Shown here: piece after piece, positions 1 through 64,000 of the stretch
How the letters are laid out: each line of letters starts with the position of its first letter
How positions within the stretch are numbered: position 1 is the stretch's first letter
Assembly: GCF_008086115.1 (NCBI RefSeq)
Contig: NZ_VSIY01000001.1
Location: 1-64,000 of the forward strand
Direction: 5' to 3'
DNA length: 64,000 bases
Origin: Maritimibacter fusiformis
Lineage (GTDB): Bacteria; Pseudomonadota; Alphaproteobacteria; Rhodobacterales; Rhodobacteraceae
Notes under the pieces: model-generated
What the model was told of the DNA's origin: nothing
Databases searched by the model: none
Seen by the model: only the letters and a program-made list of their open reading frames with translations
Translations under genes and position numbers: made by a program

Positions 1-12
1 TAAGAACATCAT

Positions 13-48
13 CATGTTCTGGAGGCTGACCATGTTCTGGAGGCTGAC
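13..48. repeat. 18-bp perfect tandem duplication
   Basis: The 18-mer CATGTTCTGGAGGCTGAC occurs twice head to tail immediately before the start codon of the transposase remnant. The second copy supplies the GGAGG-like ribosome site for that start. It looks like a slippage duplication at the edge of an insertion sequence. Confidence 0.85.
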
Positions 49-482
49 ATGGCGCAGCATTTTCTCCTGTCCGCGGCGGCACGAACATTGTCGCTCAAGG
101 TGATTTTCTCGGAAGGCGAAGACGTGGCGTATCGCCGGTTCTGTCGGCTGCGCTGGCCCGAGACGGGGGGAAAGCCGATCTGCCCGGTCTGTGGCTGCAT
201 CGATGTCTATGATCTGAGTACTCGACGTCGATACAAGTGCGCGGCTTGTCATCCGCTGCCCGGCAGGCGATTGCGAAGCAATCGGCCGAGAGGGGCCAGT
301 TCAGCGTAACCTCCGGCACCATCTTTGCCTCGCGCAAGCTGTCATTTGTCGATCTGCTCGGGGCGATTTGCCTGGTCGTGAACGCCTCCAAGGGGCTGTC
401 GGCGGTCCAGCTCTCCCGCGATCTCGACGTGCAGCACAAGACGGCGTTCGTGCCGATGGACCAGAAACCGACCATGCATTAA
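49..482 (+). pseudogene. IS1595-family transposase remnant, frameshifted and truncated
   Basis: The first frame (49-309) encodes the N-terminal part of an IS1595/ISXO2-type transposase, with a zinc-ribbon pair (CPVCG and CAAC) after an RFCRLRWPE segment. The homology then moves to another frame (about 270-456, FSVTSGTIFASRKLSF... with LLGAICLVVNASKG), which is the continuation of the same family. It breaks off after QHKTAF, long before the DDE catalytic core. A frameshift plus a 3' deletion therefore leave no functional transposase. The fragment abuts the 5' end of the integrase remnant, so the insertion or its deletion may have removed the integrase start. Family assignment is by recognised motifs only. 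Confidence 0.75.
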
Positions 483-1478
483 CATTCAAACCGGATCACC
501 CTATGGGGGCAGACCAAGAGGAAAGAACATAATATCAAGTTCTGCTGGGAGGGCGATCCTCGAAAACTTGATGATGAGTACTGGGCGGCACAGGCGGGCA
601 GACATCCAACACAACGAAAGCCGTCCAAGCATACTTGGGCTAAATTTATCCGCGAGTGGCGTAGCGACGCACGTACCCAGATGAAGCTCTCCGCTGGCAC
701 CAAGAAGTCGTATAATTGCGAGTTCGAGAAGATACTCGAAAAGAACGCCGATAAGCCGATGTCTTCGACGACCAAGTCAGCCATCCGGAAAAAACACAAC
801 GCCATGGCAGCGACGCCAAGAGCAGCCGACTGGATGTTGCAAGCCGTTTCTATTCTTTGGAACTATGCAAAAGACAAGCGGGACTGGCCGCTTGGAGACA
901 ATCCGGCCCAGGGTGTCGACAAATACGGCTCACAGCGAGAATTCTTAGCGTGGCCAGATTGGATGCTCGAGGCGCTTGCCAACGCGCCCGGCGACGTGCG
1001 GATCGCCGGGGAATTGATCCGTGGGACCGGACAGAGGCCTGCTGCGTCGATCAAGATACTCAGAAGCGCTTTCAAGGGCGAATGGGTTACCGTCACAGAT
1101 GAAAAGGGCGATGAGACATTCGATATCTATTGCCCTGCCCGCCTGAGAAAGTTGGTCGAGAGCCTCGAGGAAGGCCCGAGGCATGTGCTTGCGAAGTCGG
1201 AGAATGCGCCGCGCTCCTATGACGTTGTAGAAAAGCCATTCCGTACATGGCGCAACACTCTCGCGGAAATCGCCGAAAAACACGACGATGACGCACAACG
1301 CTACAGTCTCCATGATCTCCGGAAGCGCGCATGCGTTGAACTTGCCGAATCTGGGTGCTCGGATGCAGAATTCCAGGCCGTGACGGGCCAGAGCCTTGAA
1401 ACGGTTGCAAAGTACCGAAAAGAGGCGAACCAAAAGGCGATGTCTCAAACAGCGCAAATGAGGCGGTTCAAAGAGTGA
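483..1478 (+). pseudogene. Tyrosine-type site-specific integrase, 5'-truncated
   Basis: The frame is open from 483 and reads through WEGDPRKLDDEYW and WAKFIREWR before the first internal ATG at 681. The real protein therefore begins upstream of that ATG, and its own start has been lost next to the IS remnant. The C-terminal half carries the catalytic pattern of phage-type integrases: an arginine in the GTGQRPAASI region, HDLRKRACVELAESG (the HxxR box), and a final tyrosine near VAKYRKEA. The gene points at the 3' end of tRNA-Leu, the usual place for an integrase whose element entered that tRNA. It could be read as a 265-residue protein from 681, but that form lacks the arm-binding and core-binding N-terminus. 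The element body lies to the left, outside the window. Confidence 0.7.
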
Positions 1479-1515
1479 AGTAGGAATCAGCGGTGGGAGA
1501 CACGCAAAAAACGGA

Positions 1516-1550
1516 AAAGCCGCCGATTAAGGATCGGCGGCTTTCTCTTT
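1516..1550 (+). terminator. Intrinsic terminator after the integrase
   Basis: AAAGCCGCCGAT, loop TAAGG, then ATCGGCGGCTTT form a perfect 12-bp stem followed by the T-rich CTCTTT. It lies 37 bases after the integrase stop and just before the 3' end of the convergent tRNA-Leu gene. The stem is symmetric and A-rich on the other side, so it can serve both strands. Confidence 0.85.
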
Positions 1551-1569
1551 CAAAGTCATAGACTTGAAA

Positions 1570-1655
1570 TGGTACCCGAGGTCGGACTCGAACCGACAAG
1601 GCCGTTAAGCCGGGGGATTTTGAATCCCCTGCGTCTACCATTCCGCCACTCGGGC
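1570..1655 (-). tRNA. tRNA-Leu (anticodon CAA)
   Basis: On the minus strand the sequence starts GCCCGAGTGGCGGAATGG and ends GTTCGAGTCCGACCTCGGGT-A-CCA. The anticodon arm is GGGGA-TTCAAAA-TCCCC, giving CAA (codon UUG). A long variable arm typical of class II tRNA-Leu is present, and CCA is encoded. The acceptor stem pairs fully apart from a terminal G-U. It is the insertion site of the left genomic island, whose integrase remnant faces the tRNA 3' end. Confidence 0.95.
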
Positions 1656-1720
1656 CCGTCAGGGCAAACCGGCGCGCGTCCCGCGCCGGGTTGCGGGAAT
1701 ATTGCAGGGCTTCGCACCGG

Positions 1721-1845
1721 GGGCAAGGCCCCGATTTCAAACTGCGGGCAAGGCCCCGATTTCAAACTGCGGGCAAGGCCCCGATTTCAAACGGCGGGCA
1801 CGACCCCGATTGCAAGCTGCGGACAAGGCCCCGAATGCACCGGCA
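1721..1845. repeat. Five 25-bp tandem repeats
   Basis: The unit GGGCAAGGCCCCGATTTCAA followed by ACTGC is repeated at 1721, 1746, 1771, 1796 and 1821. The first two copies are identical, the third differs by one base, and the last two diverge. Each copy contains GGGCAAGGCCC, which can fold on itself. The array lies between tRNA-Leu and the dedA-type gene and shows no convincing coding function. It looks like a minisatellite. Confidence 0.9.
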
Positions 1846-1933
1846 CGCCACAAGCGCACGGCCCCGCCCGTCTGCCCCTTGACCCGCCCCGCCTGTCGTG
1901 GTGCATAGCCTGAAACGAGCAGGCTGGCGGCAC

Positions 1934-2512
1934 ATGCTGAGACGACTTTACGACTGGACGATCCGGCTGGCCGAAAGCCCGCATGCGCTCTGGGCGCTGG
2001 CAGTGGTGGCTTTTGCCGAAAGCTCGGTCTTCCCGATCCCGCCCGACGTGATCATGATCCCGATGATCATCGCCCGGCCAAACCGCGCCTTCCTGATCGC
2101 CGGTGTGGCGCTGGCGGCCTCGGTGACGGGCGGCATCGCGGGCTATCTGATCGGCTGGGGGCTGTTCGAGAGTGTCGGCCGCCCGGTGCTGGCCTTCTAC
2201 CACATGACCGACAAGTTCGACGAGTTCCGCACCGCCTACAACGACTGGGGTGCCTGGGCCGTGCTGATCGCAGGCGTCACGCCGTTCCCCTACAAGGTCA
2301 TCACCATCCTGTCGGGCGCGACAGGGCTGAATTTCGCGGTCTTCATGGTCGCCTCGGTGGTGGCGCGGGGCCTCAGGTTTTTCGTGGTCGCCGGGCTCTT
2401 GTGGAAATTCGGCGCACCGATACGTGATTTCATCGAAAAGCGTTTGGGCTTGATGTTCATCCTGTTCGTCGCTTTGCTGCTGGGCGGATTCTACGTGGTG
2501 AAATACCTATGA
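1934..2512 (+). CDS. YqaA/DedA-family inner membrane protein
   Basis: A 192-residue membrane protein of the DedA/SNARE-associated family (VTT domain), YqaA branch. The start at 1934 (MLRRLYDWTIRLAE) matches the usual N-terminus of this branch; a start 36 bases upstream would add an atypical extension. Landmarks are FAESSVFPIPPDVIMIP near the N-terminus, a glycine-rich GYLIGWGLFE, and the conserved re-entrant segment GVTPFPYKVITILSGA, followed by a C-terminal transmembrane helix. DedA proteins are linked to membrane lipid (undecaprenyl phosphate, phospholipid) translocation and membrane homeostasis; the substrate here is unknown. Its stop overlaps the dsbB start (ATGA), so the two are translationally coupled. 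Confidence 0.88.
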   Translation: MLRRLYDWTIRLAESPHALWALAVVAFAESSVFPIPPDVIMIPMIIARPNRAFLIAGVALAASVTGGIAGYLIGWGLFESVGRPVLAFYHMTDKFDEFRTAYNDWGAWAVLIAGVTPFPYKVITILSGATGLNFAVFMVASVVARGLRFFVVAGLLWKFGAPIRDFIEKRLGLMFILFVALLLGGFYVVKYL

Positions 2513-2997
2513 AAACCCTCACGTCCCGGCAGTTGATCCTGATCGCCACGCTGGTCTCGGTGGTCTCGATCCTCGGCGCCTGGACCTTCGAGAGCCTGGG
2601 CTATGCGCCTTGCAAGCTGTGCTACTATCAACGTTACCCGCATTACGCCGCCATCGTGATCGGCGCGCTGGCGCTGGTGTTCGGGCTGCGCTGGCTGGCA
2701 TGGGCGGGCGCATTGGCCGCGGCGATCACCTCGGGCATCGGCTTTTTTCACACCGGGGTCGAACGCAAGTGGTGGCCTGGCCCGGCCTCGTGTTCGGGGC
2801 AGGACGTGGCGGGCATGTCGACCCAGGATCTTCTGGCCCAGATCACCGAGGCGCCGCTGGTGCGCTGCGACGAGATCCCGTGGCGCCTGTCGGACCTCAT
2901 TCCCTGGGACGTGCTCGACCTGTCGATGGCGAATTTCAACGCCGTCGGCTCGCTCGTCCTTGTGTTCATCTGGATCGCCGCTGCCCGCCGGGCCTGA
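2509..2997 (+). CDS. dsbB: Disulfide bond formation protein B
   Basis: A 162-residue, four-helix inner membrane quinone oxidoreductase that reoxidises periplasmic DsbA. It has the first periplasmic cysteine pair C35-K-L-C38 (APCKLCYYQR) and a second pair, C95 (PASCSG) and C120 (LVRCDE), separated by a loop as in DsbB. The start overlaps the upstream gene by four bases. Co-transcription with a DedA-type protein is the only contextual clue. The length is that of short alphaproteobacterial DsbB proteins. Confidence 0.93.
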   Translation: MKTLTSRQLILIATLVSVVSILGAWTFESLGYAPCKLCYYQRYPHYAAIVIGALALVFGLRWLAWAGALAAAITSGIGFFHTGVERKWWPGPASCSGQDVAGMSTQDLLAQITEAPLVRCDEIPWRLSDLIPWDVLDLSMANFNAVGSLVLVFIWIAAARRA

Positions 2998-3078
2998 CGG
3001 TCTGATCGCAAGGCGCCCCTGCCCGCTTGCCGCGCCCGCCCGCCTCGCCTATTGAGGACAGGCAGAACGGGGCCTTTC

Positions 3079-3864
3079 ATGCGAATTCTCATCACCAACG
3101 ACGACGGTATCAACGCGCCCGGCCTGGCCGTGCTCGAAGAGATCGCCCACGAAATCGCGGGCCCCCGGGGCGAGGTCTGGACCGTGGCGCCGGCGTTCGA
3201 GCAATCGGGCGTCGGCCATTGCATCAGCTATTCGCGCCCGATGCTGGTGGCCGAGCTCGGGCCCCGCCGCTTTGCCGCCGAAGGCTCGCCCGCCGATTGC
3301 GTGCTGGCGGCGATTGGCGACGCGATGCCCGGCCGGCCCGACCTGGTGCTGTCCGGCGTCAACCGGGGCAACAACGCCGCCGAGAACGTGCTTTATTCCG
3401 GCACCATCGGCGCGGCGCTCGAGGCGGCGCTGCAATCGCTGCCGGCCATTGCCCTGTCGCAGTATCTCGGCCCCGAAACACAGGATGCCGACGACAAGTT
3501 CGAGGCCGCGCGCCGGCACGGCGCGGAGGTGGTGCGCGCGCTGCTCGACAAGGCGCCGTGGGAAAGCAGCAATGACTACCGGCTGTTCTACAACGTGAAT
3601 TTCCCGCCAATCCCGGCGGCAAGAGTTCAGGGCGTGCGCGCCGCGACGCAAGGCTGGCGCCCCGACACCGTGTTCACCACCGAGGCCCAGACCGCGCCCA
3701 CCGGGCGGCGGTTTCTGTGGGTCAAGGGCGGCCCGCAGCACCGCCCTACGGCACCGGGCAGCGACGCCGCGGCCAATCTCGAAGGCTATATCTCGGTCAC
3801 GCCGATGCGCGCCGATCTGACCGCGCATGACCAGATCGACACACTGGCAAGGGTTTTTGCATGA
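3079..3864 (+). CDS. surE: 5'/3'-nucleotidase SurE
   Basis: A 261-residue cytoplasmic metal-dependent nucleotidase that removes phosphate from nucleoside monophosphates and is tied to stationary-phase survival. It opens with [15 protein letters not shown], whose DD is the metal site, and continues with the conserved [11 protein letters not shown] and [20 protein letters not shown] segments. The start is the ATG at 3079, which begins the conserved block directly. The stop overlaps the next start (ATGA), the classic surE-pcm arrangement. Confidence 0.97.
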
Positions 3865-4505
3865 CGCCGCCGGCCTATGATGCCGAACACAAGATGCAAT
3901 TCGTCTTTGCGCTGCGCTCCAAGGGCGTGACCGACAAGCGCGTGCTGGCGGCGATGGAGGCGATCGACCGGGGCCTGTTCGTCAAGGGCGTCTTTGCCGA
4001 ACGCGCCTATGAGGACATGCCGCTGCCGATTGCCTCGGGCCAGACCATAAGCCAGCCCTCGGTGGTCGGCCTGATGACCCAGGCGCTGAAGGTCGAGCCG
4101 AAAAACAAGGTGCTGGAGGTCGGCACCGGCTCGGGCTACCAGGCCGCGATCCTGGCCAAGCTGGCGCGCCGGGTCTACACCGTCGACCGGCACCGGCGGC
4201 TGGTTCAGGACGCGCGCGAGATTTTCGACCGGCTCGATCTGCACAATATCACCGCGATCATCGGCGACGGCAGTTTCGGCCTGCCGCAGCAGGCACCGTT
4301 CGACCGGATCGTCGTCACCGCCGCCGCCGAAGACCCGCCCGGCCCGCTCTTGGCTCAGATGGCGATCGGGGGTATCATGGTTTTGCCGGTAGGACAGTCC
4401 GACGCGGTGCAAAGCCTGATCAAGGTCACGCGCCACGAAACCGGATACGACTACGAAGAGCTTCTGCCGGTGCGCTTCGTGCCCCTTGTCGAAGGGTTGG
4501 GGTAG
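3861..4505 (+). CDS. pcm: Protein-L-isoaspartate O-methyltransferase
   Basis: A 214-residue SAM-dependent enzyme that methylates isoaspartyl residues to start repair of aged proteins. The signature is visible: [22 protein letters not shown] for substrate binding, then [18 protein letters not shown] (SAM motif I) and [16 protein letters not shown]. Length and order match the family. It overlaps surE by four bases, and the LysM/M23 lipoprotein follows 88 bases later, an order often seen as surE-pcm-nlpD. Confidence 0.97.
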
Positions 4506-4593
4506 CGGCATCGACCACCAGGGGCCGCAGGGGTGCCGCTAGAGCACCGCGGTCAGAAAAATCGGCCCGAAGCGGCCGGAAGAGGACGAGAGC

Positions 4594-5733
4594 ATGGGTT
4601 TCCCGAACGGACAATTTCCGCGCGCGGCTGTTGCGGTGGCCGCGCTTGTGGCGTTGGCGGGCTGCGCCGACAACGGATACGATTTCGATCTGCGCGGCAT
4701 GGCCGGCGGGTTTTCCACCACCGAAGCGGCCCTGAACGCGCGCACCGCCGAGCGGCCGCAACCGGACGCGCGCGGGGTGATTTCCTATCCGACCTACCAG
4801 GTCGCGGTGGCCCAGCGCGGCGATACGCTGGCCAGTGTCGCCAACCGCGTCGGCCTGCCGGTGAACGAGGTCGCGCGCTACAACGGCATTCCGGCGGAAA
4901 CGACCCTGCGCGCGGGCGAGATCATCGCGCTGCCGCGCCGCGTCGATGGCATGAGTGCGGCACCCACCGCCGCGGGCACCATCGACGTGACCACGCTGGC
5001 GGGCGATGCGCTCGACCGGGTCGGGACCACGCCGACCGCCCCCGCCGCCGCTCAGCCCGGCGCCGAGCCGGTGCGCCACCAGGTGCAGCGCGGCGAGACC
5101 GCCTATTCCATCGCCCGGCGCTACGGCGTGTCGGTCCGGTCGCTGGCCGACTGGAACAGCCTCGATTCCGCCCTGACGGTGCGCGAGGGGCAATATCTGC
5201 TGATCCCGGTGGTGCTCGAACGCATGGCCAGCGCCGTTGACGGCAGCCCGCCGGGCGTCGGATCGGCCACCCCGATCCCGCCCTCCGCCGCCGCCCCCCT
5301 GCCCGATGAGACCGCGGCACCGCTGTCGCCCGATACCGGGCCGACCTCGCCCGACCTCGGCGAAAGCCGCACCGCCGCCTCGTCCGCGCGCATGGCGATG
5401 CCGGTCGACGGCAAGATCGTGCGCGCCTTCGAGAAGGGCAAGACCGACGGCATCGACATCTCCGCCACCGCCGGAAGCGCCGTGCGCGCCGCCGCCGATG
5501 GCACCATCGCCGCGATCACCCGCGACACCGACCAGGTGCCGATCCTCGTGATCAAGCATTCCGGCAACATCCTGACGGTCTATGCCGGGATCGACTCGAT
5601 CAAGGTCAAGAAAGGTGACCGGGTGACGCGCGGACAGGCCATCGCACAGGTGCGCGCCGCCGATCCGGCCTTCCTGCACTTCCAGGTGCGCGAGGGCACG
5701 GTGTCGGTCGATCCGCTGGATTATCTGAACTAG
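4594..5733 (+). CDS. LysM/M23-domain lipoprotein, NlpD-like with degenerate LytM site
   Basis: A 379-residue lipoprotein with signal peptide and lipobox (LVALAGC, Cys24). It has two LysM peptidoglycan-binding repeats (about residues 69-113, YQVAVAQRGDTLASVANRV; and about 165-208, HQVQRGETAYSIARRYGV), a Pro/Ala-rich linker, and a C-terminal LytM/M23 fold (about 268-379). The zinc site is eroded: the HxxxD motif reads TDGIDIS without its His, and the HxH motif reads FLHFQV with only the second His. This resembles NlpD/EnvC-type activators of amidases rather than an active endopeptidase. Position after surE-pcm supports the NlpD-like assignment. It probably acts at the cell wall during division; that role is inferred. 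Confidence 0.9.
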   Translation: MGFPNGQFPRAAVAVAALVALAGCADNGYDFDLRGMAGGFSTTEAALNARTAERPQPDARGVISYPTYQVAVAQRGDTLASVANRVGLPVNEVARYNGIPAETTLRAGEIIALPRRVDGMSAAPTAAGTIDVTTLAGDALDRVGTTPTAPAAAQPGAEPVRHQVQRGETAYSIARRYGVSVRSLADWNSLDSALTVREGQYLLIPVVLERMASAVDGSPPGVGSATPIPPSAAAPLPDETAAPLSPDTGPTSPDLGESRTAASSARMAMPVDGKIVRAFEKGKTDGIDISATAGSAVRAAADGTIAAITRDTDQVPILVIKHSGNILTVYAGIDSIKVKKGDRVTRGQAIAQVRAADPAFLHFQVREGTVSVDPLDYLN

Positions 5734-5772
5734 GGCCGGTGCGGGCGACGCGGCCCGCGCTGACCGGACCGC

Positions 5773-7326
5773 TCAGCGCCCCTTGAACAGCGTGCCCAGG
5801 ATGCCACGCACCATGCGCCGGCCGGTGGTGCCGCGCAATTCCTTGACCACCGCCGTGGTCAGGGCCGCCCCCATCCGGCTGCCGGTCGACTTGCGCGAGG
5901 CCGGACGGCTGGCTTCCCGCCCGTTCGGGTCGTAGCGCCGCGCCTGCCGGTATTCGCGCGCCTCCACCTCGGCACTCTCAAGCGCGCGTTCCTCCGCCTC
6001 GGCCGCCTTCGCCGCCTCTTCGGCGCGCTTGGTGAGGATCTCGTGGGCGCTTTCGCGGTCGATCCGGGTCTCGTATTTGCCCGCCACCGGCGAGGCGGCG
6101 ATCACCGCCATGCGTTCAGCCACGTCGATCGGGCCAAGCTGCGACGACGGGGGCCGGATCAGGGTGCGCTGGGCCACGCCAGGCGCGCCCTTCGGCCCCA
6201 GCATCGAGGTCACCGCCTCGCCCACGCCAACCTCGCGGATCACGTCCTCGATCACGAAATCCGGGTTGTCGCGATAGGTCTGGGCGGCCTGGCGCAATTC
6301 CTTGCGGTCCTTGGCGGTGAAGGCGCGCAGCGCGTGCTGCACCCGGTTGCCAAGCTGGCCGAGGATATCGTCTGGCACGTCGGCGGGGTTCTGGGTGATG
6401 AAAAAGACCCCGACACCCTTGGAACGGATAAGCCGCGCCACCTGTTCGACCTTGTCTATCAACGCCTTGGGCGCGTCCTCGAACAGCAGATGCGCCTCGT
6501 CGAAAAAGAACACCAGCTTGGGCTTGTCGGGGTCGCCGACCTCGGGCAACTCCTCGAACAACTCCGACAACAGCCAGAGCAGGAAGGTCGCATAGAGCCG
6601 GGGCGCGCCCATCAGCCGGTCGGCGGCCAGAATCGAGATCCGCCCGCGCCCGTCCGGGTCGGTGCGGATGATGTCGGCAAGCTCCAGCGCCGGTTCGCCG
6701 AACAGGTTCTGACCGCCCTGGTTGTCGAGCACCAGAAGCGCGCGCTGGATCGCGCCGACCGAGGAGGTCGCGACATTGCCGTAACGCAGGCTGAGGTCGT
6801 CGGCGTTCTGCCCGACCCAGATCAGCAGCGATTGCAGGTCGCTGAGATCGAGCAGCGGCAGGCCCTGTTCGTCGGCGACCCGGAAGGCGATGTTCAGAAC
6901 CCCCTCCTGCACCGAGGTCAGTTCCAGCAGTCGCGCCAGCAACAGCGGCCCCATCTCGGCCACGGTGGTGCGGATCGGGTGGCCCTGTTCGCCGTAGAGA
7001 TCCCAGAACGTGACCGGGAAGGCATCATAGCCGTAGTTGTCGAAACCGATGGTGCCGGCCCGCGACATGAAGGCATCATGCAGCTTGAAGCCCTCCGACC
7101 CGGCCTTGGCCAGCCCGGCAAGGTCGCCCTTCACGTCCGACAAGAACACCGGCACCCCGGCGGCCGAGAAACCTTCGGCGAGGATTTGCAGCGTCACCGT
7201 CTTGCCGGTGCCGGTGGCCCCGGCGATCAGCCCGTGGCGGTTGGCATATTTCAAGGCCAGCCCCTGCCTGGTGCCGTAGTCTTTGCCGCCGCCACCGATG
7301 AAAACCTTGCCGTCCATGTCATCCAT
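5773..7326 (-). CDS. HerA-like DUF853 P-loop ATPase
   Basis: A 517-residue helicase-HerA-like protein. Walker A is GATGTGKTV (about residues 36-44), followed by the motif DVKGDLAGLAKAG; Walker B is KLVFFFDEAHLLF. A C-terminal Ala/Glu-rich, probably coiled segment ends in a basic GRRMVRGILGTLFKGR tail. The start at 7326 has an upstream AGGAG; an open frame extends further up but has no family similarity. This bacterial family is widespread and its cellular role is not settled (proposed DNA translocase or pump-like ATPase). It converges with the LysM/M23 gene. Confidence 0.9.
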   Translation of the reverse strand: MDDMDGKVFIGGGGKDYGTRQGLALKYANRHGLIAGATGTGKTVTLQILAEGFSAAGVPVFLSDVKGDLAGLAKAGSEGFKLHDAFMSRAGTIGFDNYGYDAFPVTFWDLYGEQGHPIRTTVAEMGPLLLARLLELTSVQEGVLNIAFRVADEQGLPLLDLSDLQSLLIWVGQNADDLSLRYGNVATSSVGAIQRALLVLDNQGGQNLFGEPALELADIIRTDPDGRGRISILAADRLMGAPRLYATFLLWLLSELFEELPEVGDPDKPKLVFFFDEAHLLFEDAPKALIDKVEQVARLIRSKGVGVFFITQNPADVPDDILGQLGNRVQHALRAFTAKDRKELRQAAQTYRDNPDFVIEDVIREVGVGEAVTSMLGPKGAPGVAQRTLIRPPSSQLGPIDVAERMAVIAASPVAGKYETRIDRESAHEILTKRAEEAAKAAEAEERALESAEVEAREYRQARRYDPNGREASRPASRKSTGSRMGAALTTAVVKELRGTTGRRMVRGILGTLFKGR

Positions 7327-7401
7327 GCCGTGCTCCTGCCCCGCCTGCCATCGTTCGGTCCGAAAATACATTCTTAAGGGTTTTGTGCCACAGTTTATCC
7401 A

Positions 7402-7476
7402 CCCGGACCCGCGTTCGTGCGGTCCGGGCGTTTCCTCCCTGTCAGACTGGCCGTGCCCCCGGGCGCGGCCTTTTTT
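7402..7476 (+). ncRNA. Candidate small RNA with two hairpins and a terminator
   Basis: In the 455-bp protein-free gap between the HerA-like ATPase and ialB, a perfect 8-bp hairpin (CCCGGACC ... GGTCCGGG, 7402-7428) is followed by a single-stranded linker containing TTTCCTCCCTGT. An intrinsic terminator comes next (GGCCGTGCCC ... GGGCGCGGCC then six T, 7449-7476). No open reading frame explains a terminator here. The CCTCCC linker could pair with Shine-Dalgarno sequences, like the CUCCUCCC motifs of rhodobacterial CcsR-type small RNAs. That comparison is inference from a short motif. Confidence 0.35.
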
Positions 7477-7607
7477 GTCGGACCCGCTCATCCCGGTGAT
7501 CCGTCAAAAACTCCGCATTCACTTGCTCGTGACTGTTGACCCCTGCGACCTTCTGTCGTAGCGTCGCGCCACAAGCCGGCCAGTCCGGCAGGGAGTGCAA
7601 AAACGGG

Positions 7608-7640
7608 AAAAAGGGTCCTTGCTGCGGGCCCTTTTTCTTT
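7608..7640 (+). terminator. Intrinsic terminator before ialB
   Basis: AAAAAGGGTCC, loop TTGCTGC, GGGCCCTTTTT, then CTTTT. It is the second terminator in the 7327-7781 gap and again has no protein gene ahead of it. The small hairpin CCGGCCAGTCCGG lies just upstream. It either closes a second short transcript or insulates ialB. Confidence 0.6.
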
Positions 7641-7781
7641 TCAGTGTCCGGCGCGGTGTGGTCGGCCAGGCAGGTCGGCGATTTTCCCCGTCCCCCCGCT
7701 CGCCCCGGATTTCACGCCTGACAGCCCAGCCCTGCCGTGATAAGCAGCGGCGGAGAATTTCAACAACACGGGATACCTGGA

Positions 7782-8417
7782 ATGGCAAACGTTCTCAAAC
7801 CCCTCGGCCTTGCCGCCCTGATCGCGCTGGCCGGCCCCGCCCTGGCCCAGGATGACGGCCTGCCGCCGCTCGACATGGGCACCGACGCAGAAGCCGCCCC
7901 GGCGGCGGACGGCGCCGCGCAGGAGCCGCCCACCTATGTCGACGAGGTGTTCGACGACTGGCAGCGCGAATGCCTGCGCCTGCCGGAAGACGCCGAGCAG
8001 GACGATCCGTGCCAGATCACCCAGATGCTCTATCAGGAGCCGGGCGAAAACCCGGTCGGCAAGATCACCATCGGCCGCCTGCCCGCGGGCGGCGACGCCG
8101 TGGCCGGCTCGACCATCATCGTGCCGCTCGGCACCCTGATCCCGGCGCAGCTGACGCTGGGCGTCGATAGCGCGGCGGCCAAGCGCTACCAGTACCGGTT
8201 CTGCGAATCGGTTGGCTGCGTGGCTCAGATCGGGCTGACCAATGCCGATATCGCGGCGTTCAAGGCGGGCAAGGTGGCCAATATCACCGTGGTGCCGATG
8301 CAGGCGCCGGACGTGGAAGTGACCCTGCCGGCCTCGCTCAAGGGCTTCACCGCGGCCTACGACTCGCTGACGGTGCCGCCGGCCCCGGCTCCGGCCGAGG
8401 AACCCGCGGCGCAGTAA
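7782..8417 (+). CDS. Invasion-associated locus B (IalB) family periplasmic protein
   Basis: A 211-residue protein with a cleavable signal (LAALIALAGPALAQ). Features are the family pattern VDEVFDDWQRECLR, a cysteine pair (DPCQITQMLYQE), and a second pair around RFCESVGCVAQIGL, then a Pro/Ala tail. IalB-type proteins are exported proteins common in Rhodobacterales and Rhizobiales, and their role outside Bartonella is unclear. The start at 7782 follows a GGATACCTGGA region; an upstream in-frame ATG at 7737 would give a poor leader. Transcription ends at the terminator at 8439. Confidence 0.85.
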   Translation: MANVLKPLGLAALIALAGPALAQDDGLPPLDMGTDAEAAPAADGAAQEPPTYVDEVFDDWQRECLRLPEDAEQDDPCQITQMLYQEPGENPVGKITIGRLPAGGDAVAGSTIIVPLGTLIPAQLTLGVDSAAAKRYQYRFCESVGCVAQIGLTNADIAAFKAGKVANITVVPMQAPDVEVTLPASLKGFTAAYDSLTVPPAPAPAEEPAAQ

Positions 8418-8438
8418 ACTGCCGCCAGACAGAAACGC

Positions 8439-8472
8439 ACCGCCGCGCGAGCCTCTCGCGCGGCGGTTTTTC
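8439..8472 (+). terminator. Strong intrinsic terminator between convergent genes
   Basis: ACCGCCGCGCGA, loop GCCTC, TCGCGCGGCGGT, then TTTT. The perfect 12-bp stem lies between the end of ialB and the convergent ketosynthase gene. Confidence 0.9.
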
Positions 8473-8489
8473 TGTTCACATGGCAAACG

Positions 8490-9701
8490 CTACGGGGCGC
8501 GGCCCAGTGCCAGGACCGCGTTGAGCCCGCCGAAGGCAAAGGCATTCGACAGCACCGCGGCCACGCTGGCCTCGCGCGCCTCGTTCGGCACGACATCCAG
8601 CGCGCATTCCGGGTCGGGTTCCTGATAGCCGATGGTGGGCGCGATCACGCCGTCGCGCAGCGCCATGATACAGGCCAGAAGCTCGACCGCCCCGGTGCCG
8701 CCGATGATGTGGCCGTGCATCGCCTTGGTGGACGAGATCATCAGCCGGTCGGCGTGGCGGCCAAACACCTCGGACACCGCGGCGCACTCGGTCTTGTCAT
8801 TGGCCGCGGTGCCGGTGCCGTGGGCGTTGATATAGCCGATGTCCTCGAGGCCGATCCCGGCATCGCGGACCGCGCCCGCGATTGCCCGCGCAGCACCGGA
8901 TTTCGACGGCATCACGATATCGGCGGCATCCGCCGTCATCGCGAACCCGGTCACTTCGGCGAGGATCTCGGCGCCGCGCGCCTTGGCGTGTTCCATCTCC
9001 TCGAACACGAAAACCGCTGCTCCCTCGCCCTGAACCATGCCGTTTCTATTGGCCGAGAACGGGCGGCAGGCGTCCTTGGACATCACCCGCAGCCCTTCCC
9101 AGGCCTTGATGCCGCCAAAACACAGCATCGCCTCGGAGCCGCCGGTGACCATCACGTCGGCCATGCCGGCGCGGATCATCATCATCGCCTGGCCCATCGC
9201 GTGATTGGAACTGGCGCAGGCGGTCGAGACCGCGAAACTCGGGCCGCGCAGGTTCCACTGCATCGAGACATGGCTGGTGGCGGCGTTGGGCATCAGTTTG
9301 GGCACCACGAAGGGATGGACCCGGTTCTTGCCCTCCTCAAAGACGGTGCGGTAGTTCTCGTCGGTGGTGTTCATCCCGCCCGCCGAAGTGCCGAGGATCA
9401 CCCCCGAACGATCGGCCAAGGCGCCGGCAAACTCCAGCCCCGCCTGCTCCAGCGCCTCGCCCGCCGACAGCAACGCGAACTGGGTGAAGCGGTCGTAGAG
9501 CGCGATTTGCTGCCGGTTGAAATGGTCCTCCGGCACATAGTCGTGGATCTGTGCACCGATCCGGATCGACAGCCGGTCGACATCGCGAAACGCCAGGTCG
9601 GAAATTCCCAGCCGCCCCTCGCGCATCGCTTCGAGGGTTTCGGGCACATTGCGCCCAAGCGCGTTGATCGTGCCCGCGCCGGTGATGGCGATCCGTCGCA
9701 C
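8490..9701 (-). CDS. Beta-ketoacyl-ACP synthase (KAS II-like)
   Basis: A 403-residue thiolase-fold condensing enzyme. The triad is visible: Cys162 in STACASSNHA, His294 in NAHGTGT, and His331 in STKAMHGHIIGGTGAVE with its lysine just before. It extends acyl chains bound to ACP with malonyl-ACP. It lies eight bases downstream of a dedicated ACP gene on the same strand, so the pair probably makes a special acyl chain rather than housekeeping fatty acids, for which fabF normally sits with fabD-fabG-acpP. The product is unknown. Confidence 0.92.
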   Translation of the reverse strand: MRRIAITGAGTINALGRNVPETLEAMREGRLGISDLAFRDVDRLSIRIGAQIHDYVPEDHFNRQQIALYDRFTQFALLSAGEALEQAGLEFAGALADRSGVILGTSAGGMNTTDENYRTVFEEGKNRVHPFVVPKLMPNAATSHVSMQWNLRGPSFAVSTACASSNHAMGQAMMMIRAGMADVMVTGGSEAMLCFGGIKAWEGLRVMSKDACRPFSANRNGMVQGEGAAVFVFEEMEHAKARGAEILAEVTGFAMTADAADIVMPSKSGAARAIAGAVRDAGIGLEDIGYINAHGTGTAANDKTECAAVSEVFGRHADRLMISSTKAMHGHIIGGTGAVELLACIMALRDGVIAPTIGYQEPDPECALDVVPNEAREASVAAVLSNAFAFGGLNAVLALGRAP

Positions 9702-9709
9702 CCGTCGCC

Positions 9710-9976
9710 TCAGGCTTTCCGGTCGGCGATCAGCCGTTCGACAGCGGCGACGATGGCGGCCACCGACGAGACGTCGAACTCACTCTCGCCCGGCGCGTTG
9801 GCGTTGAACGGCACGGTGATGTCAAAGCTCTCTTCGATGGCGAAGATCGACTCGACCACCCCCAGGCTGTCGATACCGAGGTCGTCCAGGGTGTGGTCCA
9901 TGCGCAGTTCGGACGGATCGCGCACCGCCTGCTCGGCGAGAATCTCGACCACTCTGGTCCGGATTTCGTCTGACAT
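9710..9976 (-). CDS. Acyl carrier protein
   Basis: An 88-residue acidic ACP. The phosphopantetheine serine is Ser37 in DLGIDSLGVVES, followed by the acidic helix FAIEESFDITVPFN. It is slightly longer than AcpP, with an insertion around NANAPGESEFD, so it looks like a specialised carrier. The start at 9976 (MSDEIRTRVVEIL) fits the first helix; an upstream start adds six unneeded residues. It forms a two-gene unit with the ketosynthase downstream. Confidence 0.92.
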   Translation of the reverse strand: MSDEIRTRVVEILAEQAVRDPSELRMDHTLDDLGIDSLGVVESIFAIEESFDITVPFNANAPGESEFDVSSVAAIVAAVERLIADRKA

Positions 9977-10071
9977 ACGCTCGATTTTCCCCACGCTTTC
10001 GTGAGGCGTGTTTAGTCCTTTTGCCCGATCAAGGGAACAGAAAACCGCGCGCCGGCGGCGCGCGGCAAGCC

Positions 10072-11691
10072 TCAGCTTTCCAGGCCAGGCAGGGTCACGC
10101 CGGCCTGCACCAGGGCGTTCCAGACCTTGGCATCGCGGCCATAAACGTCTTCGCGGTAGTTCATCCGGCCGCGCGCATCGGTGAAGGCCGTGCGATAGAC
10201 CAGATGCGTCGGCACCGGGGTTTCGAGCGAGATCCGCGTCAGCTGCCCGGTATCGAGCACCCGGTGGAACGTGCCCTGCGGGTCGTCGGTCTGGGCGGCC
10301 AGCAGCGCATAGGCAAACTCGAACGGTTTTTGCAGCCGGATGCAGCCGTGGCTGAACGCCCGGCGTTCGCGCAGAAACAGCGATTTCGACGGCGTATCAT
10401 GCAGATAAACGTTGAAGCGGTTGGGGAACATGAACTTGACCAGCCCCAGCGCATTGCCCCGACCCGGCGGCTGGCGCAGGTCATAGGGGAAGTTGCGGGC
10501 GCTGTAGGCACCCCAGTTGACCGCGCTGCGCGGCACCACGCGCCCGGCGCCGTCGATCAGTTGCAGATGCGCTGCGCTGGCCCCGCCCGAAGCGATCATG
10601 CCGGGCAGGTATTCACCCACCGAGATCGAGCGCGGCACGTTCCAGGCCGGGTTGACCTCCATGTATTCCATCACGTCGGAGAACTCGGGGCTCTGCGTAT
10701 CGGCGGCGCGCTGGCCGATGACCGAGCGGGTCTCGAAGGTGATCTTGCCACCGTCCACGATCCGCGCGGTGTAGTCGGTGAGGTTCACCCAGACATAACG
10801 CTGCGAGCGGTCGATCGACAGCCAGCGCTCGCGCTCCATCGCCACGATCACCGACTTCAGGCGCTCGCCGATCGGGGTGTTGATCGCCTGGATCGTGTTC
10901 GGCCCGGCAACGCCGTCCGGCTCGAAGCCCATGTCCTCCTGCACCATCTGCACGGCACGCTGGATATCGGCGTCATAGGTCATGGTGGCCGACCGGCCAA
11001 GATAGCCCATCGCGATCAGCCGGTTGCGCAGCGCGACGACGGCGGGCCCGCTTTCGCCCGGGCGCAAGGCGCCCGCGTTCACCGTCGGCCCCCAGCCGCC
11101 GGCGGCCAGCAGACGCTCGAGCTCGAGCTTCTTGCGCATCAGCCGGGCGTATTCCTCGGAGGTGGGCACCAGGCTGCGCATGAACTCTTCGGGGTTGTCC
11201 GCCGCCAGGAAACTCTGCAGCAACTCGGTGCCATCGCGCCGGTTAGGATCGCGCGCCATGTTGCGGTCGATCTGCTTGGGGATCAGGATGCCGGTCTGGA
11301 TCTGGTGGGCGTAGGTCAGGAACAGCCCGGTCAACTCCACTTCGATCCGGCCAAGATCCCGCTGGCTGGAGACATCGCGCATCGAGGCCAGCAGCCGGTC
11401 GGTGTCGTAATTCGTCACCGGCAGCCCGTGCGCCTCGGCCGAACCGATCGCCTGCAAGAGCGCAACCAGCCGTGCCCGCTCGCCATTCGATTGGCCGGTC
11501 CAGACCGGGGCATAATCGATCTCGCGGTAGAAGGCCGCGACCTCCTCGTTGTCCACCGCCGCTTCGGCGACCGCCTGGGCAAAGGCGGGAAACCGCATGT
11601 CATAGGTGTCGGCCTGGGCCGGAGCGGCAAGGCCGACGGCCAGCGCGGTCAGGGCGGGGAAGAGAAACGAAGTTCGCAGCGGCAGCAGCAT
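10072..11691 (-). CDS. L,D-transpeptidase (YcbB-like) with peptidoglycan-binding domain
   Basis: A 539-residue exported enzyme with signal peptide (LTALAVGLAAPAQA). A scaffold region is followed by a PG_binding_1 module (LRPGESGPAVVALRNRLIAMGYL ... FEPDGVAGPNTIQAIN) and a YkuD catalytic domain ending in the conserved FSHGCIRLQKP, whose Cys is the nucleophile. This class makes 3-3 crosslinks in peptidoglycan or attaches proteins to it. The ATG at 11691 is chosen over a TTG six bases upstream. The DUF882 peptidase-like gene is divergent, about 335 bases away, so a shared cell-wall role is plausible. Confidence 0.92.
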   Translation of the reverse strand: MLLPLRTSFLFPALTALAVGLAAPAQADTYDMRFPAFAQAVAEAAVDNEEVAAFYREIDYAPVWTGQSNGERARLVALLQAIGSAEAHGLPVTNYDTDRLLASMRDVSSQRDLGRIEVELTGLFLTYAHQIQTGILIPKQIDRNMARDPNRRDGTELLQSFLAADNPEEFMRSLVPTSEEYARLMRKKLELERLLAAGGWGPTVNAGALRPGESGPAVVALRNRLIAMGYLGRSATMTYDADIQRAVQMVQEDMGFEPDGVAGPNTIQAINTPIGERLKSVIVAMERERWLSIDRSQRYVWVNLTDYTARIVDGGKITFETRSVIGQRAADTQSPEFSDVMEYMEVNPAWNVPRSISVGEYLPGMIASGGASAAHLQLIDGAGRVVPRSAVNWGAYSARNFPYDLRQPPGRGNALGLVKFMFPNRFNVYLHDTPSKSLFLRERRAFSHGCIRLQKPFEFAYALLAAQTDDPQGTFHRVLDTGQLTRISLETPVPTHLVYRTAFTDARGRMNYREDVYGRDAKVWNALVQAGVTLPGLES

Positions 11692-12026
11692 AGTCAAACC
11701 CTCGAAATGTTACACAACCTTGGCGGGCGGATTCCCGTTTTCTTCAAATTTGCGCGCGATTTCCGCAGTCTGTCCACTCACAAACCCGCCAGATCGACGG
11801 ATTTGCGGCTCCTGCGGCAGGGCTGCGACAATATGGGCACGGTTTACCGGGGCGAAAGGTCTTTCAGCAGGATTTTGCCGATTTCGCTTGCGCAGTGGCG
11901 CAGAGGGAACAAACGGCTTGGACCGAGATTCGTGTTGTGTCATAAACTTCCCAGCGTCTGGGGATGAGGCGCAGAAACGGTCGCCAAGAATGGCGGCCAG
12001 GGCAGATACGGGACGCACTGGGACAG
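11692..12026. other. 335-bp divergent intergenic region
   Basis: No gene is seen. It separates the L,D-transpeptidase (minus) from the DUF882 protein (plus), so it must hold both promoters. Open frames crossing it have no recognisable similarity. No clear operator repeat was found. Confidence 0.5.
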
Positions 12027-12596
12027 ATGACAGATACCAGCTCAAACGGCATCAGCCGTCGTGCGCTGCTGGGTGTATTCGCGGCCACCGCCGTGAGCGC
12101 AGCGCCGACATTCTCCAAGGCAGCAGGCTTCTTGCGTGGCGCGGGCGACATTCGGCGCCTGGCGATGTACTCGGGCCGCACCGGCGAAATGGTCGACACG
12201 ATCTACTGGATCGAGGGCGACTACATTCCCGACGCGCTGAACGAAGTCACCTATTTCATGCGCGACTGGCGCACCGACCAGATCAAGGGCATCGACAACC
12301 GCACGATCGACATCATGGCCGCCGCCCACCGGCTGCTCGATGTCAGCGAACCCTACACGCTCCTGTCCGGCTATCGTTCGCCCGAAACCAACGCGATGCT
12401 GCGCAGCCGCTCGCGCGGGGTTGCGCGCAACTCGCTGCACATGACCGGCAAGGCGGCCGATCTCAGGCTCAAGGACCGCTCGGTGAACCAGATGTTCCAG
12501 GCCGCGAAAGCCTGCAATGCCGGCGGCGTCGGCAAGTATTCAGGCTCGAATTTCGTGCACATGGATTGCGGCGCGGTGCGCAGCTGGGGCGGCTGA
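12027..12596 (+). CDS. DUF882/YcbK (MepK)-type peptidase-like protein with Tat signal
   Basis: A 189-residue exported protein with a twin-arginine leader (SRRALLGVFAATAVSAAPT). The D-Ala-D-Ala carboxypeptidase-like M15 fold shows SGYRSPETN, SLHMTGKAADLRL (HxxxxxxD zinc ligands) and FVHMDCG (last His). E. coli MepK of this family cleaves the 3-3 crosslinks made by L,D-transpeptidases, and such an enzyme is encoded divergently next door. The start at 12027 gives the Tat leader directly; the longer frame from 11964 has an unlikely extension. Confidence 0.88.
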   Translation: MTDTSSNGISRRALLGVFAATAVSAAPTFSKAAGFLRGAGDIRRLAMYSGRTGEMVDTIYWIEGDYIPDALNEVTYFMRDWRTDQIKGIDNRTIDIMAAAHRLLDVSEPYTLLSGYRSPETNAMLRSRSRGVARNSLHMTGKAADLRLKDRSVNQMFQAAKACNAGGVGKYSGSNFVHMDCGAVRSWGG

Positions 12597-12615
12597 CCCC
12601 GGCGGCATCCGGCAG

Positions 12616-12642
12616 AAACCCCGGCCATGTGCCGGGGTTTTG
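12616..12642 (+). terminator. Intrinsic terminator after the DUF882 gene
   Basis: AAACCCCGGC, loop CATGT, GCCGGGGTTT, then TGCATTT. Perfect 10-bp stem, 19 bases after the stop codon. Confidence 0.88.
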
Positions 12643-12719
12643 CATTTCAGGGGGTGCGCGTCGGCACCGTGCACGACCTCATGCTTGACCGTTCACCCGC
12701 CAGCCGCTAGCGCAACGCC

Positions 12720-13460
12720 ATGAAACCGTTCCTTCTGCTGCAACTGCGCCCCGAGACCGAGGCCGCCGACAATGAATACGCGGCCTTCCTCGACAAGGGC
12801 CGGCTGGCCCCGGAGGGCGTTCACCGCATCCGCCTCGACCAGCGCGCCCTGCCCGAGACGCTTGATCTGTCAGCGTATTCCGGCGTGATCGTCGGCGGCG
12901 GCCCCGGCTGCGTCTCGGACCCGCCCGAGGACAAGGACCCGGTGGAACAACGCATCGAGACGGCGATTCTCGGGTTGATGCCCGAGATCTGCGCCCGCGA
13001 CGTGCCGTTCCTGGGGTGCTGCTACGGTATCGGCATTCTCGGCCACCACCTCGCCCCAGGCATCGTCTCCAAGGCGCGCTTTTCCGAGCCGGTGGGCGCG
13101 GTCGACTGCACCCTGACCGAAGCCGGGCGCGTCGATCCGCTGCTGGCCGACCTTCCCGACAGCTTCCGCGCCCTGGTCGGCCACAAGGAGGCGGTGCAGG
13201 CTCTGCCCCCGGGCAGCGTGCACCTGGTCGGCTCCGCCCCGGCGCCGTTCCAGATGCTGCGCTACGGCCGCAACGTCTATGCCACCCAGTTCCACCCCGA
13301 AGCCGACGCGGCGGTGTTCGAGACCCGCATCCGCATCTACCGCCACAAGGGCTATTTCGCGCCAGACACCGCCGATGCTCTGATCGACGAGATTCGCGGC
13401 GAGGATGTGCGTTATGCTGAGTTGATCCTGCGCAATTTCGTCGCCCGTTACGGGCACTGA
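12720..13460 (+). CDS. Class I glutamine amidotransferase-like protein
   Basis: A 246-residue stand-alone GATase domain. It has GGGPGCVSD, the nucleophile elbow FLGCCYGIG (Cys101 probable) and the His-Glu pair in ATQFHPEAD (His192, Glu194), so the triad is complete. It resembles GuaA-type GATase domains and the YfeJ-like amidotransferases that hydrolyse glutamine or gamma-glutamyl compounds. No synthetase domain or partner gene is adjacent, so the acceptor is unknown. Confidence 0.88.
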   Translation: MKPFLLLQLRPETEAADNEYAAFLDKGRLAPEGVHRIRLDQRALPETLDLSAYSGVIVGGGPGCVSDPPEDKDPVEQRIETAILGLMPEICARDVPFLGCCYGIGILGHHLAPGIVSKARFSEPVGAVDCTLTEAGRVDPLLADLPDSFRALVGHKEAVQALPPGSVHLVGSAPAPFQMLRYGRNVYATQFHPEADAAVFETRIRIYRHKGYFAPDTADALIDEIRGEDVRYAELILRNFVARYGH

Positions 13461-13517
13461 CGGGCTGGCATCGGCCTTGCCGCCGTGGCAAAACAGGCGC
13501 GATCAAAGGAGACACCG

Positions 13518-15554
13518 ATGTCGATCGAAAGCACGCTGCGCAAGGCTGCGGACCTCGCCCGATCCGGCGACCGGCAAGGGGCCGCGCGGCTTTTTCGCCA
13601 GGTTCTGGCCAAGGCCCCCGGCCACCCCAAGGCGCGCCAGGGGCTTCAGGCCCTGTCTAACTGCGGCCCGGTTTCTCCGGCCGCCCCCGGAATGGAGCCG
13701 CCGGCAGCGCAGATGGCGCGACTGAAACAGGCCTTCGACAAGGGCGACCTGGGTTTCGTGCTGCGTGAAGGCAACCGGATGCTCAAACTCTTCCCCAGGT
13801 CGCGCGGCCTGATCAACGCGCTGGGCATCAGCGCGGCCCGCGCCGGCCGGCCGCGCGAGGCGTTGGGGCATTTCGACCGCGTGATCGCACTCGATCCCGG
13901 CAATATCGGGGCGATGGTTAACAAGGCCACGGCGCTCCTCACCCTCGGTGACATGGAAGGGCTGGAACAGACCTGCCGCGCGATCCTGGCGATCCGAGAC
14001 GACGTGCCCGACGCGCATCAGAAACTGGGTTTCGCGCTGGCCAATACCGGACGGATCAAGGAGGCCGAAGACAGTTTTCGCGCCGCCGTTCGTCTGGCCC
14101 CGGACAATCCGCGCTCGCGGATCGGCCTGGGCAATACGCTGGCGCTTCAAGGCCGCGCGGACGAAGCACTGACGGTCTACCGCGCCGCCGAGGAGCGCGC
14201 GCCCGACAACCCCGACATCAAGCGCAATATCGGCAGCATGCTGGTCACGCTTTATCGTCCCGACGAGGCACGCGACGTCCTCATCGACGCGATCACGCGA
14301 TTTCCGCGCAATTCGATGCTGCGGGTAACGCTGGCCTATGCGCTGCGCGAGTTGGGCCAGCCCGCAGAGGCCGCCGCCGAAGCCGAGATCGCCGTCGAGA
14401 TCGACCCGAAGAACGCCGAAGGTTGGGGTCACCTGGGCAGCGCGCGGCTGGAGATGGGCGATACCGAGGGGGCAAACGCCGCCTTCGACACGGCGATCGA
14501 GGCCGACCCGGGCCAGATGGCCGCCCTCGGGCTGCGCTGGCGGGCCGAGACCCTGCCGCTCGACCACCCGCACTACGCCCGCATCACCGAGGCGATCGCG
14601 CGCGCCTCGACCAGCGCCGAGCATCGTTCGGCGTTTGAAATGGTGCTGTTCCGCGCCCATGACAAGGCTGGCGACACCGACGCCGCCTTCGCCCATCTCA
14701 ACCGCTCGAACAAGGTGAGGTCCGAGGCGGAACCTTATGATATCGAAGCTGAAAGAGCGGTGTTTGAAGCCATGAAGGAGATGTTCTCATCTGCCTTCGA
14801 CGGGCTGGACCAGGATGCCATCGCCGCCAGCCCCCTGCCGCACCGCCCGGTGTTCATCGTCGGGATGCCACGGTCCGGCACGACGCTGGTCGAACAGATC
14901 CTCGCCTCGCATTCCCAGGTGCACGGGGCCGGCGAGATCCCACCGGCCTCGATGGCGCTGGCCGAATTCGGCTGGGGCAAAAGCCGTGTCGGCATGCCCC
15001 CTGACCCCGCGATGCTGGGTCGGGTGCGCCAGGTCTATGGCGATTTCATCGGTCGGCTTGGCGCGACCGCGCCCGTGGTCACCGACAAGACGCCGCTCAA
15101 CTTCCGCTGGCTGGGTTTCATGCTGTCTGCGATGCCCGAGGCGCGGGTTCTGTTCACCCGGCGCGATGCCCGTGCGACCTGCTGGTCGAACCTCAGCCAC
15201 AGCCTGTCGGGCAAGGCCAACAACTTCGGCAACGACATGCTGGACTGCGCCGAAATGCACCTGATGCACCTCGACCTGATGGAGTTCTGGCAAGGGCTGT
15301 TTCCGGACCGGATCGCGATCGTGCCTTACGAGACCCTGACCGAAAACCAGGAGGAAGAAAGCCGCAAGCTGGTGGCCGCCGCCGGGCTCGGGTGGGAAGA
15401 CGCCTGCCTCGACTTCGAACGGACCGAACGCGGCGTGCGCACGATGTCGTCGCTGCAGGTGCGGAAAAAGATGTATACCGGCTCATCCGAGGCCTGGCGC
15501 CGCTATGAGGGCTACCTTGGCCCGATGATCGCCCGTCTCGACGGGGTGGCCTGA
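13518..15554 (+). CDS. TPR-repeat sulfotransferase, copy 1 of 3
   Basis: A 678-residue two-part protein. Residues 1 to about 420 are tetratricopeptide repeats (A-x-A-R-x-G-D and G-R-x-x-EA-x-x-x-F patterns), and about 440-678 form a P-loop sulfotransferase domain. The PAPS-binding loop is FIVGMPRSGTTLVEQIL, followed by ASHSQVHGAGE, TDKTPLNFRWLG and FTRRDARATCWS (3'-phosphate site region). The start at 13518 follows AAAGGAGACACCG; an ATG 33 bases upstream lacks this signal. The family transfers sulfate from PAPS to unknown acceptors, possibly proteins or glycans held by the TPR scaffold. No signal peptide is seen. It heads a run of three paralogues. Confidence 0.88.
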   Translation: MSIESTLRKAADLARSGDRQGAARLFRQVLAKAPGHPKARQGLQALSNCGPVSPAAPGMEPPAAQMARLKQAFDKGDLGFVLREGNRMLKLFPRSRGLINALGISAARAGRPREALGHFDRVIALDPGNIGAMVNKATALLTLGDMEGLEQTCRAILAIRDDVPDAHQKLGFALANTGRIKEAEDSFRAAVRLAPDNPRSRIGLGNTLALQGRADEALTVYRAAEERAPDNPDIKRNIGSMLVTLYRPDEARDVLIDAITRFPRNSMLRVTLAYALRELGQPAEAAAEAEIAVEIDPKNAEGWGHLGSARLEMGDTEGANAAFDTAIEADPGQMAALGLRWRAETLPLDHPHYARITEAIARASTSAEHRSAFEMVLFRAHDKAGDTDAAFAHLNRSNKVRSEAEPYDIEAERAVFEAMKEMFSSAFDGLDQDAIAASPLPHRPVFIVGMPRSGTTLVEQILASHSQVHGAGEIPPASMALAEFGWGKSRVGMPPDPAMLGRVRQVYGDFIGRLGATAPVVTDKTPLNFRWLGFMLSAMPEARVLFTRRDARATCWSNLSHSLSGKANNFGNDMLDCAEMHLMHLDLMEFWQGLFPDRIAIVPYETLTENQEEESRKLVAAAGLGWEDACLDFERTERGVRTMSSLQVRKKMYTGSSEAWRRYEGYLGPMIARLDGVA

Positions 15555-15557
15555 ATC

Positions 15558-17639
15558 ATGTCGGTGGAACAGACTTTGCGCCGCGCGGCGAAACTTGCGC
15601 GCAGCGGCGACGGGGCCGGGGCGGCCGCGCTCTACCGCGAGATCCTCGCGAAGTTCCCCGCCAACGCCCAGGCCAAACGCGGGCTTCAGGCGATGGCCGG
15701 TGGACCGTCCCCCGCCGCGGCGGCCCGGCGCCCGGGCGCGGCCCCTGCCCGCCCCGCCGGTGCGATGCCGCCACCGCGTCAGATGCAGGCGCTCGATCAG
15801 GCGTTCCGGCAGGGCCGGTTCGACCGCGTGATCGCCGAAGGCCAGCGGCTGGCCCTGATGTTTCCCGCCGCCCCCGGCCTACTCAATCTGATTGCGCTGG
15901 CGCTGTCGCGCAGCGCGCGCCACGACGAGGCGGTGACCTGGTTCGACCGCGCCGCCAAGGCCGATCCGCTGTTCGCCGGCGCGCCGGTCAACAAGGCGCA
16001 ATCGCTGATCGCGTTGGGGCGACTGACCGAGGCCGCCGAGGCCGCCCGCGCCGCCGCCCGCCTCGACCCCGGCATGGTGCAGGCACACTTGTTGCTGGGT
16101 TACGCGCTGGTCAATTCGGGCGACGCCAAGGCCGGCGAGGCCAGTTTCCGCACTGCCGTCAAGCTCGCGCCGCAGGTTGCCGAAACCCATCTCGGCCTCG
16201 GCAACGCCCTGAGCGCGCAGCATCGCCAGGATGAGGCGCTGGCCGCCTTCGAGGCGGCGCGCGACATCGCCCCGGACAGCATGGATGCCGCCAACAACAT
16301 CGGCAACACGCTTCGGGCCCTGAACCGCCCGGACGAGGCCGTCGCCGAACTGGACGCAGCGCTGGAGCGCCAGCCCCGAAACCCGGTGCTGATGACCAAT
16401 CTCGCCCGCGCCCAGCGCGACCTTGGCAGGCCCGAACAGGTGATCGCGCTGGCAACCCGTGCGTTGGACATCGACCCGGCCGATGCCGACACCTGGAGCT
16501 TGCTCGCCAGCGCGCATCGCGAACTTGGCGATGCCAAGGCCGCGGTGGCCGCCTACGACGAGGCGCTCGAGATCGACCCGGACAACCCGAGCGGGCTGGC
16601 ACTCAAATGGTTCACCACGCCGCTGACGCTGGACCATCCCGATTTCGCGCGGATCGGAACCCTGTTCGACCGCGAAGACATTGCCCAGACCGACCGGGCC
16701 ACGCTGGGCTTCATCCTGTTCGCCACCCTAGATGCCGCCGGCCGCCATGACGACGCCTTCGCCATTCTCGACCGCGCCAACCGCCTGCGCCGAGAGGCCG
16801 AGCCTTATGAAATGGACGACGTTCTGCGGCAGATGGACCAGATGCGCGCGCTGTTCGCTGATGAGCTGCCCGCCCCGCCCGCCGGCGCAATCGACGCGCC
16901 AGCCAAACCGCGCCCAGTTCTGATCGTCGGCATGCCCCGTTCCGGCACCACCCTTGTCGAACAGATCGTCGCCTCGCATTCCCAGGTTCACGGAGCGGGC
17001 GAACTGGAAGACCTGAACCGGATCATGAGCGCGCTGGGCTGGACCCACGGCAAGGCCGGCCAGCCGCCGACACCCGAGGCGCTGCAGCGGGTGCGGCACG
17101 ACTACCTCGACTACCTCACGCGGCTCGACACCTCCAAGCCGGTGATGACCGACAAGATGCCGATCAACTTCCGCTGGCTCGGCTTCGTGCTGTCGGCGAT
17201 CCCCGAGGCGCGGGTGCTGTTCGTGCGCCGCGATCCGATGGCGACCTGCTGGTCCAACTACCGCCATGTCTTCATGGGCCAGGGCAACAATTTCGGCTGT
17301 GACCAGCGCGATACCGCGGCGATGTATCGTCTGCATATCGACCTGATGGCGTTCTGGAAGGCACGGTTCCCCGGGCAGATCACCGAGATCTCCTACGAAG
17401 CCCTGACCACCGATCAGGAGGCCGAAAGCCGGAAACTGGTGGCCGCCATCGGGCTGGACTGGGAAGAGGCCTGCCTCGACTTCCACAAGACCCGGCGCGC
17501 GGTGCGCACGACCTCCACGGCTCAGGTGCGCCGCAAGATGTATACCGGCAGCAACGAGGCCTGGCGCCCCTACCGTGCCCATCTCGCGCCGATGCGGGAC
17601 GCGCTCGGACCGCTGGCCGACCCGGAGCAGCCGCAGTGA
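15558..17639 (+). CDS. TPR-repeat sulfotransferase, copy 2 of 3
   Basis: A 693-residue paralogue of the preceding gene, starting three bases after its stop. It opens with the same signature (SVEQTLRRAAKLARSGDG). About ten TPR-like units occupy residues 1-420, and the sulfotransferase domain runs from about 452, with LIVGMPRSGTTLVEQIV, TDKMPINFRWLG and FVRRDPMATCWS. The closing ARG-KMYTGS-AWR motif is conserved in all three copies. The tight spacing indicates one transcript. It is the most diverged of the three in the catalytic half (ALTTDQEAESRKLVAA where the others have ENQEEE). Confidence 0.88.
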   Translation: MSVEQTLRRAAKLARSGDGAGAAALYREILAKFPANAQAKRGLQAMAGGPSPAAAARRPGAAPARPAGAMPPPRQMQALDQAFRQGRFDRVIAEGQRLALMFPAAPGLLNLIALALSRSARHDEAVTWFDRAAKADPLFAGAPVNKAQSLIALGRLTEAAEAARAAARLDPGMVQAHLLLGYALVNSGDAKAGEASFRTAVKLAPQVAETHLGLGNALSAQHRQDEALAAFEAARDIAPDSMDAANNIGNTLRALNRPDEAVAELDAALERQPRNPVLMTNLARAQRDLGRPEQVIALATRALDIDPADADTWSLLASAHRELGDAKAAVAAYDEALEIDPDNPSGLALKWFTTPLTLDHPDFARIGTLFDREDIAQTDRATLGFILFATLDAAGRHDDAFAILDRANRLRREAEPYEMDDVLRQMDQMRALFADELPAPPAGAIDAPAKPRPVLIVGMPRSGTTLVEQIVASHSQVHGAGELEDLNRIMSALGWTHGKAGQPPTPEALQRVRHDYLDYLTRLDTSKPVMTDKMPINFRWLGFVLSAIPEARVLFVRRDPMATCWSNYRHVFMGQGNNFGCDQRDTAAMYRLHIDLMAFWKARFPGQITEISYEALTTDQEAESRKLVAAIGLDWEEACLDFHKTRRAVRTTSTAQVRRKMYTGSNEAWRPYRAHLAPMRDALGPLADPEQPQ

Positions 17640-19618
17640 GCGTCGCCGCCGCACTTCGCCGGGCCGCAAAGCTGGCGCGGGCCGGCGACCGGGACGGGGC
17701 GGCGCAGGTCTACCGCGAGGTGCTGGCGCGGTTTCCGGCCAATCCGCAGGCGCGCAAGGAGCTGGCGGCGCTCGGGCAGACCGGCGCGGCGCGCCCCGCT
17801 GCGGCGCAGTCGGCCACCGCGTCCGGGACATCGCCCTCACACACCGGTCCGGCCCCCACCGAGGCCGAGTTCTCGGCCCTGACCCAGGCTTTTTCGCGCG
17901 GTGACACCGACCGGGTGATTGCGGGCGCGCAAGCGCTGATCCTGCGGTTTCCGGCGCATGCGCCCAGCCACAACCTGCTTGGCCTCGCCCAGGCCAAGGC
18001 GGGGCGCTACGAAGCGGCGCTGGCCAGCTACGACCGCGCGCTTGCCGCCGATCCGGCCATGGCGATCGCCCATCACAACAAGGCGGCGGCCTTTGCCGCG
18101 CTTGCCCGGATGGACGAGGCCGCCGCCTCCGCGCTTGAAACCGTGCGGCTCGAACCCGCCTATGCCGAGGGGCATCTGTCGGCGGCCTACGCGCTGCTGG
18201 CGCTGGGGCGGCTGGACGAGGCGCAGGCACATCTGCACGAGGCCGAGGCCAACGCCCGCCGCCAGCCCGGCGTGCGCGCCCGGGCGCAGCTCGGCATGGG
18301 CAATCTTGCCTTTCGCCGCGCCCGCCCCCATGCCGCCGCCCGGCATTACGCCCGCGCCCATGAGCTTGACCCGCACAATGTCGAGGCGCTGACCAACCTG
18401 GTCCTGGCCCAGCTTGCCGAGGGGCGCCACGAACAGGCCAGCGCCACCGCGCGCGCCGCGACCGAGCTTGAGCCGCGCAATCCGCAGGCCTGGACCAACC
18501 TCGCGCAATGCCTGCTGGAAGGCGGTGAACGCGACCAGGCCCGCGCGGCGCTTGAGCGCGCGCTCGCCATCGCGCCGAGGCACGTCGCGGCGCTGGCGCT
18601 GATGGGCCGCGTCGCCCCGCCCGCCCCCGGCACACCCGCCTTTGCCCGGCTGGCCGAAATGGTCGCGTCACCCGACCTGCAAGAGGCCGACCGCGCGCAG
18701 CTTGGCTTCGTGCTGTTCGAGGCCGAGGACCGCGACGGCGATCCGGCCCGTGCCTTCGCCCGGCTCGAGGCCGCAAACCGGATGCGGCGCAGCGCCCAGC
18801 CCTACGATATCGCCGCCGACCGGGCATTGGTCGCGGCGATGCACAGCACCTTCGCGCCCGACCGTCCCCTGCCGCGCGCACCCCGCAAACCGGCGGCCAC
18901 GCCCCGCCCGGTGTTCATTGTCGGAATGCCGCGCTCGGGCACCTCGCTGGTCGAGCAGATCCTGGCCGCCCACAGCAGCGTGCATGCCGGCGGCGAGTTG
19001 ATGGCGCTCGGGGCCGCGATGGAGGATCTGGGCTGGTCGCCGACCGAACCCGGCCCGCCCCCCGACGCGGCGATGCTCGCGCGGCTGCGCACCGACTATC
19101 TCGCAAGCCTGGCCGAGATCGGCACCGACCGCCCGGTTGTCACCGACAAGATGCCGCTCAACTTCCGTTGGCTGGGATTCGCGCTGGCCGCCATGCCCGA
19201 GGCACGCGCGCTGGTCACCTTGCGCGACCCGGTTGCCACCTGTTTTTCCAACTACCGGCTGCACTTCACCGGCGGCGGCAACAATTTCGGCAACGACCTC
19301 GGGGACCTGGCCGAGTTTCACCGCCTGCACCTCGACCTCGTCGCCCTCTGGGAACAGCGTTTCCCCGGCCGCGTCGCACGGGTTCCTTACGAGGCCCTGA
19401 CCGAGAACCAGGAGGAAGAAAGCCGCAAGCTGGTGGCCGCAGCCGGGCTGGAGTGGGAAGACGCCTGCCTGGATTTTCACAAGGTCGAGCGCGCCGTGCA
19501 CACCTCGTCGAGCGAACAGGTGCGGCGCAGGATGTATACCGGAAGCTCGCAGGCCTGGCGCAAATACGAGGCCTGGCTTGGCCCGCTGATCGAGGCGCTG
19601 GGCGAACCGGCGCGCTAA
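17636..19618 (+). CDS. TPR-repeat sulfotransferase, copy 3 of 3
   Basis: A 660-residue third paralogue. It starts with GTG at 17636, overlapping the stop of copy 2 (GTGA), and its N-terminus SVAAALRRAAKLARAGD aligns with the other two. TPR repeats run to about residue 390; the sulfotransferase domain begins about residue 422 with FIVGMPRSGTSLVEQIL. The segment LTENQEEESRKLVAAAGL is shared almost word for word with copy 1, suggesting recent duplication or gene conversion between copies 1 and 3. It is the last chromosomal gene before the mobile element, whose left end begins seven bases after the stop. Confidence 0.88.
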   Translation: MSVAAALRRAAKLARAGDRDGAAQVYREVLARFPANPQARKELAALGQTGAARPAAAQSATASGTSPSHTGPAPTEAEFSALTQAFSRGDTDRVIAGAQALILRFPAHAPSHNLLGLAQAKAGRYEAALASYDRALAADPAMAIAHHNKAAAFAALARMDEAAASALETVRLEPAYAEGHLSAAYALLALGRLDEAQAHLHEAEANARRQPGVRARAQLGMGNLAFRRARPHAAARHYARAHELDPHNVEALTNLVLAQLAEGRHEQASATARAATELEPRNPQAWTNLAQCLLEGGERDQARAALERALAIAPRHVAALALMGRVAPPAPGTPAFARLAEMVASPDLQEADRAQLGFVLFEAEDRDGDPARAFARLEAANRMRRSAQPYDIAADRALVAAMHSTFAPDRPLPRAPRKPAATPRPVFIVGMPRSGTSLVEQILAAHSSVHAGGELMALGAAMEDLGWSPTEPGPPPDAAMLARLRTDYLASLAEIGTDRPVVTDKMPLNFRWLGFALAAMPEARALVTLRDPVATCFSNYRLHFTGGGNNFGNDLGDLAEFHRLHLDLVALWEQRFPGRVARVPYEALTENQEEESRKLVAAAGLEWEDACLDFHKVERAVHTSSSEQVRRRMYTGSSQAWRKYEAWLGPLIEALGEPAR

Positions 19619-19624
19619 GGCAGG

Positions 19625-19634
19625 GAAATGGCGC
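19625..19634. other. attL core of the element
   Basis: GAAATGGCGC, identical to the copy at 39521-39530. Sequence to its left is chromosomal (six bases after the sulfotransferase stop). Sequence to its right begins the element and leads into mobC. Confidence 0.75.
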
Positions 19635-19639
19635 GCCTA

Positions 19640-19751
19640 AGCGGAGAAAGTTCGAACACTTTCTTCGCGACTCTGGAAGAGTGGGAGCGCCATCTCAGAG
19701 CCGTTGAAGCCTCTAACACCGTAACCCAGGATAACAATCCGAGGTGCGGTT
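19640..19751. other. Putative oriT region ahead of mobC
   Basis: The 117-bp leader of mobC contains, on the minus strand (19727-19733), TATCCTG followed by GGTTAC, which matches the ATCCTG nic core of MOB-P (RP4-like) origins. The inverted repeat GAAAGTTCGAACACTTTC lies at about 19646-19663. Relaxosome genes directly adjoin it. If correct, the minus strand is transferred, leading toward attP and the recombinase end, so the mob genes enter last. The nic assignment is by short motif only. Confidence 0.4.
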
Positions 19752-20177
19752 ATGAGCATTTCGGAACGTGATTTCAATGCGGTAGCAGCCGCCACCCCCA
19801 AAAAGAAGCCGCGCGAGGCTCCTTTCTCGCTCCGCCTGTCCTTCGAAGAGAAGGCTCTTTTGCGCGCCGCAGCAAACGGCGCTCCTCTTGGCGCTTACAT
19901 CAAGGCCAAGCTCTTCGACGAGCCGCTGGAGAAAGTTCGCCGCCGCAACACCAACCCTGTCAAAGATCATGAAGCCCTGGGCCGCGTTCTCGGCGCGCTT
20001 GGAAAGTCCCGCCTCTCTCAAAACCTGAACCAGATCGCGCGCGCGGCGAACATGGGTGCACTGCCAGTATCGCCGGAGCTCGAAGACGAGCTCCGCCAGG
20101 CCTGTGCGGATGTCGAAACCTTGCGCAAGGAACTGCTGCGGGCGCTTGGCAGCTTGTCGAACGGAGGCTCGTCATGA
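19752..20177 (+). CDS. mobC: MobC-family relaxosome accessory protein
   Basis: A 141-residue protein of the MobC/bacterial mobilization family. It has an N-terminal RHH-like DNA-binding strand-helix (APFSLRLSFEEKALLRAAANGAPLGAYIKAKLF), then LSQNLNQIARAANMGALP, the diagnostic MobC segment, and a C-terminal helix. It assists the relaxase at oriT by opening DNA near nic. It overlaps the relaxase start by four bases. In the excised circle the recombinase frame would end 20 bases inside this gene. Confidence 0.9.
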   Translation: MSISERDFNAVAAATPKKKPREAPFSLRLSFEEKALLRAAANGAPLGAYIKAKLFDEPLEKVRRRNTNPVKDHEALGRVLGALGKSRLSQNLNQIARAANMGALPVSPELEDELRQACADVETLRKELLRALGSLSNGGSS

Positions 20178-21538
20178 TCCTGAAAGGCAACCAACGAGGC
20201 AATGCAGCCAAGCTGGCAAAGCATCTGATGAACACCCACGACAACGAGCATGTCGAGCTTCATGAATTGCGCGGCTTCATGAACGAAGATGATCTGCATG
20301 AAGCTCTGAGAGAGGCCGAAGCCATCGGCAAGGGCACACGCTGTCAGCAGCATCTGTTCTCGCTCAGTCTGAACCCGCCGCAAGATGCCCATGTCGATAT
20401 TGCTACCTTCGAAACCGCCATCGAAATGGCGGAACTGAAGCTCGGCCTGAGTGGCCAGCCGCGCGCGGTCGTGTTCCATGAGAAGGAAGGCAGACGCCAC
20501 GCGCATGCGGTCTGGTCACGGATCGACACCGATACGATGACGGCGCGTCAGCTATCCTTCACAAAACGCAGGCTGATGGATGTCTCGCAGGAGCTTTACC
20601 TACGCCATGGTTGGGACATGCCAAAGGGCATGCTGGATCGCGCCGCCAAGAACCCGCTCACCTTCACCCGCGATGAATGGCAACAAGCCCAGCGGACAAA
20701 GCAAGACCCCAAGATCATCAAAGCGCTCTTCAAGGATTGTTGGGAGCGCTCCGACTCTGTCGATGCGCTCAAATCTGCCTTGGAAGCGCGTGGCTACTAT
20801 CTCGCGCAAGGAGATCGGCGCGGCGTCGTTGCCGTGGACTATCGCGGCGAAGCTTATGCGCTGTCGCGCTGGTCGGGTGTGAAAGCCAAGGATGTTGCCG
20901 CCCGTTTCAAAGACACTGGCGCCTTGCCGTCCGTCGAAGATCAGCGTCAGAAGATTGCTGGACTGGTCGCGGACAACCTTCGGGACCACAAGAAGCAGCT
21001 TGAAGACGGCTACAAGCGTCTGCGTCCGACGCTGGAACTGCGCCGCACGCAGATGGTCGAGCGTCATCAAATCGAGCGCAACGGACTGGCAGAACTCCAA
21101 AAAGGCCGCGAAGCCCGAGAAGCCAAAACGCGGGCAGCGCGTCTTCCGCAGAAGGGTTTCGGGAAGCTGTGGAGCCGCCTGACGGGCAAGTATTCCGAGT
21201 TGAAAGCGCAGAACGAACACGATGCCTGGCAGGCCTTGCGCCGCGATCAGGCGGAGCGCGACAAGATGATTGCCAAGCAACTGGATGAGCGACAGCGGTT
21301 GCAAGAGGCCATCCGAAAACAGCGCGAAGAACGCTTGCAGGAGCTCGTCGCCGTTCGCCAGCAGATCGCCAACTACATGCTCATGAAGCAAGGCAAGAAT
21401 CCGACCGTCATGCCCAAGGACGCAGCTCTGGCCCATGGCAGAAAGGTCGATACACAACAGAAAACCCGAGAAGTGCGCGAAAAGAAGGGGCGCGAGCGAA
21501 CCCGCACGCGGGATCGCGGCCCTGGCTTTGAGCGCTGA
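20174..21538 (+). CDS. Relaxase/mobilization nuclease (MOB-P type)
   Basis: A 454-residue conjugative relaxase. The N-terminal catalytic domain shows an early tract ending HLMNTHDNEHVELHEL, the central LFSLSLNPPQDAHVD segment and the metal-binding histidine cluster in HEKEGRRHAHAVWSRID (motif III, HxH). The catalytic tyrosine cannot be fixed from motifs alone. Residues about 270-400 are rich in charged coiled-coil sequence (LRRDQAERDKMIAKQLDERQ), and the C-terminus is very basic (RERTRTRD). It would nick oriT and pilot the strand through a borrowed type IV channel via the element's coupling protein. It is translationally coupled to mobC. Confidence 0.9.
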   Translation: MILKGNQRGNAAKLAKHLMNTHDNEHVELHELRGFMNEDDLHEALREAEAIGKGTRCQQHLFSLSLNPPQDAHVDIATFETAIEMAELKLGLSGQPRAVVFHEKEGRRHAHAVWSRIDTDTMTARQLSFTKRRLMDVSQELYLRHGWDMPKGMLDRAAKNPLTFTRDEWQQAQRTKQDPKIIKALFKDCWERSDSVDALKSALEARGYYLAQGDRRGVVAVDYRGEAYALSRWSGVKAKDVAARFKDTGALPSVEDQRQKIAGLVADNLRDHKKQLEDGYKRLRPTLELRRTQMVERHQIERNGLAELQKGREAREAKTRAARLPQKGFGKLWSRLTGKYSELKAQNEHDAWQALRRDQAERDKMIAKQLDERQRLQEAIRKQREERLQELVAVRQQIANYMLMKQGKNPTVMPKDAALAHGRKVDTQQKTREVREKKGRERTRTRDRGPGFER

Positions 21539-21558
21539 ACGATAGAAAGGAGAAAGCT

Positions 21559-21777
21559 ATGCGACACATATTGATGCTAAATCTTGATGACGCGCATGCC
21601 GTCCAGCTTGATGAACTCCGCCAGCATTTTCACCTGGCGGCAGACGATACGCTGCGGTTGATCATCCGCCTCGCTCATGCACGCCACAAGCAAAAGCCTG
21701 ATGTTCTTGCGCCGGAATTCAAGCCGCGCGCGAAGCGCGAAGAATGGCTTGATGACGACGACCACAGGCCTGAATAG
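21559..21777 (+). CDS. Small conserved-looking protein downstream of the relaxase
   Basis: A 72-residue protein with a strong ribosome site (AAAGGAGAAAGCT) starting 21 bases after the relaxase stop, so probably in the mob operon. The sequence (MRHILMLNLDDAHAVQLDEL) suggests a short strand then helices, resembling a small RHH/DNA-binding fold, with an acidic tail (EEWLDDDDHRPE). Function is not recognised; a relaxosome or regulatory role is only a guess. Confidence 0.65.
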   Translation: MRHILMLNLDDAHAVQLDELRQHFHLAADDTLRLIIRLAHARHKQKPDVLAPEFKPRAKREEWLDDDDHRPE

Positions 21778-21805
21778 CGCCGCCCCGATGGGGCGGCGTT
21801 ATTGC

Positions 21806-22255
21806 TCAGAGCAGATCAAACATATCGACTTGCTCGGGCGCGGCCTTTTCTTCGGATGGAAGAAATATGCTGGCAGGGCCGATCAGGACGCAATCCAGCT
21901 TTCCCCATTTCACGCTCATGCCGTGATAGAAGCCTTCTGGCCGTCCACGGGCAGCAGCGCTGAGGCGAGCGTTTTCGTGGTAGGTGATTGTCACGCCGTC
22001 GAAGAACTTGCGCTCTATGATGCGGTAGGCTTGCACGGCGCGGTGGTTGCCTATCGACGCGCCGCCGACGTTGACCCAAAGGGCATTTTGCCATTTGAAG
22101 GGTGAGCGGACGCGGCCCTCGGCGATCTTGTCGGCGCTGTAGGAGGCGCTGATATCACCTTCTCCGATCTGGCGGTCTCGCGTATGGCACCATCTGCCGG
22201 ACGCAAGACGGGCAGGATCAACGAAGAATTCCTGCAATTTGACGGGGGCGCTCAT
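21806..22255 (-). CDS. Hypothetical protein (149 aa)
   Basis: Not recognised. It is a soluble protein with many aromatic residues and no signal peptide, transmembrane helix or clear catalytic motif. Recognisable stretches are VKLQEFFVDPARLASGRWCH and SPFKWQNALWVNVGGASIG, ending in an acidic EKAAPEQVDMFDLL tail. It overlaps the upstream 78-codon gene by four bases (ATGA), so they form an operon. It converges on the mob operon. Neighbouring ardC suggests an anti-defence or establishment function, which is inference from context. Confidence 0.7.
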   Translation of the reverse strand: MSAPVKLQEFFVDPARLASGRWCHTRDRQIGEGDISASYSADKIAEGRVRSPFKWQNALWVNVGGASIGNHRAVQAYRIIERKFFDGVTITYHENARLSAAARGRPEGFYHGMSVKWGKLDCVLIGPASIFLPSEEKAAPEQVDMFDLL

Positions 22256-22488
22256 GAGCGCCCCGCGTCGTTTGCTGCGTCGGGGGCATCTTCCAGCGGC
22301 AGGCGCAGGACGATGCGGCCATTGATCGGACAGGTTTCAAGCTGGAGCGTATATCCCCGCTCATCTTTGTGCTTCCATGCGGCTCCGACCTTGTTCCAGT
22401 AGGCCTTGTCGCCTTTCTGGGTGACGTGCCACGCCAGATGGTCCGGCGCATTCAGGGGCAGGTTTTGGTTGGTTTTTTCGCGTGCCAT
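22252..22488 (-). CDS. Hypothetical protein (78 aa)
   Basis: A small soluble protein (MAREKTNQNLPLNAPDHLAW...) with a good ribosome site (AAAGGAGAAACATC) and a four-base overlap with the next gene. It reads HVTQKGDKAYWNKVGAAWKHKDERGYTLQLE and ends with acidic residues. A beta-rich fold is suggested by the alternating pattern in the second half. Similar small proteins are common near ardC on alphaproteobacterial plasmids, as far as I recognise the pattern; no function is known to me. Confidence 0.7.
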   Translation of the reverse strand: MAREKTNQNLPLNAPDHLAWHVTQKGDKAYWNKVGAAWKHKDERGYTLQLETCPINGRIVLRLPLEDAPDAANDAGRS

Positions 22489-23020
22489 GATGTTTCTCCT
22501 TTGCTTGTCGTTGGCTTGCTAACGCCCTCCCGACAGGCCGAAGCAAAGGATCGGCTTTCATGTTCAACACGGATTCTTGGAGCGGGCAGGACATTGAAAG
22601 GCGAGCCGCTTCGGCCAGGGATTAAGGGCTCTCTGAGGCAAGCCAGAGATGAGCAAAGGAACTCAAGGCAGCACGGAAAACGAAAAGAGCGGCCAGCCTG
22701 ACGCCTATGCGCTGACGGGCGAAACGGACGTGCGCCTGTACCCAGATCGATGATTGTGCCTCTGGAATACGCCGCCGCTCCTGGATGCACGGGAGCGGAC
22801 AAACGCTGTTGCCAGACCTCTTCCAAAATCCCGATCAATCCCGCCAGCACTGCGAAGATAACCGCATCAAACGGATAGCGAAGCGCCATCTGCGCATCCG
22901 CCTGTTTGCAAGATCAAGTTACCTCCCGAACCATCAGGCCTTCCATAGGCCGATGATGGTTGTGCGGGGCCGAAAGGCCCTGAGTGGTTCGGGGCCTCCT
23001 TGAAGCAAAAGGAGGATGAG
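22489..23020. other. 532-bp gap with only weak small ORFs
   Basis: It lies between the divergent 78-codon gene and the 59-codon gene, so it holds promoters for both. It contains two chained short plus-strand frames (22649-22753 and 22750-22878, overlapping by ATGA) and a 145-codon minus-strand frame. None has convincing family features. The repeat-like CCGAAGCAAAGGATCGGCTTT (22540-22560) can form a small hairpin. Confidence 0.4.
22649..22753 (+). CDS. Possible 34-residue small protein
   Basis: Starts MSKGTQGSTENEKSGQPDAY and ends LYPDR. It is hydrophilic and acidic. A four-base ATGA overlap leads into a second short frame of 42 codons, hinting at coupled translation. The ribosome site is weak. 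Listed because coding-like codons continue through it, but it may be chance. Confidence 0.25.
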   Translation: MSKGTQGSTENEKSGQPDAYALTGETDVRLYPDR

Positions 23021-23200
23021 ATGACACTCGTCTCACGTTTTGAAGCAGCATCCCGCAGCACGGCAGAACTGCACGGCCTATTGGCCGAGGCGTTCAACGC
23101 CTTCGCCGCCGCGCCGCGCGGATCGCAAGAGCGCCGCAACGCGCTCCGATCGATGTGCAACATCGAAAACGAGTTGGCGACACGCGCACCAGGTCTCTAA
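23021..23200 (+). CDS. Small helical hypothetical protein (59 aa)
   Basis: Starts MTLVSRFEAASRSTAELHGL at 23021, with a near-perfect ribosome site (AAAGGAGGATGAG). Predominantly alpha-helical (AEAFNAFAAAPRGSQERRNAL), no signal or membrane segment. An in-frame ATG 21 bases upstream sits before the ribosome site and is not the start. Function unknown; element cargo or regulator. Confidence 0.6.
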   Translation: MTLVSRFEAASRSTAELHGLLAEAFNAFAAAPRGSQERRNALRSMCNIENELATRAPGL

Positions 23201-23233
23201 CCGACCAGCGGTCAGCCGTCAGGCTGGCCGCAT

Positions 23234-23665
23234 TTATAATTTTGGAACGGAATATATGATTCCGGCATGGATAATTTCCCCATCGGCATCAAATGAACAT
23301 ACGGCGTCCAGCCTTGCGCCTGGCCCAGGATCGAAGTTCTGTTCAATGTCTCGACGTTCTTCTTCTGTAGGAGCTTTGCAGTATGACCAAGAATCTTTGA
23401 ACCACCCCGGCACCTCTGCTGCCACAAACCCAATGTATTTTCGCGCTTGATTGGGCTCGACTGCGTATCTTTCGTCTTCCATGTCCACCACAATTCCCCT
23501 TAACCCATTCGAGAATACAAGAGGAAATTCATTCTCTGCGAGTTCGGGTAAAGTGTGGTATCCAAGGCGGAAATAGTTATACGTTTCCCAAACGGCAAAC
23601 AGTGAAATTGCGACAAGGAAGATAATCCATCCCCACCTGCGTTTCTTGCTTTTCTTGTAATCCAT
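23234..23665 (-). CDS. Membrane-anchored hypothetical protein (143 aa)
   Basis: A basic start (MDYKKSKKRRWG) and one hydrophobic helix (WIIFLVAISLFAVWETYNYF) give an N-in anchor with an exported domain of about 110 residues. That domain contains a cysteine pair (SYCKAPTEEE and DAVCSFDADGEI). The DNA is more AT-rich than neighbouring genes, indicating separate ancestry. No known family recognised. It is isolated, convergent with the 59-codon gene and downstream of ardC. Confidence 0.6.
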   Translation of the reverse strand: MDYKKSKKRRWGWIIFLVAISLFAVWETYNYFRLGYHTLPELAENEFPLVFSNGLRGIVVDMEDERYAVEPNQARKYIGFVAAEVPGWFKDSWSYCKAPTEEERRDIEQNFDPGPGARLDAVCSFDADGEIIHAGIIYSVPKL

Positions 23666-23799
23666 TTCTTTGGCTCAAAAGTTTAAAAAGAAACAAATAT
23701 ATACAAACGGATAGTCAGCAATCAATCAAAAATTCCGACGGAGTAGAAGCGGCTGGCCCTCAGGCCAGCCGAAAATTTTTCGGACTGCGAAGTCGCCGC

Positions 23800-24708
23800 T
23801 TACGCGGCGATTCCTTCTCTCTCTTCCTCTTCGATGAGAGGTTGCAGACCGTGCAGGAAATCTGCGGCGCGCTGCGCGTGGGCGGCGGCGGCGAAAATTG
23901 CTCGCTTGTCTTCCTTCAAGACCTTGAGCCAACTTTGAATATAGGCGGCATGATCCATGCCTGGCTCGGGGGTCAGTTCCAGATCAGCGCAAAGGAAAGC
24001 TGCGCCGAGCTCAGCGACCAGTTCCTCGCGGGCGTAGCCTTCATCACCCCAACGCTTACGGCCAAAGTCGCGGTCAAGGCGGGTTTTGTGCTTCGTCCAG
24101 TGGGTTAGCTCATGGGCAAGCGTGGCGTAGTAGCTCTCAGGGCTGCGGAAGGTTTCGAAAGCTGGCATCTGCACGTGATCGGTGCCGCCGCTGTAATGGG
24201 CGCTGTTTCCACCATGTCGGATGTCTGCGCCAGTGTTCCCGAAGAACTCTTCAACGCGCTCGATCCTCAAGGCGGGATCAATCACTGGCTCGGGCTTCGA
24301 ATAGTAGTGCTCGGGCAAGCCTTCGATCTGCTCGACGTTGAAAACGCTATAGCCTTTCATGAAAGGGATTTTGCGCTCTTCCTCGCTGCCGTCGTCTTGT
24401 TCCTCGGTCTTGGTGATGGTGTTGGCATAGACCACCAGATTCCCGCGCTCGCCCTTCTTGACGTGTGCGCCGAGCTCCTTGGCCTGTTTGAAGGTCATCC
24501 AGTACGGCGAGAGATAACCAGCCTCGACACTCGCGCCCCAGAGCATCAGCACATTGATTCCGTTGTACGGCATGCCGTTGTGCCGCAGCGGCTTGGTGAT
24601 CTTGCCTTCAAGGTTTCCAGCGTTCCAAGGCTTGAGCCATGACAGCTCGCCTCGCTCCAGATCGGCAATGATCTTGTCGGTTACTTTCTGATACACATCT
24701 GTTTTCAT
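23800..24708 (-). CDS. ardC: ArdC-like antirestriction protein
   Basis: A 302-residue protein with the ArdC layout: an N-terminal ssDNA-binding domain (VYQKVTDKIIADLERG..., PYNGINVLMLW) and a C-terminal zincin-like metallopeptidase domain with LAHELTHWTKH (His199, Glu200, His203) and a downstream EELVAELGAAFL glutamate. ArdC of plasmid pSA/R388 type protects incoming DNA from host restriction during conjugation. The start at 24708 has AGGAGGAAAAAGGAC before it; an upstream in-frame ATG precedes this signal. A structured leader of about 370 bases precedes the gene. Confidence 0.93.
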   Translation of the reverse strand: MKTDVYQKVTDKIIADLERGELSWLKPWNAGNLEGKITKPLRHNGMPYNGINVLMLWGASVEAGYLSPYWMTFKQAKELGAHVKKGERGNLVVYANTITKTEEQDDGSEEERKIPFMKGYSVFNVEQIEGLPEHYYSKPEPVIDPALRIERVEEFFGNTGADIRHGGNSAHYSGGTDHVQMPAFETFRSPESYYATLAHELTHWTKHKTRLDRDFGRKRWGDEGYAREELVAELGAAFLCADLELTPEPGMDHAAYIQSWLKVLKEDKRAIFAAAAHAQRAADFLHGLQPLIEEEEREGIAA

Positions 24709-25078
24709 GTCCTTTTTCCTCCTTTGGAATAGTCGGTTGCGCATGCAACCGGACTAGGCCCGCGCCAATGAGCGGGGGGAGGCCGTCAAGATCGAAAGCA
24801 TCGGATGGTGGTGCGGGCGCAGGCGCAGCCGAGCCACGGCTCCGATGCTTTCTCCCGCAGCCCTGGCAAGGGACTTGAGTCTTGACGGAGGATGGGGCCG
24901 GAAGGCCCCCAGAAATGGGAAAGAAACGCGCGGCTCCTATAGAGCCGTGCTCAGCCAGAGGGGTGCATCAAGCACGCCGACAATCACGCAAGGGATGGAA
25001 GCCGCAAGGCCGAGACGCCTCTTGGGCGGCTCGGTTTACGACAGCCCGACCCGAAGGGGTGCGAAAAAGTAAATGAAT
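24709..25078. other. Structured non-coding region between the RT gene and ardC
   Basis: 370 bp without a credible gene. It contains nested perfect inverted repeats: CCGTCAAGA/TCTTGACGG (24783-24791 with 24880-24888) enclosing GAAAGCATCGGA/TCCGATGCTTTC (24794-24805 with 24841-24852). It also holds further small hairpins such as GGGGCC-GGAA-GGCCCC (24894-24907) and CGGCTCCTATAGAGCCG (24930-24946). It is the 3' flank of the RT gene and the 5' leader of ardC, both on the minus strand. Its hairpins could act as an RT-associated RNA, a terminator region, or an ardC leader. Confidence 0.6.
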
Positions 25079-27166
25079 CTATGGAACGACTACGTGCTCG
25101 ATTTCATCGAACGCCAAAATTAACTGCTTTCGGATCTTGTAGAAATCGTGGTGCTTTAGTCTCCTCGTCGGCTTTCCTGTCTTCAAGCTTCGAGGATGCG
25201 CTACGCTGGATTCGAGACGCACGGCATGAAGGGCATCAAGGGCGGGAATAGCGGCAGGCAATAACGCCGTGAGTACGGGGTCTTTCAACGCTGACCCGTA
25301 GTTTGGATAGGTTTTCCTAGGTTTGTGTCGTTTATAGATTTCCGAGAGCAGAAGATCACACCAACTATCAAGGTGAACAAGAAACTTCTCGATATTGGCT
25401 TCTCGATCTCGCTTTAGCATGATCATCATGCGCTCTGCATGTTTGTGGCCTGTGCCAAACAATGCTTTCCAATCGAATACAGTGCGCTTTCGATCCAGCA
25501 CATAGGCGATGATTTCAGGAATTCTGCTATCAGGCGCACCGACCACGCGTATGATCTTGGCTGCACGCAGGATATGTTTTGCCGTCGTCTCTACTGTGCC
25601 GTATGGGCTAGCGAGCTTATGCGAGCCTTCGACAAGCCTGGCGGCGCAAATTCGGGCGACTTCGGAACCGTCTTCGCGCATGCGCAAATTCAAGAACGCT
25701 TCATAGCTCGGCACGCCATAGATATCGGGGCCGAGGACGTTGACAGAACGCTTCTTGATCCACCAATCCGTCTCTGCGGCAACAAGCCCGTCATATTCAG
25801 CATGGGTGAGGTTTCCTGAAGAGAGAGCACAAGCGATCAAGGACGCCTTGTATGTCGGTTGAAGTGGCAGTGCGCCGGGTTTTGGCCGCAGAAGCCGATC
25901 AGCGGCAGCCTTGCCAATGTCATGATCGTACGGTGGAGGTAGGCGCCCGAGACAAGCATCCAATACGGTTGCCAGAACGGAGTGATAAAGCTCTTGATCA
26001 TCAAGATACGTTTTGATTTCGGCAGCGAGACCAGCGGGTACTTTCGTATATCTCGAAATATACGATGCGATCTGGGGCGCATATTCGGGGTGAGAATGCA
26101 AAACCTTGATTAGCCGCGCATTCAAGCGATGGCTCGGAGTGACATTGGCAAGCAAGTATTTGAATCTGGTTGAGCTCGATGCAGAAACGCGCCCGCGCCG
26201 ACAGAGTTCAAGAATGCGGGCAGTCAGCTTCTTCTGGTTAACGAACGGCACAAGTGAGGGTTCTGGTGGACGACTTACCGATTTAATCTCATCTTCAGGA
26301 TCGTTGACCTTTCGAATGTTGATTTTTGAGGTCTGGGGAAAGAGGCCGATCTCCTTGGAAGCGATGTCGAGTTTGATCAGCTTGGCACGAAGGTCTTTTT
26401 CAGTCTTGGCAAGAATCTTGATGTCATCAACGTACCGCAAATAGATTGTACGCCGCCCGCCTTGTTCTCCCGCCTTGTCCAGATGTTGAAGGACCGCTTC
26501 GGACAACATGCCCGATGGGAGTGGCCCCTGCGGAATCCCATGCTCATGATAGATATTAGCAGGACCGTTACTCCAGGTCGAAGATGTCCATTTCCGAAGG
26601 CACAACATCAAATACTCGATGGTCTCTTCATCAATCTTCAGTTCTTTCAGAAAATGAACGAGAACGTGATGATCAATTGAGTCATAGAATGATGCCAGAT
26701 CGAAATTGGCTATGTGGTCGAAACCGCGAGAATGGCAATCTCTTAGGCGGTTCGCGAATTTCTTATAGCTTCGCTGCCATTTGATGTTAAAAAACTTGGA
26801 CGATTTCCCTGCATAGAGATGGGCAAACACGCGCTTTTCATAGCGTTGCTTTGTCTGCCTCTTAAGCTCTTCGGAGATGACATTGACAATTGCCTGATAG
26901 ACAATCTGGTCTTCTACTTTAAGCAAGGTAATCGGTCTAAGTACGCCTGATGGCTTTGGCACGAGAACTTTCGAGGCATGAGCTACCTCATATCGATCCC
27001 TTATGCCCTCCGCCCTGATCCACTTCAGATGTGTGTCTGACGCGATGGCAAATGCGTCGTAAGAATCTCGGAAGTATGCCTTATACGCCGCGTCTGGATT
27101 AGACATTGTCCAGCGATAGGCGCGCCTCAAGTTGGAAAGATCAAAAACCCTAGAAAGATTGGTCAC
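25079..27166 (-). CDS. Reverse transcriptase (UG/DRT-like) with long helical C-terminus
   Basis: A 695-codon protein starting at GTG 27166, 22 bases after the hsdR stop, so it is the last gene of the hsd operon. The RT core covers about residues 60-300: LVPKPSGVLRPIT, then motif A NFDLASFYDSID (Asp156), HGIPQGPLPSGMLSE (QG at 213-214), YLRYVDDIKI (catalytic YVDD, 245-248) and a following SKINIRK. All catalytic aspartates are present. Residues about 310-695 have no recognised domain and look mostly alpha-helical, as in defence-associated RTs of the Abi/UG class. No maturase, HNH or DGR partners are present, so it is neither a group II intron nor a diversity-generating element. No room exists for a retron-type RNA directly upstream. 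Class assignment is not possible by eye. Confidence 0.88.
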   Translation of the reverse strand: MTNLSRVFDLSNLRRAYRWTMSNPDAAYKAYFRDSYDAFAIASDTHLKWIRAEGIRDRYEVAHASKVLVPKPSGVLRPITLLKVEDQIVYQAIVNVISEELKRQTKQRYEKRVFAHLYAGKSSKFFNIKWQRSYKKFANRLRDCHSRGFDHIANFDLASFYDSIDHHVLVHFLKELKIDEETIEYLMLCLRKWTSSTWSNGPANIYHEHGIPQGPLPSGMLSEAVLQHLDKAGEQGGRRTIYLRYVDDIKILAKTEKDLRAKLIKLDIASKEIGLFPQTSKINIRKVNDPEDEIKSVSRPPEPSLVPFVNQKKLTARILELCRRGRVSASSSTRFKYLLANVTPSHRLNARLIKVLHSHPEYAPQIASYISRYTKVPAGLAAEIKTYLDDQELYHSVLATVLDACLGRLPPPYDHDIGKAAADRLLRPKPGALPLQPTYKASLIACALSSGNLTHAEYDGLVAAETDWWIKKRSVNVLGPDIYGVPSYEAFLNLRMREDGSEVARICAARLVEGSHKLASPYGTVETTAKHILRAAKIIRVVGAPDSRIPEIIAYVLDRKRTVFDWKALFGTGHKHAERMMIMLKRDREANIEKFLVHLDSWCDLLLSEIYKRHKPRKTYPNYGSALKDPVLTALLPAAIPALDALHAVRLESSVAHPRSLKTGKPTRRLKHHDFYKIRKQLILAFDEIEHVVVP

Positions 27167-27188
27167 TTTGAAGTTCGATTTCTGACGA

Positions 27189-30100
27189 TCATGCCGCAGC
27201 CCGCGACTTTACGTCGTTGATAACCTTCACGAGTGCTTTCACGTCGCCCAACTCGAACACGCCGTTGACACCTTGATCATCGAAGTCCGTGAAGGGGCTC
27301 TCGTATAGGCGTCTCGGGTCCATAATGCCTCGCTCGGTTAAGTGATCAATAACCAAATCGATGAATTCGATCTGGTTTGCGGTGAACGTCTTGCCCGCGA
27401 GGAATGAGGAAAATGCTTCCTTCGCCGCTTCGCGATCCAACCCGACGAGTGAACGAATGAATAGGCCAAGTCCGCCTTCGCTCCGAATATTTTCGAGCCT
27501 TGTATCGTCAGCCAAGCCTTCTTCGGTGAAGATGCGCTCAAGCTCTTCAATGTCTTGTTTGGTAAGCTGTTCGTTGCGGCGCAGCTTCTGTAATGTGATG
27601 TGATCACTGTGTTCTTGAAGGAAATGTCTGACCTTCATCATGAAGCGAGCTTTGTCCGTACCGCTCCCGATGTCAGGCAAGACGACATCTGTTCCCTCAC
27701 CAATTTCGTCTTGGAAGTCGGTGTACACGATCTTCCGTGAGGCGGGCTCGATGAGTTTCACAAGCCCACGAAGTTTTCGCCGCACTTCTTCGAGCATCGG
27801 CAAGGTCACGTCTTGCCAATACTCTTCCGTTTGGAGTTCGGCGATCAACGCCATGTGTGCAGCGACCATTGGCACATTGGCAAGGTCTTCAAGAGACGAT
27901 GCGATGGTCTGAATTCTGTCCTGATATTTGGCGAAGGTGGCATCAGTACGAAGCAGCGCGAGTTGGGCCAGTAAAACAAGATAGTCGAACTGCTTGGCTT
28001 CCAGCTCATCATCCTTCAGCGCGGACGGGAGGCCAGCGATATGCTCGGTTAGTTCGAGGCGGTCTTCGATGCTCAGGCTTTCCCACGCCTCGCGTTCTTG
28101 AAATTTTTCCACATAGCGGCGCTTCGGTCGAACGATGAAGTTGTCAAGATTCATGCCAACAACTTCATCAAAGAGTCGTTGTTCTATGGAGTCCCTGAGT
28201 GCAACTAGCTCGCTGTCCGAGGACGCGTCATCTGTTGAGATTTCGTCCATAAGCTCGACGCGTGTGACGAAGAGCTTCTCGCTGATCGACGGGCCAAGAG
28301 CACCGTCCTTTACGTTCGGGTTTTGATTGAAAAACTCGAAATTCTGACAGAAGTCGAAGACCAGAAAGTCCTCTTTGTCCATGTCCGGCCCGAACAGATC
28401 GGGGCACAGGCGGGTTCCACGCCCAATCATCTGCCAGAACTTCGTCTTGGATCGGACGATCTTGAAAAATACGAGGTTCAATACTTCAGGGACGTCGATC
28501 CCAGTATCAAGCATATCTACAGAAATCGCGATATACGGAGGTTTCTTCGGATCGGAAAAGTCGTCAATCAAGGATTGTGCATAATCGACGCTGTAGTCGA
28601 TAACTTGCGCAAAATGCCCTCTAAGGTGCGGATAGTTCTTGTCGAAACGCTCGGCGATGAAGCGGGCATGCTTGCTGTTCTTGGCGAAGATGATCGACTT
28701 ACCGAGTCTATCGCCTTCCTCAACCTTCAAACCGTTGGTCACGAGGTGTTCGAGCACCTTGTCCACGGTATCCGCATTGAATAGCCATCGATTCAGATCG
28801 GATGCTTCCACCCTGTCTGGTCGGTCGTCTCCGTCCTCTGTCCACTCAAGCGCATCCCATGCTTCCTTCTCTTCTTCGGAAAGGTCATCGTAGTTGATGC
28901 CTTCACGCTGAAACTTTAGAGGCACGGAGACGGCGCGAGGTGGCACCAGGAACCCGTCAGCTACGGCCTCATCAAGGTCATAGGAATCGGTAGGCACGCC
29001 TTTTTCGAGTTCGAAGAGCGAGTAAGTATCTCGGTCGATCTCATCCCTTGGCGTTGCGGTAAGGCCGACGAGATAGCTGTCGAAGTATTCGAAGATTGCG
29101 CGGTACTTGCGGTACACGGAGCGGTGAGCCTCATCGATGATAACAAGATCAAAGTGTCCTGGCCCGAAGCGCCGTGCGCCGTCTTCAACTTCGTTTATCA
29201 ACCCCATCATCGTCGGATAGGTCGCAAGGCAAACCCGTGCGCCATGATGATCGTTCTTCTTCGGATCATGCTTTTGCAGAAGGTTCGCGCTCGGCGCTGA
29301 GGGTAGATGCGCTTTGAAAGCGCCGTGTGCTTGATTGACCAAGGCAATGCGGTCGGCAAGGAACAGTACACGCTTTACCCAATTTGCCCGCATGAGCTGA
29401 TCGACCAGCGCAATGACAGTGCGGGTCTTGCCAGAGCCAGTCGCCATGACGAGCAGAGCTTTGCGAAGGTTATCCTTCTCAAGCGCATCACCTACACGCT
29501 TGATCGCGCGGGTCTGGTAGAAGCGTCCCGCGATGTCAGCATCAACTTCAACCTTCGCAAGCGCCTTTTGGCTAGTGCGCCGCTGATGGAGTAGCTCCAA
29601 TTCGGCCTTCTTGTAGAAGCCTTGAACAGGGCGCGGCGGGTAGCGAGAATCGTCCCAAAGCCAATGGTCGTAGCCGTTGCTTAGGAAGATGACGGGCCGC
29701 TGCCCGTACTTCGCTTCGAGACAATCAGCATAAAGCTTGGCTTGCTGTTGTCCGACGCGGGAATCTTTCTTGGTGCGTTTGGCTTCGACCAGTCCGAGCG
29801 GCTTGCCGTCATTGCCCCATAGAACATAGTCCACAAAGCCTTCGCCTGAATTACTCGGCATGCCGACAACGGGGAACTCTCTGTCGCGCGGGTGATCGAG
29901 CGTCCATTCTGCCTCATGCAGAAGAAGGTCGATGAAGGCGTCACGGGTCTTTTCTTCATTGTAGTCGTGCGTATCGGGTGCGGCCTGGTTCGCCTTCTTC
30001 GTTGCGGCGATCTCTGCCTGAAGACGCTTAATCTCGTCATTCAGCTTTTCCCGCTCGGCTTCGGTCGCAAGGCGGGCTTCGCGCTCTTGCTCCAACGCCT

Positions 30101-30599
30101 TCTCACGGGCATCGAAGTCCTCGCGCATCTTCTTGATTTGCTGGACGGTGCTCGCCGTGATCGTCAGCGTTTTTTGCAGGCTGTTTGGGTCAAACTGGAT
30201 AGCGGCAGAAGGTTTCGCTCCCTTGGCGTAAGTGCGCACCAGCCAATAAGAGAAGTGAAAAAGCTCTCGGAGCGCCGTGATGGAAGACTGCTCGCTGATC
30301 TGTCTGCGGCTGTCATGAACAGCGCGGTTGCCGAGGTCCTTGATCAGCTTGGCCTTGGTGACAAGCGCGTTGCCTGCCAACTTCCGAAAGCTCGGTTCAT
30401 GGATCAATGCGGACAGAGCGTCGTCGTAAGGGCTCCGGAGGGACGGATCGGCCTCATACATCCACTTGATGGCTGTCTCCAGCGCCAGCCGCGCATAGAA
30501 GCAAGACCCGCGCGGGTCGGAAATCGCCATCTGTTCAGCTCTACTGGCGTGAACATACACAGGGGCAAAATCGGTTTTGAGGAACTCAAACTGGCTCAT
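27189..30599 (-). CDS. hsdR: Type I restriction enzyme R subunit (HsdR) with N-terminal DUF4145-like region
   Basis: About 1136 residues. In order: an N-terminal region (1-125) like DUF4145/HEPN-type (RAEQMAISDPRGSCFYARLALE), a coiled coil (about 155-205), a PD-(D/E)xK endonuclease (Asp258 in GFVDYVLWG, Glu273-Ala-Lys275 in LVEAKRTKK), then an SF2 motor with Walker A ATGSGKT (387-393), DEAH (490-493), LVGLTATPRDE and QMIGRGTRL, and a C-terminal helical part. It translocates DNA and cleaves when blocked, together with HsdM/HsdS. The ATG at 30599 is preceded by an equally possible GTG. It starts 8 bases after hsdS ends, and the RT gene follows 22 bases after its own stop. Confidence 0.95.
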   Translation of the reverse strand: MSQFEFLKTDFAPVYVHASRAEQMAISDPRGSCFYARLALETAIKWMYEADPSLRSPYDDALSALIHEPSFRKLAGNALVTKAKLIKDLGNRAVHDSRRQISEQSSITALRELFHFSYWLVRTYAKGAKPSAAIQFDPNSLQKTLTITASTVQQIKKMREDFDAREKALEQEREARLATEAEREKLNDEIKRLQAEIAATKKANQAAPDTHDYNEEKTRDAFIDLLLHEAEWTLDHPRDREFPVVGMPSNSGEGFVDYVLWGNDGKPLGLVEAKRTKKDSRVGQQQAKLYADCLEAKYGQRPVIFLSNGYDHWLWDDSRYPPRPVQGFYKKAELELLHQRRTSQKALAKVEVDADIAGRFYQTRAIKRVGDALEKDNLRKALLVMATGSGKTRTVIALVDQLMRANWVKRVLFLADRIALVNQAHGAFKAHLPSAPSANLLQKHDPKKNDHHGARVCLATYPTMMGLINEVEDGARRFGPGHFDLVIIDEAHRSVYRKYRAIFEYFDSYLVGLTATPRDEIDRDTYSLFELEKGVPTDSYDLDEAVADGFLVPPRAVSVPLKFQREGINYDDLSEEEKEAWDALEWTEDGDDRPDRVEASDLNRWLFNADTVDKVLEHLVTNGLKVEEGDRLGKSIIFAKNSKHARFIAERFDKNYPHLRGHFAQVIDYSVDYAQSLIDDFSDPKKPPYIAISVDMLDTGIDVPEVLNLVFFKIVRSKTKFWQMIGRGTRLCPDLFGPDMDKEDFLVFDFCQNFEFFNQNPNVKDGALGPSISEKLFVTRVELMDEISTDDASSDSELVALRDSIEQRLFDEVVGMNLDNFIVRPKRRYVEKFQEREAWESLSIEDRLELTEHIAGLPSALKDDELEAKQFDYLVLLAQLALLRTDATFAKYQDRIQTIASSLEDLANVPMVAAHMALIAELQTEEYWQDVTLPMLEEVRRKLRGLVKLIEPASRKIVYTDFQDEIGEGTDVVLPDIGSGTDKARFMMKVRHFLQEHSDHITLQKLRRNEQLTKQDIEELERIFTEEGLADDTRLENIRSEGGLGLFIRSLVGLDREAAKEAFSSFLAGKTFTANQIEFIDLVIDHLTERGIMDPRRLYESPFTDFDDQGVNGVFELGDVKALVKVINDVKSRAAA

Positions 30600-30607
30600 C
30601 ACATCAC

Positions 30608-31195
30608 CTAAATGTTCCCCTTGAATACATCGGCAGCAATTGCCTCAAGCAATTCAGCTGTCAGAAATGCTCCTTCCAAATACTGTTTTTTCAGCCTAGA
30701 CACATCATCCAGGCGCGCCGCAATCTCCTGTTGCGTACTTAGGTCTGGGTAAGGAACTTCCACATTGCTTACTAGATCAATATTGAGGTTCTTGACCGTG
30801 GAGCCACCAGCCAGGAGCTTAAATTTCTGGTAAATTGCCTCCGATCCAAGGAGATAGTAAAAGTAGTCCGTAGAGATGTCGTTTGTTCGCGGTCTCAATA
30901 GAAGCCATCCATCGTGAATACATCCGTCCGTCTCCATGATGTATGGGCGACCAAAGCTCATAGAGTTTGATAGTATAAAGTCTCCTGGCTTGACGCGTCT
31001 CGAACGCTTAACACCATCTTGGATAATTTTCTTTTTCGTTTCAGAAATATACTTTGAGCCTTCTACGCCATCTCCTATCATGACCCAATTGATGCCATCT
31101 GGATCTTCAGTAATGAATTTTGAAATGGGGCGCGGCGATCCGCCCCGTGCGATCTCGAATATTTCACCAAGTTTCTTGGAAGTATAATTTGTCAT
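30608..31195 (-). CDS. hsdS: Half-length type I specificity subunit (HsdS, one target-recognition domain)
   Basis: Only 195 residues, versus about 400-450 for normal HsdS. It holds a single target-recognition domain (SKKLGEIFEIARGGSPRPIS ... WLLLRPRTNDISTDYFYYLL) and one conserved helix region (STQQEIAARLDDVSRLKKQYLEG). Start and stop look intact: it begins by a TAATG overlap with hsdM and ends eight bases before hsdR, so it is not an obvious truncation. Known half-HsdS proteins dimerise and recognise symmetric sites; the same is inferred here. Base composition is clearly AT-richer than hsdM. Confidence 0.9.
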   Translation of the reverse strand: MTNYTSKKLGEIFEIARGGSPRPISKFITEDPDGINWVMIGDGVEGSKYISETKKKIIQDGVKRSRRVKPGDFILSNSMSFGRPYIMETDGCIHDGWLLLRPRTNDISTDYFYYLLGSEAIYQKFKLLAGGSTVKNLNIDLVSNVEVPYPDLSTQQEIAARLDDVSRLKKQYLEGAFLTAELLEAIAADVFKGNI

Positions 31196-32733
31196 TATTT
31201 GCCCCTCTCTTCGATTTCGAGGAGGTGATCTGAAATCATTGCGTTAAGTGCAGAGAGGTCAGAGTAAATCTCGCGCGGACTTCGAAACTCCTTCTCTTCC
31301 AATACTACGTTTCTGTATCTACTCGGCTGAAGGTCATAGCCAGACGATTCTCTAACTTCATCAATGGAAACAAAAAAGCTTTGATCGCTCGGCTTCCGAT
31401 TTAATTCACCGTCAAGATTTTTCCAGCGAGCAAGAAGGTCAGGCAAGTTGTTCTTCGTGTGCTCCAACTTCGACAATTCACGCTCAGGAAAGCAACCGAG
31501 AAGGCTGTGATCGAGCAGTTCTTGTCTCTTGTCATCAAGTGAAAGGCCGTCTTCTGACAATTCGTAGAACCAAACACGATCAGTTCCACCTACACCAGTC
31601 TTTGTAAAAAGTAAGATTGCAGTTGATACCCCAGAATAGGGCTTGAAAACGCCAGAGGGCAAGGTGACAACGGCATCAAGCTTATGCTCTTCACAAAGCG
31701 TTTTTCGCACTAGCCTGTGTGCATTTGACGAACCAGAAAGTACACCGTCGGGCACGACCACAGCAGCCCGACCGCCTGTCTTCAGTAGGCGCAGGAAGAG
31801 CGCGACGAACAGGAGCTCGGTCTTTTTCGTTTTGACGATCCTCTGTAGGTCCTTGGCCGTGCTGTCATAGTCAAGCGAGCCAGCGAAAGGTGGATTGGCA
31901 AGGATCAGGGAGTACTTGCCCGCGTCGGCGTTGTGCTCTTCGGCAAGGCTGTCACGGTAAGACACATCGGCGTCTTCGACGCCGTGCAGTACCATGTTCA
32001 TCGCACCTATACGCAGCATGGTTGGGTCGAAGTCGAAGCCGTGGAACATCTCATTGTGAAAATGCGCCCGCTGCTTTTCATTGCGGAATAGCGCGGGATG
32101 GTTGGCGCGAAGATATTCACCCGCCGCAACCAAGAAGCCGCATGTGCCCGAGGCAGGGTCGCAGATCAAATCATCAGGCGTCGGAGCGGTCAGTTCGACC
32201 ATCAACTGAATGATGTGGCGCGGCGTGCGGAACTGGCCGTTCTGTCCAGCGCTCGCGATCTTGCCAAGCATGTATTCGTATAGGTCGCCCTTGGTGTCAC
32301 GATCATCCATGGGGATGCCATCGAGCATTTCAACAACCTTGGATAAGAGCGATGGACTGGAGAACCCAAGGCGGGCATCCTTCATGTGCTTGCCGTAGCT
32401 GGAGCCTTCTTCGCCAAGCTGGCGAAGAAATGGAAAGACGTGCTCATCGATGACAGTCATCATCTCGCGCGCTTCGAAATTCTTGAAGCGTGACCAGCGC
32501 ATGTCCTCGTAGGCGCGGCCTTTGTCGTCGTTTCCTTCAGGGAAAATTCGTCGCTCCATCGAGATGCCAAGTGTCTCGGCCTTGCTCTCTTCGAGCGTGT
32601 GCAGGTCATCCAGCCGCTTGATGAAGAGCAAGTACGTGATTTGCTCAATCACGGAGAGAGGATTCGAAACGCCCCCTGACCAGAACGCATTCCAGATTTG
32701 GTCAACCTTGTTTCGAATTTCGCCTGTCAGCAT
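31195..32733 (-). CDS. hsdM: Type I methyltransferase subunit HsdM
   Basis: A 512-residue N6-adenine methyltransferase subunit. It shows the N-terminal helical HsdM domain (MLTGEIRNKVDQIWNAFWSG), SAM motif I (CDPASGTCGFLVAAGEYL) and catalytic NPPF (ILANPPFAGSLDYD). The start at 32733 begins the conserved domain and lies inside the end of the upstream RHH gene (32-base overlap); a longer frame upstream is not family-like. With HsdS it protects the element's host; with HsdR it restricts. Confidence 0.95.
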   Translation of the reverse strand: MLTGEIRNKVDQIWNAFWSGGVSNPLSVIEQITYLLFIKRLDDLHTLEESKAETLGISMERRIFPEGNDDKGRAYEDMRWSRFKNFEAREMMTVIDEHVFPFLRQLGEEGSSYGKHMKDARLGFSSPSLLSKVVEMLDGIPMDDRDTKGDLYEYMLGKIASAGQNGQFRTPRHIIQLMVELTAPTPDDLICDPASGTCGFLVAAGEYLRANHPALFRNEKQRAHFHNEMFHGFDFDPTMLRIGAMNMVLHGVEDADVSYRDSLAEEHNADAGKYSLILANPPFAGSLDYDSTAKDLQRIVKTKKTELLFVALFLRLLKTGGRAAVVVPDGVLSGSSNAHRLVRKTLCEEHKLDAVVTLPSGVFKPYSGVSTAILLFTKTGVGGTDRVWFYELSEDGLSLDDKRQELLDHSLLGCFPERELSKLEHTKNNLPDLLARWKNLDGELNRKPSDQSFFVSIDEVRESSGYDLQPSRYRNVVLEEKEFRSPREIYSDLSALNAMISDHLLEIEERGK

Positions 32734-32914
32734 GCTCGTCCCTGCTTTCGTTTTTCGTGTTGTCTTCAGAAGGAACGGGGTGGCTCTCGACATAGGCGCG
32801 CATGAACTCTCGGATCATTTGTGCGGCTGGTTTGTCGTCGGCCTGGCATGCTAAGAGGAATTCATCGCGTAAATCGCGACTTACTCGGACCCGCATGCCA
32901 ACGTCCTTCTTCAT
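32702..32914 (-). CDS. RHH (CopG/Arc-type) regulator heading the hsd operon
   Basis: A 70-residue protein whose N-terminal half is a ribbon-helix-helix domain (GMRVRVSRDLRDEFLLACQADD then AAQMIREFMRAYVES), followed by a charged tail. The ATG at 32914 is preferred over a TTG six codons upstream because the latter lies inside the operator. The perfect inverted repeat at 32923-32941 is nine bases upstream, placing the gene under its own control. Its end overlaps hsdM. By analogy with controller proteins of restriction systems it may set the level or timing of the operon; that is inference. Confidence 0.75.
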   Translation of the reverse strand: MKKDVGMRVRVSRDLRDEFLLACQADDKPAAQMIREFMRAYVESHPVPSEDNTKNESRDEHADRRNSKQG

Positions 32915-32922
32915 GACGGTAA

Positions 32923-32941
32923 GTGTAACCAATGGTTACAC
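32923..32941. promoter_or_regulatory. Perfect inverted repeat operator ahead of the RHH-hsd operon
   Basis: GTGTAACC-AAT-GGTTACAC, 8-bp arms with a 3-bp centre, nine bases upstream of the RHH start codon. Placement and symmetry fit autorepression by the RHH dimer pair. Confidence 0.7.
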
Positions 32942-32978
32942 ATTTTGGAAGTCTAGAATGACTTCGATATCATGCGAG

Positions 32979-33459
32979 CTGGGTTCAGGGCGCGGCGACA
33001 GGCCCTATGATCGGGTTCAGCGCCGATGCGCTGGCGGCATCCAATCCGCGTAGGGTTGGTCAGGGTTCCAATGGGGCTCGAAGGCTCCGTGGTCGATGGG
33101 AAGGTTCCAAGGCAAGGGCAGCTATGAAATGCTTCCTTCCTGGTCTCGATGAAGCTCGTCTCCATGAAGTGGTCATGGGGGTATCGGTGGGAGCAGGAAC
33201 GCTCCCCTGATTGGTGATCGAACGGCCAGCCGTTTGTGCATGGTTCGGTGCAGGTGGAGAGGCACGTCTCCAAGCCCTGCGAGTGGTTCCAAGGGGCGCG
33301 ATAGCCCCATGGTCCTCCTGAAGGGATCGATGGGTGCAGGGAGAGCGAAGTCTCCTGCGACTGATTGAACGGGGATACGTTCTTGGCTCGGGAATGGGTT
33401 CAATGCCCTGAAAGAGCCACAGGCCGGGGGGATGCAACGGGGGCGCGCAGCGGGCCCCC
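32979..33459. repeat. Array of degenerate hairpin units upstream of the hsd operon
   Basis: About 480 bp of non-coding DNA built from successive short stem-loops, each preceded by a GGTTCCAA/GGGTTCA/GGTGCAG-like tag and often followed by TGGTC(T)CGATG. Clear stems with six-base loops: GGGAGC-AGGAAC-GCTCCC (33189-33206), GGAGA-GGCACG-TCTCC (33256-33271), GGGGC-GCGATA-GCCCC (33293-33308), GCAGGGAGA-GCGAAG-TCTCCTGC (33336-33358), GAACG-GGGATA-CGTTC (33367-33382), then GGGGGC...GCCCCC (33439-33459). Stems differ in sequence but keep geometry, so structure rather than sequence seems conserved. No open reading frame explains it. Confidence 0.7.
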
Positions 33460-33469
33460 TTGCCAAGCA

Positions 33470-33544
33470 GCGTGGTACTACCACGCACAGCTTGCGTTCG
33501 CTCTTATCTCAGCCGTCACACCAACGGGGGCAGTGGTACTACCA
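33470..33544. promoter_or_regulatory. Repeated palindrome GTGGTACTACCA
   Basis: GTGGTACTACCA occurs at 33472-33483 (within the larger GCGTGGTACTACCACGC dyad) and again at 33533-33544, 61 bases apart. It lies between the hairpin array and the triple-RHH gene, and is a candidate operator pair for one of the RHH proteins. Confidence 0.5.
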
Positions 33545-33646
33545 TGTTGCCAGATGGGCTTTGTACCGGACTGGACTGTTATCGAACCGTCGAATTCGTG
33601 GTCAGAACGTGGTGTTCCTTTTGATACTCAGAAAGCCAAGACCCCT

Positions 33647-33680
33647 GTAGTCTCGGTGCTTGAAACTTGATATCACAACA
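33647..33680. promoter_or_regulatory. GTAGT-N-GATATCACAACA motif upstream of the triple-RHH gene
   Basis: GATATCACAACA at 33669-33680, with GTAGT at 33647 about 22 bases before it, 41 bases upstream of the next start codon. The same GATATCACAACA recurs at 34810 and GATATCAC at 34879, on the other side of the gene. Probably a shared operator or promoter element. Confidence 0.5.
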
Positions 33681-33721
33681 TACATCTTTATGCAGGGCCT
33701 GCATCGAACGGGCAGTCACGG

Positions 33722-34771
33722 ATGGCGAACTATGGTCAGCGACGGTTTGGGTTGGAACTCAAGCAATTCATCCTCAACATCGAGGATACTTGGTGGGAGC
33801 CATCACCAGACAGAGACTTCGCTTGGAATGCTTTCCAGATCGGTAAGTGGATCACCCAGCACGAAGAGGAAAACAGTCGTTCCGGGGGCGGACACCAGAA
33901 GGAATCGCAACGCTACAGTATTCTGGCGAAGGAAGCTTTCAGAGTGCTCGGCACGCTATGGGTCGATCATCAGGTCTTGCCTGAGCCTGAATGGTTGTAC
34001 GAGCTACTTGCCGATGCCCCTGGCAGTAACTTCGAGGCCAGCAGCGTCGCATTATTTCTCCGCGAGGAATGTCGTCAATTTCTCATCCGCAGACGGGATG
34101 GACAGAACCCCGATATACCGACTCTGGCCGATGGCGAGAGAAAACAAAGGCGTTATCGACGCCGACAAGACTTACCCGATCCAGAAAAACCAGCGTGGGC
34201 AACAGTGAACAGGAATCCACCCAAGAAAGTCCAAATACCGTGTCGGGTTACGCCTGAGATTAGAGCCTTGATTGGCAACGCAGCGGATGACGAGGGCATT
34301 AGTCAAGCGCGGTGGCTCGAAGAGGCAATCGCCGAAAAGCTCAAATCCCAAGGCTATAACGTTTCGCTTGCAGAGCGAAAAGAAGTAGTAACGGAACAGC
34401 CAGCCAAGAAACCAAAGCGCACCCAAAGACGTGCCATACCACTGCCTGACGCAAGCCCTGGCATTGCGGCGAACCGCGCAGATAAGGCCACAACCTTTCG
34501 CATGGGTGAAAGCTTGGCAGCACAGATCGACAAAGCGCGCGGTGAAGAGCTTGACCGCTCGGCATGGATGAACCGTGCGATCCAAAGCTTTATGAAGGAC
34601 AAGGGCAAGCTTCCGAAGCCTGACAACGTGCGTGATACCATGTCTGAACCCGTCTCCCTGCGCTTTGACAAAGATTTTTTTCCAAAAGTTGAAGCTGCTG
34701 CGTCCGCATCAGGACTGACAAATTCTGAGTGGTTTCGCCGTGTGGCGCGCTGGTATCTCGAACAAAATTAA
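33722..34771 (+). CDS. Protein with three tandem RHH-like domains
   Basis: 349 residues of unknown family. The N-terminal 150 residues are unrecognised (FILNIEDTWWEPSPDRDFAW). Then come three similar strand-helix-helix units: about 171-205 (VQIPCRVTPEIRALIGNAAD ... ARWLEEAIAEKL), about 258-295 (ATTFRMGESLAAQIDKARGE ... SAWMNRAIQSFM), and about 310-348 (VSLRFDKDFFPKVEAAASAS ... NSEWFRRVARWYL). Linkers are basic and proline-rich. RHH domains normally work as dimers, so three in one chain is unusual. It sits between repeated GATATCAC motifs, suggesting autoregulation, and ahead of the coupling-protein genes, so it may regulate transfer or act as a relaxosome accessory protein. Function unproven. 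Confidence 0.7.
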   Translation: MANYGQRRFGLELKQFILNIEDTWWEPSPDRDFAWNAFQIGKWITQHEEENSRSGGGHQKESQRYSILAKEAFRVLGTLWVDHQVLPEPEWLYELLADAPGSNFEASSVALFLREECRQFLIRRRDGQNPDIPTLADGERKQRRYRRRQDLPDPEKPAWATVNRNPPKKVQIPCRVTPEIRALIGNAADDEGISQARWLEEAIAEKLKSQGYNVSLAERKEVVTEQPAKKPKRTQRRAIPLPDASPGIAANRADKATTFRMGESLAAQIDKARGEELDRSAWMNRAIQSFMKDKGKLPKPDNVRDTMSEPVSLRFDKDFFPKVEAAASASGLTNSEWFRRVARWYLEQN

Positions 34772-34788
34772 CTTCTTACGCCTGCGCC

Positions 34789-34886
34789 GTAGTACGTTTC
34801 TACAATAGTGATATCACAACACTGGCAAACTTAGCCATTTGGCGGAAGGCGTGTGGTTTGTAGTACGCTCTTGAAGTCGATATCAC
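34789..34886. promoter_or_regulatory. Two further GTAGTACG-N-GATATCAC repeats
   Basis: GTAGTACG at 34789 with the perfect palindrome GTGATATCAC at 34808-34817, and GTAGTACG at 34860 with GATATCAC at 34879-34886. The spacing of 19-21 bases between the two half motifs is kept. They lie between the triple-RHH gene and the membrane protein/coupling protein genes and match the motif at 33647. Confidence 0.55.
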
Positions 34887-35047
34887 CTTCCCTATCTCGG
34901 TTGGGCGAAGGGGGACAGCCCCCCTCGCAGACCAGCCGGAGGCAACGCTCTCCAAACAGACCCAAAGACCAAACCCGCCGAAACTATGCGTTTCGGCGAT
35001 CGCCCAAACTCGCCCTCAAGAGGCCCAAACAGAAGGACTTTAGAACC

Positions 35048-35350
35048 ATGTATCCTAACCCCGGCCAATACGGTCCACGCGGCCCCCAAGGCCCCATGGA
35101 CGATATCAAAGGAGGGTTTGCGACCACGGCGGCAGCCATGGTGGCTATCCTTCTCGGCTCCCCGTTCAACGCAGTGACAGCACCGTATGTCATCGCAATG
35201 GCGGAGCGCAGCTATTCCCCTGAGGTCGTCGACCTCATCGGAATTGCCTGGATGATCTTGGCGTACCCGTTCGTGTTCTTTGCGGCACGGGCGAGCATCC
35301 TCGCGGCACTCACTGCGGCAGGTGTCTATATCGCCTACCGCTTCATCTGA
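35048..35350 (+). CDS. Small two-helix membrane protein (100 aa)
   Basis: Starts MYPNPGQYGPRGPQGPMDDI at 35048; a longer frame from 34853 has an arginine-rich extension without similarity. Two to three hydrophobic stretches follow (GFATTAAAMVAILLGSPFNA and VVDLIGIAWMILAYPFVFF, then ILAALTAAGVYIAYRF). It is followed by a second small membrane protein and the coupling protein. TraG-like proteins normally carry N-terminal membrane helices, which the coupling protein here lacks, so these genes may supply them. That is inference. Confidence 0.65.
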   Translation: MYPNPGQYGPRGPQGPMDDIKGGFATTAAAMVAILLGSPFNAVTAPYVIAMAERSYSPEVVDLIGIAWMILAYPFVFFAARASILAALTAAGVYIAYRFI

Positions 35351-35382
35351 CCCCCCACAACTCATCACACAAAGGAACAGCT

Positions 35383-35610
35383 ATGTTTAATCGCGCACCC
35401 AAGAAAATCACCAATCCCAAAGCCGAAATGGCACAAAGTGCCCTCTATATCATCGGCGTAGTTTTCGGTTTCGCTGCCTTCGGCGCACTTACCAGCGGTG
35501 AGTTCCTCGGCATTTTGATCTGTGGAGGTATCTCCATTGGAGCAATCCGGTGGGGGGCATCCATCAAGACAACCTGGGAAGCGGACGGTCAGGTCACCCG
35601 CTACAGGTGA
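35383..35610 (+). CDS. Small membrane protein (75 aa) before the coupling protein
   Basis: Ribosome site AAAGGAACAGCT, start at 35383. A basic N-terminus (MFNRAPKKITNPKAEM) precedes two transmembrane helices (ALYIIGVVFGFAAFGALTSG and FLGILICGGISIGAIRWG), with a polar C-terminus. Unknown family. It is co-oriented with the adjacent membrane gene and the VirD4-like gene, so probably part of the transfer module. Confidence 0.65.
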   Translation: MFNRAPKKITNPKAEMAQSALYIIGVVFGFAAFGALTSGEFLGILICGGISIGAIRWGASIKTTWEADGQVTRYR

Positions 35611-35621
35611 AAGTAGTTCAT

Positions 35622-35655
35622 GGCGATCCCACTACGGTGGGATCGCCCGCGCGCG
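35622..35655 (+). terminator. Perfect stem-loop between the membrane protein and coupling protein genes
   Basis: GGCGATCCCAC, loop TACG, GTGGGATCGCC: an 11-bp stem with a tetraloop, then a GC run and TTTT at 35657. It could be an attenuating terminator or an mRNA-processing hairpin lowering expression of the coupling protein. Confidence 0.6.
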
Positions 35656-35723
35656 CTTTTCCCGCAAATTGAGAAGAGCTGTGCCCTCGGTTCCACTCAA
35701 AGCTATGCAGAAAGGATTTTGCC

Positions 35724-37367
35724 ATGAACCCTCATGAAAGTCCCTACGGCTCGGCGCGTTTCGCCGATGATCTTGAGGTCCTGCGCGCCTTTCGTGATCG
35801 GGGCGGTGTTCCGTTCGGCTTCTATAACAGGCGCAAGCTCTTCCACGCAAAACAGGCGGGCATGCTGCTGATCGGCGGCGCTGGCTCGGGCAAGTTCACA
35901 ACCGTGCTTGCACATGTGATGGATGCACCTGGCCGGAAGACGGAGCCGCCGCGCTACGCGTTCTTCGACCCGAAGCGCGAACTCCGCACCGTGCTTGAGC
36001 CCTATTTTGCGCACATCAAGGCGGCGGTCTTCGAAATCAATACCCATGGCACGCTCGGTTTTTACGGCAATCGAGTCTCGCTGTTCCCGCATTTGACGCC
36101 CGATAGCCTTCGCTTGGTCGGCGATAGCCGCCGCGCGGCGCGCACCTTTATTGCCGAAAGCGGCGGAGGCGATGCGCGGTTCTTCGAGCAAAAAGCTCAG
36201 AACTGGCTTGATCCGTTGATCCGCGGCCTCGTGCATCTGGATGGCGGCGTCTCGCCTTCTTCGCTGTACGAGCTCGTCGGCATGATCCGCTCCGCACCCG
36301 AAGCTTGGGCAGAAATCTCCACCCTTATGGCCGATCTGGGCGAGCCGGACCTGCGCGTCACTTTCGCTGAGATGCATACCATGGCTGAGGACGCCAGCCG
36401 TACCTACGAGTCCATCATGGCGGAGATCGCGAACGCGGTTGCCTTCATGAACGATCCGAGGCTTCAGGATACGTTCGTCAGCACTGCGCAGGCCGACTTC
36501 TCGCTCGAAGTGCTGTGTGAAGCCTCGGATCGGCCTGTTTTCGTGTTCTTCACCACGCCGCCGGAGATGACGCAGCAGAATGCGGCGCTGATCCGCCAGT
36601 TCTTTTCGACACTGCGCACGCTCAAACAGGCCAAGCCAAACGCCCCCACGCTGAACCTTGTCATCGATGAGGCCGCCCAACTAGGCGCGTTCCCTGAAAT
36701 TGCAGAATTCTACTCCATCGGGCGCGGCTTCGGACTTTGCCCTGTCTGCGTCTATCAAGACTTTGGCCAGATCAGGAAAAATCTCGGCCCCACAGGAGCC
36801 ATGACACTCTCGGCCAGCGCTGATCTCGAAATGTACCTGGGCGGGGGAATTTCAGACCTCGAAACGGCGCGGATGCTGAGCGCGAAACTTGGCAACCAAA
36901 CGCTGGAGCTGGAAGACCATCTCGTCCAGGAACGGGCGCAGCGCTCTCGCCGCGAGGCTTTATACGAAGCATTCTTCGGCAAAGGTAATCCCATGCGCAC
37001 GGGCGCAGCCCTGCGCGCGCTGGACTATGAGCAGCAGCACAAGCGCAAGATTTCCCGCCCGCTGCGCACGCCGGAAGAAATTTTGGGTATGCCCCAAAGC
37101 CAAGCGCTTGTCTCGGCGTCGGGCTACGGCATCCCGCCATTCTTCGCGGAGAAGACACCGTACTACCAGAACGCAACCTATACCGGACTCTACGGCCCCA
37201 ATCCTTACTTTGACCGGGACCTCAGCACCGTGAACGTGCCTGGCCGCATAGGCCGCAGGAAAACGCTGCGCGTCATCCGCGAGGCCGTACCCGCAAGCCA
37301 CGCCCACCTTCCTCAATACCAAAGCGGTGAATGGCATTTCATCGAAGGTCATCGCCCCAAGCCCTGA
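35724..37367 (+). CDS. VirD4/TraG-family type IV coupling protein, lacking the membrane domain
   Basis: 547 residues. The P-loop is GGAGSGKFT (51-59), followed by PRYAFFDPKRELRTVLEPY and FEINTHGTLGFYGNRVSLF. The Walker B region is TLNLVIDEAAQLGAFPEI, with the conserved VCVYQDFGQIRKNLG after it. It recruits the relaxase-DNA complex to a type IV secretion channel. No N-terminal transmembrane helices are present: the frame starts with a soluble GSARFADDLEVL stretch of the kind that normally follows them. The two small membrane proteins upstream may substitute. A lysine precedes phenylalanine in the P-loop (GKF rather than GKS/T), an unusual feature worth noting. Confidence 0.9.
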   Translation: MNPHESPYGSARFADDLEVLRAFRDRGGVPFGFYNRRKLFHAKQAGMLLIGGAGSGKFTTVLAHVMDAPGRKTEPPRYAFFDPKRELRTVLEPYFAHIKAAVFEINTHGTLGFYGNRVSLFPHLTPDSLRLVGDSRRAARTFIAESGGGDARFFEQKAQNWLDPLIRGLVHLDGGVSPSSLYELVGMIRSAPEAWAEISTLMADLGEPDLRVTFAEMHTMAEDASRTYESIMAEIANAVAFMNDPRLQDTFVSTAQADFSLEVLCEASDRPVFVFFTTPPEMTQQNAALIRQFFSTLRTLKQAKPNAPTLNLVIDEAAQLGAFPEIAEFYSIGRGFGLCPVCVYQDFGQIRKNLGPTGAMTLSASADLEMYLGGGISDLETARMLSAKLGNQTLELEDHLVQERAQRSRREALYEAFFGKGNPMRTGAALRALDYEQQHKRKISRPLRTPEEILGMPQSQALVSASGYGIPPFFAEKTPYYQNATYTGLYGPNPYFDRDLSTVNVPGRIGRRKTLRVIREAVPASHAHLPQYQSGEWHFIEGHRPKP

Positions 37368-37402
37368 ACTTATCAACCGCAACCAACCCAAAAGGCAACA
37401 TC

Positions 37403-37963
37403 ATGAAAAGGATCAACAAAAACTCCCCCGAAACCCGCAGAATTTGTGAAGACCGCATAAATTATGCTAAACTGAAAAAAGATGGAGCAATCGCGGCGTC
37501 CGAAGTCCGCACGGAAGAACAAGCTCCGGTTTCAGAGGTTTCACACGAACATGCGCATCCGCTGCACGCGGATGATGGCACGCGCGCGCCTGCATATCAC
37601 CAAGAGAAGGAGGATGCAGCGATGAATGAAAGCGAAACGAGAGTAACCGATACAGCAGAAACACAAGATCGGTTCTGGTTCGTACTGAATGTGGAAGAAC
37701 GCATTGCCAAGATCGACTATGCGTTGATCGGAGAAACGTTCAGCCACCTTAATATCTCTGCGGAGCAGGAACGGGAGATCATGACGACGCTCTACCTGCT
37801 GATGGCAGGCGTCGTTGACTTCGGGTTCGGCCTCGCGCCGTCACAGGAAGTCTGTGGAAAACTTGAGGCTTTCCACGAAGTGTGTGCCACCGATTCGCCA
37901 GATGTGGTAAGGTCAGACAAAGACACCCTGACCGAGACGTTCAACACTTGTGCGGCTGAATAA
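37403..37963 (+). CDS. Hypothetical protein between coupling protein and recombinase
   Basis: 186 residues from the ATG at 37403 (AAAAGG seven bases upstream, 35 bases after the coupling protein stop). The N-terminal 70 residues are polar and probably disordered; the C-terminal part (RFWFVLNVEERIAKIDYALI ... IMTTLYLLMAGVVDFGFGLA) is helical and hydrophobic in places. A very strong ribosome site (AAGGAGG at 37607) precedes an internal ATG at 37622, so a 113-residue form may be the main or second product. Function not recognised. Confidence 0.6.
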   Translation: MKRINKNSPETRRICEDRINYAKLKKDGAIAASEVRTEEQAPVSEVSHEHAHPLHADDGTRAPAYHQEKEDAAMNESETRVTDTAETQDRFWFVLNVEERIAKIDYALIGETFSHLNISAEQEREIMTTLYLLMAGVVDFGFGLAPSQEVCGKLEAFHEVCATDSPDVVRSDKDTLTETFNTCAAE

Positions 37964-37987
37964 CAGCACGCTGAAGAAAGAGGAGTC

Positions 37988-40735
<2,748 letters not shown>

Positions 40736-41105
40736 AGTTGCAGCGCCTTCGAGATGCCGTGCTTGACCGCACCGGCCTGGCCCGACAGCCCGCCGCCCTT
40801 GACGGTGGCCATCACGTCGAACTCGTTCTCGACACCGGCCACCTGGAACGGCTGGCGCAGGATCATCTGCAGCACCGGGCGGGCGAAATACTTGTCCATT
40901 TCCTTGCCGTTCACGGTGACCTTGCCGGAGCCCGGTTTGATCCAGACGCGGGCGACCGCATCCTTGCGCTTGCCTGTGGCATAGGACCGGCCCAGCGTAT
41001 CGCGGACAGGCTCGCGCGGGGCAAGGGTTTCGGTCACGACAGCCGCTTCGGTGCCTTCGACAACCGCGTTCAGCTCATCGAGCGATTTGATCTCTTCAGC
41101 CATGA

Positions 41106-41570
41106 TCAGCCCTCACGCGTGTTTTTCTTGTTCATCGATTTGACGTCGAGCACCACGGGCGACTGCGCCTCGTGGCCATGCTCGGCGCCGGCGTAGATGC
41201 GCAGGTTGGACATCTGCTTGCGCGCAAGCTTGTTGCCCGGCAGCATCCGCTTGATCGCCTTCTCGACCAGGCGCTCGGGATGGGCGCCTTCGAGGATCTC
41301 GCCAGCCGTGCGCGACTTGATGCCGCCCGGATAGCCGGTGTGCCAGTAATGCACCTTGTCGGTACGCTTCTTGCCGGTCAGCTGCACCTTGTCGGCATTG
41401 ATGACGATGACATTGTCACCGCAATCCATGTGCGGGGTATAGCCGGGCTTGTGCTTGCCACGCAGGCGCATGGCGACAATCGAGGCAAGACGGCCCAGAA
41501 CAACGCCCTCGGCGTCGATCAGGATCCACTTCTTCTCGATGTCTGCGGGGGTCGCAGAATAGGTTTTCAT
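41106..41570 (-). CDS. rplM: 50S ribosomal protein L13
   Basis: 154 residues starting [20 protein letters not shown]. Core motifs [20 protein letters not shown] and [15 protein letters not shown] are typical. The ATG at 41570 is chosen because upstream in-frame codons are not L13-like. It forms the standard rplM-rpsI operon. Confidence 0.99.
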
Positions 41571-41725
41571 GTCTTTCGGCCCTTGATGGGTTTGGGATGC
41601 GCCGGTTCTAGTGGTTTTGCGCGCCCCGTCAAGTGGCGAATGATCGTGAAAAACCTTGCAGAACAACACCTTAAGTTTTAGGTATCATTTTACCCCACGT
41701 TTTTCAGCGCCCCGGCCCGCCCCGC

Positions 41726-42691
41726 TCACTCCGGCCGGCAGATTTCGCCGCGCCAGATCGCCAACGCGGTGCGCAGCGTCAGCGCCACGACCACGATCAC
41801 CAGGATCACCAGAACCCAAAGCCCGATGTCACGGTGCGGCCCGGACCCCTCGAGCCGTCCGAACAGGAACGACGCCATCGACAGCGCCGCCAGGGGGAAA
41901 CTCAAGGCCCACCAGCTCAGCGCGAAGGGCAGCCGCGCGAGTTTCGGCAGTTGCACCACCACCAGCGCCGCGAAGATGTAGGCGGAATAGATCAACGTGC
42001 GGGCAAAGCCGTCGATCACCCCGTTCATCCCGACATAGGCGACAAAGGCGACCGAGGGCGGCGCGATCAGAATCACCATGGTCGGAAACAGCCGCCCCGG
42101 CATCGGGTCGTGGAACACCAGCCGGTTGATCACCATCGTCAACAGGATGCCCCAGAACATCATGCCGCCCGCAAAGAACAGCCACGAGATCTCGATGAAG
42201 CCCATGCGCGCACCGGCGATCGGCACGATCACGTTACCCACCGCCGGGATGAACCAGGCCGGCGACAGGTGCCCGACCTCGAAACTGCGATGGCTGATCC
42301 AGCCCGAGACAACGGCAATGGTCAGGATGCCCTGCCCGGCCACGCCGATCAGCCAGACCCACCCGGCAATCTCGGGCCGGCTTTCCAACAGCGCCACCGA
42401 CAGCAGCAGAAGCGAGATCGTCATGGTCGGAAAGAAGGCCAGCTTGACCGGGTGATGCCATTCCTCGATCACCGCGCCGGGATAGCGCAGCAGCTTGGCG
42501 AAGTAGACCAATGCGATCAGCCCGAAGGCCACCAGCGAGACCCAGAGCATCACGCCCGACGCCGCCGCGGCCACCGGGATGAACCGGCCCGCGGAATGGA
42601 GCGCCAGCGTCAGGCCGAGCAGGCCCATGACGATGGCGAAAAAGGTGACCGGGTAGTGTTTCAGCCGGCTGACCGGGGCATCGTTCATCAT
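41726..42691 (-). CDS. SLAC1/TehA-family anion channel or transporter
   Basis: 321 residues and about ten transmembrane helices. Family landmarks: YPVTFFAIVMGLLGLTLAL, FAKLLRYPGAVIEEWHHPVKLAFFPTMTIS, PAWFIPAVGNVIVP. Members conduct anions or export C4-dicarboxylates, sulfite or tellurite-related compounds; the substrate cannot be told from sequence. The start ATG at 42691 follows AAAGGACGA, with a second ATG directly after. Confidence 0.88.
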   Translation of the reverse strand: MMNDAPVSRLKHYPVTFFAIVMGLLGLTLALHSAGRFIPVAAAASGVMLWVSLVAFGLIALVYFAKLLRYPGAVIEEWHHPVKLAFFPTMTISLLLLSVALLESRPEIAGWVWLIGVAGQGILTIAVVSGWISHRSFEVGHLSPAWFIPAVGNVIVPIAGARMGFIEISWLFFAGGMMFWGILLTMVINRLVFHDPMPGRLFPTMVILIAPPSVAFVAYVGMNGVIDGFARTLIYSAYIFAALVVVQLPKLARLPFALSWWALSFPLAALSMASFLFGRLEGSGPHRDIGLWVLVILVIVVVALTLRTALAIWRGEICRPE

Positions 42692-42760
42692 TCGTCCTTT
42701 CGCGTGACGTTGCACGAGATTGCGTCGGGGGCGCAGGCCGGGTCAACGCGGCAGATGGTG

Positions 42761-43183
42761 TCAGCGCTCGGGCGGGATCGAATAGGTCATCGAGGCGCGC
42801 GCGACCGGCGCATCGTGGCCCTCGGAATAGATCATCACGTCGCCCACGGCCAGCACCTTGCCCAGCTTCAACAGCCGCGCCTCGGCGCGCAGGTTGGCGT
42901 GGGCGGCGGGCTTGCGCATGAAATCCACCGAACAGCTCGTCGTCACCGCCAGCGCCTTGGGGCCGATCATCGCGAGGATCGCAAGATAGATCGACACATC
43001 CGCCAGCGCGAACATCGCCGGGCCGGACACCGTGCCGCCGGGGCGCAGGTGCTTGTCCTGCACCAGCTTGCGCACGGTGATGCGCATCGGCGAGACATCG
43101 AGAATCTCGAAATCGTCCGCCACCTGCGGAAACGCCTCGTGGATGAAGGCGCGCAACTCGTCGAGCGTCATTTTCAGGCTCAT
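42761..43183 (-). CDS. PaaI-type hotdog thioesterase
   Basis: 140 residues. It shows RPGGTVSGPAMFALADVSIYLAI (hotdog helix with the conserved Gly and Asp of acyl-CoA thioesterases) and TTSCSVDFMRKPA. It likely hydrolyses an acyl-CoA or aryl-CoA. It is divergent from an enoyl-CoA hydratase 57 bases away, so a shared acyl-CoA degradation role is plausible. Confidence 0.88.
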   Translation of the reverse strand: MSLKMTLDELRAFIHEAFPQVADDFEILDVSPMRITVRKLVQDKHLRPGGTVSGPAMFALADVSIYLAILAMIGPKALAVTTSCSVDFMRKPAAHANLRAEARLLKLGKVLAVGDVMIYSEGHDAPVARASMTYSIPPER

Positions 43184-43240
43184 GCTTTTCCCTCCGGCCT
43201 CTCGCCCCTATCGTGGGCGACGACGATGCAGGAGGACAAG

Positions 43241-44035
43241 ATGGCAGACCCGATTCTGATCCGTGAGGACGCAGCGTCAATCGCGCGGCTCACACTGAAC
43301 AACCCCGGCGCGCTGAATGCGCTGTCCGACGAGATGCTGGCCGCATTGAAGGCCGAGTTCACCCGGATCGGCGAGGATGCGAACATCCGCGCGGTGGTGC
43401 TGGCGGGCAATGGCAAGGCGTTCTGCGCCGGGCACGATCTCAAGGAAATGCAGGCGGCGCGCGCGAACGCGGACAAGGGGCGGGCCTATTTCCTCGACCT
43501 CTTCACCCGCTGCGGCGAGGTCATGCAGATGATCCCCGCCCTGCCCCAGCCGGTGATCGCCGAGGTCCACGGCATCGCCACCGCAGCGGGCTGCCAACTG
43601 GTCGCCTCCTGCGACATGGCGGTGGCAGCCGAGGGCACCCGATTCGGCGTCAACGGCGTCAACATCGGCCTGTTCTGCTCGACCCCGATGGTGGCGCTCA
43701 GCCGCAACGTGCCGCGCAAACAGGCCTTCGAGATGCTGACCACCGGCGAATTCATCGACGCGGCGCGCGCCCGCGAGGTCGGGCTGGTCAACCGGGTGGT
43801 GGCGCATGAGGCGCTGACGGACGAGGCGATGGCGCTTGCCGGCGTGGTCGCCGCCAAGCTGACCGCGGCGGTCCGCATCGGCAAACGCGCCTTCTATGAG
43901 CAGGCCGAAATGGGGCTGGCCGAGGCCTATGACTATGCCGGCGAGGTGATGGCCGAGAACATGCTCTACCGCGACACCGCCGAGGGGGTGCAGGCGTTCA
44001 TCGAAAAGCGCAAACCGGACTGGGCGGACAGCTAG
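43241..44035 (+). CDS. Enoyl-CoA hydratase/isomerase family protein
   Basis: 264 residues of crotonase fold, starting MADPILIREDAASIARLTLN after GGAGGACAAG. The oxyanion hole segments are GKAFCAGHDLKEMQ and IATAAGCQLVASCDMAVA. The second catalytic glutamate normally found near the N-terminus of the active helix is replaced (VNGVNIGLFCSTP region), as in ECHDC3-like members, so true hydratase activity is uncertain. It ends four bases inside the convergent PIN gene. Confidence 0.88.
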   Translation: MADPILIREDAASIARLTLNNPGALNALSDEMLAALKAEFTRIGEDANIRAVVLAGNGKAFCAGHDLKEMQAARANADKGRAYFLDLFTRCGEVMQMIPALPQPVIAEVHGIATAAGCQLVASCDMAVAAEGTRFGVNGVNIGLFCSTPMVALSRNVPRKQAFEMLTTGEFIDAARAREVGLVNRVVAHEALTDEAMALAGVVAAKLTAAVRIGKRAFYEQAEMGLAEAYDYAGEVMAENMLYRDTAEGVQAFIEKRKPDWADS

Positions 44036-44577
44036 TCGGCCTCCAGCGCCTTGCCCAGACGCGGCAGGCGCGCCTTTTTCATCAGCTTTCGCATCGGCCA
44101 GGCCTCGCCCGAAAGCCGCTCGGCCTCGGCGCGCACCGCTTCTGCGACCTTGCGGACAGATTCCGGGTGGCTGTCGTAAAGCCTGCGCAGGAACAGGTCG
44201 GGCACGTCCCGCGCGATGCCTTCCTCGGTCAGGGTGTGACGGGGGAAATCGCTGGTGTTGAGCGTCAACAGGATATCGGCCGACCCGGCAATCGCGGCGG
44301 CCAGCACATGCACGTCGTTTTCATCCGGCAGCCACAGCCGCGCCAGATCGCCATCGCGCGGCGACACCGAGGCCCTGGGCCAACGTGCCTCAAGCACCGC
44401 GATCTCGCCGCGCGCCAGCGTTTCCTGCCCCGGCCCCAGCTTGGCCGCCGCGCGCGCCCATTCCTCGAGGATGCGCGCCGACCACAGCGGCTCGAACAGC
44501 CCTTCGGCGGCCACGCCCATCACCACTTCGCGCATCACCGTGGGATAGAGCACGCAGGCGTCCAGCAGCACCTTCAC
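44032..44577 (-). CDS. PIN-domain protein
   Basis: 181 residues from a GTG at 44577 that overlaps the preceding stop (GTGA). The PIN signature is VKVLLDACVLYPTVMRE with acidic Asp6, then DGDLARLWLPDENDVHVLAAA with further acidic residues and ADILLTLNTSDFP. It could be a metal-dependent RNase. It is not paired with a visible antitoxin and is coupled to an rRNA-methyltransferase-like gene, so a VapC-type toxin role is not supported. Confidence 0.82.
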   Translation of the reverse strand: MKVLLDACVLYPTVMREVVMGVAAEGLFEPLWSARILEEWARAAAKLGPGQETLARGEIAVLEARWPRASVSPRDGDLARLWLPDENDVHVLAAAIAGSADILLTLNTSDFPRHTLTEEGIARDVPDLFLRRLYDSHPESVRKVAEAVRAEAERLSGEAWPMRKLMKKARLPRLGKALEAD

Positions 44578-45770
44578 GGCATCAGCCGGTAGAACAGCGC
44601 CTTGAGATAGCCGCTTTCGGCCAGTGCGGGGTGCTGCGGATGGTCCGGCCCGGCAAAGCCGGTGTGGATCAGCTGCGCCCCGCGCCCGGCGCGGCCGATG
44701 CCACGGGTGCAGGCGGTGCGAAACCTGTCGAGATCGGCGGCGTGCGAGCAGGAACACAGGCCCAGATAGCCGCCCGGCGCGACCAGCGGTGCGGCCAGGC
44801 GTGCAATCCGCTCATAGGCGCGCAGGCCCGCCTCCAGCGCCTTTTTCGTGGGCGCAAAGGCGGGCGGGTCGCAGATCACCACGTCGAACTGTGCCCCCTC
44901 CTGCGCCAGCGCCTCGAGCACGGCAAAGGCATCGCCCTGCCGCGTCGCGAACCGCTTGGAAAAGCCCGACCGCGTGGCCCCCTCTTCGGCCAGCGCCAGC
45001 GCCGGCGCCGAGCCATCGACCGCCAGCGCGCCCGTGGCCCCGGCGGCCAGCGCGGCCAGCGAGAAGCCCCCGACATGGCTGAACACATCGAGCACCCGCG
45101 CGCCCCTGGCGAGCCTTGCGGCAAAGGCATGGTTCGGGCGCTGGTCGAGGAACAGCCCGGTTTTCTGCCCGCCAATCAGGTCGGCCATGTAGGTCGCGCC
45201 GTTCATCTCCACCGGCACCGGGCCGTCGAGCGTTCCGGCGATAACCCTGGTCTCGTCGTCCAGCCCCTCAAGGCCACGCGCGCGGCCGGAGGCGCTTTTC
45301 ACGATGGTCGACACCCCGGTGACCCCGGCCAATGCTGCAGCGAGCGGCTCCAGCAACACCTCGGCCCAGGCGGCGTTGGGCTGGATCACCGCGACATTTC
45401 CGAACCGGTCGATCACCACGCCGGGCAGCCCGTCGGCCTCGGCATGCACCAGGCGATAGAACGGGGCCTCGAACAGCCGCGCCCGATGCGCCAGCGCAGC
45501 CTCCAGCCGCGCGCGCAGCCAGTCCGGCCCGATCACCGCATCCGGATCACGGTCCAGCATCCGGGCGAAGATGCGCGAATTGGGGTTCACCGCGACGGTG
45601 CCCAGCGGCGCGCGCTCGGCATCCTCCAGCCGCGCGATCGTGCCCGGCGCCAGCGCCTTGGTGCGCCGGTCGGTCACGATCTCGTTGTCATAGACGCAGG
45701 GAAAGCCGTGGCGAACGGCGCGCGGCTGCACCTTGGGTTTCAGGCGGATGATGGGGCGATCTGCTGTCAT
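44574..45770 (-). CDS. RlmI-like class I rRNA methyltransferase
   Basis: 398 residues. A PUA-like RNA-binding start (HGFPCVYDNEIV) leads into an EEHEE-type middle region, then a SAM domain with VLDVFSHVGGFSLAALAAG, VVICDPPAFAPTKKALEAG (DPP motif) and LGLCSCSHAADLD (Cys of the 5-methylcytosine class). RlmI methylates 23S rRNA C1962 in E. coli; the same target is probable but not certain. It is followed directly by the PIN gene. Confidence 0.9.
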   Translation of the reverse strand: MTADRPIIRLKPKVQPRAVRHGFPCVYDNEIVTDRRTKALAPGTIARLEDAERAPLGTVAVNPNSRIFARMLDRDPDAVIGPDWLRARLEAALAHRARLFEAPFYRLVHAEADGLPGVVIDRFGNVAVIQPNAAWAEVLLEPLAAALAGVTGVSTIVKSASGRARGLEGLDDETRVIAGTLDGPVPVEMNGATYMADLIGGQKTGLFLDQRPNHAFAARLARGARVLDVFSHVGGFSLAALAAGATGALAVDGSAPALALAEEGATRSGFSKRFATRQGDAFAVLEALAQEGAQFDVVICDPPAFAPTKKALEAGLRAYERIARLAAPLVAPGGYLGLCSCSHAADLDRFRTACTRGIGRAGRGAQLIHTGFAGPDHPQHPALAESGYLKALFYRLMP

Positions 45771-45816
45771 GCGCCCTGCCTACAGGAGGACCGAAAAGGC
45801 GAAAAGCGCAAAAGGA

Positions 45817-45846
45817 AAGGCGCGCGCCGGGCCGGGCGCGCGCCTT
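45817..45846 (-). terminator. Intrinsic terminator of the lipoprotein gene
   Basis: AAGGCGCGCGCC ... GGCGCGCGCCTT, 12-bp perfect stem, followed on the minus strand by TCCTTTTGC. It lies 20 bases after the stop of the 45866-46483 gene. Confidence 0.8.
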
Positions 45847-45865
45847 GTTGTGCCTGTGGCCTGCC

Positions 45866-46483
45866 TCAGCCGGTGGCGCCAAGCTCACGGCGCACCATCC
45901 CGACCAGCGCTTCGCTGATCCGGCTGCGCTGGGTGATGCCCCGGGCCATGTCGGCGATGGCATCTTCGCTGGTATGGGCGTCGATCTTGAACCCGACCGG
46001 ACGCGCCGCCTCGATCACCTCGCCGGTGGCCGCGTCGAGCACCGCCATGGTCATCTGGATATCATGCGTGGCCAGCCCCGACGGCGCGCTGAACCGGGCC
46101 TTTTCGCTCAGGGCATGGAACCGCGTCACCACGACTTCAAGCCGGACCTTGCGCGCACCGTTGAGGTCCGCGACCGCGCCGCGAAGCGCGTCGGTCACCA
46201 GACCGTCGACCTGGGCACGGCGGTCGCCCGGCCCGTCCTCGCGCCAGACGATATCGCCGCGCGGCTTGTAGCTGTTGTCCTCGGCGACCACCAGCGATGC
46301 CGGCACCGCGACCTCGACCGCCACGACCTTGTAGTCACGCGGCAGCGCCACGCCCGCCGGCGCATCGCCCGCCCCGCCGATCAGCGGCATCAGCGGCGAG
46401 GCACGGGTCACGTCGCCGACCTGGGCACAGGCGCCCAGCCCGAATGCGACAGTCAAAGCCAGGGCGACTCGAATGGGTGTCAT
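45866..46483 (-). CDS. Exported lipoprotein, DUF6778-like
   Basis: 205 residues with a lipoprotein signal (VALALTVAFGLGACAQ, Cys at the lipobox). The mature part reads ALPRDYKVVAVEVAVPASLV and GLVTDALRGAVADLNGARKV, a pattern I associate with a Rhodobacterales-restricted lipoprotein family of unknown function. Start at 46483 with GGAGAACC upstream; the longer frame has no signal peptide at its beginning. Divergent from edd. Confidence 0.78.
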   Translation of the reverse strand: MTPIRVALALTVAFGLGACAQVGDVTRASPLMPLIGGAGDAPAGVALPRDYKVVAVEVAVPASLVVAEDNSYKPRGDIVWREDGPGDRRAQVDGLVTDALRGAVADLNGARKVRLEVVVTRFHALSEKARFSAPSGLATHDIQMTMAVLDAATGEVIEAARPVGFKIDAHTSEDAIADMARGITQRSRISEALVGMVRRELGATG

Positions 46484-46661
46484 AATGGTTCTCCATGTCC
46501 CGACCCGGCGCGGGCCGTCGTTGTATTTGGAGGAACATTCCCGCCGAATGGCGGCAGAAATGTGGAAATGGCGAGCCAAAGGTGCGGTTTTCGACCTATT
46601 GTCGAGCTGCGCGAAACAAATCAACCCCGCGATCGCGGCGATGATCGGTGCGGCCCCTCGT

Positions 46662-46689
46662 GTTAGCGCTAACCCTTGTTAGCGCTATC
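46662..46689. promoter_or_regulatory. Two LacI-type operators upstream of edd
   Basis: GTTAGCGCTAAC at 46662-46673 (perfect palindrome) and GTTAGCGCTATC at 46678-46689, 16 bases apart, 51 bases before the edd start. The central GCGC with TTAG/CTAA flanks is the consensus type of LacI/GntR sugar-acid repressors. A gluconate or 6-phosphogluconate-responsive regulator elsewhere in the genome is the likely ligand-binding partner. Confidence 0.8.
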
Positions 46690-46739
46690 TGGGTGTGCTA
46701 GCCCGCGATTGGCGGACCGCCGGACGAACAGGATACCCC

Positions 46740-48545
<1,806 letters not shown>

Positions 48546-48555
48546 GGAGTTGCCG

Positions 48556-49200
48556 ATGACGCCCCAGGACGCCAGCGCCCGCACCGCAGAGATCTGCCGC
48601 CTTGCCCCGATCGTGCCGGTGCTGGTGGTCGAGGACGTGGCCCATGCCGAACCGCTGGCCCGCGCCCTTGTCGCGGGTGGCCTGCCCGCGCTCGAGGTGA
48701 CGCTGCGCACCCCGGCGGCCCTTGACGTGATCGCGGCAATGGCCCGGGTCGAGGGTGGCGTGGTCGGGGCCGGCACGCTGATCACCCCCGACGACGTGCG
48801 CGCCGCCAAGGCCGCGGGCGCGCAGTTCGGCGTCTCGCCCGGCGCCACCGACGCGCTGCTTGACGCCTGCGAGGCCGAAGACCTGCCGCTCCTGCCGGGT
48901 GCGGCCACCGCGTCGGAGGCGATGCGGCTGTTCGAACGCGGCTACCGGGTGCTGAAGTTCTTTCCCGCCGAGGCCGCGGGCGGTGCGCCGTTCCTGAAAT
49001 CCCTCGCCTCGCCCCTGCCGCAGATCGCCTTTTGCCCGACCGGCGGGGTCAGCCCGCAGAACGCGGCCACCTACCTAGGCCTGCCCAACGTGCTGTGCGC
49101 CGGTGGAAGTTGGGTCGCCCCGAAAGACATGGTGATGGCCGAGAACTGGTCTGGCATCGAGGCGCTGGCCCGCGACGCCGCCGCCCTGCCGCGCGCTTGA
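48556..49200 (+). CDS. eda: KDPG aldolase
   Basis: 214 residues. It cleaves 2-keto-3-deoxy-6-phosphogluconate to pyruvate and glyceraldehyde 3-phosphate. The active-site glutamate is in [14 protein letters not shown] and the Schiff-base lysine in [13 protein letters not shown], followed by [15 protein letters not shown]. Start at 48556 after TAAGGAGTTGCCG. It forms the edd-eda operon under the LacI-type operators upstream. Confidence 0.97.
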
Positions 49201-49276
49201 ACTGTCGCGCATAAGCCATAGTATTTGTACTAGAAACTAATCGACTCAGGCAAGCGGCTCTCCCGAAAGCGCGTGC

Positions 49277-49546
49277 CTAATGCCGCCGCCCGCGCGCGCC
49301 GCCGCGCCGACCGCGTGGCTGGGCGACCCCGGCCAGACCCTCGCGCAGAACCCGGCTCATCGGGTGTTCGGGCGCGGCCTTGGCGTGGCGCGCGTGCAGC
49401 GCTGCAATCTGGGTGGCCTCGTCCGGGGCCTCGGGCCGCGACAGGGCCCAGTCGAAAAAGATCGAGCGGCACTCGGCCTCGCTGATCCCCTCGATCCGGT
49501 AGGCTTCGCGGATCAACCCGCGCGGATCAAAACCCTCGTCACTCAT
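49277..49546 (-). CDS. Small conserved-looking protein coupled to glnE
   Basis: 89 residues starting MSDEGFDPRGLIREAYRIEG, overlapping the glnE stop by four bases (ATGA). The helical N-terminal half contains SEAECRSIFFDWALS; the C-terminal tail is basic (RGRRGGARGRRH). Many Rhodobacterales carry a short ORF here. Function unknown. Confidence 0.7.
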   Translation of the reverse strand: MSDEGFDPRGLIREAYRIEGISEAECRSIFFDWALSRPEAPDEATQIAALHARHAKAAPEHPMSRVLREGLAGVAQPRGRRGGARGRRH

Positions 49547-52341
49547 GTCGCCGCCTCCCCGGGTTTACGCGCCAAAATCGCCTCGATGGCCTCCTCGGCG
49601 GCCCGGCTTCGCGCCGCGACCGCCGCGCCCAGATTCTCAATGCTGGCTTCGCCGGTCGCCCGCAACAGGAAATCGCGCCCGCCCTGCCCGATCGCCTCGA
49701 GATCCAGCGTCCCTTCGGTCAACAGTTTCGCCGCCGCCTGCATCGGCCGCAACAACCCGTAACTGGCCTTGAGCGCCGCCGCCTCGTCTGCGTTGATCCA
49801 GCCGATCGCGACGCCCTGGTCGATCTGCTCCATGACACCGCGCGGCGTTTCGGGCGCCAGGATCGCAGCGCATTGCGCCACAAGCTCGACATCCTGCATC
49901 CGTCCCGGCCCGATCTTGGCATCGAGCGGCCCGCGCGGACCCTTGGCTTCGGCAATCCGTGTGCGCATCTCGACCACGTCGGCGATGGTTTTCCCGATAT
50001 CGCGCGGCGCGTTCAGCACCTCGTCGCGCAGCGCCTCGACCGCCGCGCCGATCTCGTCTTCGCCCGCGACCGGGCGCGCGCGGGTCAGCGCCAGGTGTTC
50101 CCATGTCCACGCTTCTTCGCGCTGGTAGGCGCGAAAGCTCTCCAGCGAGGTCGCCACCGGCCCCTGCCGGCCCGAGGGGCGCAGGCGCATGTCGACCTCG
50201 TAGAGCTTGCCCTCGGCCATCGGGGCCGACAGCGCGGTCACCATCGCCTGGGTCAGGCGCGCGTAATAAGCCCGGCTGGCCAGCGGCCTGCGCCCGTCCG
50301 AGGCCTCGACCCCGTCCGGGTCGTAGATCACGATCAGGTCGAGGTCCGAGGTCGAGATTATGCTGCGCGCGCCCAGCGATCCCATCGCCACAAGCACCGC
50401 GCCCTTGCCCGGTGGCGGCCCGTGCTTTTCGGCGAACTGCGCCACGACCACCGGCCACAGCGTCGCCAGCACCGCGTCGGCCAGGTCGGAATACTGCCCG
50501 CCCGCCTCGGCCCCGTCGATCAACCCGCGCAGGTGATGCACGCCGATGCGGAAATGCCATTCCTTGGCCCAGCGCCGCGCATCGTCAAGCTGGCCTTCGT
50601 AATCCCCCTGCAATGCCGTCAGCCGGGCCGAGAGGTCAGCGGCCAACCTGGCCTGCCCCGGCCATTCGGCAAAGAAATCGCCCCCGATCACCGCGTCGAG
50701 CACCTGCGAATTTCGGCCCAGATAGACCGACAGCGCCGGGGCGGTGGCGGCAATGTCCACGATCAGGTCGACCAGCGGCGGGTTGGCCTCGAACAGCGAG
50801 AAAAGCTGCACCCCGGCGGGCAGGCCGCGCAAAAAGGCGTCGAACTGGGTCAGCGCCTCGCGCGGGCGCGCGGCCTTTTGCATCCGGGTCAGCAGGTCGG
50901 GCTTGAGGCGCTCGAAGATGCGCGACGCGCGGGCCGAGCGGCAGGCCGGGTAGTTGCGCCAGCGCGCAAGCATCGCCTCGGTCTCCTCGTCCAGTCCGGT
51001 CACCGCCGCGCGCGGCTCATCGGGGGCGAAAAAGCCCTCGGTCAGCGTGTGCACCTCGTCGAGCGCCGCCGCGAGACGCGCGCGCAGCGCCGCCACGTCG
51101 CCCTCGCCCATCATCGCGGCCAGCCGCGCGAACCCCGGCCCGGTCGAGGGCAGACGGTGGGTCTGGGCGTCGTTGACCATCTGCACCCGGTGCTCGACCT
51201 CGCGGTGGCTGCGGTAGTGCCCGGTCAGGCGCGCGGCCACATCCTCGGGCACCCAACCCCTGTCGGCCAGCGCCGCGAGCCCCTGAACGGTGCCGCGCTG
51301 GCGCAGGTCGGGGTCGCGCCCGCCGGCGATGATCTGGCGGGTCTGGGTGAAGAACTCGATCTCGCGGATGCCGCCGCGCCCGAGCTTAATGTCGTGATCC
51401 TCCAGCACGACCTTGCCGCCCAGCCCCTTGTGTTCGCGGATGCGCAGCCGCATGTCGTGGGCGTCCTGGATGGCAGCGAAATCGAGGTGCTTGCGCCAGA
51501 CGAAGGGGCTGAGCCGCTCAAGATAGGCCGCGCCTGCCGCGATATCGCCGGCACAGGGCCGCGCCTTGATATGCGCCGCGCGCTCCCAGGTGCGCCCGAC
51601 GCTTTCGTAATAGCCCTCCGCCGCGCCCATCGACAGGATCACCGGGGTGACCGCCGGGTCGGGGCGCAGGCGCAGGTCGGTGCGAAACACGTAACCCTCG
51701 CCGGTCATCTCCGACAGCATCGCCGCCATGCGCCGAGTGGCGCGCACCAGGCTGGAACGGGCGTCATGGAAATCGACCGGGTCATAGCGGTCCTGGTCGA
51801 ACACCATGATCAGGTCGATATCCGAGGAATAATTCAGCTCATGCGCGCCCATCTTGCCCATCGCGATGGCCACGGCGCCCCCGGCGGTGGCGATATCGTC
51901 CTCGGTCGCGCCGGGCAGCTTGCCGCGCGCGATCTCGCGCCCGACGTGGTGTTTCAGCGCCCGGTCGGTGGCCAGATCGGCAAACTGGGTAAGTGCGCCG
52001 GTCACCTCTTCCAGCGTCCAGACCCCGGCCAGGTCGGCCAGCCCGGTCAACAGCGCCACCCGTCGCTTGGCCAGCCGCAGACTGCTGCCCAGCGCCTTGT
52101 CGGTGTCGCCCTCGACCCGGGTGGCATCGTCGAACGCCGCCTCGGGGCCGATCTCGAACGCCTGCCGCAGCCAGTCGCGGTCGCGGTCGATCAGGCTTTT
52201 CAGATAGGGGCTGGACCCGGCGGCGCCCCGGATCAGCTCGACCAGCTCGGGGGCGAGGTCGTCGAACGCCCCGGCGCTGTCCGCGCCCTGGTCGCGGTCG
52301 AACGGAATGGGCTGGCGGGTGATGCGGGCGGCGAATGTCAT
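49543..52341 (-). CDS. glnE: Bifunctional glutamine synthetase adenylyltransferase/deadenylase
   Basis: 932 residues, the standard GlnE layout. The N-terminal deadenylase nucleotidyltransferase domain has HELNYSSDIDLIMVFDQDRY (metal Asp pair); a first GlnD_UR-like helical region follows; the C-terminal adenylylase domain has LGARSIISTSDLDLIVIYD; a final helical region closes it. It adjusts glutamine synthetase activity in response to PII and glutamine. The ATG at 52341 (MTFAARITRQPIPFDRDQ) starts the conserved sequence. Confidence 0.97.
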   Translation of the reverse strand: MTFAARITRQPIPFDRDQGADSAGAFDDLAPELVELIRGAAGSSPYLKSLIDRDRDWLRQAFEIGPEAAFDDATRVEGDTDKALGSSLRLAKRRVALLTGLADLAGVWTLEEVTGALTQFADLATDRALKHHVGREIARGKLPGATEDDIATAGGAVAIAMGKMGAHELNYSSDIDLIMVFDQDRYDPVDFHDARSSLVRATRRMAAMLSEMTGEGYVFRTDLRLRPDPAVTPVILSMGAAEGYYESVGRTWERAAHIKARPCAGDIAAGAAYLERLSPFVWRKHLDFAAIQDAHDMRLRIREHKGLGGKVVLEDHDIKLGRGGIREIEFFTQTRQIIAGGRDPDLRQRGTVQGLAALADRGWVPEDVAARLTGHYRSHREVEHRVQMVNDAQTHRLPSTGPGFARLAAMMGEGDVAALRARLAAALDEVHTLTEGFFAPDEPRAAVTGLDEETEAMLARWRNYPACRSARASRIFERLKPDLLTRMQKAARPREALTQFDAFLRGLPAGVQLFSLFEANPPLVDLIVDIAATAPALSVYLGRNSQVLDAVIGGDFFAEWPGQARLAADLSARLTALQGDYEGQLDDARRWAKEWHFRIGVHHLRGLIDGAEAGGQYSDLADAVLATLWPVVVAQFAEKHGPPPGKGAVLVAMGSLGARSIISTSDLDLIVIYDPDGVEASDGRRPLASRAYYARLTQAMVTALSAPMAEGKLYEVDMRLRPSGRQGPVATSLESFRAYQREEAWTWEHLALTRARPVAGEDEIGAAVEALRDEVLNAPRDIGKTIADVVEMRTRIAEAKGPRGPLDAKIGPGRMQDVELVAQCAAILAPETPRGVMEQIDQGVAIGWINADEAAALKASYGLLRPMQAAAKLLTEGTLDLEAIGQGGRDFLLRATGEASIENLGAAVAARSRAAEEAIEAILARKPGEAAT

Positions 52342-52443
52342 GGCTGGCAAGATGCGTCGCGCCTCGGGGGCGGTCAAGCGGGGGTGGCCAAGCGGTGGCC
52401 GGCATGGAATACCGGCGTGGACCATGAAACCCGGAGGCGGCGC

Positions 52444-52914
52444 ATGTCAAAATCACTGAAACGGGTGCGCGCGGCGCTGGAGGCCGGCGGCATCACGGCG
52501 GACATCCTCGAGATGGCCGAGGGCACCCGCACGGCGGACGAGGCCGCGCGCGCGGCGGGCTGCGACATCGACCAGATCGTCAAGTCGATCGTGTTTCGCG
52601 GCGAGGCCGACGGGCGGGCGGTGATGTTCCTGACCGCAGGCGGCAACCAGGTCGACCCGGCCAAGGCCAGCCATGCTGCGGGCGAGGCGCTTGGCAAGGC
52701 CGATGCCGCCCTGATCCGGTCGCAGACCGGCTTTGCCATCGGCGGTGTCGCGCCCATCGGTCACCTGAACCCGATCCACGCCTTTTTCGACCCGAGGCTG
52801 CTGGATTTCGCCCTCGTCTGGGCCGCCGCCGGCACGCCCCGGCACATTTTCGCCGCCGATCCGCGCGAAATATTGCGCCTCAGCGGGGCGCAAAAGATTG
52901 ATTTTACATCATAA
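52444..52914 (+). CDS. YbaK/EbsC-type aminoacyl-tRNA deacylase
   Basis: 156 residues. YbaK fold with VKSIVFRGEADGRAVMFLTAGGNQVDP and TGFAIGGVAPIGH, where the lysine and GGVxPxGH motif form the editing site. It hydrolyses mischarged Cys- or Ala-tRNA(Pro). Start at 52444, single gene, divergent from glnE. Confidence 0.92.
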   Translation: MSKSLKRVRAALEAGGITADILEMAEGTRTADEAARAAGCDIDQIVKSIVFRGEADGRAVMFLTAGGNQVDPAKASHAAGEALGKADAALIRSQTGFAIGGVAPIGHLNPIHAFFDPRLLDFALVWAAAGTPRHIFAADPREILRLSGAQKIDFTS

Positions 52915-52923
52915 TCGAAATTA

Positions 52924-53000
52924 ATGTGAACTGCCTTCACATTTTTCCTTGAAACCCGGACCACGGGTGCCAATCTGTTCAATGTGAAAAGGGTTCACAT
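52924..53000 (+). promoter_or_regulatory. Promoter flanked by two ATGTGAA-N5-TTCACAT operators
   Basis: Perfect inverted repeats ATGTGAA-CTGCC-TTCACAT (52924-52942) and ATGTGAA-AAGGG-TTCACAT (52982-53000), 58 bases apart. Between them are TTGAAA (52949) and CAATCT (52971), a plausible -35/-10 pair with a 16-base spacer. The downstream operator covers the expected transcription start. The identity of both arms in two copies strongly implies a dedicated dimeric regulator of the DUF2852 gene. Confidence 0.8.
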
Positions 53001-53027
53001 CAAACCTCAGTCCGAAAGGAGCCATAA

Positions 53028-53504
53028 ATGTCTACCGCCACCGAATTCGACCGTTCCGGTCCGCAGAACTGGTTCACCAAGTCGGAAGCCTGGTTGGACG
53101 AACGCGGCAAGGGCGCGTGGATCGCCGTCATGGTCGTTGGCTTCATCGCCTTCTGGCCGGTCGGTCTGGCCATTCTGTTCTACCTGATCTGGAGCAAACG
53201 GATGTTCAACAAATCCTGCGGCCACGGTCGCACCCACTCGCACCGCCACACCGAGCGGATGAACCGCCGCCATGGCTTCCGTTCGTCCGGCAACACCGCG
53301 TTCGACGCCTACAAGGCCGAGACGCTGCAACGGCTGATGGATGAGCAGGAACAGTTCGAAGCCTTCCTCGACCGGCTGCGCGCCGCCAAGGACAAGCGCG
53401 AGTTCGACCAGTTCATGGACGAACGCGCCAGTGCCCCGCGCGACGAAGCCATCGAGGACGAGAACGCGGACGACGACGCCGACACCGGCAAGCAATCCGC
53501 CTGA
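53028..53504 (+). CDS. DUF2852 membrane protein
   Basis: 158 residues with ribosome site AAAGGAGCCATAA. One or two transmembrane segments (WIAVMVVGFIAFWPVGLAIL then FYLIWSKRMF) are followed by a basic/His-rich segment (GHGRTHSHRHTERMN), a helical stretch (YKAETLQRLMDEQEQFEAFL) and an acidic tail. This is the DUF2852 pattern of alphaproteobacteria; function unknown. The strong dual operator suggests tight stress or metabolite control. Confidence 0.87.
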   Translation: MSTATEFDRSGPQNWFTKSEAWLDERGKGAWIAVMVVGFIAFWPVGLAILFYLIWSKRMFNKSCGHGRTHSHRHTERMNRRHGFRSSGNTAFDAYKAETLQRLMDEQEQFEAFLDRLRAAKDKREFDQFMDERASAPRDEAIEDENADDDADTGKQSA

Positions 53505-53572
53505 CCCAAAGCCCGACACACGGGCGCGGCCCTGACCGGGGGCCGCGCCTGCAATCTTGCCAAGAGGACCAC

Positions 53573-54028
53573 ATGCACACGCCCGATGCTCTCTGGGGCC
53601 TGCCCGATCCGCACAGCCAGGCCGAGTTCTACGCCGACGTGCCGACCAAGCGCGCCATCGCCTGGGTGATCGACACCATCCTGATCCTGGCCATCGTCAT
53701 CCTGCTGTCGCTGATGACCGTCGGGATCGGCTTTTTCTTTTTCGGCTTCCTGCTGCTCGCGGTCGGCTTCGTCTACCGCACCGTCACCATCGCGAATTCG
53801 TCGGCCACGCCGGGAATGCGCATGACCGCGATCGAGTTCCGCAACCACCGGGGCGAGCGGCTGGACCTGACCACGGCGGTTCTGCACACGCTGGGCTTTT
53901 CGGTCTCGATGGCGATGGTCCTGCCGCAGATCGCCTCGATCATCCTGATGCTGACCACGCCGCGTGGCCAGGGGTTGAGCGACATGGTGCTGGGCACCGC
54001 CGCGGTGAACCGCAATGCGCGAAGCTGA
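53573..54028 (+). CDS. RDD family membrane protein
   Basis: 151 residues. The RDD domain has AIAWVIDTILILAIVILLSL (conserved Arg-Asp pattern reduced to A-WVID), TPGMRMTAIEFRN, and a last helix ending in GLSDMVLGTAAVNR. Usually three transmembrane helices; proposed roles in ion or solute transport are not certain. It follows the DUF2852 gene by 69 bases and may be co-transcribed. Confidence 0.88.
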   Translation: MHTPDALWGLPDPHSQAEFYADVPTKRAIAWVIDTILILAIVILLSLMTVGIGFFFFGFLLLAVGFVYRTVTIANSSATPGMRMTAIEFRNHRGERLDLTTAVLHTLGFSVSMAMVLPQIASIILMLTTPRGQGLSDMVLGTAAVNRNARS

Positions 54029-54138
54029 GATCGGCGGATATGCACATCCCTGGCGGTCGGGGGGTTGGCGGAACGCCGGTCTGTTGATACGTTTGGCGCC
54101 AACGGGCCTTTTCACCGCTTCATAACCGACGACGCACC

Positions 54139-54969
54139 ATGCGCCATACTCTTCCGCTCGCCCCGCAATTCTATGTGACGGCGCCGCAGCCCTGCCCGTA
54201 TCTCGACGGGCGGATGGAACGCAAGCTGTTCACAGCGCTGCAGGGCGAACAGGCGGCGGAGTTGAACGACGCCCTGTCCAAGCAGGGCTTCCGGCGCTCG
54301 CAAAACGTGCTCTACCGCCCGTCCTGCACCGAATGCTCGGCCTGCCTGTCGGCGCGTATCCGGGTGGCGGATTTCAAGCCGTCGAAAAGCCAGCGCCGGG
54401 CGATCCGCCGCAATACCGACCTCACCCGCCGCACCCGCGCGCCCTGGGCGACCGAAGAGCAATACGACCTGTTTCGCCACTACCTCGACGACCGCCACGC
54501 CGATGGCGGCATGGCCGACATGGACGTGTTCGAGTTTGCCGCGATGATCGAGGAAACCCCGATCAAGAGCCGGGTGATCGAGTATTCCGCGCCGGATGAG
54601 GACGGCGGCAAGAGCCTGGCGGCGGTCTGCCTGACCGATGTGCTCGATGACGGGCTGAGCATGGTCTACAGCTTCTACGACCCCGCCCGCGCCGGCGACA
54701 GCCTGGGCACCTACGTGATCCTCAATCACATCGACCTGGCGCGCGAAGCCGGGCTGCCTTACGTCTATCTCGGCTACTGGGTGCCGGGCAGCCCCAAGAT
54801 GGCCTACAAGGCGCGCTTTTCGGCGCTGGAGATCTATACCGGCGGCAGATGGACCGAACTGGCCGACCCGGCCGCGTTCAGCTCGGAACCACACCCGCTG
54901 TCCAATGATCCGATTGCCGAACAGGTGGCCCAGATCACCCTGCCGCACGCGGCCCCGGTGCGGCGCTGA
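54139..54969 (+). CDS. bpt: Aspartate/glutamate leucyltransferase (Bpt-type arginyltransferase homologue)
   Basis: 276 residues. It begins [19 protein letters not shown], and has the N-terminal cysteine cluster of ATE proteins (QPCPYL and [16 protein letters not shown]) and the C-terminal GNAT-like part ([39 protein letters not shown]). Bpt adds leucine to N-terminal Asp or Glu, feeding substrates to ClpAPS in the N-degron pathway. Confidence 0.95.
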
Positions 54970-55058
54970 ATGCGATAAGTTGCGCGCGCGGCCCGAATCG
55001 CGGAACAAAAAATCCGGGCACGGCCCGCCCTGCGACACTTTATTCACGCATTTCGGCA

Positions 55059-55087
55059 TTGACGCCCCCGACAGCCCCCCATAATGT
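55059..55087 (+). promoter_or_regulatory. Sigma-70-type promoter of the ilvBN operon
   Basis: TTGACG (55059-55064), 17-base spacer, TAATGT (55082-55087). It lies 26 bases before the leader peptide start. Position and spacing fit the transcript needed for attenuation. Confidence 0.7.
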
Positions 55088-55112
55088 CGCCCACGTTGAA
55101 AAGGAGCCTGGA

Positions 55113-55160
55113 ATGCAGCGCATTCTTGTAATCGTGGAAGATTGGTGCATGGGACGGTGA
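55113..55160 (+). CDS. ilvBN leader peptide
   Basis: A 15-residue peptide MQRILVIVEDWCMGR with ribosome site AAAAGGAGCCTGG. It contains Ile-Leu-Val-Ile-Val in a row, the amino acids made by the operon downstream, as expected for a sensing leader peptide. The last codons overlap GCATGGGA, which pairs with TCCCATGC (55177-55184) just before the terminator. Ribosome stalling would change that pairing. Confidence 0.85.
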   Translation: MQRILVIVEDWCMGR

Positions 55161-55184
55161 CGTAACCCTCATATATTCCCATGC

Positions 55185-55212
55185 GCCCCCGTAAGACCGG
55201 GGGCTTTTTTTT
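55185..55212 (+). terminator. ilvBN attenuator terminator
   Basis: GCCCCCG, loop TAAGAC, CGGGGGC, then eight T. It lies between the leader peptide and the ilvB start (55239). The adjacent hairpin GCATGGGA/TCCCATGC (55147-55154 with 55177-55184) is a candidate pause or alternative structure. Together they form a classical branched-chain amino acid attenuator. Confidence 0.9.
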
Positions 55213-55238
55213 CTGATGAGCGTGGAACGGAGAGAACA

Positions 55239-56993
55239 ATGACACGTCAGATGACCGGAGCGAAAATGGTGGTTCAGGCCCTGAAGGATCAGGGTGTGGA
55301 CACGGTATTCGGCTATCCCGGCGGGGCGGTCCTTCCGATCTACGACGAGATTTTCCAGCAAAATGACATTCGCCACGTGCTGGTGCGCCACGAACAGGGC
55401 GCGGTCCATGCCGCCGAGGGCTATGCCCGCTCGACCGGCAGGCCCGGCGTGGTGCTGGTGACCTCGGGCCCCGGCGCGACCAATGCGGTCACCGGGCTGA
55501 CCGATGCGCTGATGGACTCGATCCCGATCGTGGTGCTCACCGGCCAGGTGCCCACCTTCATGATCGGCACCGACGGGTTTCAGGAGGCCGACACCGTCGG
55601 CATCACCCGGCCCTGCACCAAGCACAACTGGCTGGTCAAGGACACCAGCAAGCTGTCCGAGATCATCCACCAGGCGTTTCACGTCGCCAAGTCCGGCCGC
55701 CCCGGCCCGACCCTGATCGACATCCCCAAGGATGTGCAGTTCGCCACCGGCACCTATACCCCGCCGGCCAAGGCGCGGGTCAGCCACTACCAGCCCCAGG
55801 TCAAGGGCGACACGGCCGCGATCACCCGGCTGGTCGAGATGATCGAGACCGCCGAGCGTCCGATCTTCTACACCGGCGGCGGCGTGATCAACTCCGGCCC
55901 CGGCGCCAGCCAGCTTCTGCGTGAACTGGTGGAGGCCACCGGCTTTCCCATCACCTCGACCCTGATGGGTCTGGGCGCCTACCCGGCCTCGGGCGACAAG
56001 TGGCTGGGGATGCTGGGGATGCACGGGCTTTACGAAGCCAACATGGCGATGCACGACTGCGATCTGATGATCAACGTCGGCGCACGCTTTGACGACCGGA
56101 TCACCGGGCGGCTGGACAGTTTTTCGCCCGGCTCGAAAAAGGCGCATATCGACATCGACCCCTCGTCGATCAACAAGGTGATCCATGTCGATCTGCCGAT
56201 CATCGGCGATGTCGGCCATGTGCTCGAGGACCTGTTGCGCATCTGGAAGGCGCGCGGGCGCAAGGTGCAGAAGGACGCGCTGGCCAAGTGGTGGACGAAG
56301 ATCGAGAAATGGCAGGCGGTGAAATGCCTGAGCTACACCAATTCCGACAAGATCATCAAACCGCAGTATGCCCTTGAAAGGCTTGAGGAACTCACCCGCG
56401 GCATGGATCGCTACGTGGCCACCGAAGTGGGCCAGCACCAGATGTGGGCGGCGCAGTTCATGGGGTTCGAGGAGCCGGGACGCTGGCTGACTTCGGGCGG
56501 TCTTGGCACGATGGGCTATGGCCTGCCGGCCACGGTCGGCGCGCAGATGGCGCATCCCGACAGCCTGGTGATCAACGTCGCCGGCGATGCCTCGTGGCTG
56601 ATGAACATGCAGGAAATGGGCACGGCGGTGCAGTTCCGCCTGCCGATCAAGCAGTTCATCCTGAACAACGAACGCCTGGGCATGGTGCGCCAGTGGCAGC
56701 AGCTCTTGCACGGCGAACGCTATTCGCATTCCTGGTCGGAAAGCCTGCCCGATTTCGTCAAGCTGGCCGAAGCCTTCGGCTGCAAGGGCCGGATGGTGAA
56801 AGACCCCGCCGAGCTTGACGACGCGATCAAGGAAATGCTGGCCTATGACGGGCCGTTCATCCTCGACGTGCTGGTCGAGAAGCACGAGAACTGTTTCCCG
56901 ATGATCCCCTCGGGCGAGCCGCACAACAAGATGCTGCTGGGCGATGCCTCGACCGACGACGCGATCGGGTCGTCCGGTGCGGTTCTGGTTTAA
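55239..56993 (+). CDS. ilvB: Acetolactate synthase large subunit
   Basis: 584 residues. ThDP enzyme joining two pyruvates, or pyruvate and 2-oxobutyrate, for valine/leucine or isoleucine synthesis. Motifs: FGYPGGAVLPIYDEI and RHEQGAVHAAEGYARS (catalytic Glu), the FAD-binding middle domain, and the ThDP-binding GDASWLMNMQEMGTAVQF ... LNNERLGMV. Start at 55239 after GGAGAGAACA. Followed by ilvN 13 bases after the stop. Confidence 0.97.
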   Translation: MTRQMTGAKMVVQALKDQGVDTVFGYPGGAVLPIYDEIFQQNDIRHVLVRHEQGAVHAAEGYARSTGRPGVVLVTSGPGATNAVTGLTDALMDSIPIVVLTGQVPTFMIGTDGFQEADTVGITRPCTKHNWLVKDTSKLSEIIHQAFHVAKSGRPGPTLIDIPKDVQFATGTYTPPAKARVSHYQPQVKGDTAAITRLVEMIETAERPIFYTGGGVINSGPGASQLLRELVEATGFPITSTLMGLGAYPASGDKWLGMLGMHGLYEANMAMHDCDLMINVGARFDDRITGRLDSFSPGSKKAHIDIDPSSINKVIHVDLPIIGDVGHVLEDLLRIWKARGRKVQKDALAKWWTKIEKWQAVKCLSYTNSDKIIKPQYALERLEELTRGMDRYVATEVGQHQMWAAQFMGFEEPGRWLTSGGLGTMGYGLPATVGAQMAHPDSLVINVAGDASWLMNMQEMGTAVQFRLPIKQFILNNERLGMVRQWQQLLHGERYSHSWSESLPDFVKLAEAFGCKGRMVKDPAELDDAIKEMLAYDGPFILDVLVEKHENCFPMIPSGEPHNKMLLGDASTDDAIGSSGAVLV

Positions 56994-57006
56994 GGAGAAC
57001 GGATAA

Positions 57007-57570
57007 ATGGCTGCTCTCAATATCAAAAAAGGCTCCACCCGCAAATCGGCCTATGAGCTTCGCGACCCCAACGCCGAGATCTACGAGCGTCACACGCTGG
57101 CCGTTCTGGTCGACAACGAGGCGGGCGTTCTGGCCCGGGTGATCGGGCTGTTCTCGGGCCGGGGCTACAACATCGAAAGCCTGACGGTGGCCGAGGTCGA
57201 TCACACCGGCCACATGTCGCGGATCACCATCGTCACCACCGGAACCCCGGCGGTGATCGAGCAGATCAAGGCCCAGCTTGGCCGCATCGTGCCGGTCCAC
57301 GAGGTGCATGACCTCACGGTCGAAGGCGCGTCGGTCGAGCGCGAACTGGCGCTGTGCAAGGTCTCGGGCACCGGCGACAAGCGGGTCGAGGCGCTGCGGC
57401 TGGCCGACATCTTCCGGGCCAACGTGGTGGATTCGACGCTGGAAAGCTTCGTGTTCGAGATCACCGGCACGCCGGAAAAGATCGACGCCTTCACCGACCT
57501 GATGCGCCCGCTCGGCCTTGTGGAAAGCGCGCGCACCGGCGTCGCGGCGCTGAGCCGCGGCGCGCAGTAG
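57007..57570 (+). CDS. ilvN: Acetolactate synthase small (regulatory) subunit
   Basis: 187 residues. N-terminal ACT domain (HTLAVLVDNEAGVLARVIGL then FSGRGYNIESLTVAEVDH), with the second ACT-like half (ELALCKVSGTGDKRVEALRL, VVDSTLESFVFEITG). It binds valine and confers feedback inhibition and full activity on IlvB. Also called ilvH in the long-form nomenclature. Confidence 0.97.
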   Translation: MAALNIKKGSTRKSAYELRDPNAEIYERHTLAVLVDNEAGVLARVIGLFSGRGYNIESLTVAEVDHTGHMSRITIVTTGTPAVIEQIKAQLGRIVPVHEVHDLTVEGASVERELALCKVSGTGDKRVEALRLADIFRANVVDSTLESFVFEITGTPEKIDAFTDLMRPLGLVESARTGVAALSRGAQ

Positions 57571-57597
57571 CAGGCTGCAGAGCCGGCCCGGGCGCGG

Positions 57598-57906
57598 TCA
57601 GGCGACGATCTTGAGATCGGGGGGTGTTGCGGAGACCTGCGCCGCCGCCCCCGCGAGGATCGCGCGCGGGTCGGTGCCGGGCTTGCCGGCGCGCAGGGAC
57701 GTGATCTCGCACACGTAACGCACCCCGTCGCGGATCTGAACAAGCAGCTTGATCTCGTCACCGGGGTGCATCGCGACGATCCCTTCGGGCAGCGCCACCT
57801 CGGGTCCGAGAAAGGCCAGTGGCCCCTGATCCTCGCACCAGATGACGCCCACGCCCACTTCGGGATTGTGCCACAAAACCAGCCCGATCAATCTTGCCTC
57901 CTGCAC
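57598..57906 (-). CDS. Small hypothetical protein with OB/SH3-like pattern
   Basis: 102 residues starting MQEARLIGLVLWHNPEVGVG. The run LVLWHNPEVGVGVIWCEDQG then DEIKLLVQIRDGVRYVCEI suggests a small beta-barrel (cold-shock- or SH3-like), with a polar C-terminus. No signal peptide. Family not recognised. Converges with ilvN. An FNR-type site lies 85 bases upstream of its start. Confidence 0.7.
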   Translation of the reverse strand: MQEARLIGLVLWHNPEVGVGVIWCEDQGPLAFLGPEVALPEGIVAMHPGDEIKLLVQIRDGVRYVCEITSLRAGKPGTDPRAILAGAAAQVSATPPDLKIVA

Positions 57907-57990
57907 AAAAGCAGCGCGACCAAACCCCGCCGGTCATCCTTCTGGGTGATCCGTAACGGGAATGTGTAAAAGAAGTATCTGCGATACGCA

Positions 57991-58004
57991 TTGACCGAAA
58001 TCAA
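57991..58004. promoter_or_regulatory. FNR/FnrL-type binding site
   Basis: TTGACCGAAATCAA matches the TTGAT-N4-ATCAA consensus with one mismatch. It lies between the 57598-57906 gene (start 85 bases away, minus strand) and the 3' end of the alpha/beta hydrolase gene, so it can only regulate the former. It suggests low-oxygen control, typical of Rhodobacterales FnrL. Confidence 0.55.
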
Positions 58005-58038
58005 TGCGACCCTTCGTGCAGACCATGAGATACGCGGA

Positions 58039-58887
58039 TCATTGCCACAATGTTGCAAGAAGCGCACGGATCAGGACCGCGTCGTCCGGGCGTGACAGCG
58101 TCGGCGCATGGCCGCAGTCGTCAAAGTCGGTGACGCCCGGCCTCGGGCCGCTTTCCGCCATCCGGTCGGCGATGTCGGCAGTCAGCAGGTCGGACTGGGT
58201 GCCGCGCAGCACATGGGTCGGTGTCTCGATCCGCGCCCAGCGGTCCCAGCTTGTCAGTTCCGGGCGCGAGGCTTGGAACTGCACCGTGATGCGCGGGTCG
58301 TAATGCAGGGTCAGCCCGCCCCCGGACATGCGCCGCAGCGAGGTGCGCGCCATCCGCTGCCAGAACACATCATGCGCCGGGCCGAACGGCGCATAGACCT
58401 CGCGCAGCCAGGCCTCGCCTTCGGACACCCGCGAAAACTCGGGCAGCGCGCCGACATAGGTCAGGATACGCTCGATCGCGGGCTCCGGCAGCTCGGGGCC
58501 GATATCGTTGACGATCAGGCAGGTCAGCCGCGCCGCCACCGGGCTCGACGCCACCCGCATCCCGATCAGCCCGCCCAACGAGGTGCCCAGCCAGCCGACC
58601 CGCTCCAGCCCGTAACGGTCGATCAGGTCGAGCGCGATGCCAGCGTAGAATTCCACCGAATACTCCGCCTCGGGCGTCTCGGCCCAGCTTGACAGCCCAC
58701 GCCCGATCAGGTCGGGGCAGAGCACGAAATAACGGTCCGACAGGGCCGCCGCGATCTCGTCGAAATCGCGCCCGGTGCGCGCCAGCCCGTGCCACATCAT
58801 CAGGGCCGGATTGCCCGGATCGCCCCATTCGGTGACGTGGATCTCGTGATCCATCACCGGGACGAACGAGAACCGCGGCACGCTCAT
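58039..58887 (-). CDS. Alpha/beta hydrolase fold protein
   Basis: 282 residues. Oxyanion HGLARTG, nucleophile elbow GWLGTSLGGLIGM (Ser), and the closing DFDDCGHAPTLS (His). It starts by a four-base overlap with livM and so belongs to the ABC transporter operon. The substrate may be an ester or amide released from, or related to, the transported solute; this link is inferred from operon position. Confidence 0.88.
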   Translation of the reverse strand: MSVPRFSFVPVMDHEIHVTEWGDPGNPALMMWHGLARTGRDFDEIAAALSDRYFVLCPDLIGRGLSSWAETPEAEYSVEFYAGIALDLIDRYGLERVGWLGTSLGGLIGMRVASSPVAARLTCLIVNDIGPELPEPAIERILTYVGALPEFSRVSEGEAWLREVYAPFGPAHDVFWQRMARTSLRRMSGGGLTLHYDPRITVQFQASRPELTSWDRWARIETPTHVLRGTQSDLLTADIADRMAESGPRPGVTDFDDCGHAPTLSRPDDAVLIRALLATLWQ

Positions 58888-59957
58888 GTCCGCGCGCCCT
58901 TCTGCATGATGGTGCCGACGATGCCCTTGGGAAAGAAATAGACCAGCAGGATGAAGATGATCCCCAGCCAGAACAGCCAGCGGTCGGGGTTCAGAAGGTC
59001 GGGCAACAGCGGCACGCCCGCCAGCGCCTCGGACGCCGCCCCCATCAGGTCGCGCAGGTAGTATTGCGCCATCACCATCAGGACCGCCCCGACCACCGCG
59101 CCCCACATCGTGCCCATGCCGCCGATCACCACCATCAGAAGGATGTCGATCATGATGGCAAACGACAGCGCGGTGTCGGGGCCGGTGTATTTCAGCCAGA
59201 CCGCATAGACCGAGCCAGCAAGCGAGGCGACCAGCGCCGAGGCGCAGAACACGAAGGTGCGGTAGGCCACGACGCGGTAGCCGATCGCCTCGGCACGCGC
59301 CTCGTTCTCGCGGATCGCCACGAGCACGGTGCCAAGCGGCGACACGGTCAGGCGAAACATCACCGCAAAGAGGATCAGCGCGCTGGTGAAGACGAAGTAA
59401 TAGGCCGCGATCTTGCCGTTGAGCTTGACGCCGAACCACTCGACGACCTTGCCGTCGGCATCGGTCAGAAGCTTGGTCGCGGGTTTGAACAGGTCCGGCG
59501 CGCGGTAGGTGATGCCGTCCTCGCCCCCGGTCAGGTGCGACAGTTGCGAGGCCAGCACCAGCGCGACCGAGGCCGCCGCCAGCGTGATCATGGCGAAAAA
59601 GATCGCCTTGACGCGCAAAGAAACCAGACCGATCGCCACCGCGACGACCAACGACACCGCCGCCCCCGCCAGCGCCCCCAGCGCCACCGCGTCCCACCCC
59701 GGCCCCATCTGTTTCAGCGCAATCGCGGCGCCGTAGGAGCCGAAGCCAAAGAACATCGTGTGCGCGAAACTGACGATGCCGGTATAGCCGATCAACAGGT
59801 CATAGCTCGCCACCAGCACGATGAAGATGCAGATCCGCGCCGCCACTTCCAGCGCGCGCACGTCCTGGAACAGAAACGGCGCGAACAGCAGAAGCGCCGC
59901 GATCAGGAAGACGGCGATCTTGACCGCCCTGGCTCCGGTTGTGTCCTGCTTTGCCAT
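58884..59957 (-). CDS. livM: Branched-chain amino acid-type ABC transporter permease
   Basis: 357 residues and about ten transmembrane helices. LivM signature: LLIGYTGIVSFAHTMFFGFGSYGAAIA and the cytoplasmic coupling segment AIRENEARAEAIGYRVVAYRTF. The ATG at 59957 is preferred over the adjacent GTG. An insertion of about 30 residues (GGEDGITYRAPDLFKPATKL) is predicted to be periplasmic. Confidence 0.93.
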   Translation of the reverse strand: MAKQDTTGARAVKIAVFLIAALLLFAPFLFQDVRALEVAARICIFIVLVASYDLLIGYTGIVSFAHTMFFGFGSYGAAIALKQMGPGWDAVALGALAGAAVSLVVAVAIGLVSLRVKAIFFAMITLAAASVALVLASQLSHLTGGEDGITYRAPDLFKPATKLLTDADGKVVEWFGVKLNGKIAAYYFVFTSALILFAVMFRLTVSPLGTVLVAIRENEARAEAIGYRVVAYRTFVFCASALVASLAGSVYAVWLKYTGPDTALSFAIMIDILLMVVIGGMGTMWGAVVGAVLMVMAQYYLRDLMGAASEALAGVPLLPDLLNPDRWLFWLGIIFILLVYFFPKGIVGTIMQKGART

Positions 59958-59964
59958 CACCGCC

Positions 59965-60957
59965 TCACTTCACCGCCGGCGCCAGCCCCTTGGGGCGCCA
60001 CATCAGGATTGCCATCATCAGGATCATGTTCGAGGCCAGCGCCAGCTTGGGCGCGAGGTAGCCGACGTAATTCGCCGTCAGCCCGACGATGATCGCACCC
60101 AGAAGCGTGCCGCGGATTGACCCAAGCCCGCCGATGATCACCACGATGAAGACGATGATCATCATCTCGCCGCCCAGTGCGGGCGTGATCAGGGTCTCGT
60201 ATCCTGCCCACATCGCGCCGCCCAATGCCGCCAGCGCCGAGCCCAGCATGAACACGCCGATGAACAGACGGTCGATGTTGAAGCCGAGGCTCTCGACCAT
60301 CTCGCGGTTCTCGACACCTGCCCGGATCAGCAGGCCGATCCGGGTGCGGTTGAGCAGGAAATGCAGGCCCACGAAGATCAGCGCGCCCAGGACGAAGGCA
60401 AAGCCGCGATAGACCTCGATGCTCACATCCCCGATGATCCACGATCCTTCCAGGAAATGCGGGCGCGGCACCGTCACCGGGGTGCCGCCCCAGATCGCCA
60501 GTATCACCTGTTCGGACACGATCAGCGCGCCCATGGTGATCAGGATCTGGCGCAGGTGGTCGCGGTAGACCGGGCGCACGATGATCGTCTCAAACAACCA
60601 GCCCGCCACCAGCCCGAAGCCGATCGCCGCGATGAAGGCAAACGCCAGCGCCAGCGCGTTCAGGATCACGCTGTCGGCCACCAGCCAGTGGTTCAGCGCG
60701 ATCAGCACCGAGGCCGCGACGAAGGCGCCGAAGCTGATGAAGGCGGAATGGCCGAAGTTCAGCACGTCCATCAGCCCGAACACCAGGCTGAGGCCCGAGG
60801 CCATCAAGAACACCATCAGCCCCATCGCCAGCCCCGCGACCGTCAGCGTCACCCAGGACGAGGGCGCGCCGATCAGCACGAAAGCCACCAGCGCCAGCGC
60901 GACGGGCAACAGGTTGACCCCTCCGAAACGCCCGATCTGTTCTGCCAGTCTGTCCAT
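59965..60957 (-). CDS. livH: Branched-chain amino acid-type ABC transporter permease
   Basis: 330 residues. LivH landmarks: SGLSLVFGLMDVLNFGHSAFI, VRPVYRDHLRQILITMG and the coupling helix VENREMVESLGFNIDRLF. It pairs with LivM to form the channel. Starts eight bases after livF ends and stops eight bases before livM. Confidence 0.93.
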   Translation of the reverse strand: MDRLAEQIGRFGGVNLLPVALALVAFVLIGAPSSWVTLTVAGLAMGLMVFLMASGLSLVFGLMDVLNFGHSAFISFGAFVAASVLIALNHWLVADSVILNALALAFAFIAAIGFGLVAGWLFETIIVRPVYRDHLRQILITMGALIVSEQVILAIWGGTPVTVPRPHFLEGSWIIGDVSIEVYRGFAFVLGALIFVGLHFLLNRTRIGLLIRAGVENREMVESLGFNIDRLFIGVFMLGSALAALGGAMWAGYETLITPALGGEMMIIVFIVVIIGGLGSIRGTLLGAIIVGLTANYVGYLAPKLALASNMILMMAILMWRPKGLAPAVK

Positions 60958-60965
60958 GATGTCTC

Positions 60966-61670
60966 CTAGGTCGCCAGGCCCAGCAGGCGGTTTTGCAACT
61001 CGGCATCGGCGGCGAAACCGGCCATGGTGCCGGAATGCACGACGCGCCCGTCCTCGATCACCGCCATGTCGCGCCCGAGGCTCTTGGCGAAGTGGAAATT
61101 CTGCTCGACCAGCAGGATGGTGGTGGTCCGGGCGATGTCGCGGAACGCCTCGGCCATGGCCGCCACGATCGAGGGGGCCAGCCCCTTGGTCGGCTCGTCG
61201 ATCAGGATCAGCGCGCGCGGCTCGACGATGGCGCGCGCCACCGCCAGCATCTGTTTCTGCCCGCCCGACAAGCTCCAGGCCTGTTTCGTCCAGAACTGTT
61301 CAAGCGCGGGGAACAGCCCGTAGATGCGCGCCAGCCGGTCCGGGTCGAACTTGCCCTTTTCGGTCGCCAGCACCAGGTTTTCCTCGACCGTCAGCCCACC
61401 GAATATCCCCATGTTCTCGGGCACATAGGCGATGCCCTTGCGCGCGATCTCGGCGGTGTGCAGGCCCGAGATCACCTCGCCCTGAAACCGGATCGCGCCC
61501 GCCTTGGGCCGCCACAACCCCATGATCGAGCGCAGCGTGGTGGTCTTGCCCGCCCCGTTACGGCCCAGCAGCACAAACACGCCGCCCTCGGGCACTTCGA
61601 GCGAGATGCAGTGCAGCACCGCGTATTGCCCGATATCGGTTCTCACATCCTCGAGCGACAGCAGGCTCAT
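60966..61670 (-). CDS. livF: ABC transporter ATP-binding protein LivF-type
   Basis: 234 residues. Walker A GRNGAGKTTTLRSIMG, signature SLSGGQKQMLAVARAI, Walker B LILIDEPTKGLAPSIV. The start overlaps livG's stop by four bases. LivF-length and its ENLVLATEKG segment fit the family. Confidence 0.95.
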   Translation of the reverse strand: MSLLSLEDVRTDIGQYAVLHCISLEVPEGGVFVLLGRNGAGKTTTLRSIMGLWRPKAGAIRFQGEVISGLHTAEIARKGIAYVPENMGIFGGLTVEENLVLATEKGKFDPDRLARIYGLFPALEQFWTKQAWSLSGGQKQMLAVARAIVEPRALILIDEPTKGLAPSIVAAMAEAFRDIARTTTILLVEQNFHFAKSLGRDMAVIEDGRVVHSGTMAGFAADAELQNRLLGLAT

Positions 61671-62434
61671 GCCGTCTCCTCCGTCGCGGTGCCGAGGTAG
61701 ACATCGCGCACCACCTGGCTGTCCATGATCTCGGCGGGCGGGCCGTCGGCCAGAAGCTCGCCGTTGTGCAGCACGATGATGCGGTCGGCCAGCGCGCGGA
61801 TCACGTCCATCTTGTGCTCGACCAGCAGCACGGTCTTGGCCGGGTCGGTCTTGATCGTGGCGATCAGGTCCAGCACGTCGGGCGCGTGGTCCAGCGACAT
61901 GCCCGCGGTCGGCTCGTCGAACATGTAGATGTCCGGCTCCATCGCCATCAGAAGCGCCACTTCCAGTTTGCGCTGGTCGCCATGCGGCAGGGCCGCGGCG
62001 GGCTGGTGGGCCAGGTGGGTCAGGCGCGTGGCCTCGAGAAACCGCTCGGCGGCTTCGGTCAGGTGGCCAAAGCGGCCCACGGGTCTGAGAATGCGCCAGC
62101 CCTCGCCGGCGCGCGCCTGCACCGCGAGGCGGATGTTTTCAAGCACGCTGAGGGCGGGAAACAGGTTGGTCAGCTGAAACGCACGCCCGATGCCGTGGCG
62201 CGCGCGGGTCGAGGGCGCCATGCCGGTCAGGTCGGTTCCGTCCTTGAGCACCTGGCCCGAGCTTGCCGCCAACTGCCCTGAAATCAGGTTGAAATAGGTG
62301 GTCTTGCCAGCGCCGTTCGGTCCCACGATGGCCGTCAGCTCACCGGGTCGAAAGGCCGCCGAGACCCGGTTCACCGCGACATGGCCGCCGAACCTAATGG
62401 TAAGATCGCGGGTTTCGAGAGAGGGCGTTGTCAT
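61667..62434 (-). CDS. livG: ABC transporter ATP-binding protein LivG-type
   Basis: 255 residues. Walker A GPNGAGKTTYFNLISG, RAFQLTNLFPALSVLENI (LivG-typical), Walker B DIYMFDEPTAGMSLDH and the LLVEHKMDVI stretch. The expected LSGG signature reads LPHGDQRKLEVA, a shortened variant common in LivG. Start at 62434. Confidence 0.95.
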   Translation of the reverse strand: MTTPSLETRDLTIRFGGHVAVNRVSAAFRPGELTAIVGPNGAGKTTYFNLISGQLAASSGQVLKDGTDLTGMAPSTRARHGIGRAFQLTNLFPALSVLENIRLAVQARAGEGWRILRPVGRFGHLTEAAERFLEATRLTHLAHQPAAALPHGDQRKLEVALLMAMEPDIYMFDEPTAGMSLDHAPDVLDLIATIKTDPAKTVLLVEHKMDVIRALADRIIVLHNGELLADGPPAEIMDSQVVRDVYLGTATEETA

Positions 62435-62466
62435 GGGAAAATCCGCCGGGGCTTTGCGCGGGGGGT

Positions 62467-62491
62467 GGCCCGGCCCGGACGATGCCGGGCC
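62467..62491 (-). promoter_or_regulatory. Intercistronic stem-loop between the binding protein and livG
   Basis: GGCCCGGC ... GCCGGGCC, an 8-bp stem directly after the binding-protein stop, without a T run. Such hairpins usually protect the upstream mRNA, so that the binding protein is made in excess over the membrane parts. Confidence 0.55.
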
Positions 62492-62501
62492 GGAACGTGG
62501 C

Positions 62502-63701
62502 TCAGTCGTTGGTGCGACCGATCGGGATGTCCATTTCGCCCGGTTCGATGATGCGCACAAGCTCGGGGATTGCCCAGTCCACGTCGTCATCCACGCGGAT
62601 CTTGAAGTGCACCATGCTTTGCAGCGCCTGGTGATCCTCGGGGCGGAAGGTCATCTCGCCCTTGGGCGTGTCCCAGGACATGCCTTCCATCGCCGCGATC
62701 AGGTCTTCGGTGTCGTAGCTGTCGGCGGTTTCCAGTGCCTTGACCACGGCCAGTGCGGCCGACATGCCGCCAGCGGTGAAGAAGTCGGGCGGGCTGTCAA
62801 AGCGCTTCATGTGCTCTTCCACCAGCCAGTTGTTCACCGGGTTGTCGTAGGCTTCGTAGTAGTAATAGATCGCGCCTTCCATGCCGGGGAACCGCTTGTA
62901 GGTCGGCAGAACCGCCAGGATATGCCCGCCCATCGAGATCTCGATGCCGTGCCGGCCCGGGTCCATCGCCTGGATCTTGCCCGGCGCATCGCCACCGCCG
63001 GCGATATAGATCAGGATGACCTTGCGGCCGTCCTTGTCTTTCAGCGCGTTGAACATCCGTTCCGCCGCGGCGGTGAAGTCGGCGGTGCCCTGCGGCACGT
63101 ATTCCTCGGTCACCACGGTCGCGCCGGAGCCGTCGAGCGCGGCCTTGAACGCCTCGATCCCGTCATGGCCGAAGGCATAGTCCTCGGCCAGGGTGGCGAC
63201 ATAGAGGTTTTCGTCCGGCTGCAACGCCAACGCCTGGGCCTGCATGTCCATCGACGAGTTGCGCGAGGTCTTGAAGACATAGCGGTTGCTGTCCGGCCCG
63301 GTCAGGCCATCGGCCACGGCGGGCTCGACGATCAGAAGCCGCTCGTATTCCTCTGCAATCGGCAACATGCCCAGCGTCACGCCGGACGAGGTTGCGCCCA
63401 CCGCCAAAAGCACCTCGTCGTCGCCGTAAGCCTCGGCCAGAACAGCACGGGCCACGTCGGGCTTGAACTGGGTGTCCTTCACGATGATCTCGATCGGGCG
63501 TCCGTCGATTTCGTTGGTGCCGCCGGTGGCATATTCGATGCCCATCTCGAACCCGGTCAGGGACTGGCGCGAAAACGCCTCGAGGCTCGAGCCTGACATG
63601 CCCTGCACCACCGCGATCTTGATCGGGTCCTGCGCCGCCGCCGGGCCTGCAAAGGCGATGGCGCCGGCCAGCACGGCAGCGAGCCGCGTGAATGCTTTCA
63701 T
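62502..63701 (-). CDS. ABC transporter substrate-binding protein (Leu/Ile/Val-type, Peripla_BP_6)
   Basis: 399 residues with signal peptide (AAVLAGAIAFAGPAAAQ). Family pattern: IKIAVVQGMSGSSLEAFSRQ, IIVKDTQFKPDVARAVLAEA and AVGATSSGVTLGMLPIAEEY. The start at 63701 follows GGGAGGATACC. These proteins bind amino acids, amides or aromatic acids; the coupled hydrolase suggests a non-classical solute. It is the first gene of the liv-type operon. Confidence 0.92.
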   Translation of the reverse strand: MKAFTRLAAVLAGAIAFAGPAAAQDPIKIAVVQGMSGSSLEAFSRQSLTGFEMGIEYATGGTNEIDGRPIEIIVKDTQFKPDVARAVLAEAYGDDEVLLAVGATSSGVTLGMLPIAEEYERLLIVEPAVADGLTGPDSNRYVFKTSRNSSMDMQAQALALQPDENLYVATLAEDYAFGHDGIEAFKAALDGSGATVVTEEYVPQGTADFTAAAERMFNALKDKDGRKVILIYIAGGGDAPGKIQAMDPGRHGIEISMGGHILAVLPTYKRFPGMEGAIYYYYEAYDNPVNNWLVEEHMKRFDSPPDFFTAGGMSAALAVVKALETADSYDTEDLIAAMEGMSWDTPKGEMTFRPEDHQALQSMVHFKIRVDDDVDWAIPELVRIIEPGEMDIPIGRTND

Positions 63702-63802
63702 GGTATCCTCCCTTGTCGACATCGCGCCGCTGTTGTGCCGGTGCGAGCGGTCGTCTAGTTTGTGTCCGCAACATTCAGCACAGGGCGCTTCGGGGCAAGC
63801 TG

Positions 63803-64000
63803 GTGGAAATACGTAACGAAGATCAGGAGGCTTTCGGCGGCGGCTCTCTGGCCGAGCTGGCCTATATGTATGCGCCGGTCGGGCTGGTGGTGACGGAAAA
63901 CCGGGTGATCCGCGACTGCAACACCGCCTTTGCCGAGATGTTCGGCTATGCCCGCGCCGAGCTGCGCGACCAGCTTTTCGTGATCCTCTACCCCTCCGAC
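63803..64000 (+). CDS. PAS-domain protein, probable transcriptional regulator (truncated by window end)
   Basis: 66 codons visible. The PAS pattern is clear: SLAELAYMYAPVGLVVTENR, then VIRDCNTAFAEMFGYARAE and LRDQLFVILYPSD. The GTG at 63803 is a plausible start with a weak ribosome site; the frame is also open further upstream, so the true start is uncertain. It is divergent from the ABC operon, fitting a local regulator (often a PAS-LuxR-type protein in this position), but the output domain lies outside the window. Confidence 0.6.
   Translation, partial: MEIRNEDQEAFGGGSLAELAYMYAPVGLVVTENRVIRDCNTAFAEMFGYARAELRDQLFVILYPSD

Follow-up and report, generated by a model that had tools for sequence, protein, structure and literature searches.

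The hairpin array and the adjoining conserved sequence in the window, the 64,000-nucleotide stretch of Maritimibacter fusiformis DNA analysed here, are best explained as the origin-of-transfer (oriT) region of an integrative mobilizable element that spans about 19.6-39.5 kb and lies at a tRNA-Arg gene, a reading to which we assign a probability of about 0.77. Within this region, 33420-33496 probably constitutes the oriT core, on the right, and 32979-33412 its structured flank, a modular extension beside the nic region. Conservation, covariation, an oriT-like position and linkage to a relaxase support this reading computationally. The features concerned are as follows.

32979-33412, + strand: modular hairpin array, with nine 6-nt-loop hairpins plus others and conserved linkers; shuffled homologous modules occur in other genomes.
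33385-33418, + strand: helix 1, between array and core, an outer stem GGCTC/GAGCC enclosing an inner GGGTTCAATGCCC hairpin.
33420-33496, + strand: predicted oriT core, comprising GGCCGGGGGGATGCAAC, the hairpin GCAA-C-GGGGGC..GCCCCC-TTGC and a terminal palindrome; found upstream of mobC-relaxase elsewhere.
33464-33495, no strand assigned: the terminal palindrome, with a constant GTA-C-TAC centre and covarying arms.
33533-33544, no strand assigned: second GTGGTACTACCA copy, ahead of the triple-RHH gene (direct repeat D10).

The initial annotation, made from the sequence alone, had described a non-coding, structurally conserved array of hairpins, several with six-base loops, at 32979-33459. Nine non-overlapping hairpins with loops of exactly 6 nt (stems of at least 5 pairs) were counted in 32979-33412, against a mean of 1.63 and a maximum of 8 in dinucleotide shuffles of the same stretch, none of 500 of which reached nine. 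The description thus holds in character and location, although the annotated end falls short, as the feature continues to about 33496. Across 23 loci, 82 loops of 6 nt were found versus 15.6 in same-length pieces from the flanks of those loci, with a smaller enrichment for other loop lengths; the commonest 6-nt loops, GCGATA, GCGAAG and AGGAAC, are also the top three over 148 loci. The 5' part of the array differs between genomes, being modular, with modules reordered and duplicated from locus to locus, and often truncated, whereas the 3' end is constant. The start often falls within tens of bases of the stop codon of the preceding gene.

Several familiar identities were considered for the array and rejected. 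Rfam covariance models gave no match up to E 5, which speaks against a known RNA family. A CRISPR or guide array, already discounted in the initial annotation for want of identical repeats, is contradicted both by the absence of identical repeats in our own analysis and by stems that are common to several genera and change by compensation, and a CsrA-type sponge by loops that do not share GGA. A pairing between loops and linkers (AGGAAC with GGTTCC), spotted by eye, is broken by the linkers of two loci (L021 and L040).

Structural evidence also comes from the constant 3' end, hereafter the 3' module, for which a covariance model (R1) was built. In an alignment of 88 such modules, 97.1% of cells pair, a value that falls to 37-56% when partners are slid against each other. 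Both sides of a pair have changed in 228 cells; shuffles give 57.7 such cells, and slid partners 19-43. The shuffle counts are not probabilities because the sequences are related, but the slid controls retain that relatedness; some lean towards the structure is to be expected, as the model to which the alignment was fitted was itself derived from 18 sequences of this kind. Stem covariation had been surmised in the initial annotation, and these numbers bear it out. In helix 1, all 5 of 5 outer pairs covary and 94.1% of cells are paired (88 sequences). Helix 4 (98.4% paired) adjoins a nearly invariant GGGAT, forming a conserved inverted repeat beside a conserved unpaired region, and helix 5, the terminal palindrome, is 99.2% paired, with both sides changed in 5 of 7 pairs. 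Downstream of the core, L030, L026, L027 and L036 likewise have a copy of GTAGTAC, and the second GTGGTACTACCA copy of the window is a possible operator or accessory-protein site.

The core can occur without the array. At array-less loci it is kept alone, with a sharp left edge at the step from GCCGG(A/G)GG to GATGCAAC; conversely, in L033 (G074:C2) the array is retained to GGCCTG, just before that edge position, and unrelated sequence then replaces the core. Together these suggest that the array-core junction is a breakpoint, perhaps nic, the array side of the argument coming from one case. Since the array is absent beside cores of L258, L262 and the plasmid Do28_2 that look functional, it must be dispensable there and is not universally present.

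The element also carries the genes expected of a mobilizable element:

19752-20177, + strand: MobC-like relaxosome accessory protein (PF05713 MobC, E 8.5e-4, and PF21983 NikA-like, both below cut-off), placed upstream of the relaxase like annotated mobC.
20174-21538, + strand: relaxase, MobA/VirD2-like (PF03432, E 6.9e-12).
33722-34771, + strand: ribbon-helix-helix protein with a NikA-like domain (PF21983, E 6.6e-6, 0.4 bit below cut-off).
35724-37367, + strand: VirD4/TraG-like coupling protein (PF02534, E 1.5e-25).
37988-39520, + strand (open frame continues to 40735): large serine recombinase at the tRNA-Arg end (PF00239, PF13408).

With the tRNA-Arg at its right end (39525-39601), the element thus combines a relaxase of its own, a serine recombinase and a host locus, by which an integrative mobilizable element is recognised; a tRNA-type attachment repeat was not found at its left end. 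The coupling protein is the only type IV secretion system (T4SS) gene recognised in 19.6-39.5 kb, short of a systematic T4SS search. Tyrosine is missing from roughly the first 140 residues of the relaxase, whose nucleophile may be another residue, and a search of solved structures by sequence returned no relative.

Relaxase and 3' module are closely associated across genomes. Among 395 genomes, counting the window relaxase as present at E below 1e-85, 40 carry both relaxase and R1 and 328 carry neither, while the relaxase occurs without R1 in 15 and R1 without the relaxase in 12 (odds ratio 73, p=1.3e-31). Of the 14 genomes that have a close coupling-protein homolog, 13 also carry the 3' module (p=1e-11). 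These p-values are only nominal because the genomes are related. The 15 and 12 discordant cases count against the oriT reading, although draft genomes and thresholds may lie behind part of them. Where array and relaxase lie near each other on the same contig, 48 of 55 pairs are on one strand, with the array nearly always 4-29 kb downstream. In neighbourhoods reaching about 9 kb around 64 loci, a coupling-protein cluster was found in 32 (29 on the right side, 29 on the same strand) and a large serine recombinase in 26 (25 and 25, respectively), while the MobC-like cluster, the relaxase and ArdC each occur in 8, nearly all on the left. Divergence of the core correlates with that of the relaxase (r 0.60, 21 elements with the coupling protein) more than with that of the coupling protein (r 0.34) or the recombinase (0.10, on 15); over all 35 elements the Mantel correlation between core and relaxase is weak (r 0.18, p 0.04), and some correlation of this kind is expected anyway from the shared history of whole elements.

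A point against the oriT reading is that in the window the relaxase gene lies 12 kb from the core, unlike in most known systems. Elsewhere, on plasmids and at five chromosomal loci, homologous cores occupy the position expected of an oriT, immediately ahead of the mobC-relaxase genes. The chromosomal loci are among the seven opposite-strand array-relaxase cases: in 5 of 7 an R1 match lies 0.5-1.7 kb upstream of the relaxase gene and a mobC-like reading frame separates the two, and in three of the five (L259-L261) window-type hairpins stand between core and mobC. In pcai42B, an annotated mobilizable plasmid (MOBP), the order is core, hairpins, small ORF, mobC, relaxase; the core lies likewise upstream of mobC-relaxase in pTF4.1 and pSREG01, adjoins mobC in Do28_2, and has related layouts in S. 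meliloti pSymB and B. barranii pCC829_1. Loops of 6 nt are less strongly in excess in such arrays than in the window, the observed numbers being reached by 2 of 500 shuffles for pcai42B, 7/500 for pSREG01, 8/500 for L261 and 79/500 for pCC829_1. In 15 integrative elements and the window, a core upstream of mobC was not found. The initial annotation had listed a secondary origin of transfer among the possible roles; an origin of transfer is what we favour, whereas "secondary" is doubtful, since the lack of any other such oriT-like site upstream of mobC and the single strong R1 match in the window make this site more likely the primary oriT. Many elements have at their left end, immediately before mobC, a short conserved ORF-like stretch (window 19618-19752, L263-L275; e.g. 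MVDPTGGESNRLFEVLQEWEHHLA in L264). A separate arrangement is seen in L130 (G629:C6), where two inverted oriT-like cores flank a 444-aa gene beside a serine recombinase (372983-374717); a 443-codon stretch of this gene had no Pfam match.

The closest parallels are the MOBP plasmids pTF4.1 (A. ferrooxidans) and pcai42B (Frigidibacter), with PF03432 relaxases, that of pcai42B being a tblastn relative of the window's. By our comparison, which also placed their putative oriT sites, both have a core like the window's (palindrome, GC-rich hairpin, and GTTGCATCCC or GTGGACCCC on one strand), and both have hairpins between core and mobC, much as the window array stands beside its core. The window differs in that the relaxase operon is 12 kb off and in the other orientation, with cargo between. 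Our literature search, for which subscription papers were mostly beyond reach, found nothing specific on this oriT, its array or pTF4.1, nor any experimental mapping of the plasmid sites.

We infer nicking at the core, and a role of the array in transfer, along the following lines. The element's MobA/VirD2-like relaxase, encoded 12 kb away, would recognise the core, on which relaxase and accessory RHH proteins would gather before nicking; a T4SS supplied by another element would then receive this relaxosome from the coupling protein. The array would fold on the + strand, either when single-stranded (at the end of the transferred strand) or when transcribed, and the folded array might help recruit or protect the transfer complex. 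A bolder and doubtful extension is that it acts in the relaxosome as a modular mobilization RNA or folded single-strand scaffold that docks the transfer complex to foreign T4SSs, the choice of usable helper system being tuned by the shuffling of modules.

Both strands were folded, as the initial annotation had proposed, and the + strand of the window array folds better relative to its own shuffles (z -2.39, versus -1.55 for the - strand). In the unique array hairpins, collected with G-T and A-C treated alike, + strand cells hold 133 G-T versus 27 A-C, compared with 55 versus 46 in shuffled sequence; counted as positions in 12 module families the ratio is 15 to 10, with two of the A-C positions coming from misregistered families. 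An excess of G-T over A-C makes the + strand the likelier folded strand, with moderate support. This mutation signal fits RNA and single-stranded DNA alike.

The nic itself is predicted near 33425-33433, and the evidence as to its strand points in two directions. The MOBP nic consensus is ATCCTG, as in RP4, R64 and VirD2, and relaxase sites are expected to show a hairpin followed by the nic sequence. ATCCTG is absent from the window core, which counts against the oriT reading; the nearest candidate is GTTGCATCCC on the - strand, which resembles it without matching and which follows a hairpin, in the order of relaxase sites. The MOBP-like ATCC and this order would favour nic on the - strand, whereas the G-T bias, together with the usual lagging position of relaxase genes in transfer (PMC11541004), favours the + strand.

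Compatible with the oriT reading, and possible though well short of even odds, is that the array encodes a + sense non-coding RNA that acts in trans or as a scaffold for mobilization, with the core as its neighbour. The + strand preference in fold and G-T pairs and the conserved loops agree with this, and there is a precedent in SGI1, which depends on an RNA that it encodes itself and whose functional portion is located between oriT and a relaxase-like gene (PMC9299015). SGI1 and the window element may be likened by description, both being integrative mobilizable elements in which a conserved non-coding segment adjoins oriT towards the relaxase (PMC9299015). The SGI1 relaxase, however, is tyrosine-recombinase-like rather than MobA/VirD2-like, and its sgm-sRNA is a single transcript whose promoter has been mapped, the description of which mentions no modular hairpin array like that of the window. 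A sigma-70 consensus scan ahead of the arrays gave no enrichment of a conserved + promoter (5 of 113 loci versus 4.7 in shuffles), the one promoter-like site of the window (32945-32973) being within chance; no terminator-like site was found, arrays often begin within tens of bases of a stop codon, and the mutation signal does not single out RNA. With neither a conserved promoter nor a terminator in evidence, the array may work as DNA that folds at the end of the transferred strand, or as an RNA produced by transcription from adjacent genes.

It is rather unlikely that the hairpins work, in the manner of Frpo, ssi or sso, as single-stranded DNA promoters or priming sites on the incoming strand, even though the array sits at the oriT edge, is rich in hairpins and keeps a fixed orientation relative to the relaxase, and Frpo promoters occur in leading regions (PMC11541004). 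Frpo/ssi sequences and the window array share hairpins beside oriT and possible action in single-stranded DNA (PMC11541004), but Frpo mimics a double-stranded promoter with -35 and -10 elements, whereas the array consists of many short 6-nt-loop hairpins in which no -35/-10 pattern stands out; moreover, adjacent cargo genes run in either direction, and, should the - strand be the one transferred, the G-T bias would favour the wrong strand. Less probable still is a recombination hot spot, in which modules serve as homology blocks for the exchange of defence cargo between elements: cargo does vary on both sides and modules are shuffled and truncated, yet homologous exchange requires neither covarying stems nor fixed loops, and plasmids hold similar arrays between core and mobC with no cargo there.

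DNA similarity revealed array homologs in 18 of 147 genomes, a count that includes the window's genome, and also on plasmids from Tritonibacter, Devosia, Bradyrhizobium and Rhizobium; homologous arrays with shuffled modules are present in many Alphaproteobacteria. Within the window's family, 52 of 395 sampled genomes have an R1 match, and class-wide 22 of 385 do. An exact pattern taken from the core, some of whose matches (e.g. L168, L175) look like chance, was found in at least 116 GTDB contig stretches, most of them alphaproteobacterial and a few labelled otherwise, and in one IMG/VR contig; a virus origin of array and core was accordingly rejected. The mobile element to which array and core belong carries defence systems and occurs in marine and soil bacteria. 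The 3' module can be searched for as the signature of a probable transfer origin. With mostly 4-29 kb between module and relaxase in these elements, such an origin would escape a search confined to the sequence just ahead of relaxase genes. The signature also marks the spread of immunity genes, since the elements carry defence systems. If the array is a working RNA or single-stranded DNA scaffold, it would add another nucleic-acid factor in mobilization beside the SGI1 sgm-sRNA.

Another of the initial annotation's suggestions, a structured RNA used by the neighbouring reverse transcriptase (RT) or type I restriction system, draws on their adjacency within the window and is very improbable, because the cargo beside the array varies: other genes flank most homologous arrays, an hsdM cluster like the window's was found in 5 of 64 loci, and no RT is among the 24 most shared neighbour clusters. 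The triple-RHH neighbour is common to only one other locus, L030. As for the cargo itself, 25079-27166 encodes a UG19 (DRT) group RT (PADLOC RT_UG19, E 2e-173) directly downstream of hsdR, in an apparent single operon with hsdM and hsdS that is not linked to the array. The HsdS protein (30608-31195) has only 195 aa and one Methylase_S stretch, a half-size specificity subunit. Ahead of hsdM lies a small RHH-like ORF (32762-32941; weak Pfam matches) with the near-palindrome TGTAACCAATGGTTACA upstream, which together form a possible autoregulated control of the hsd operon.
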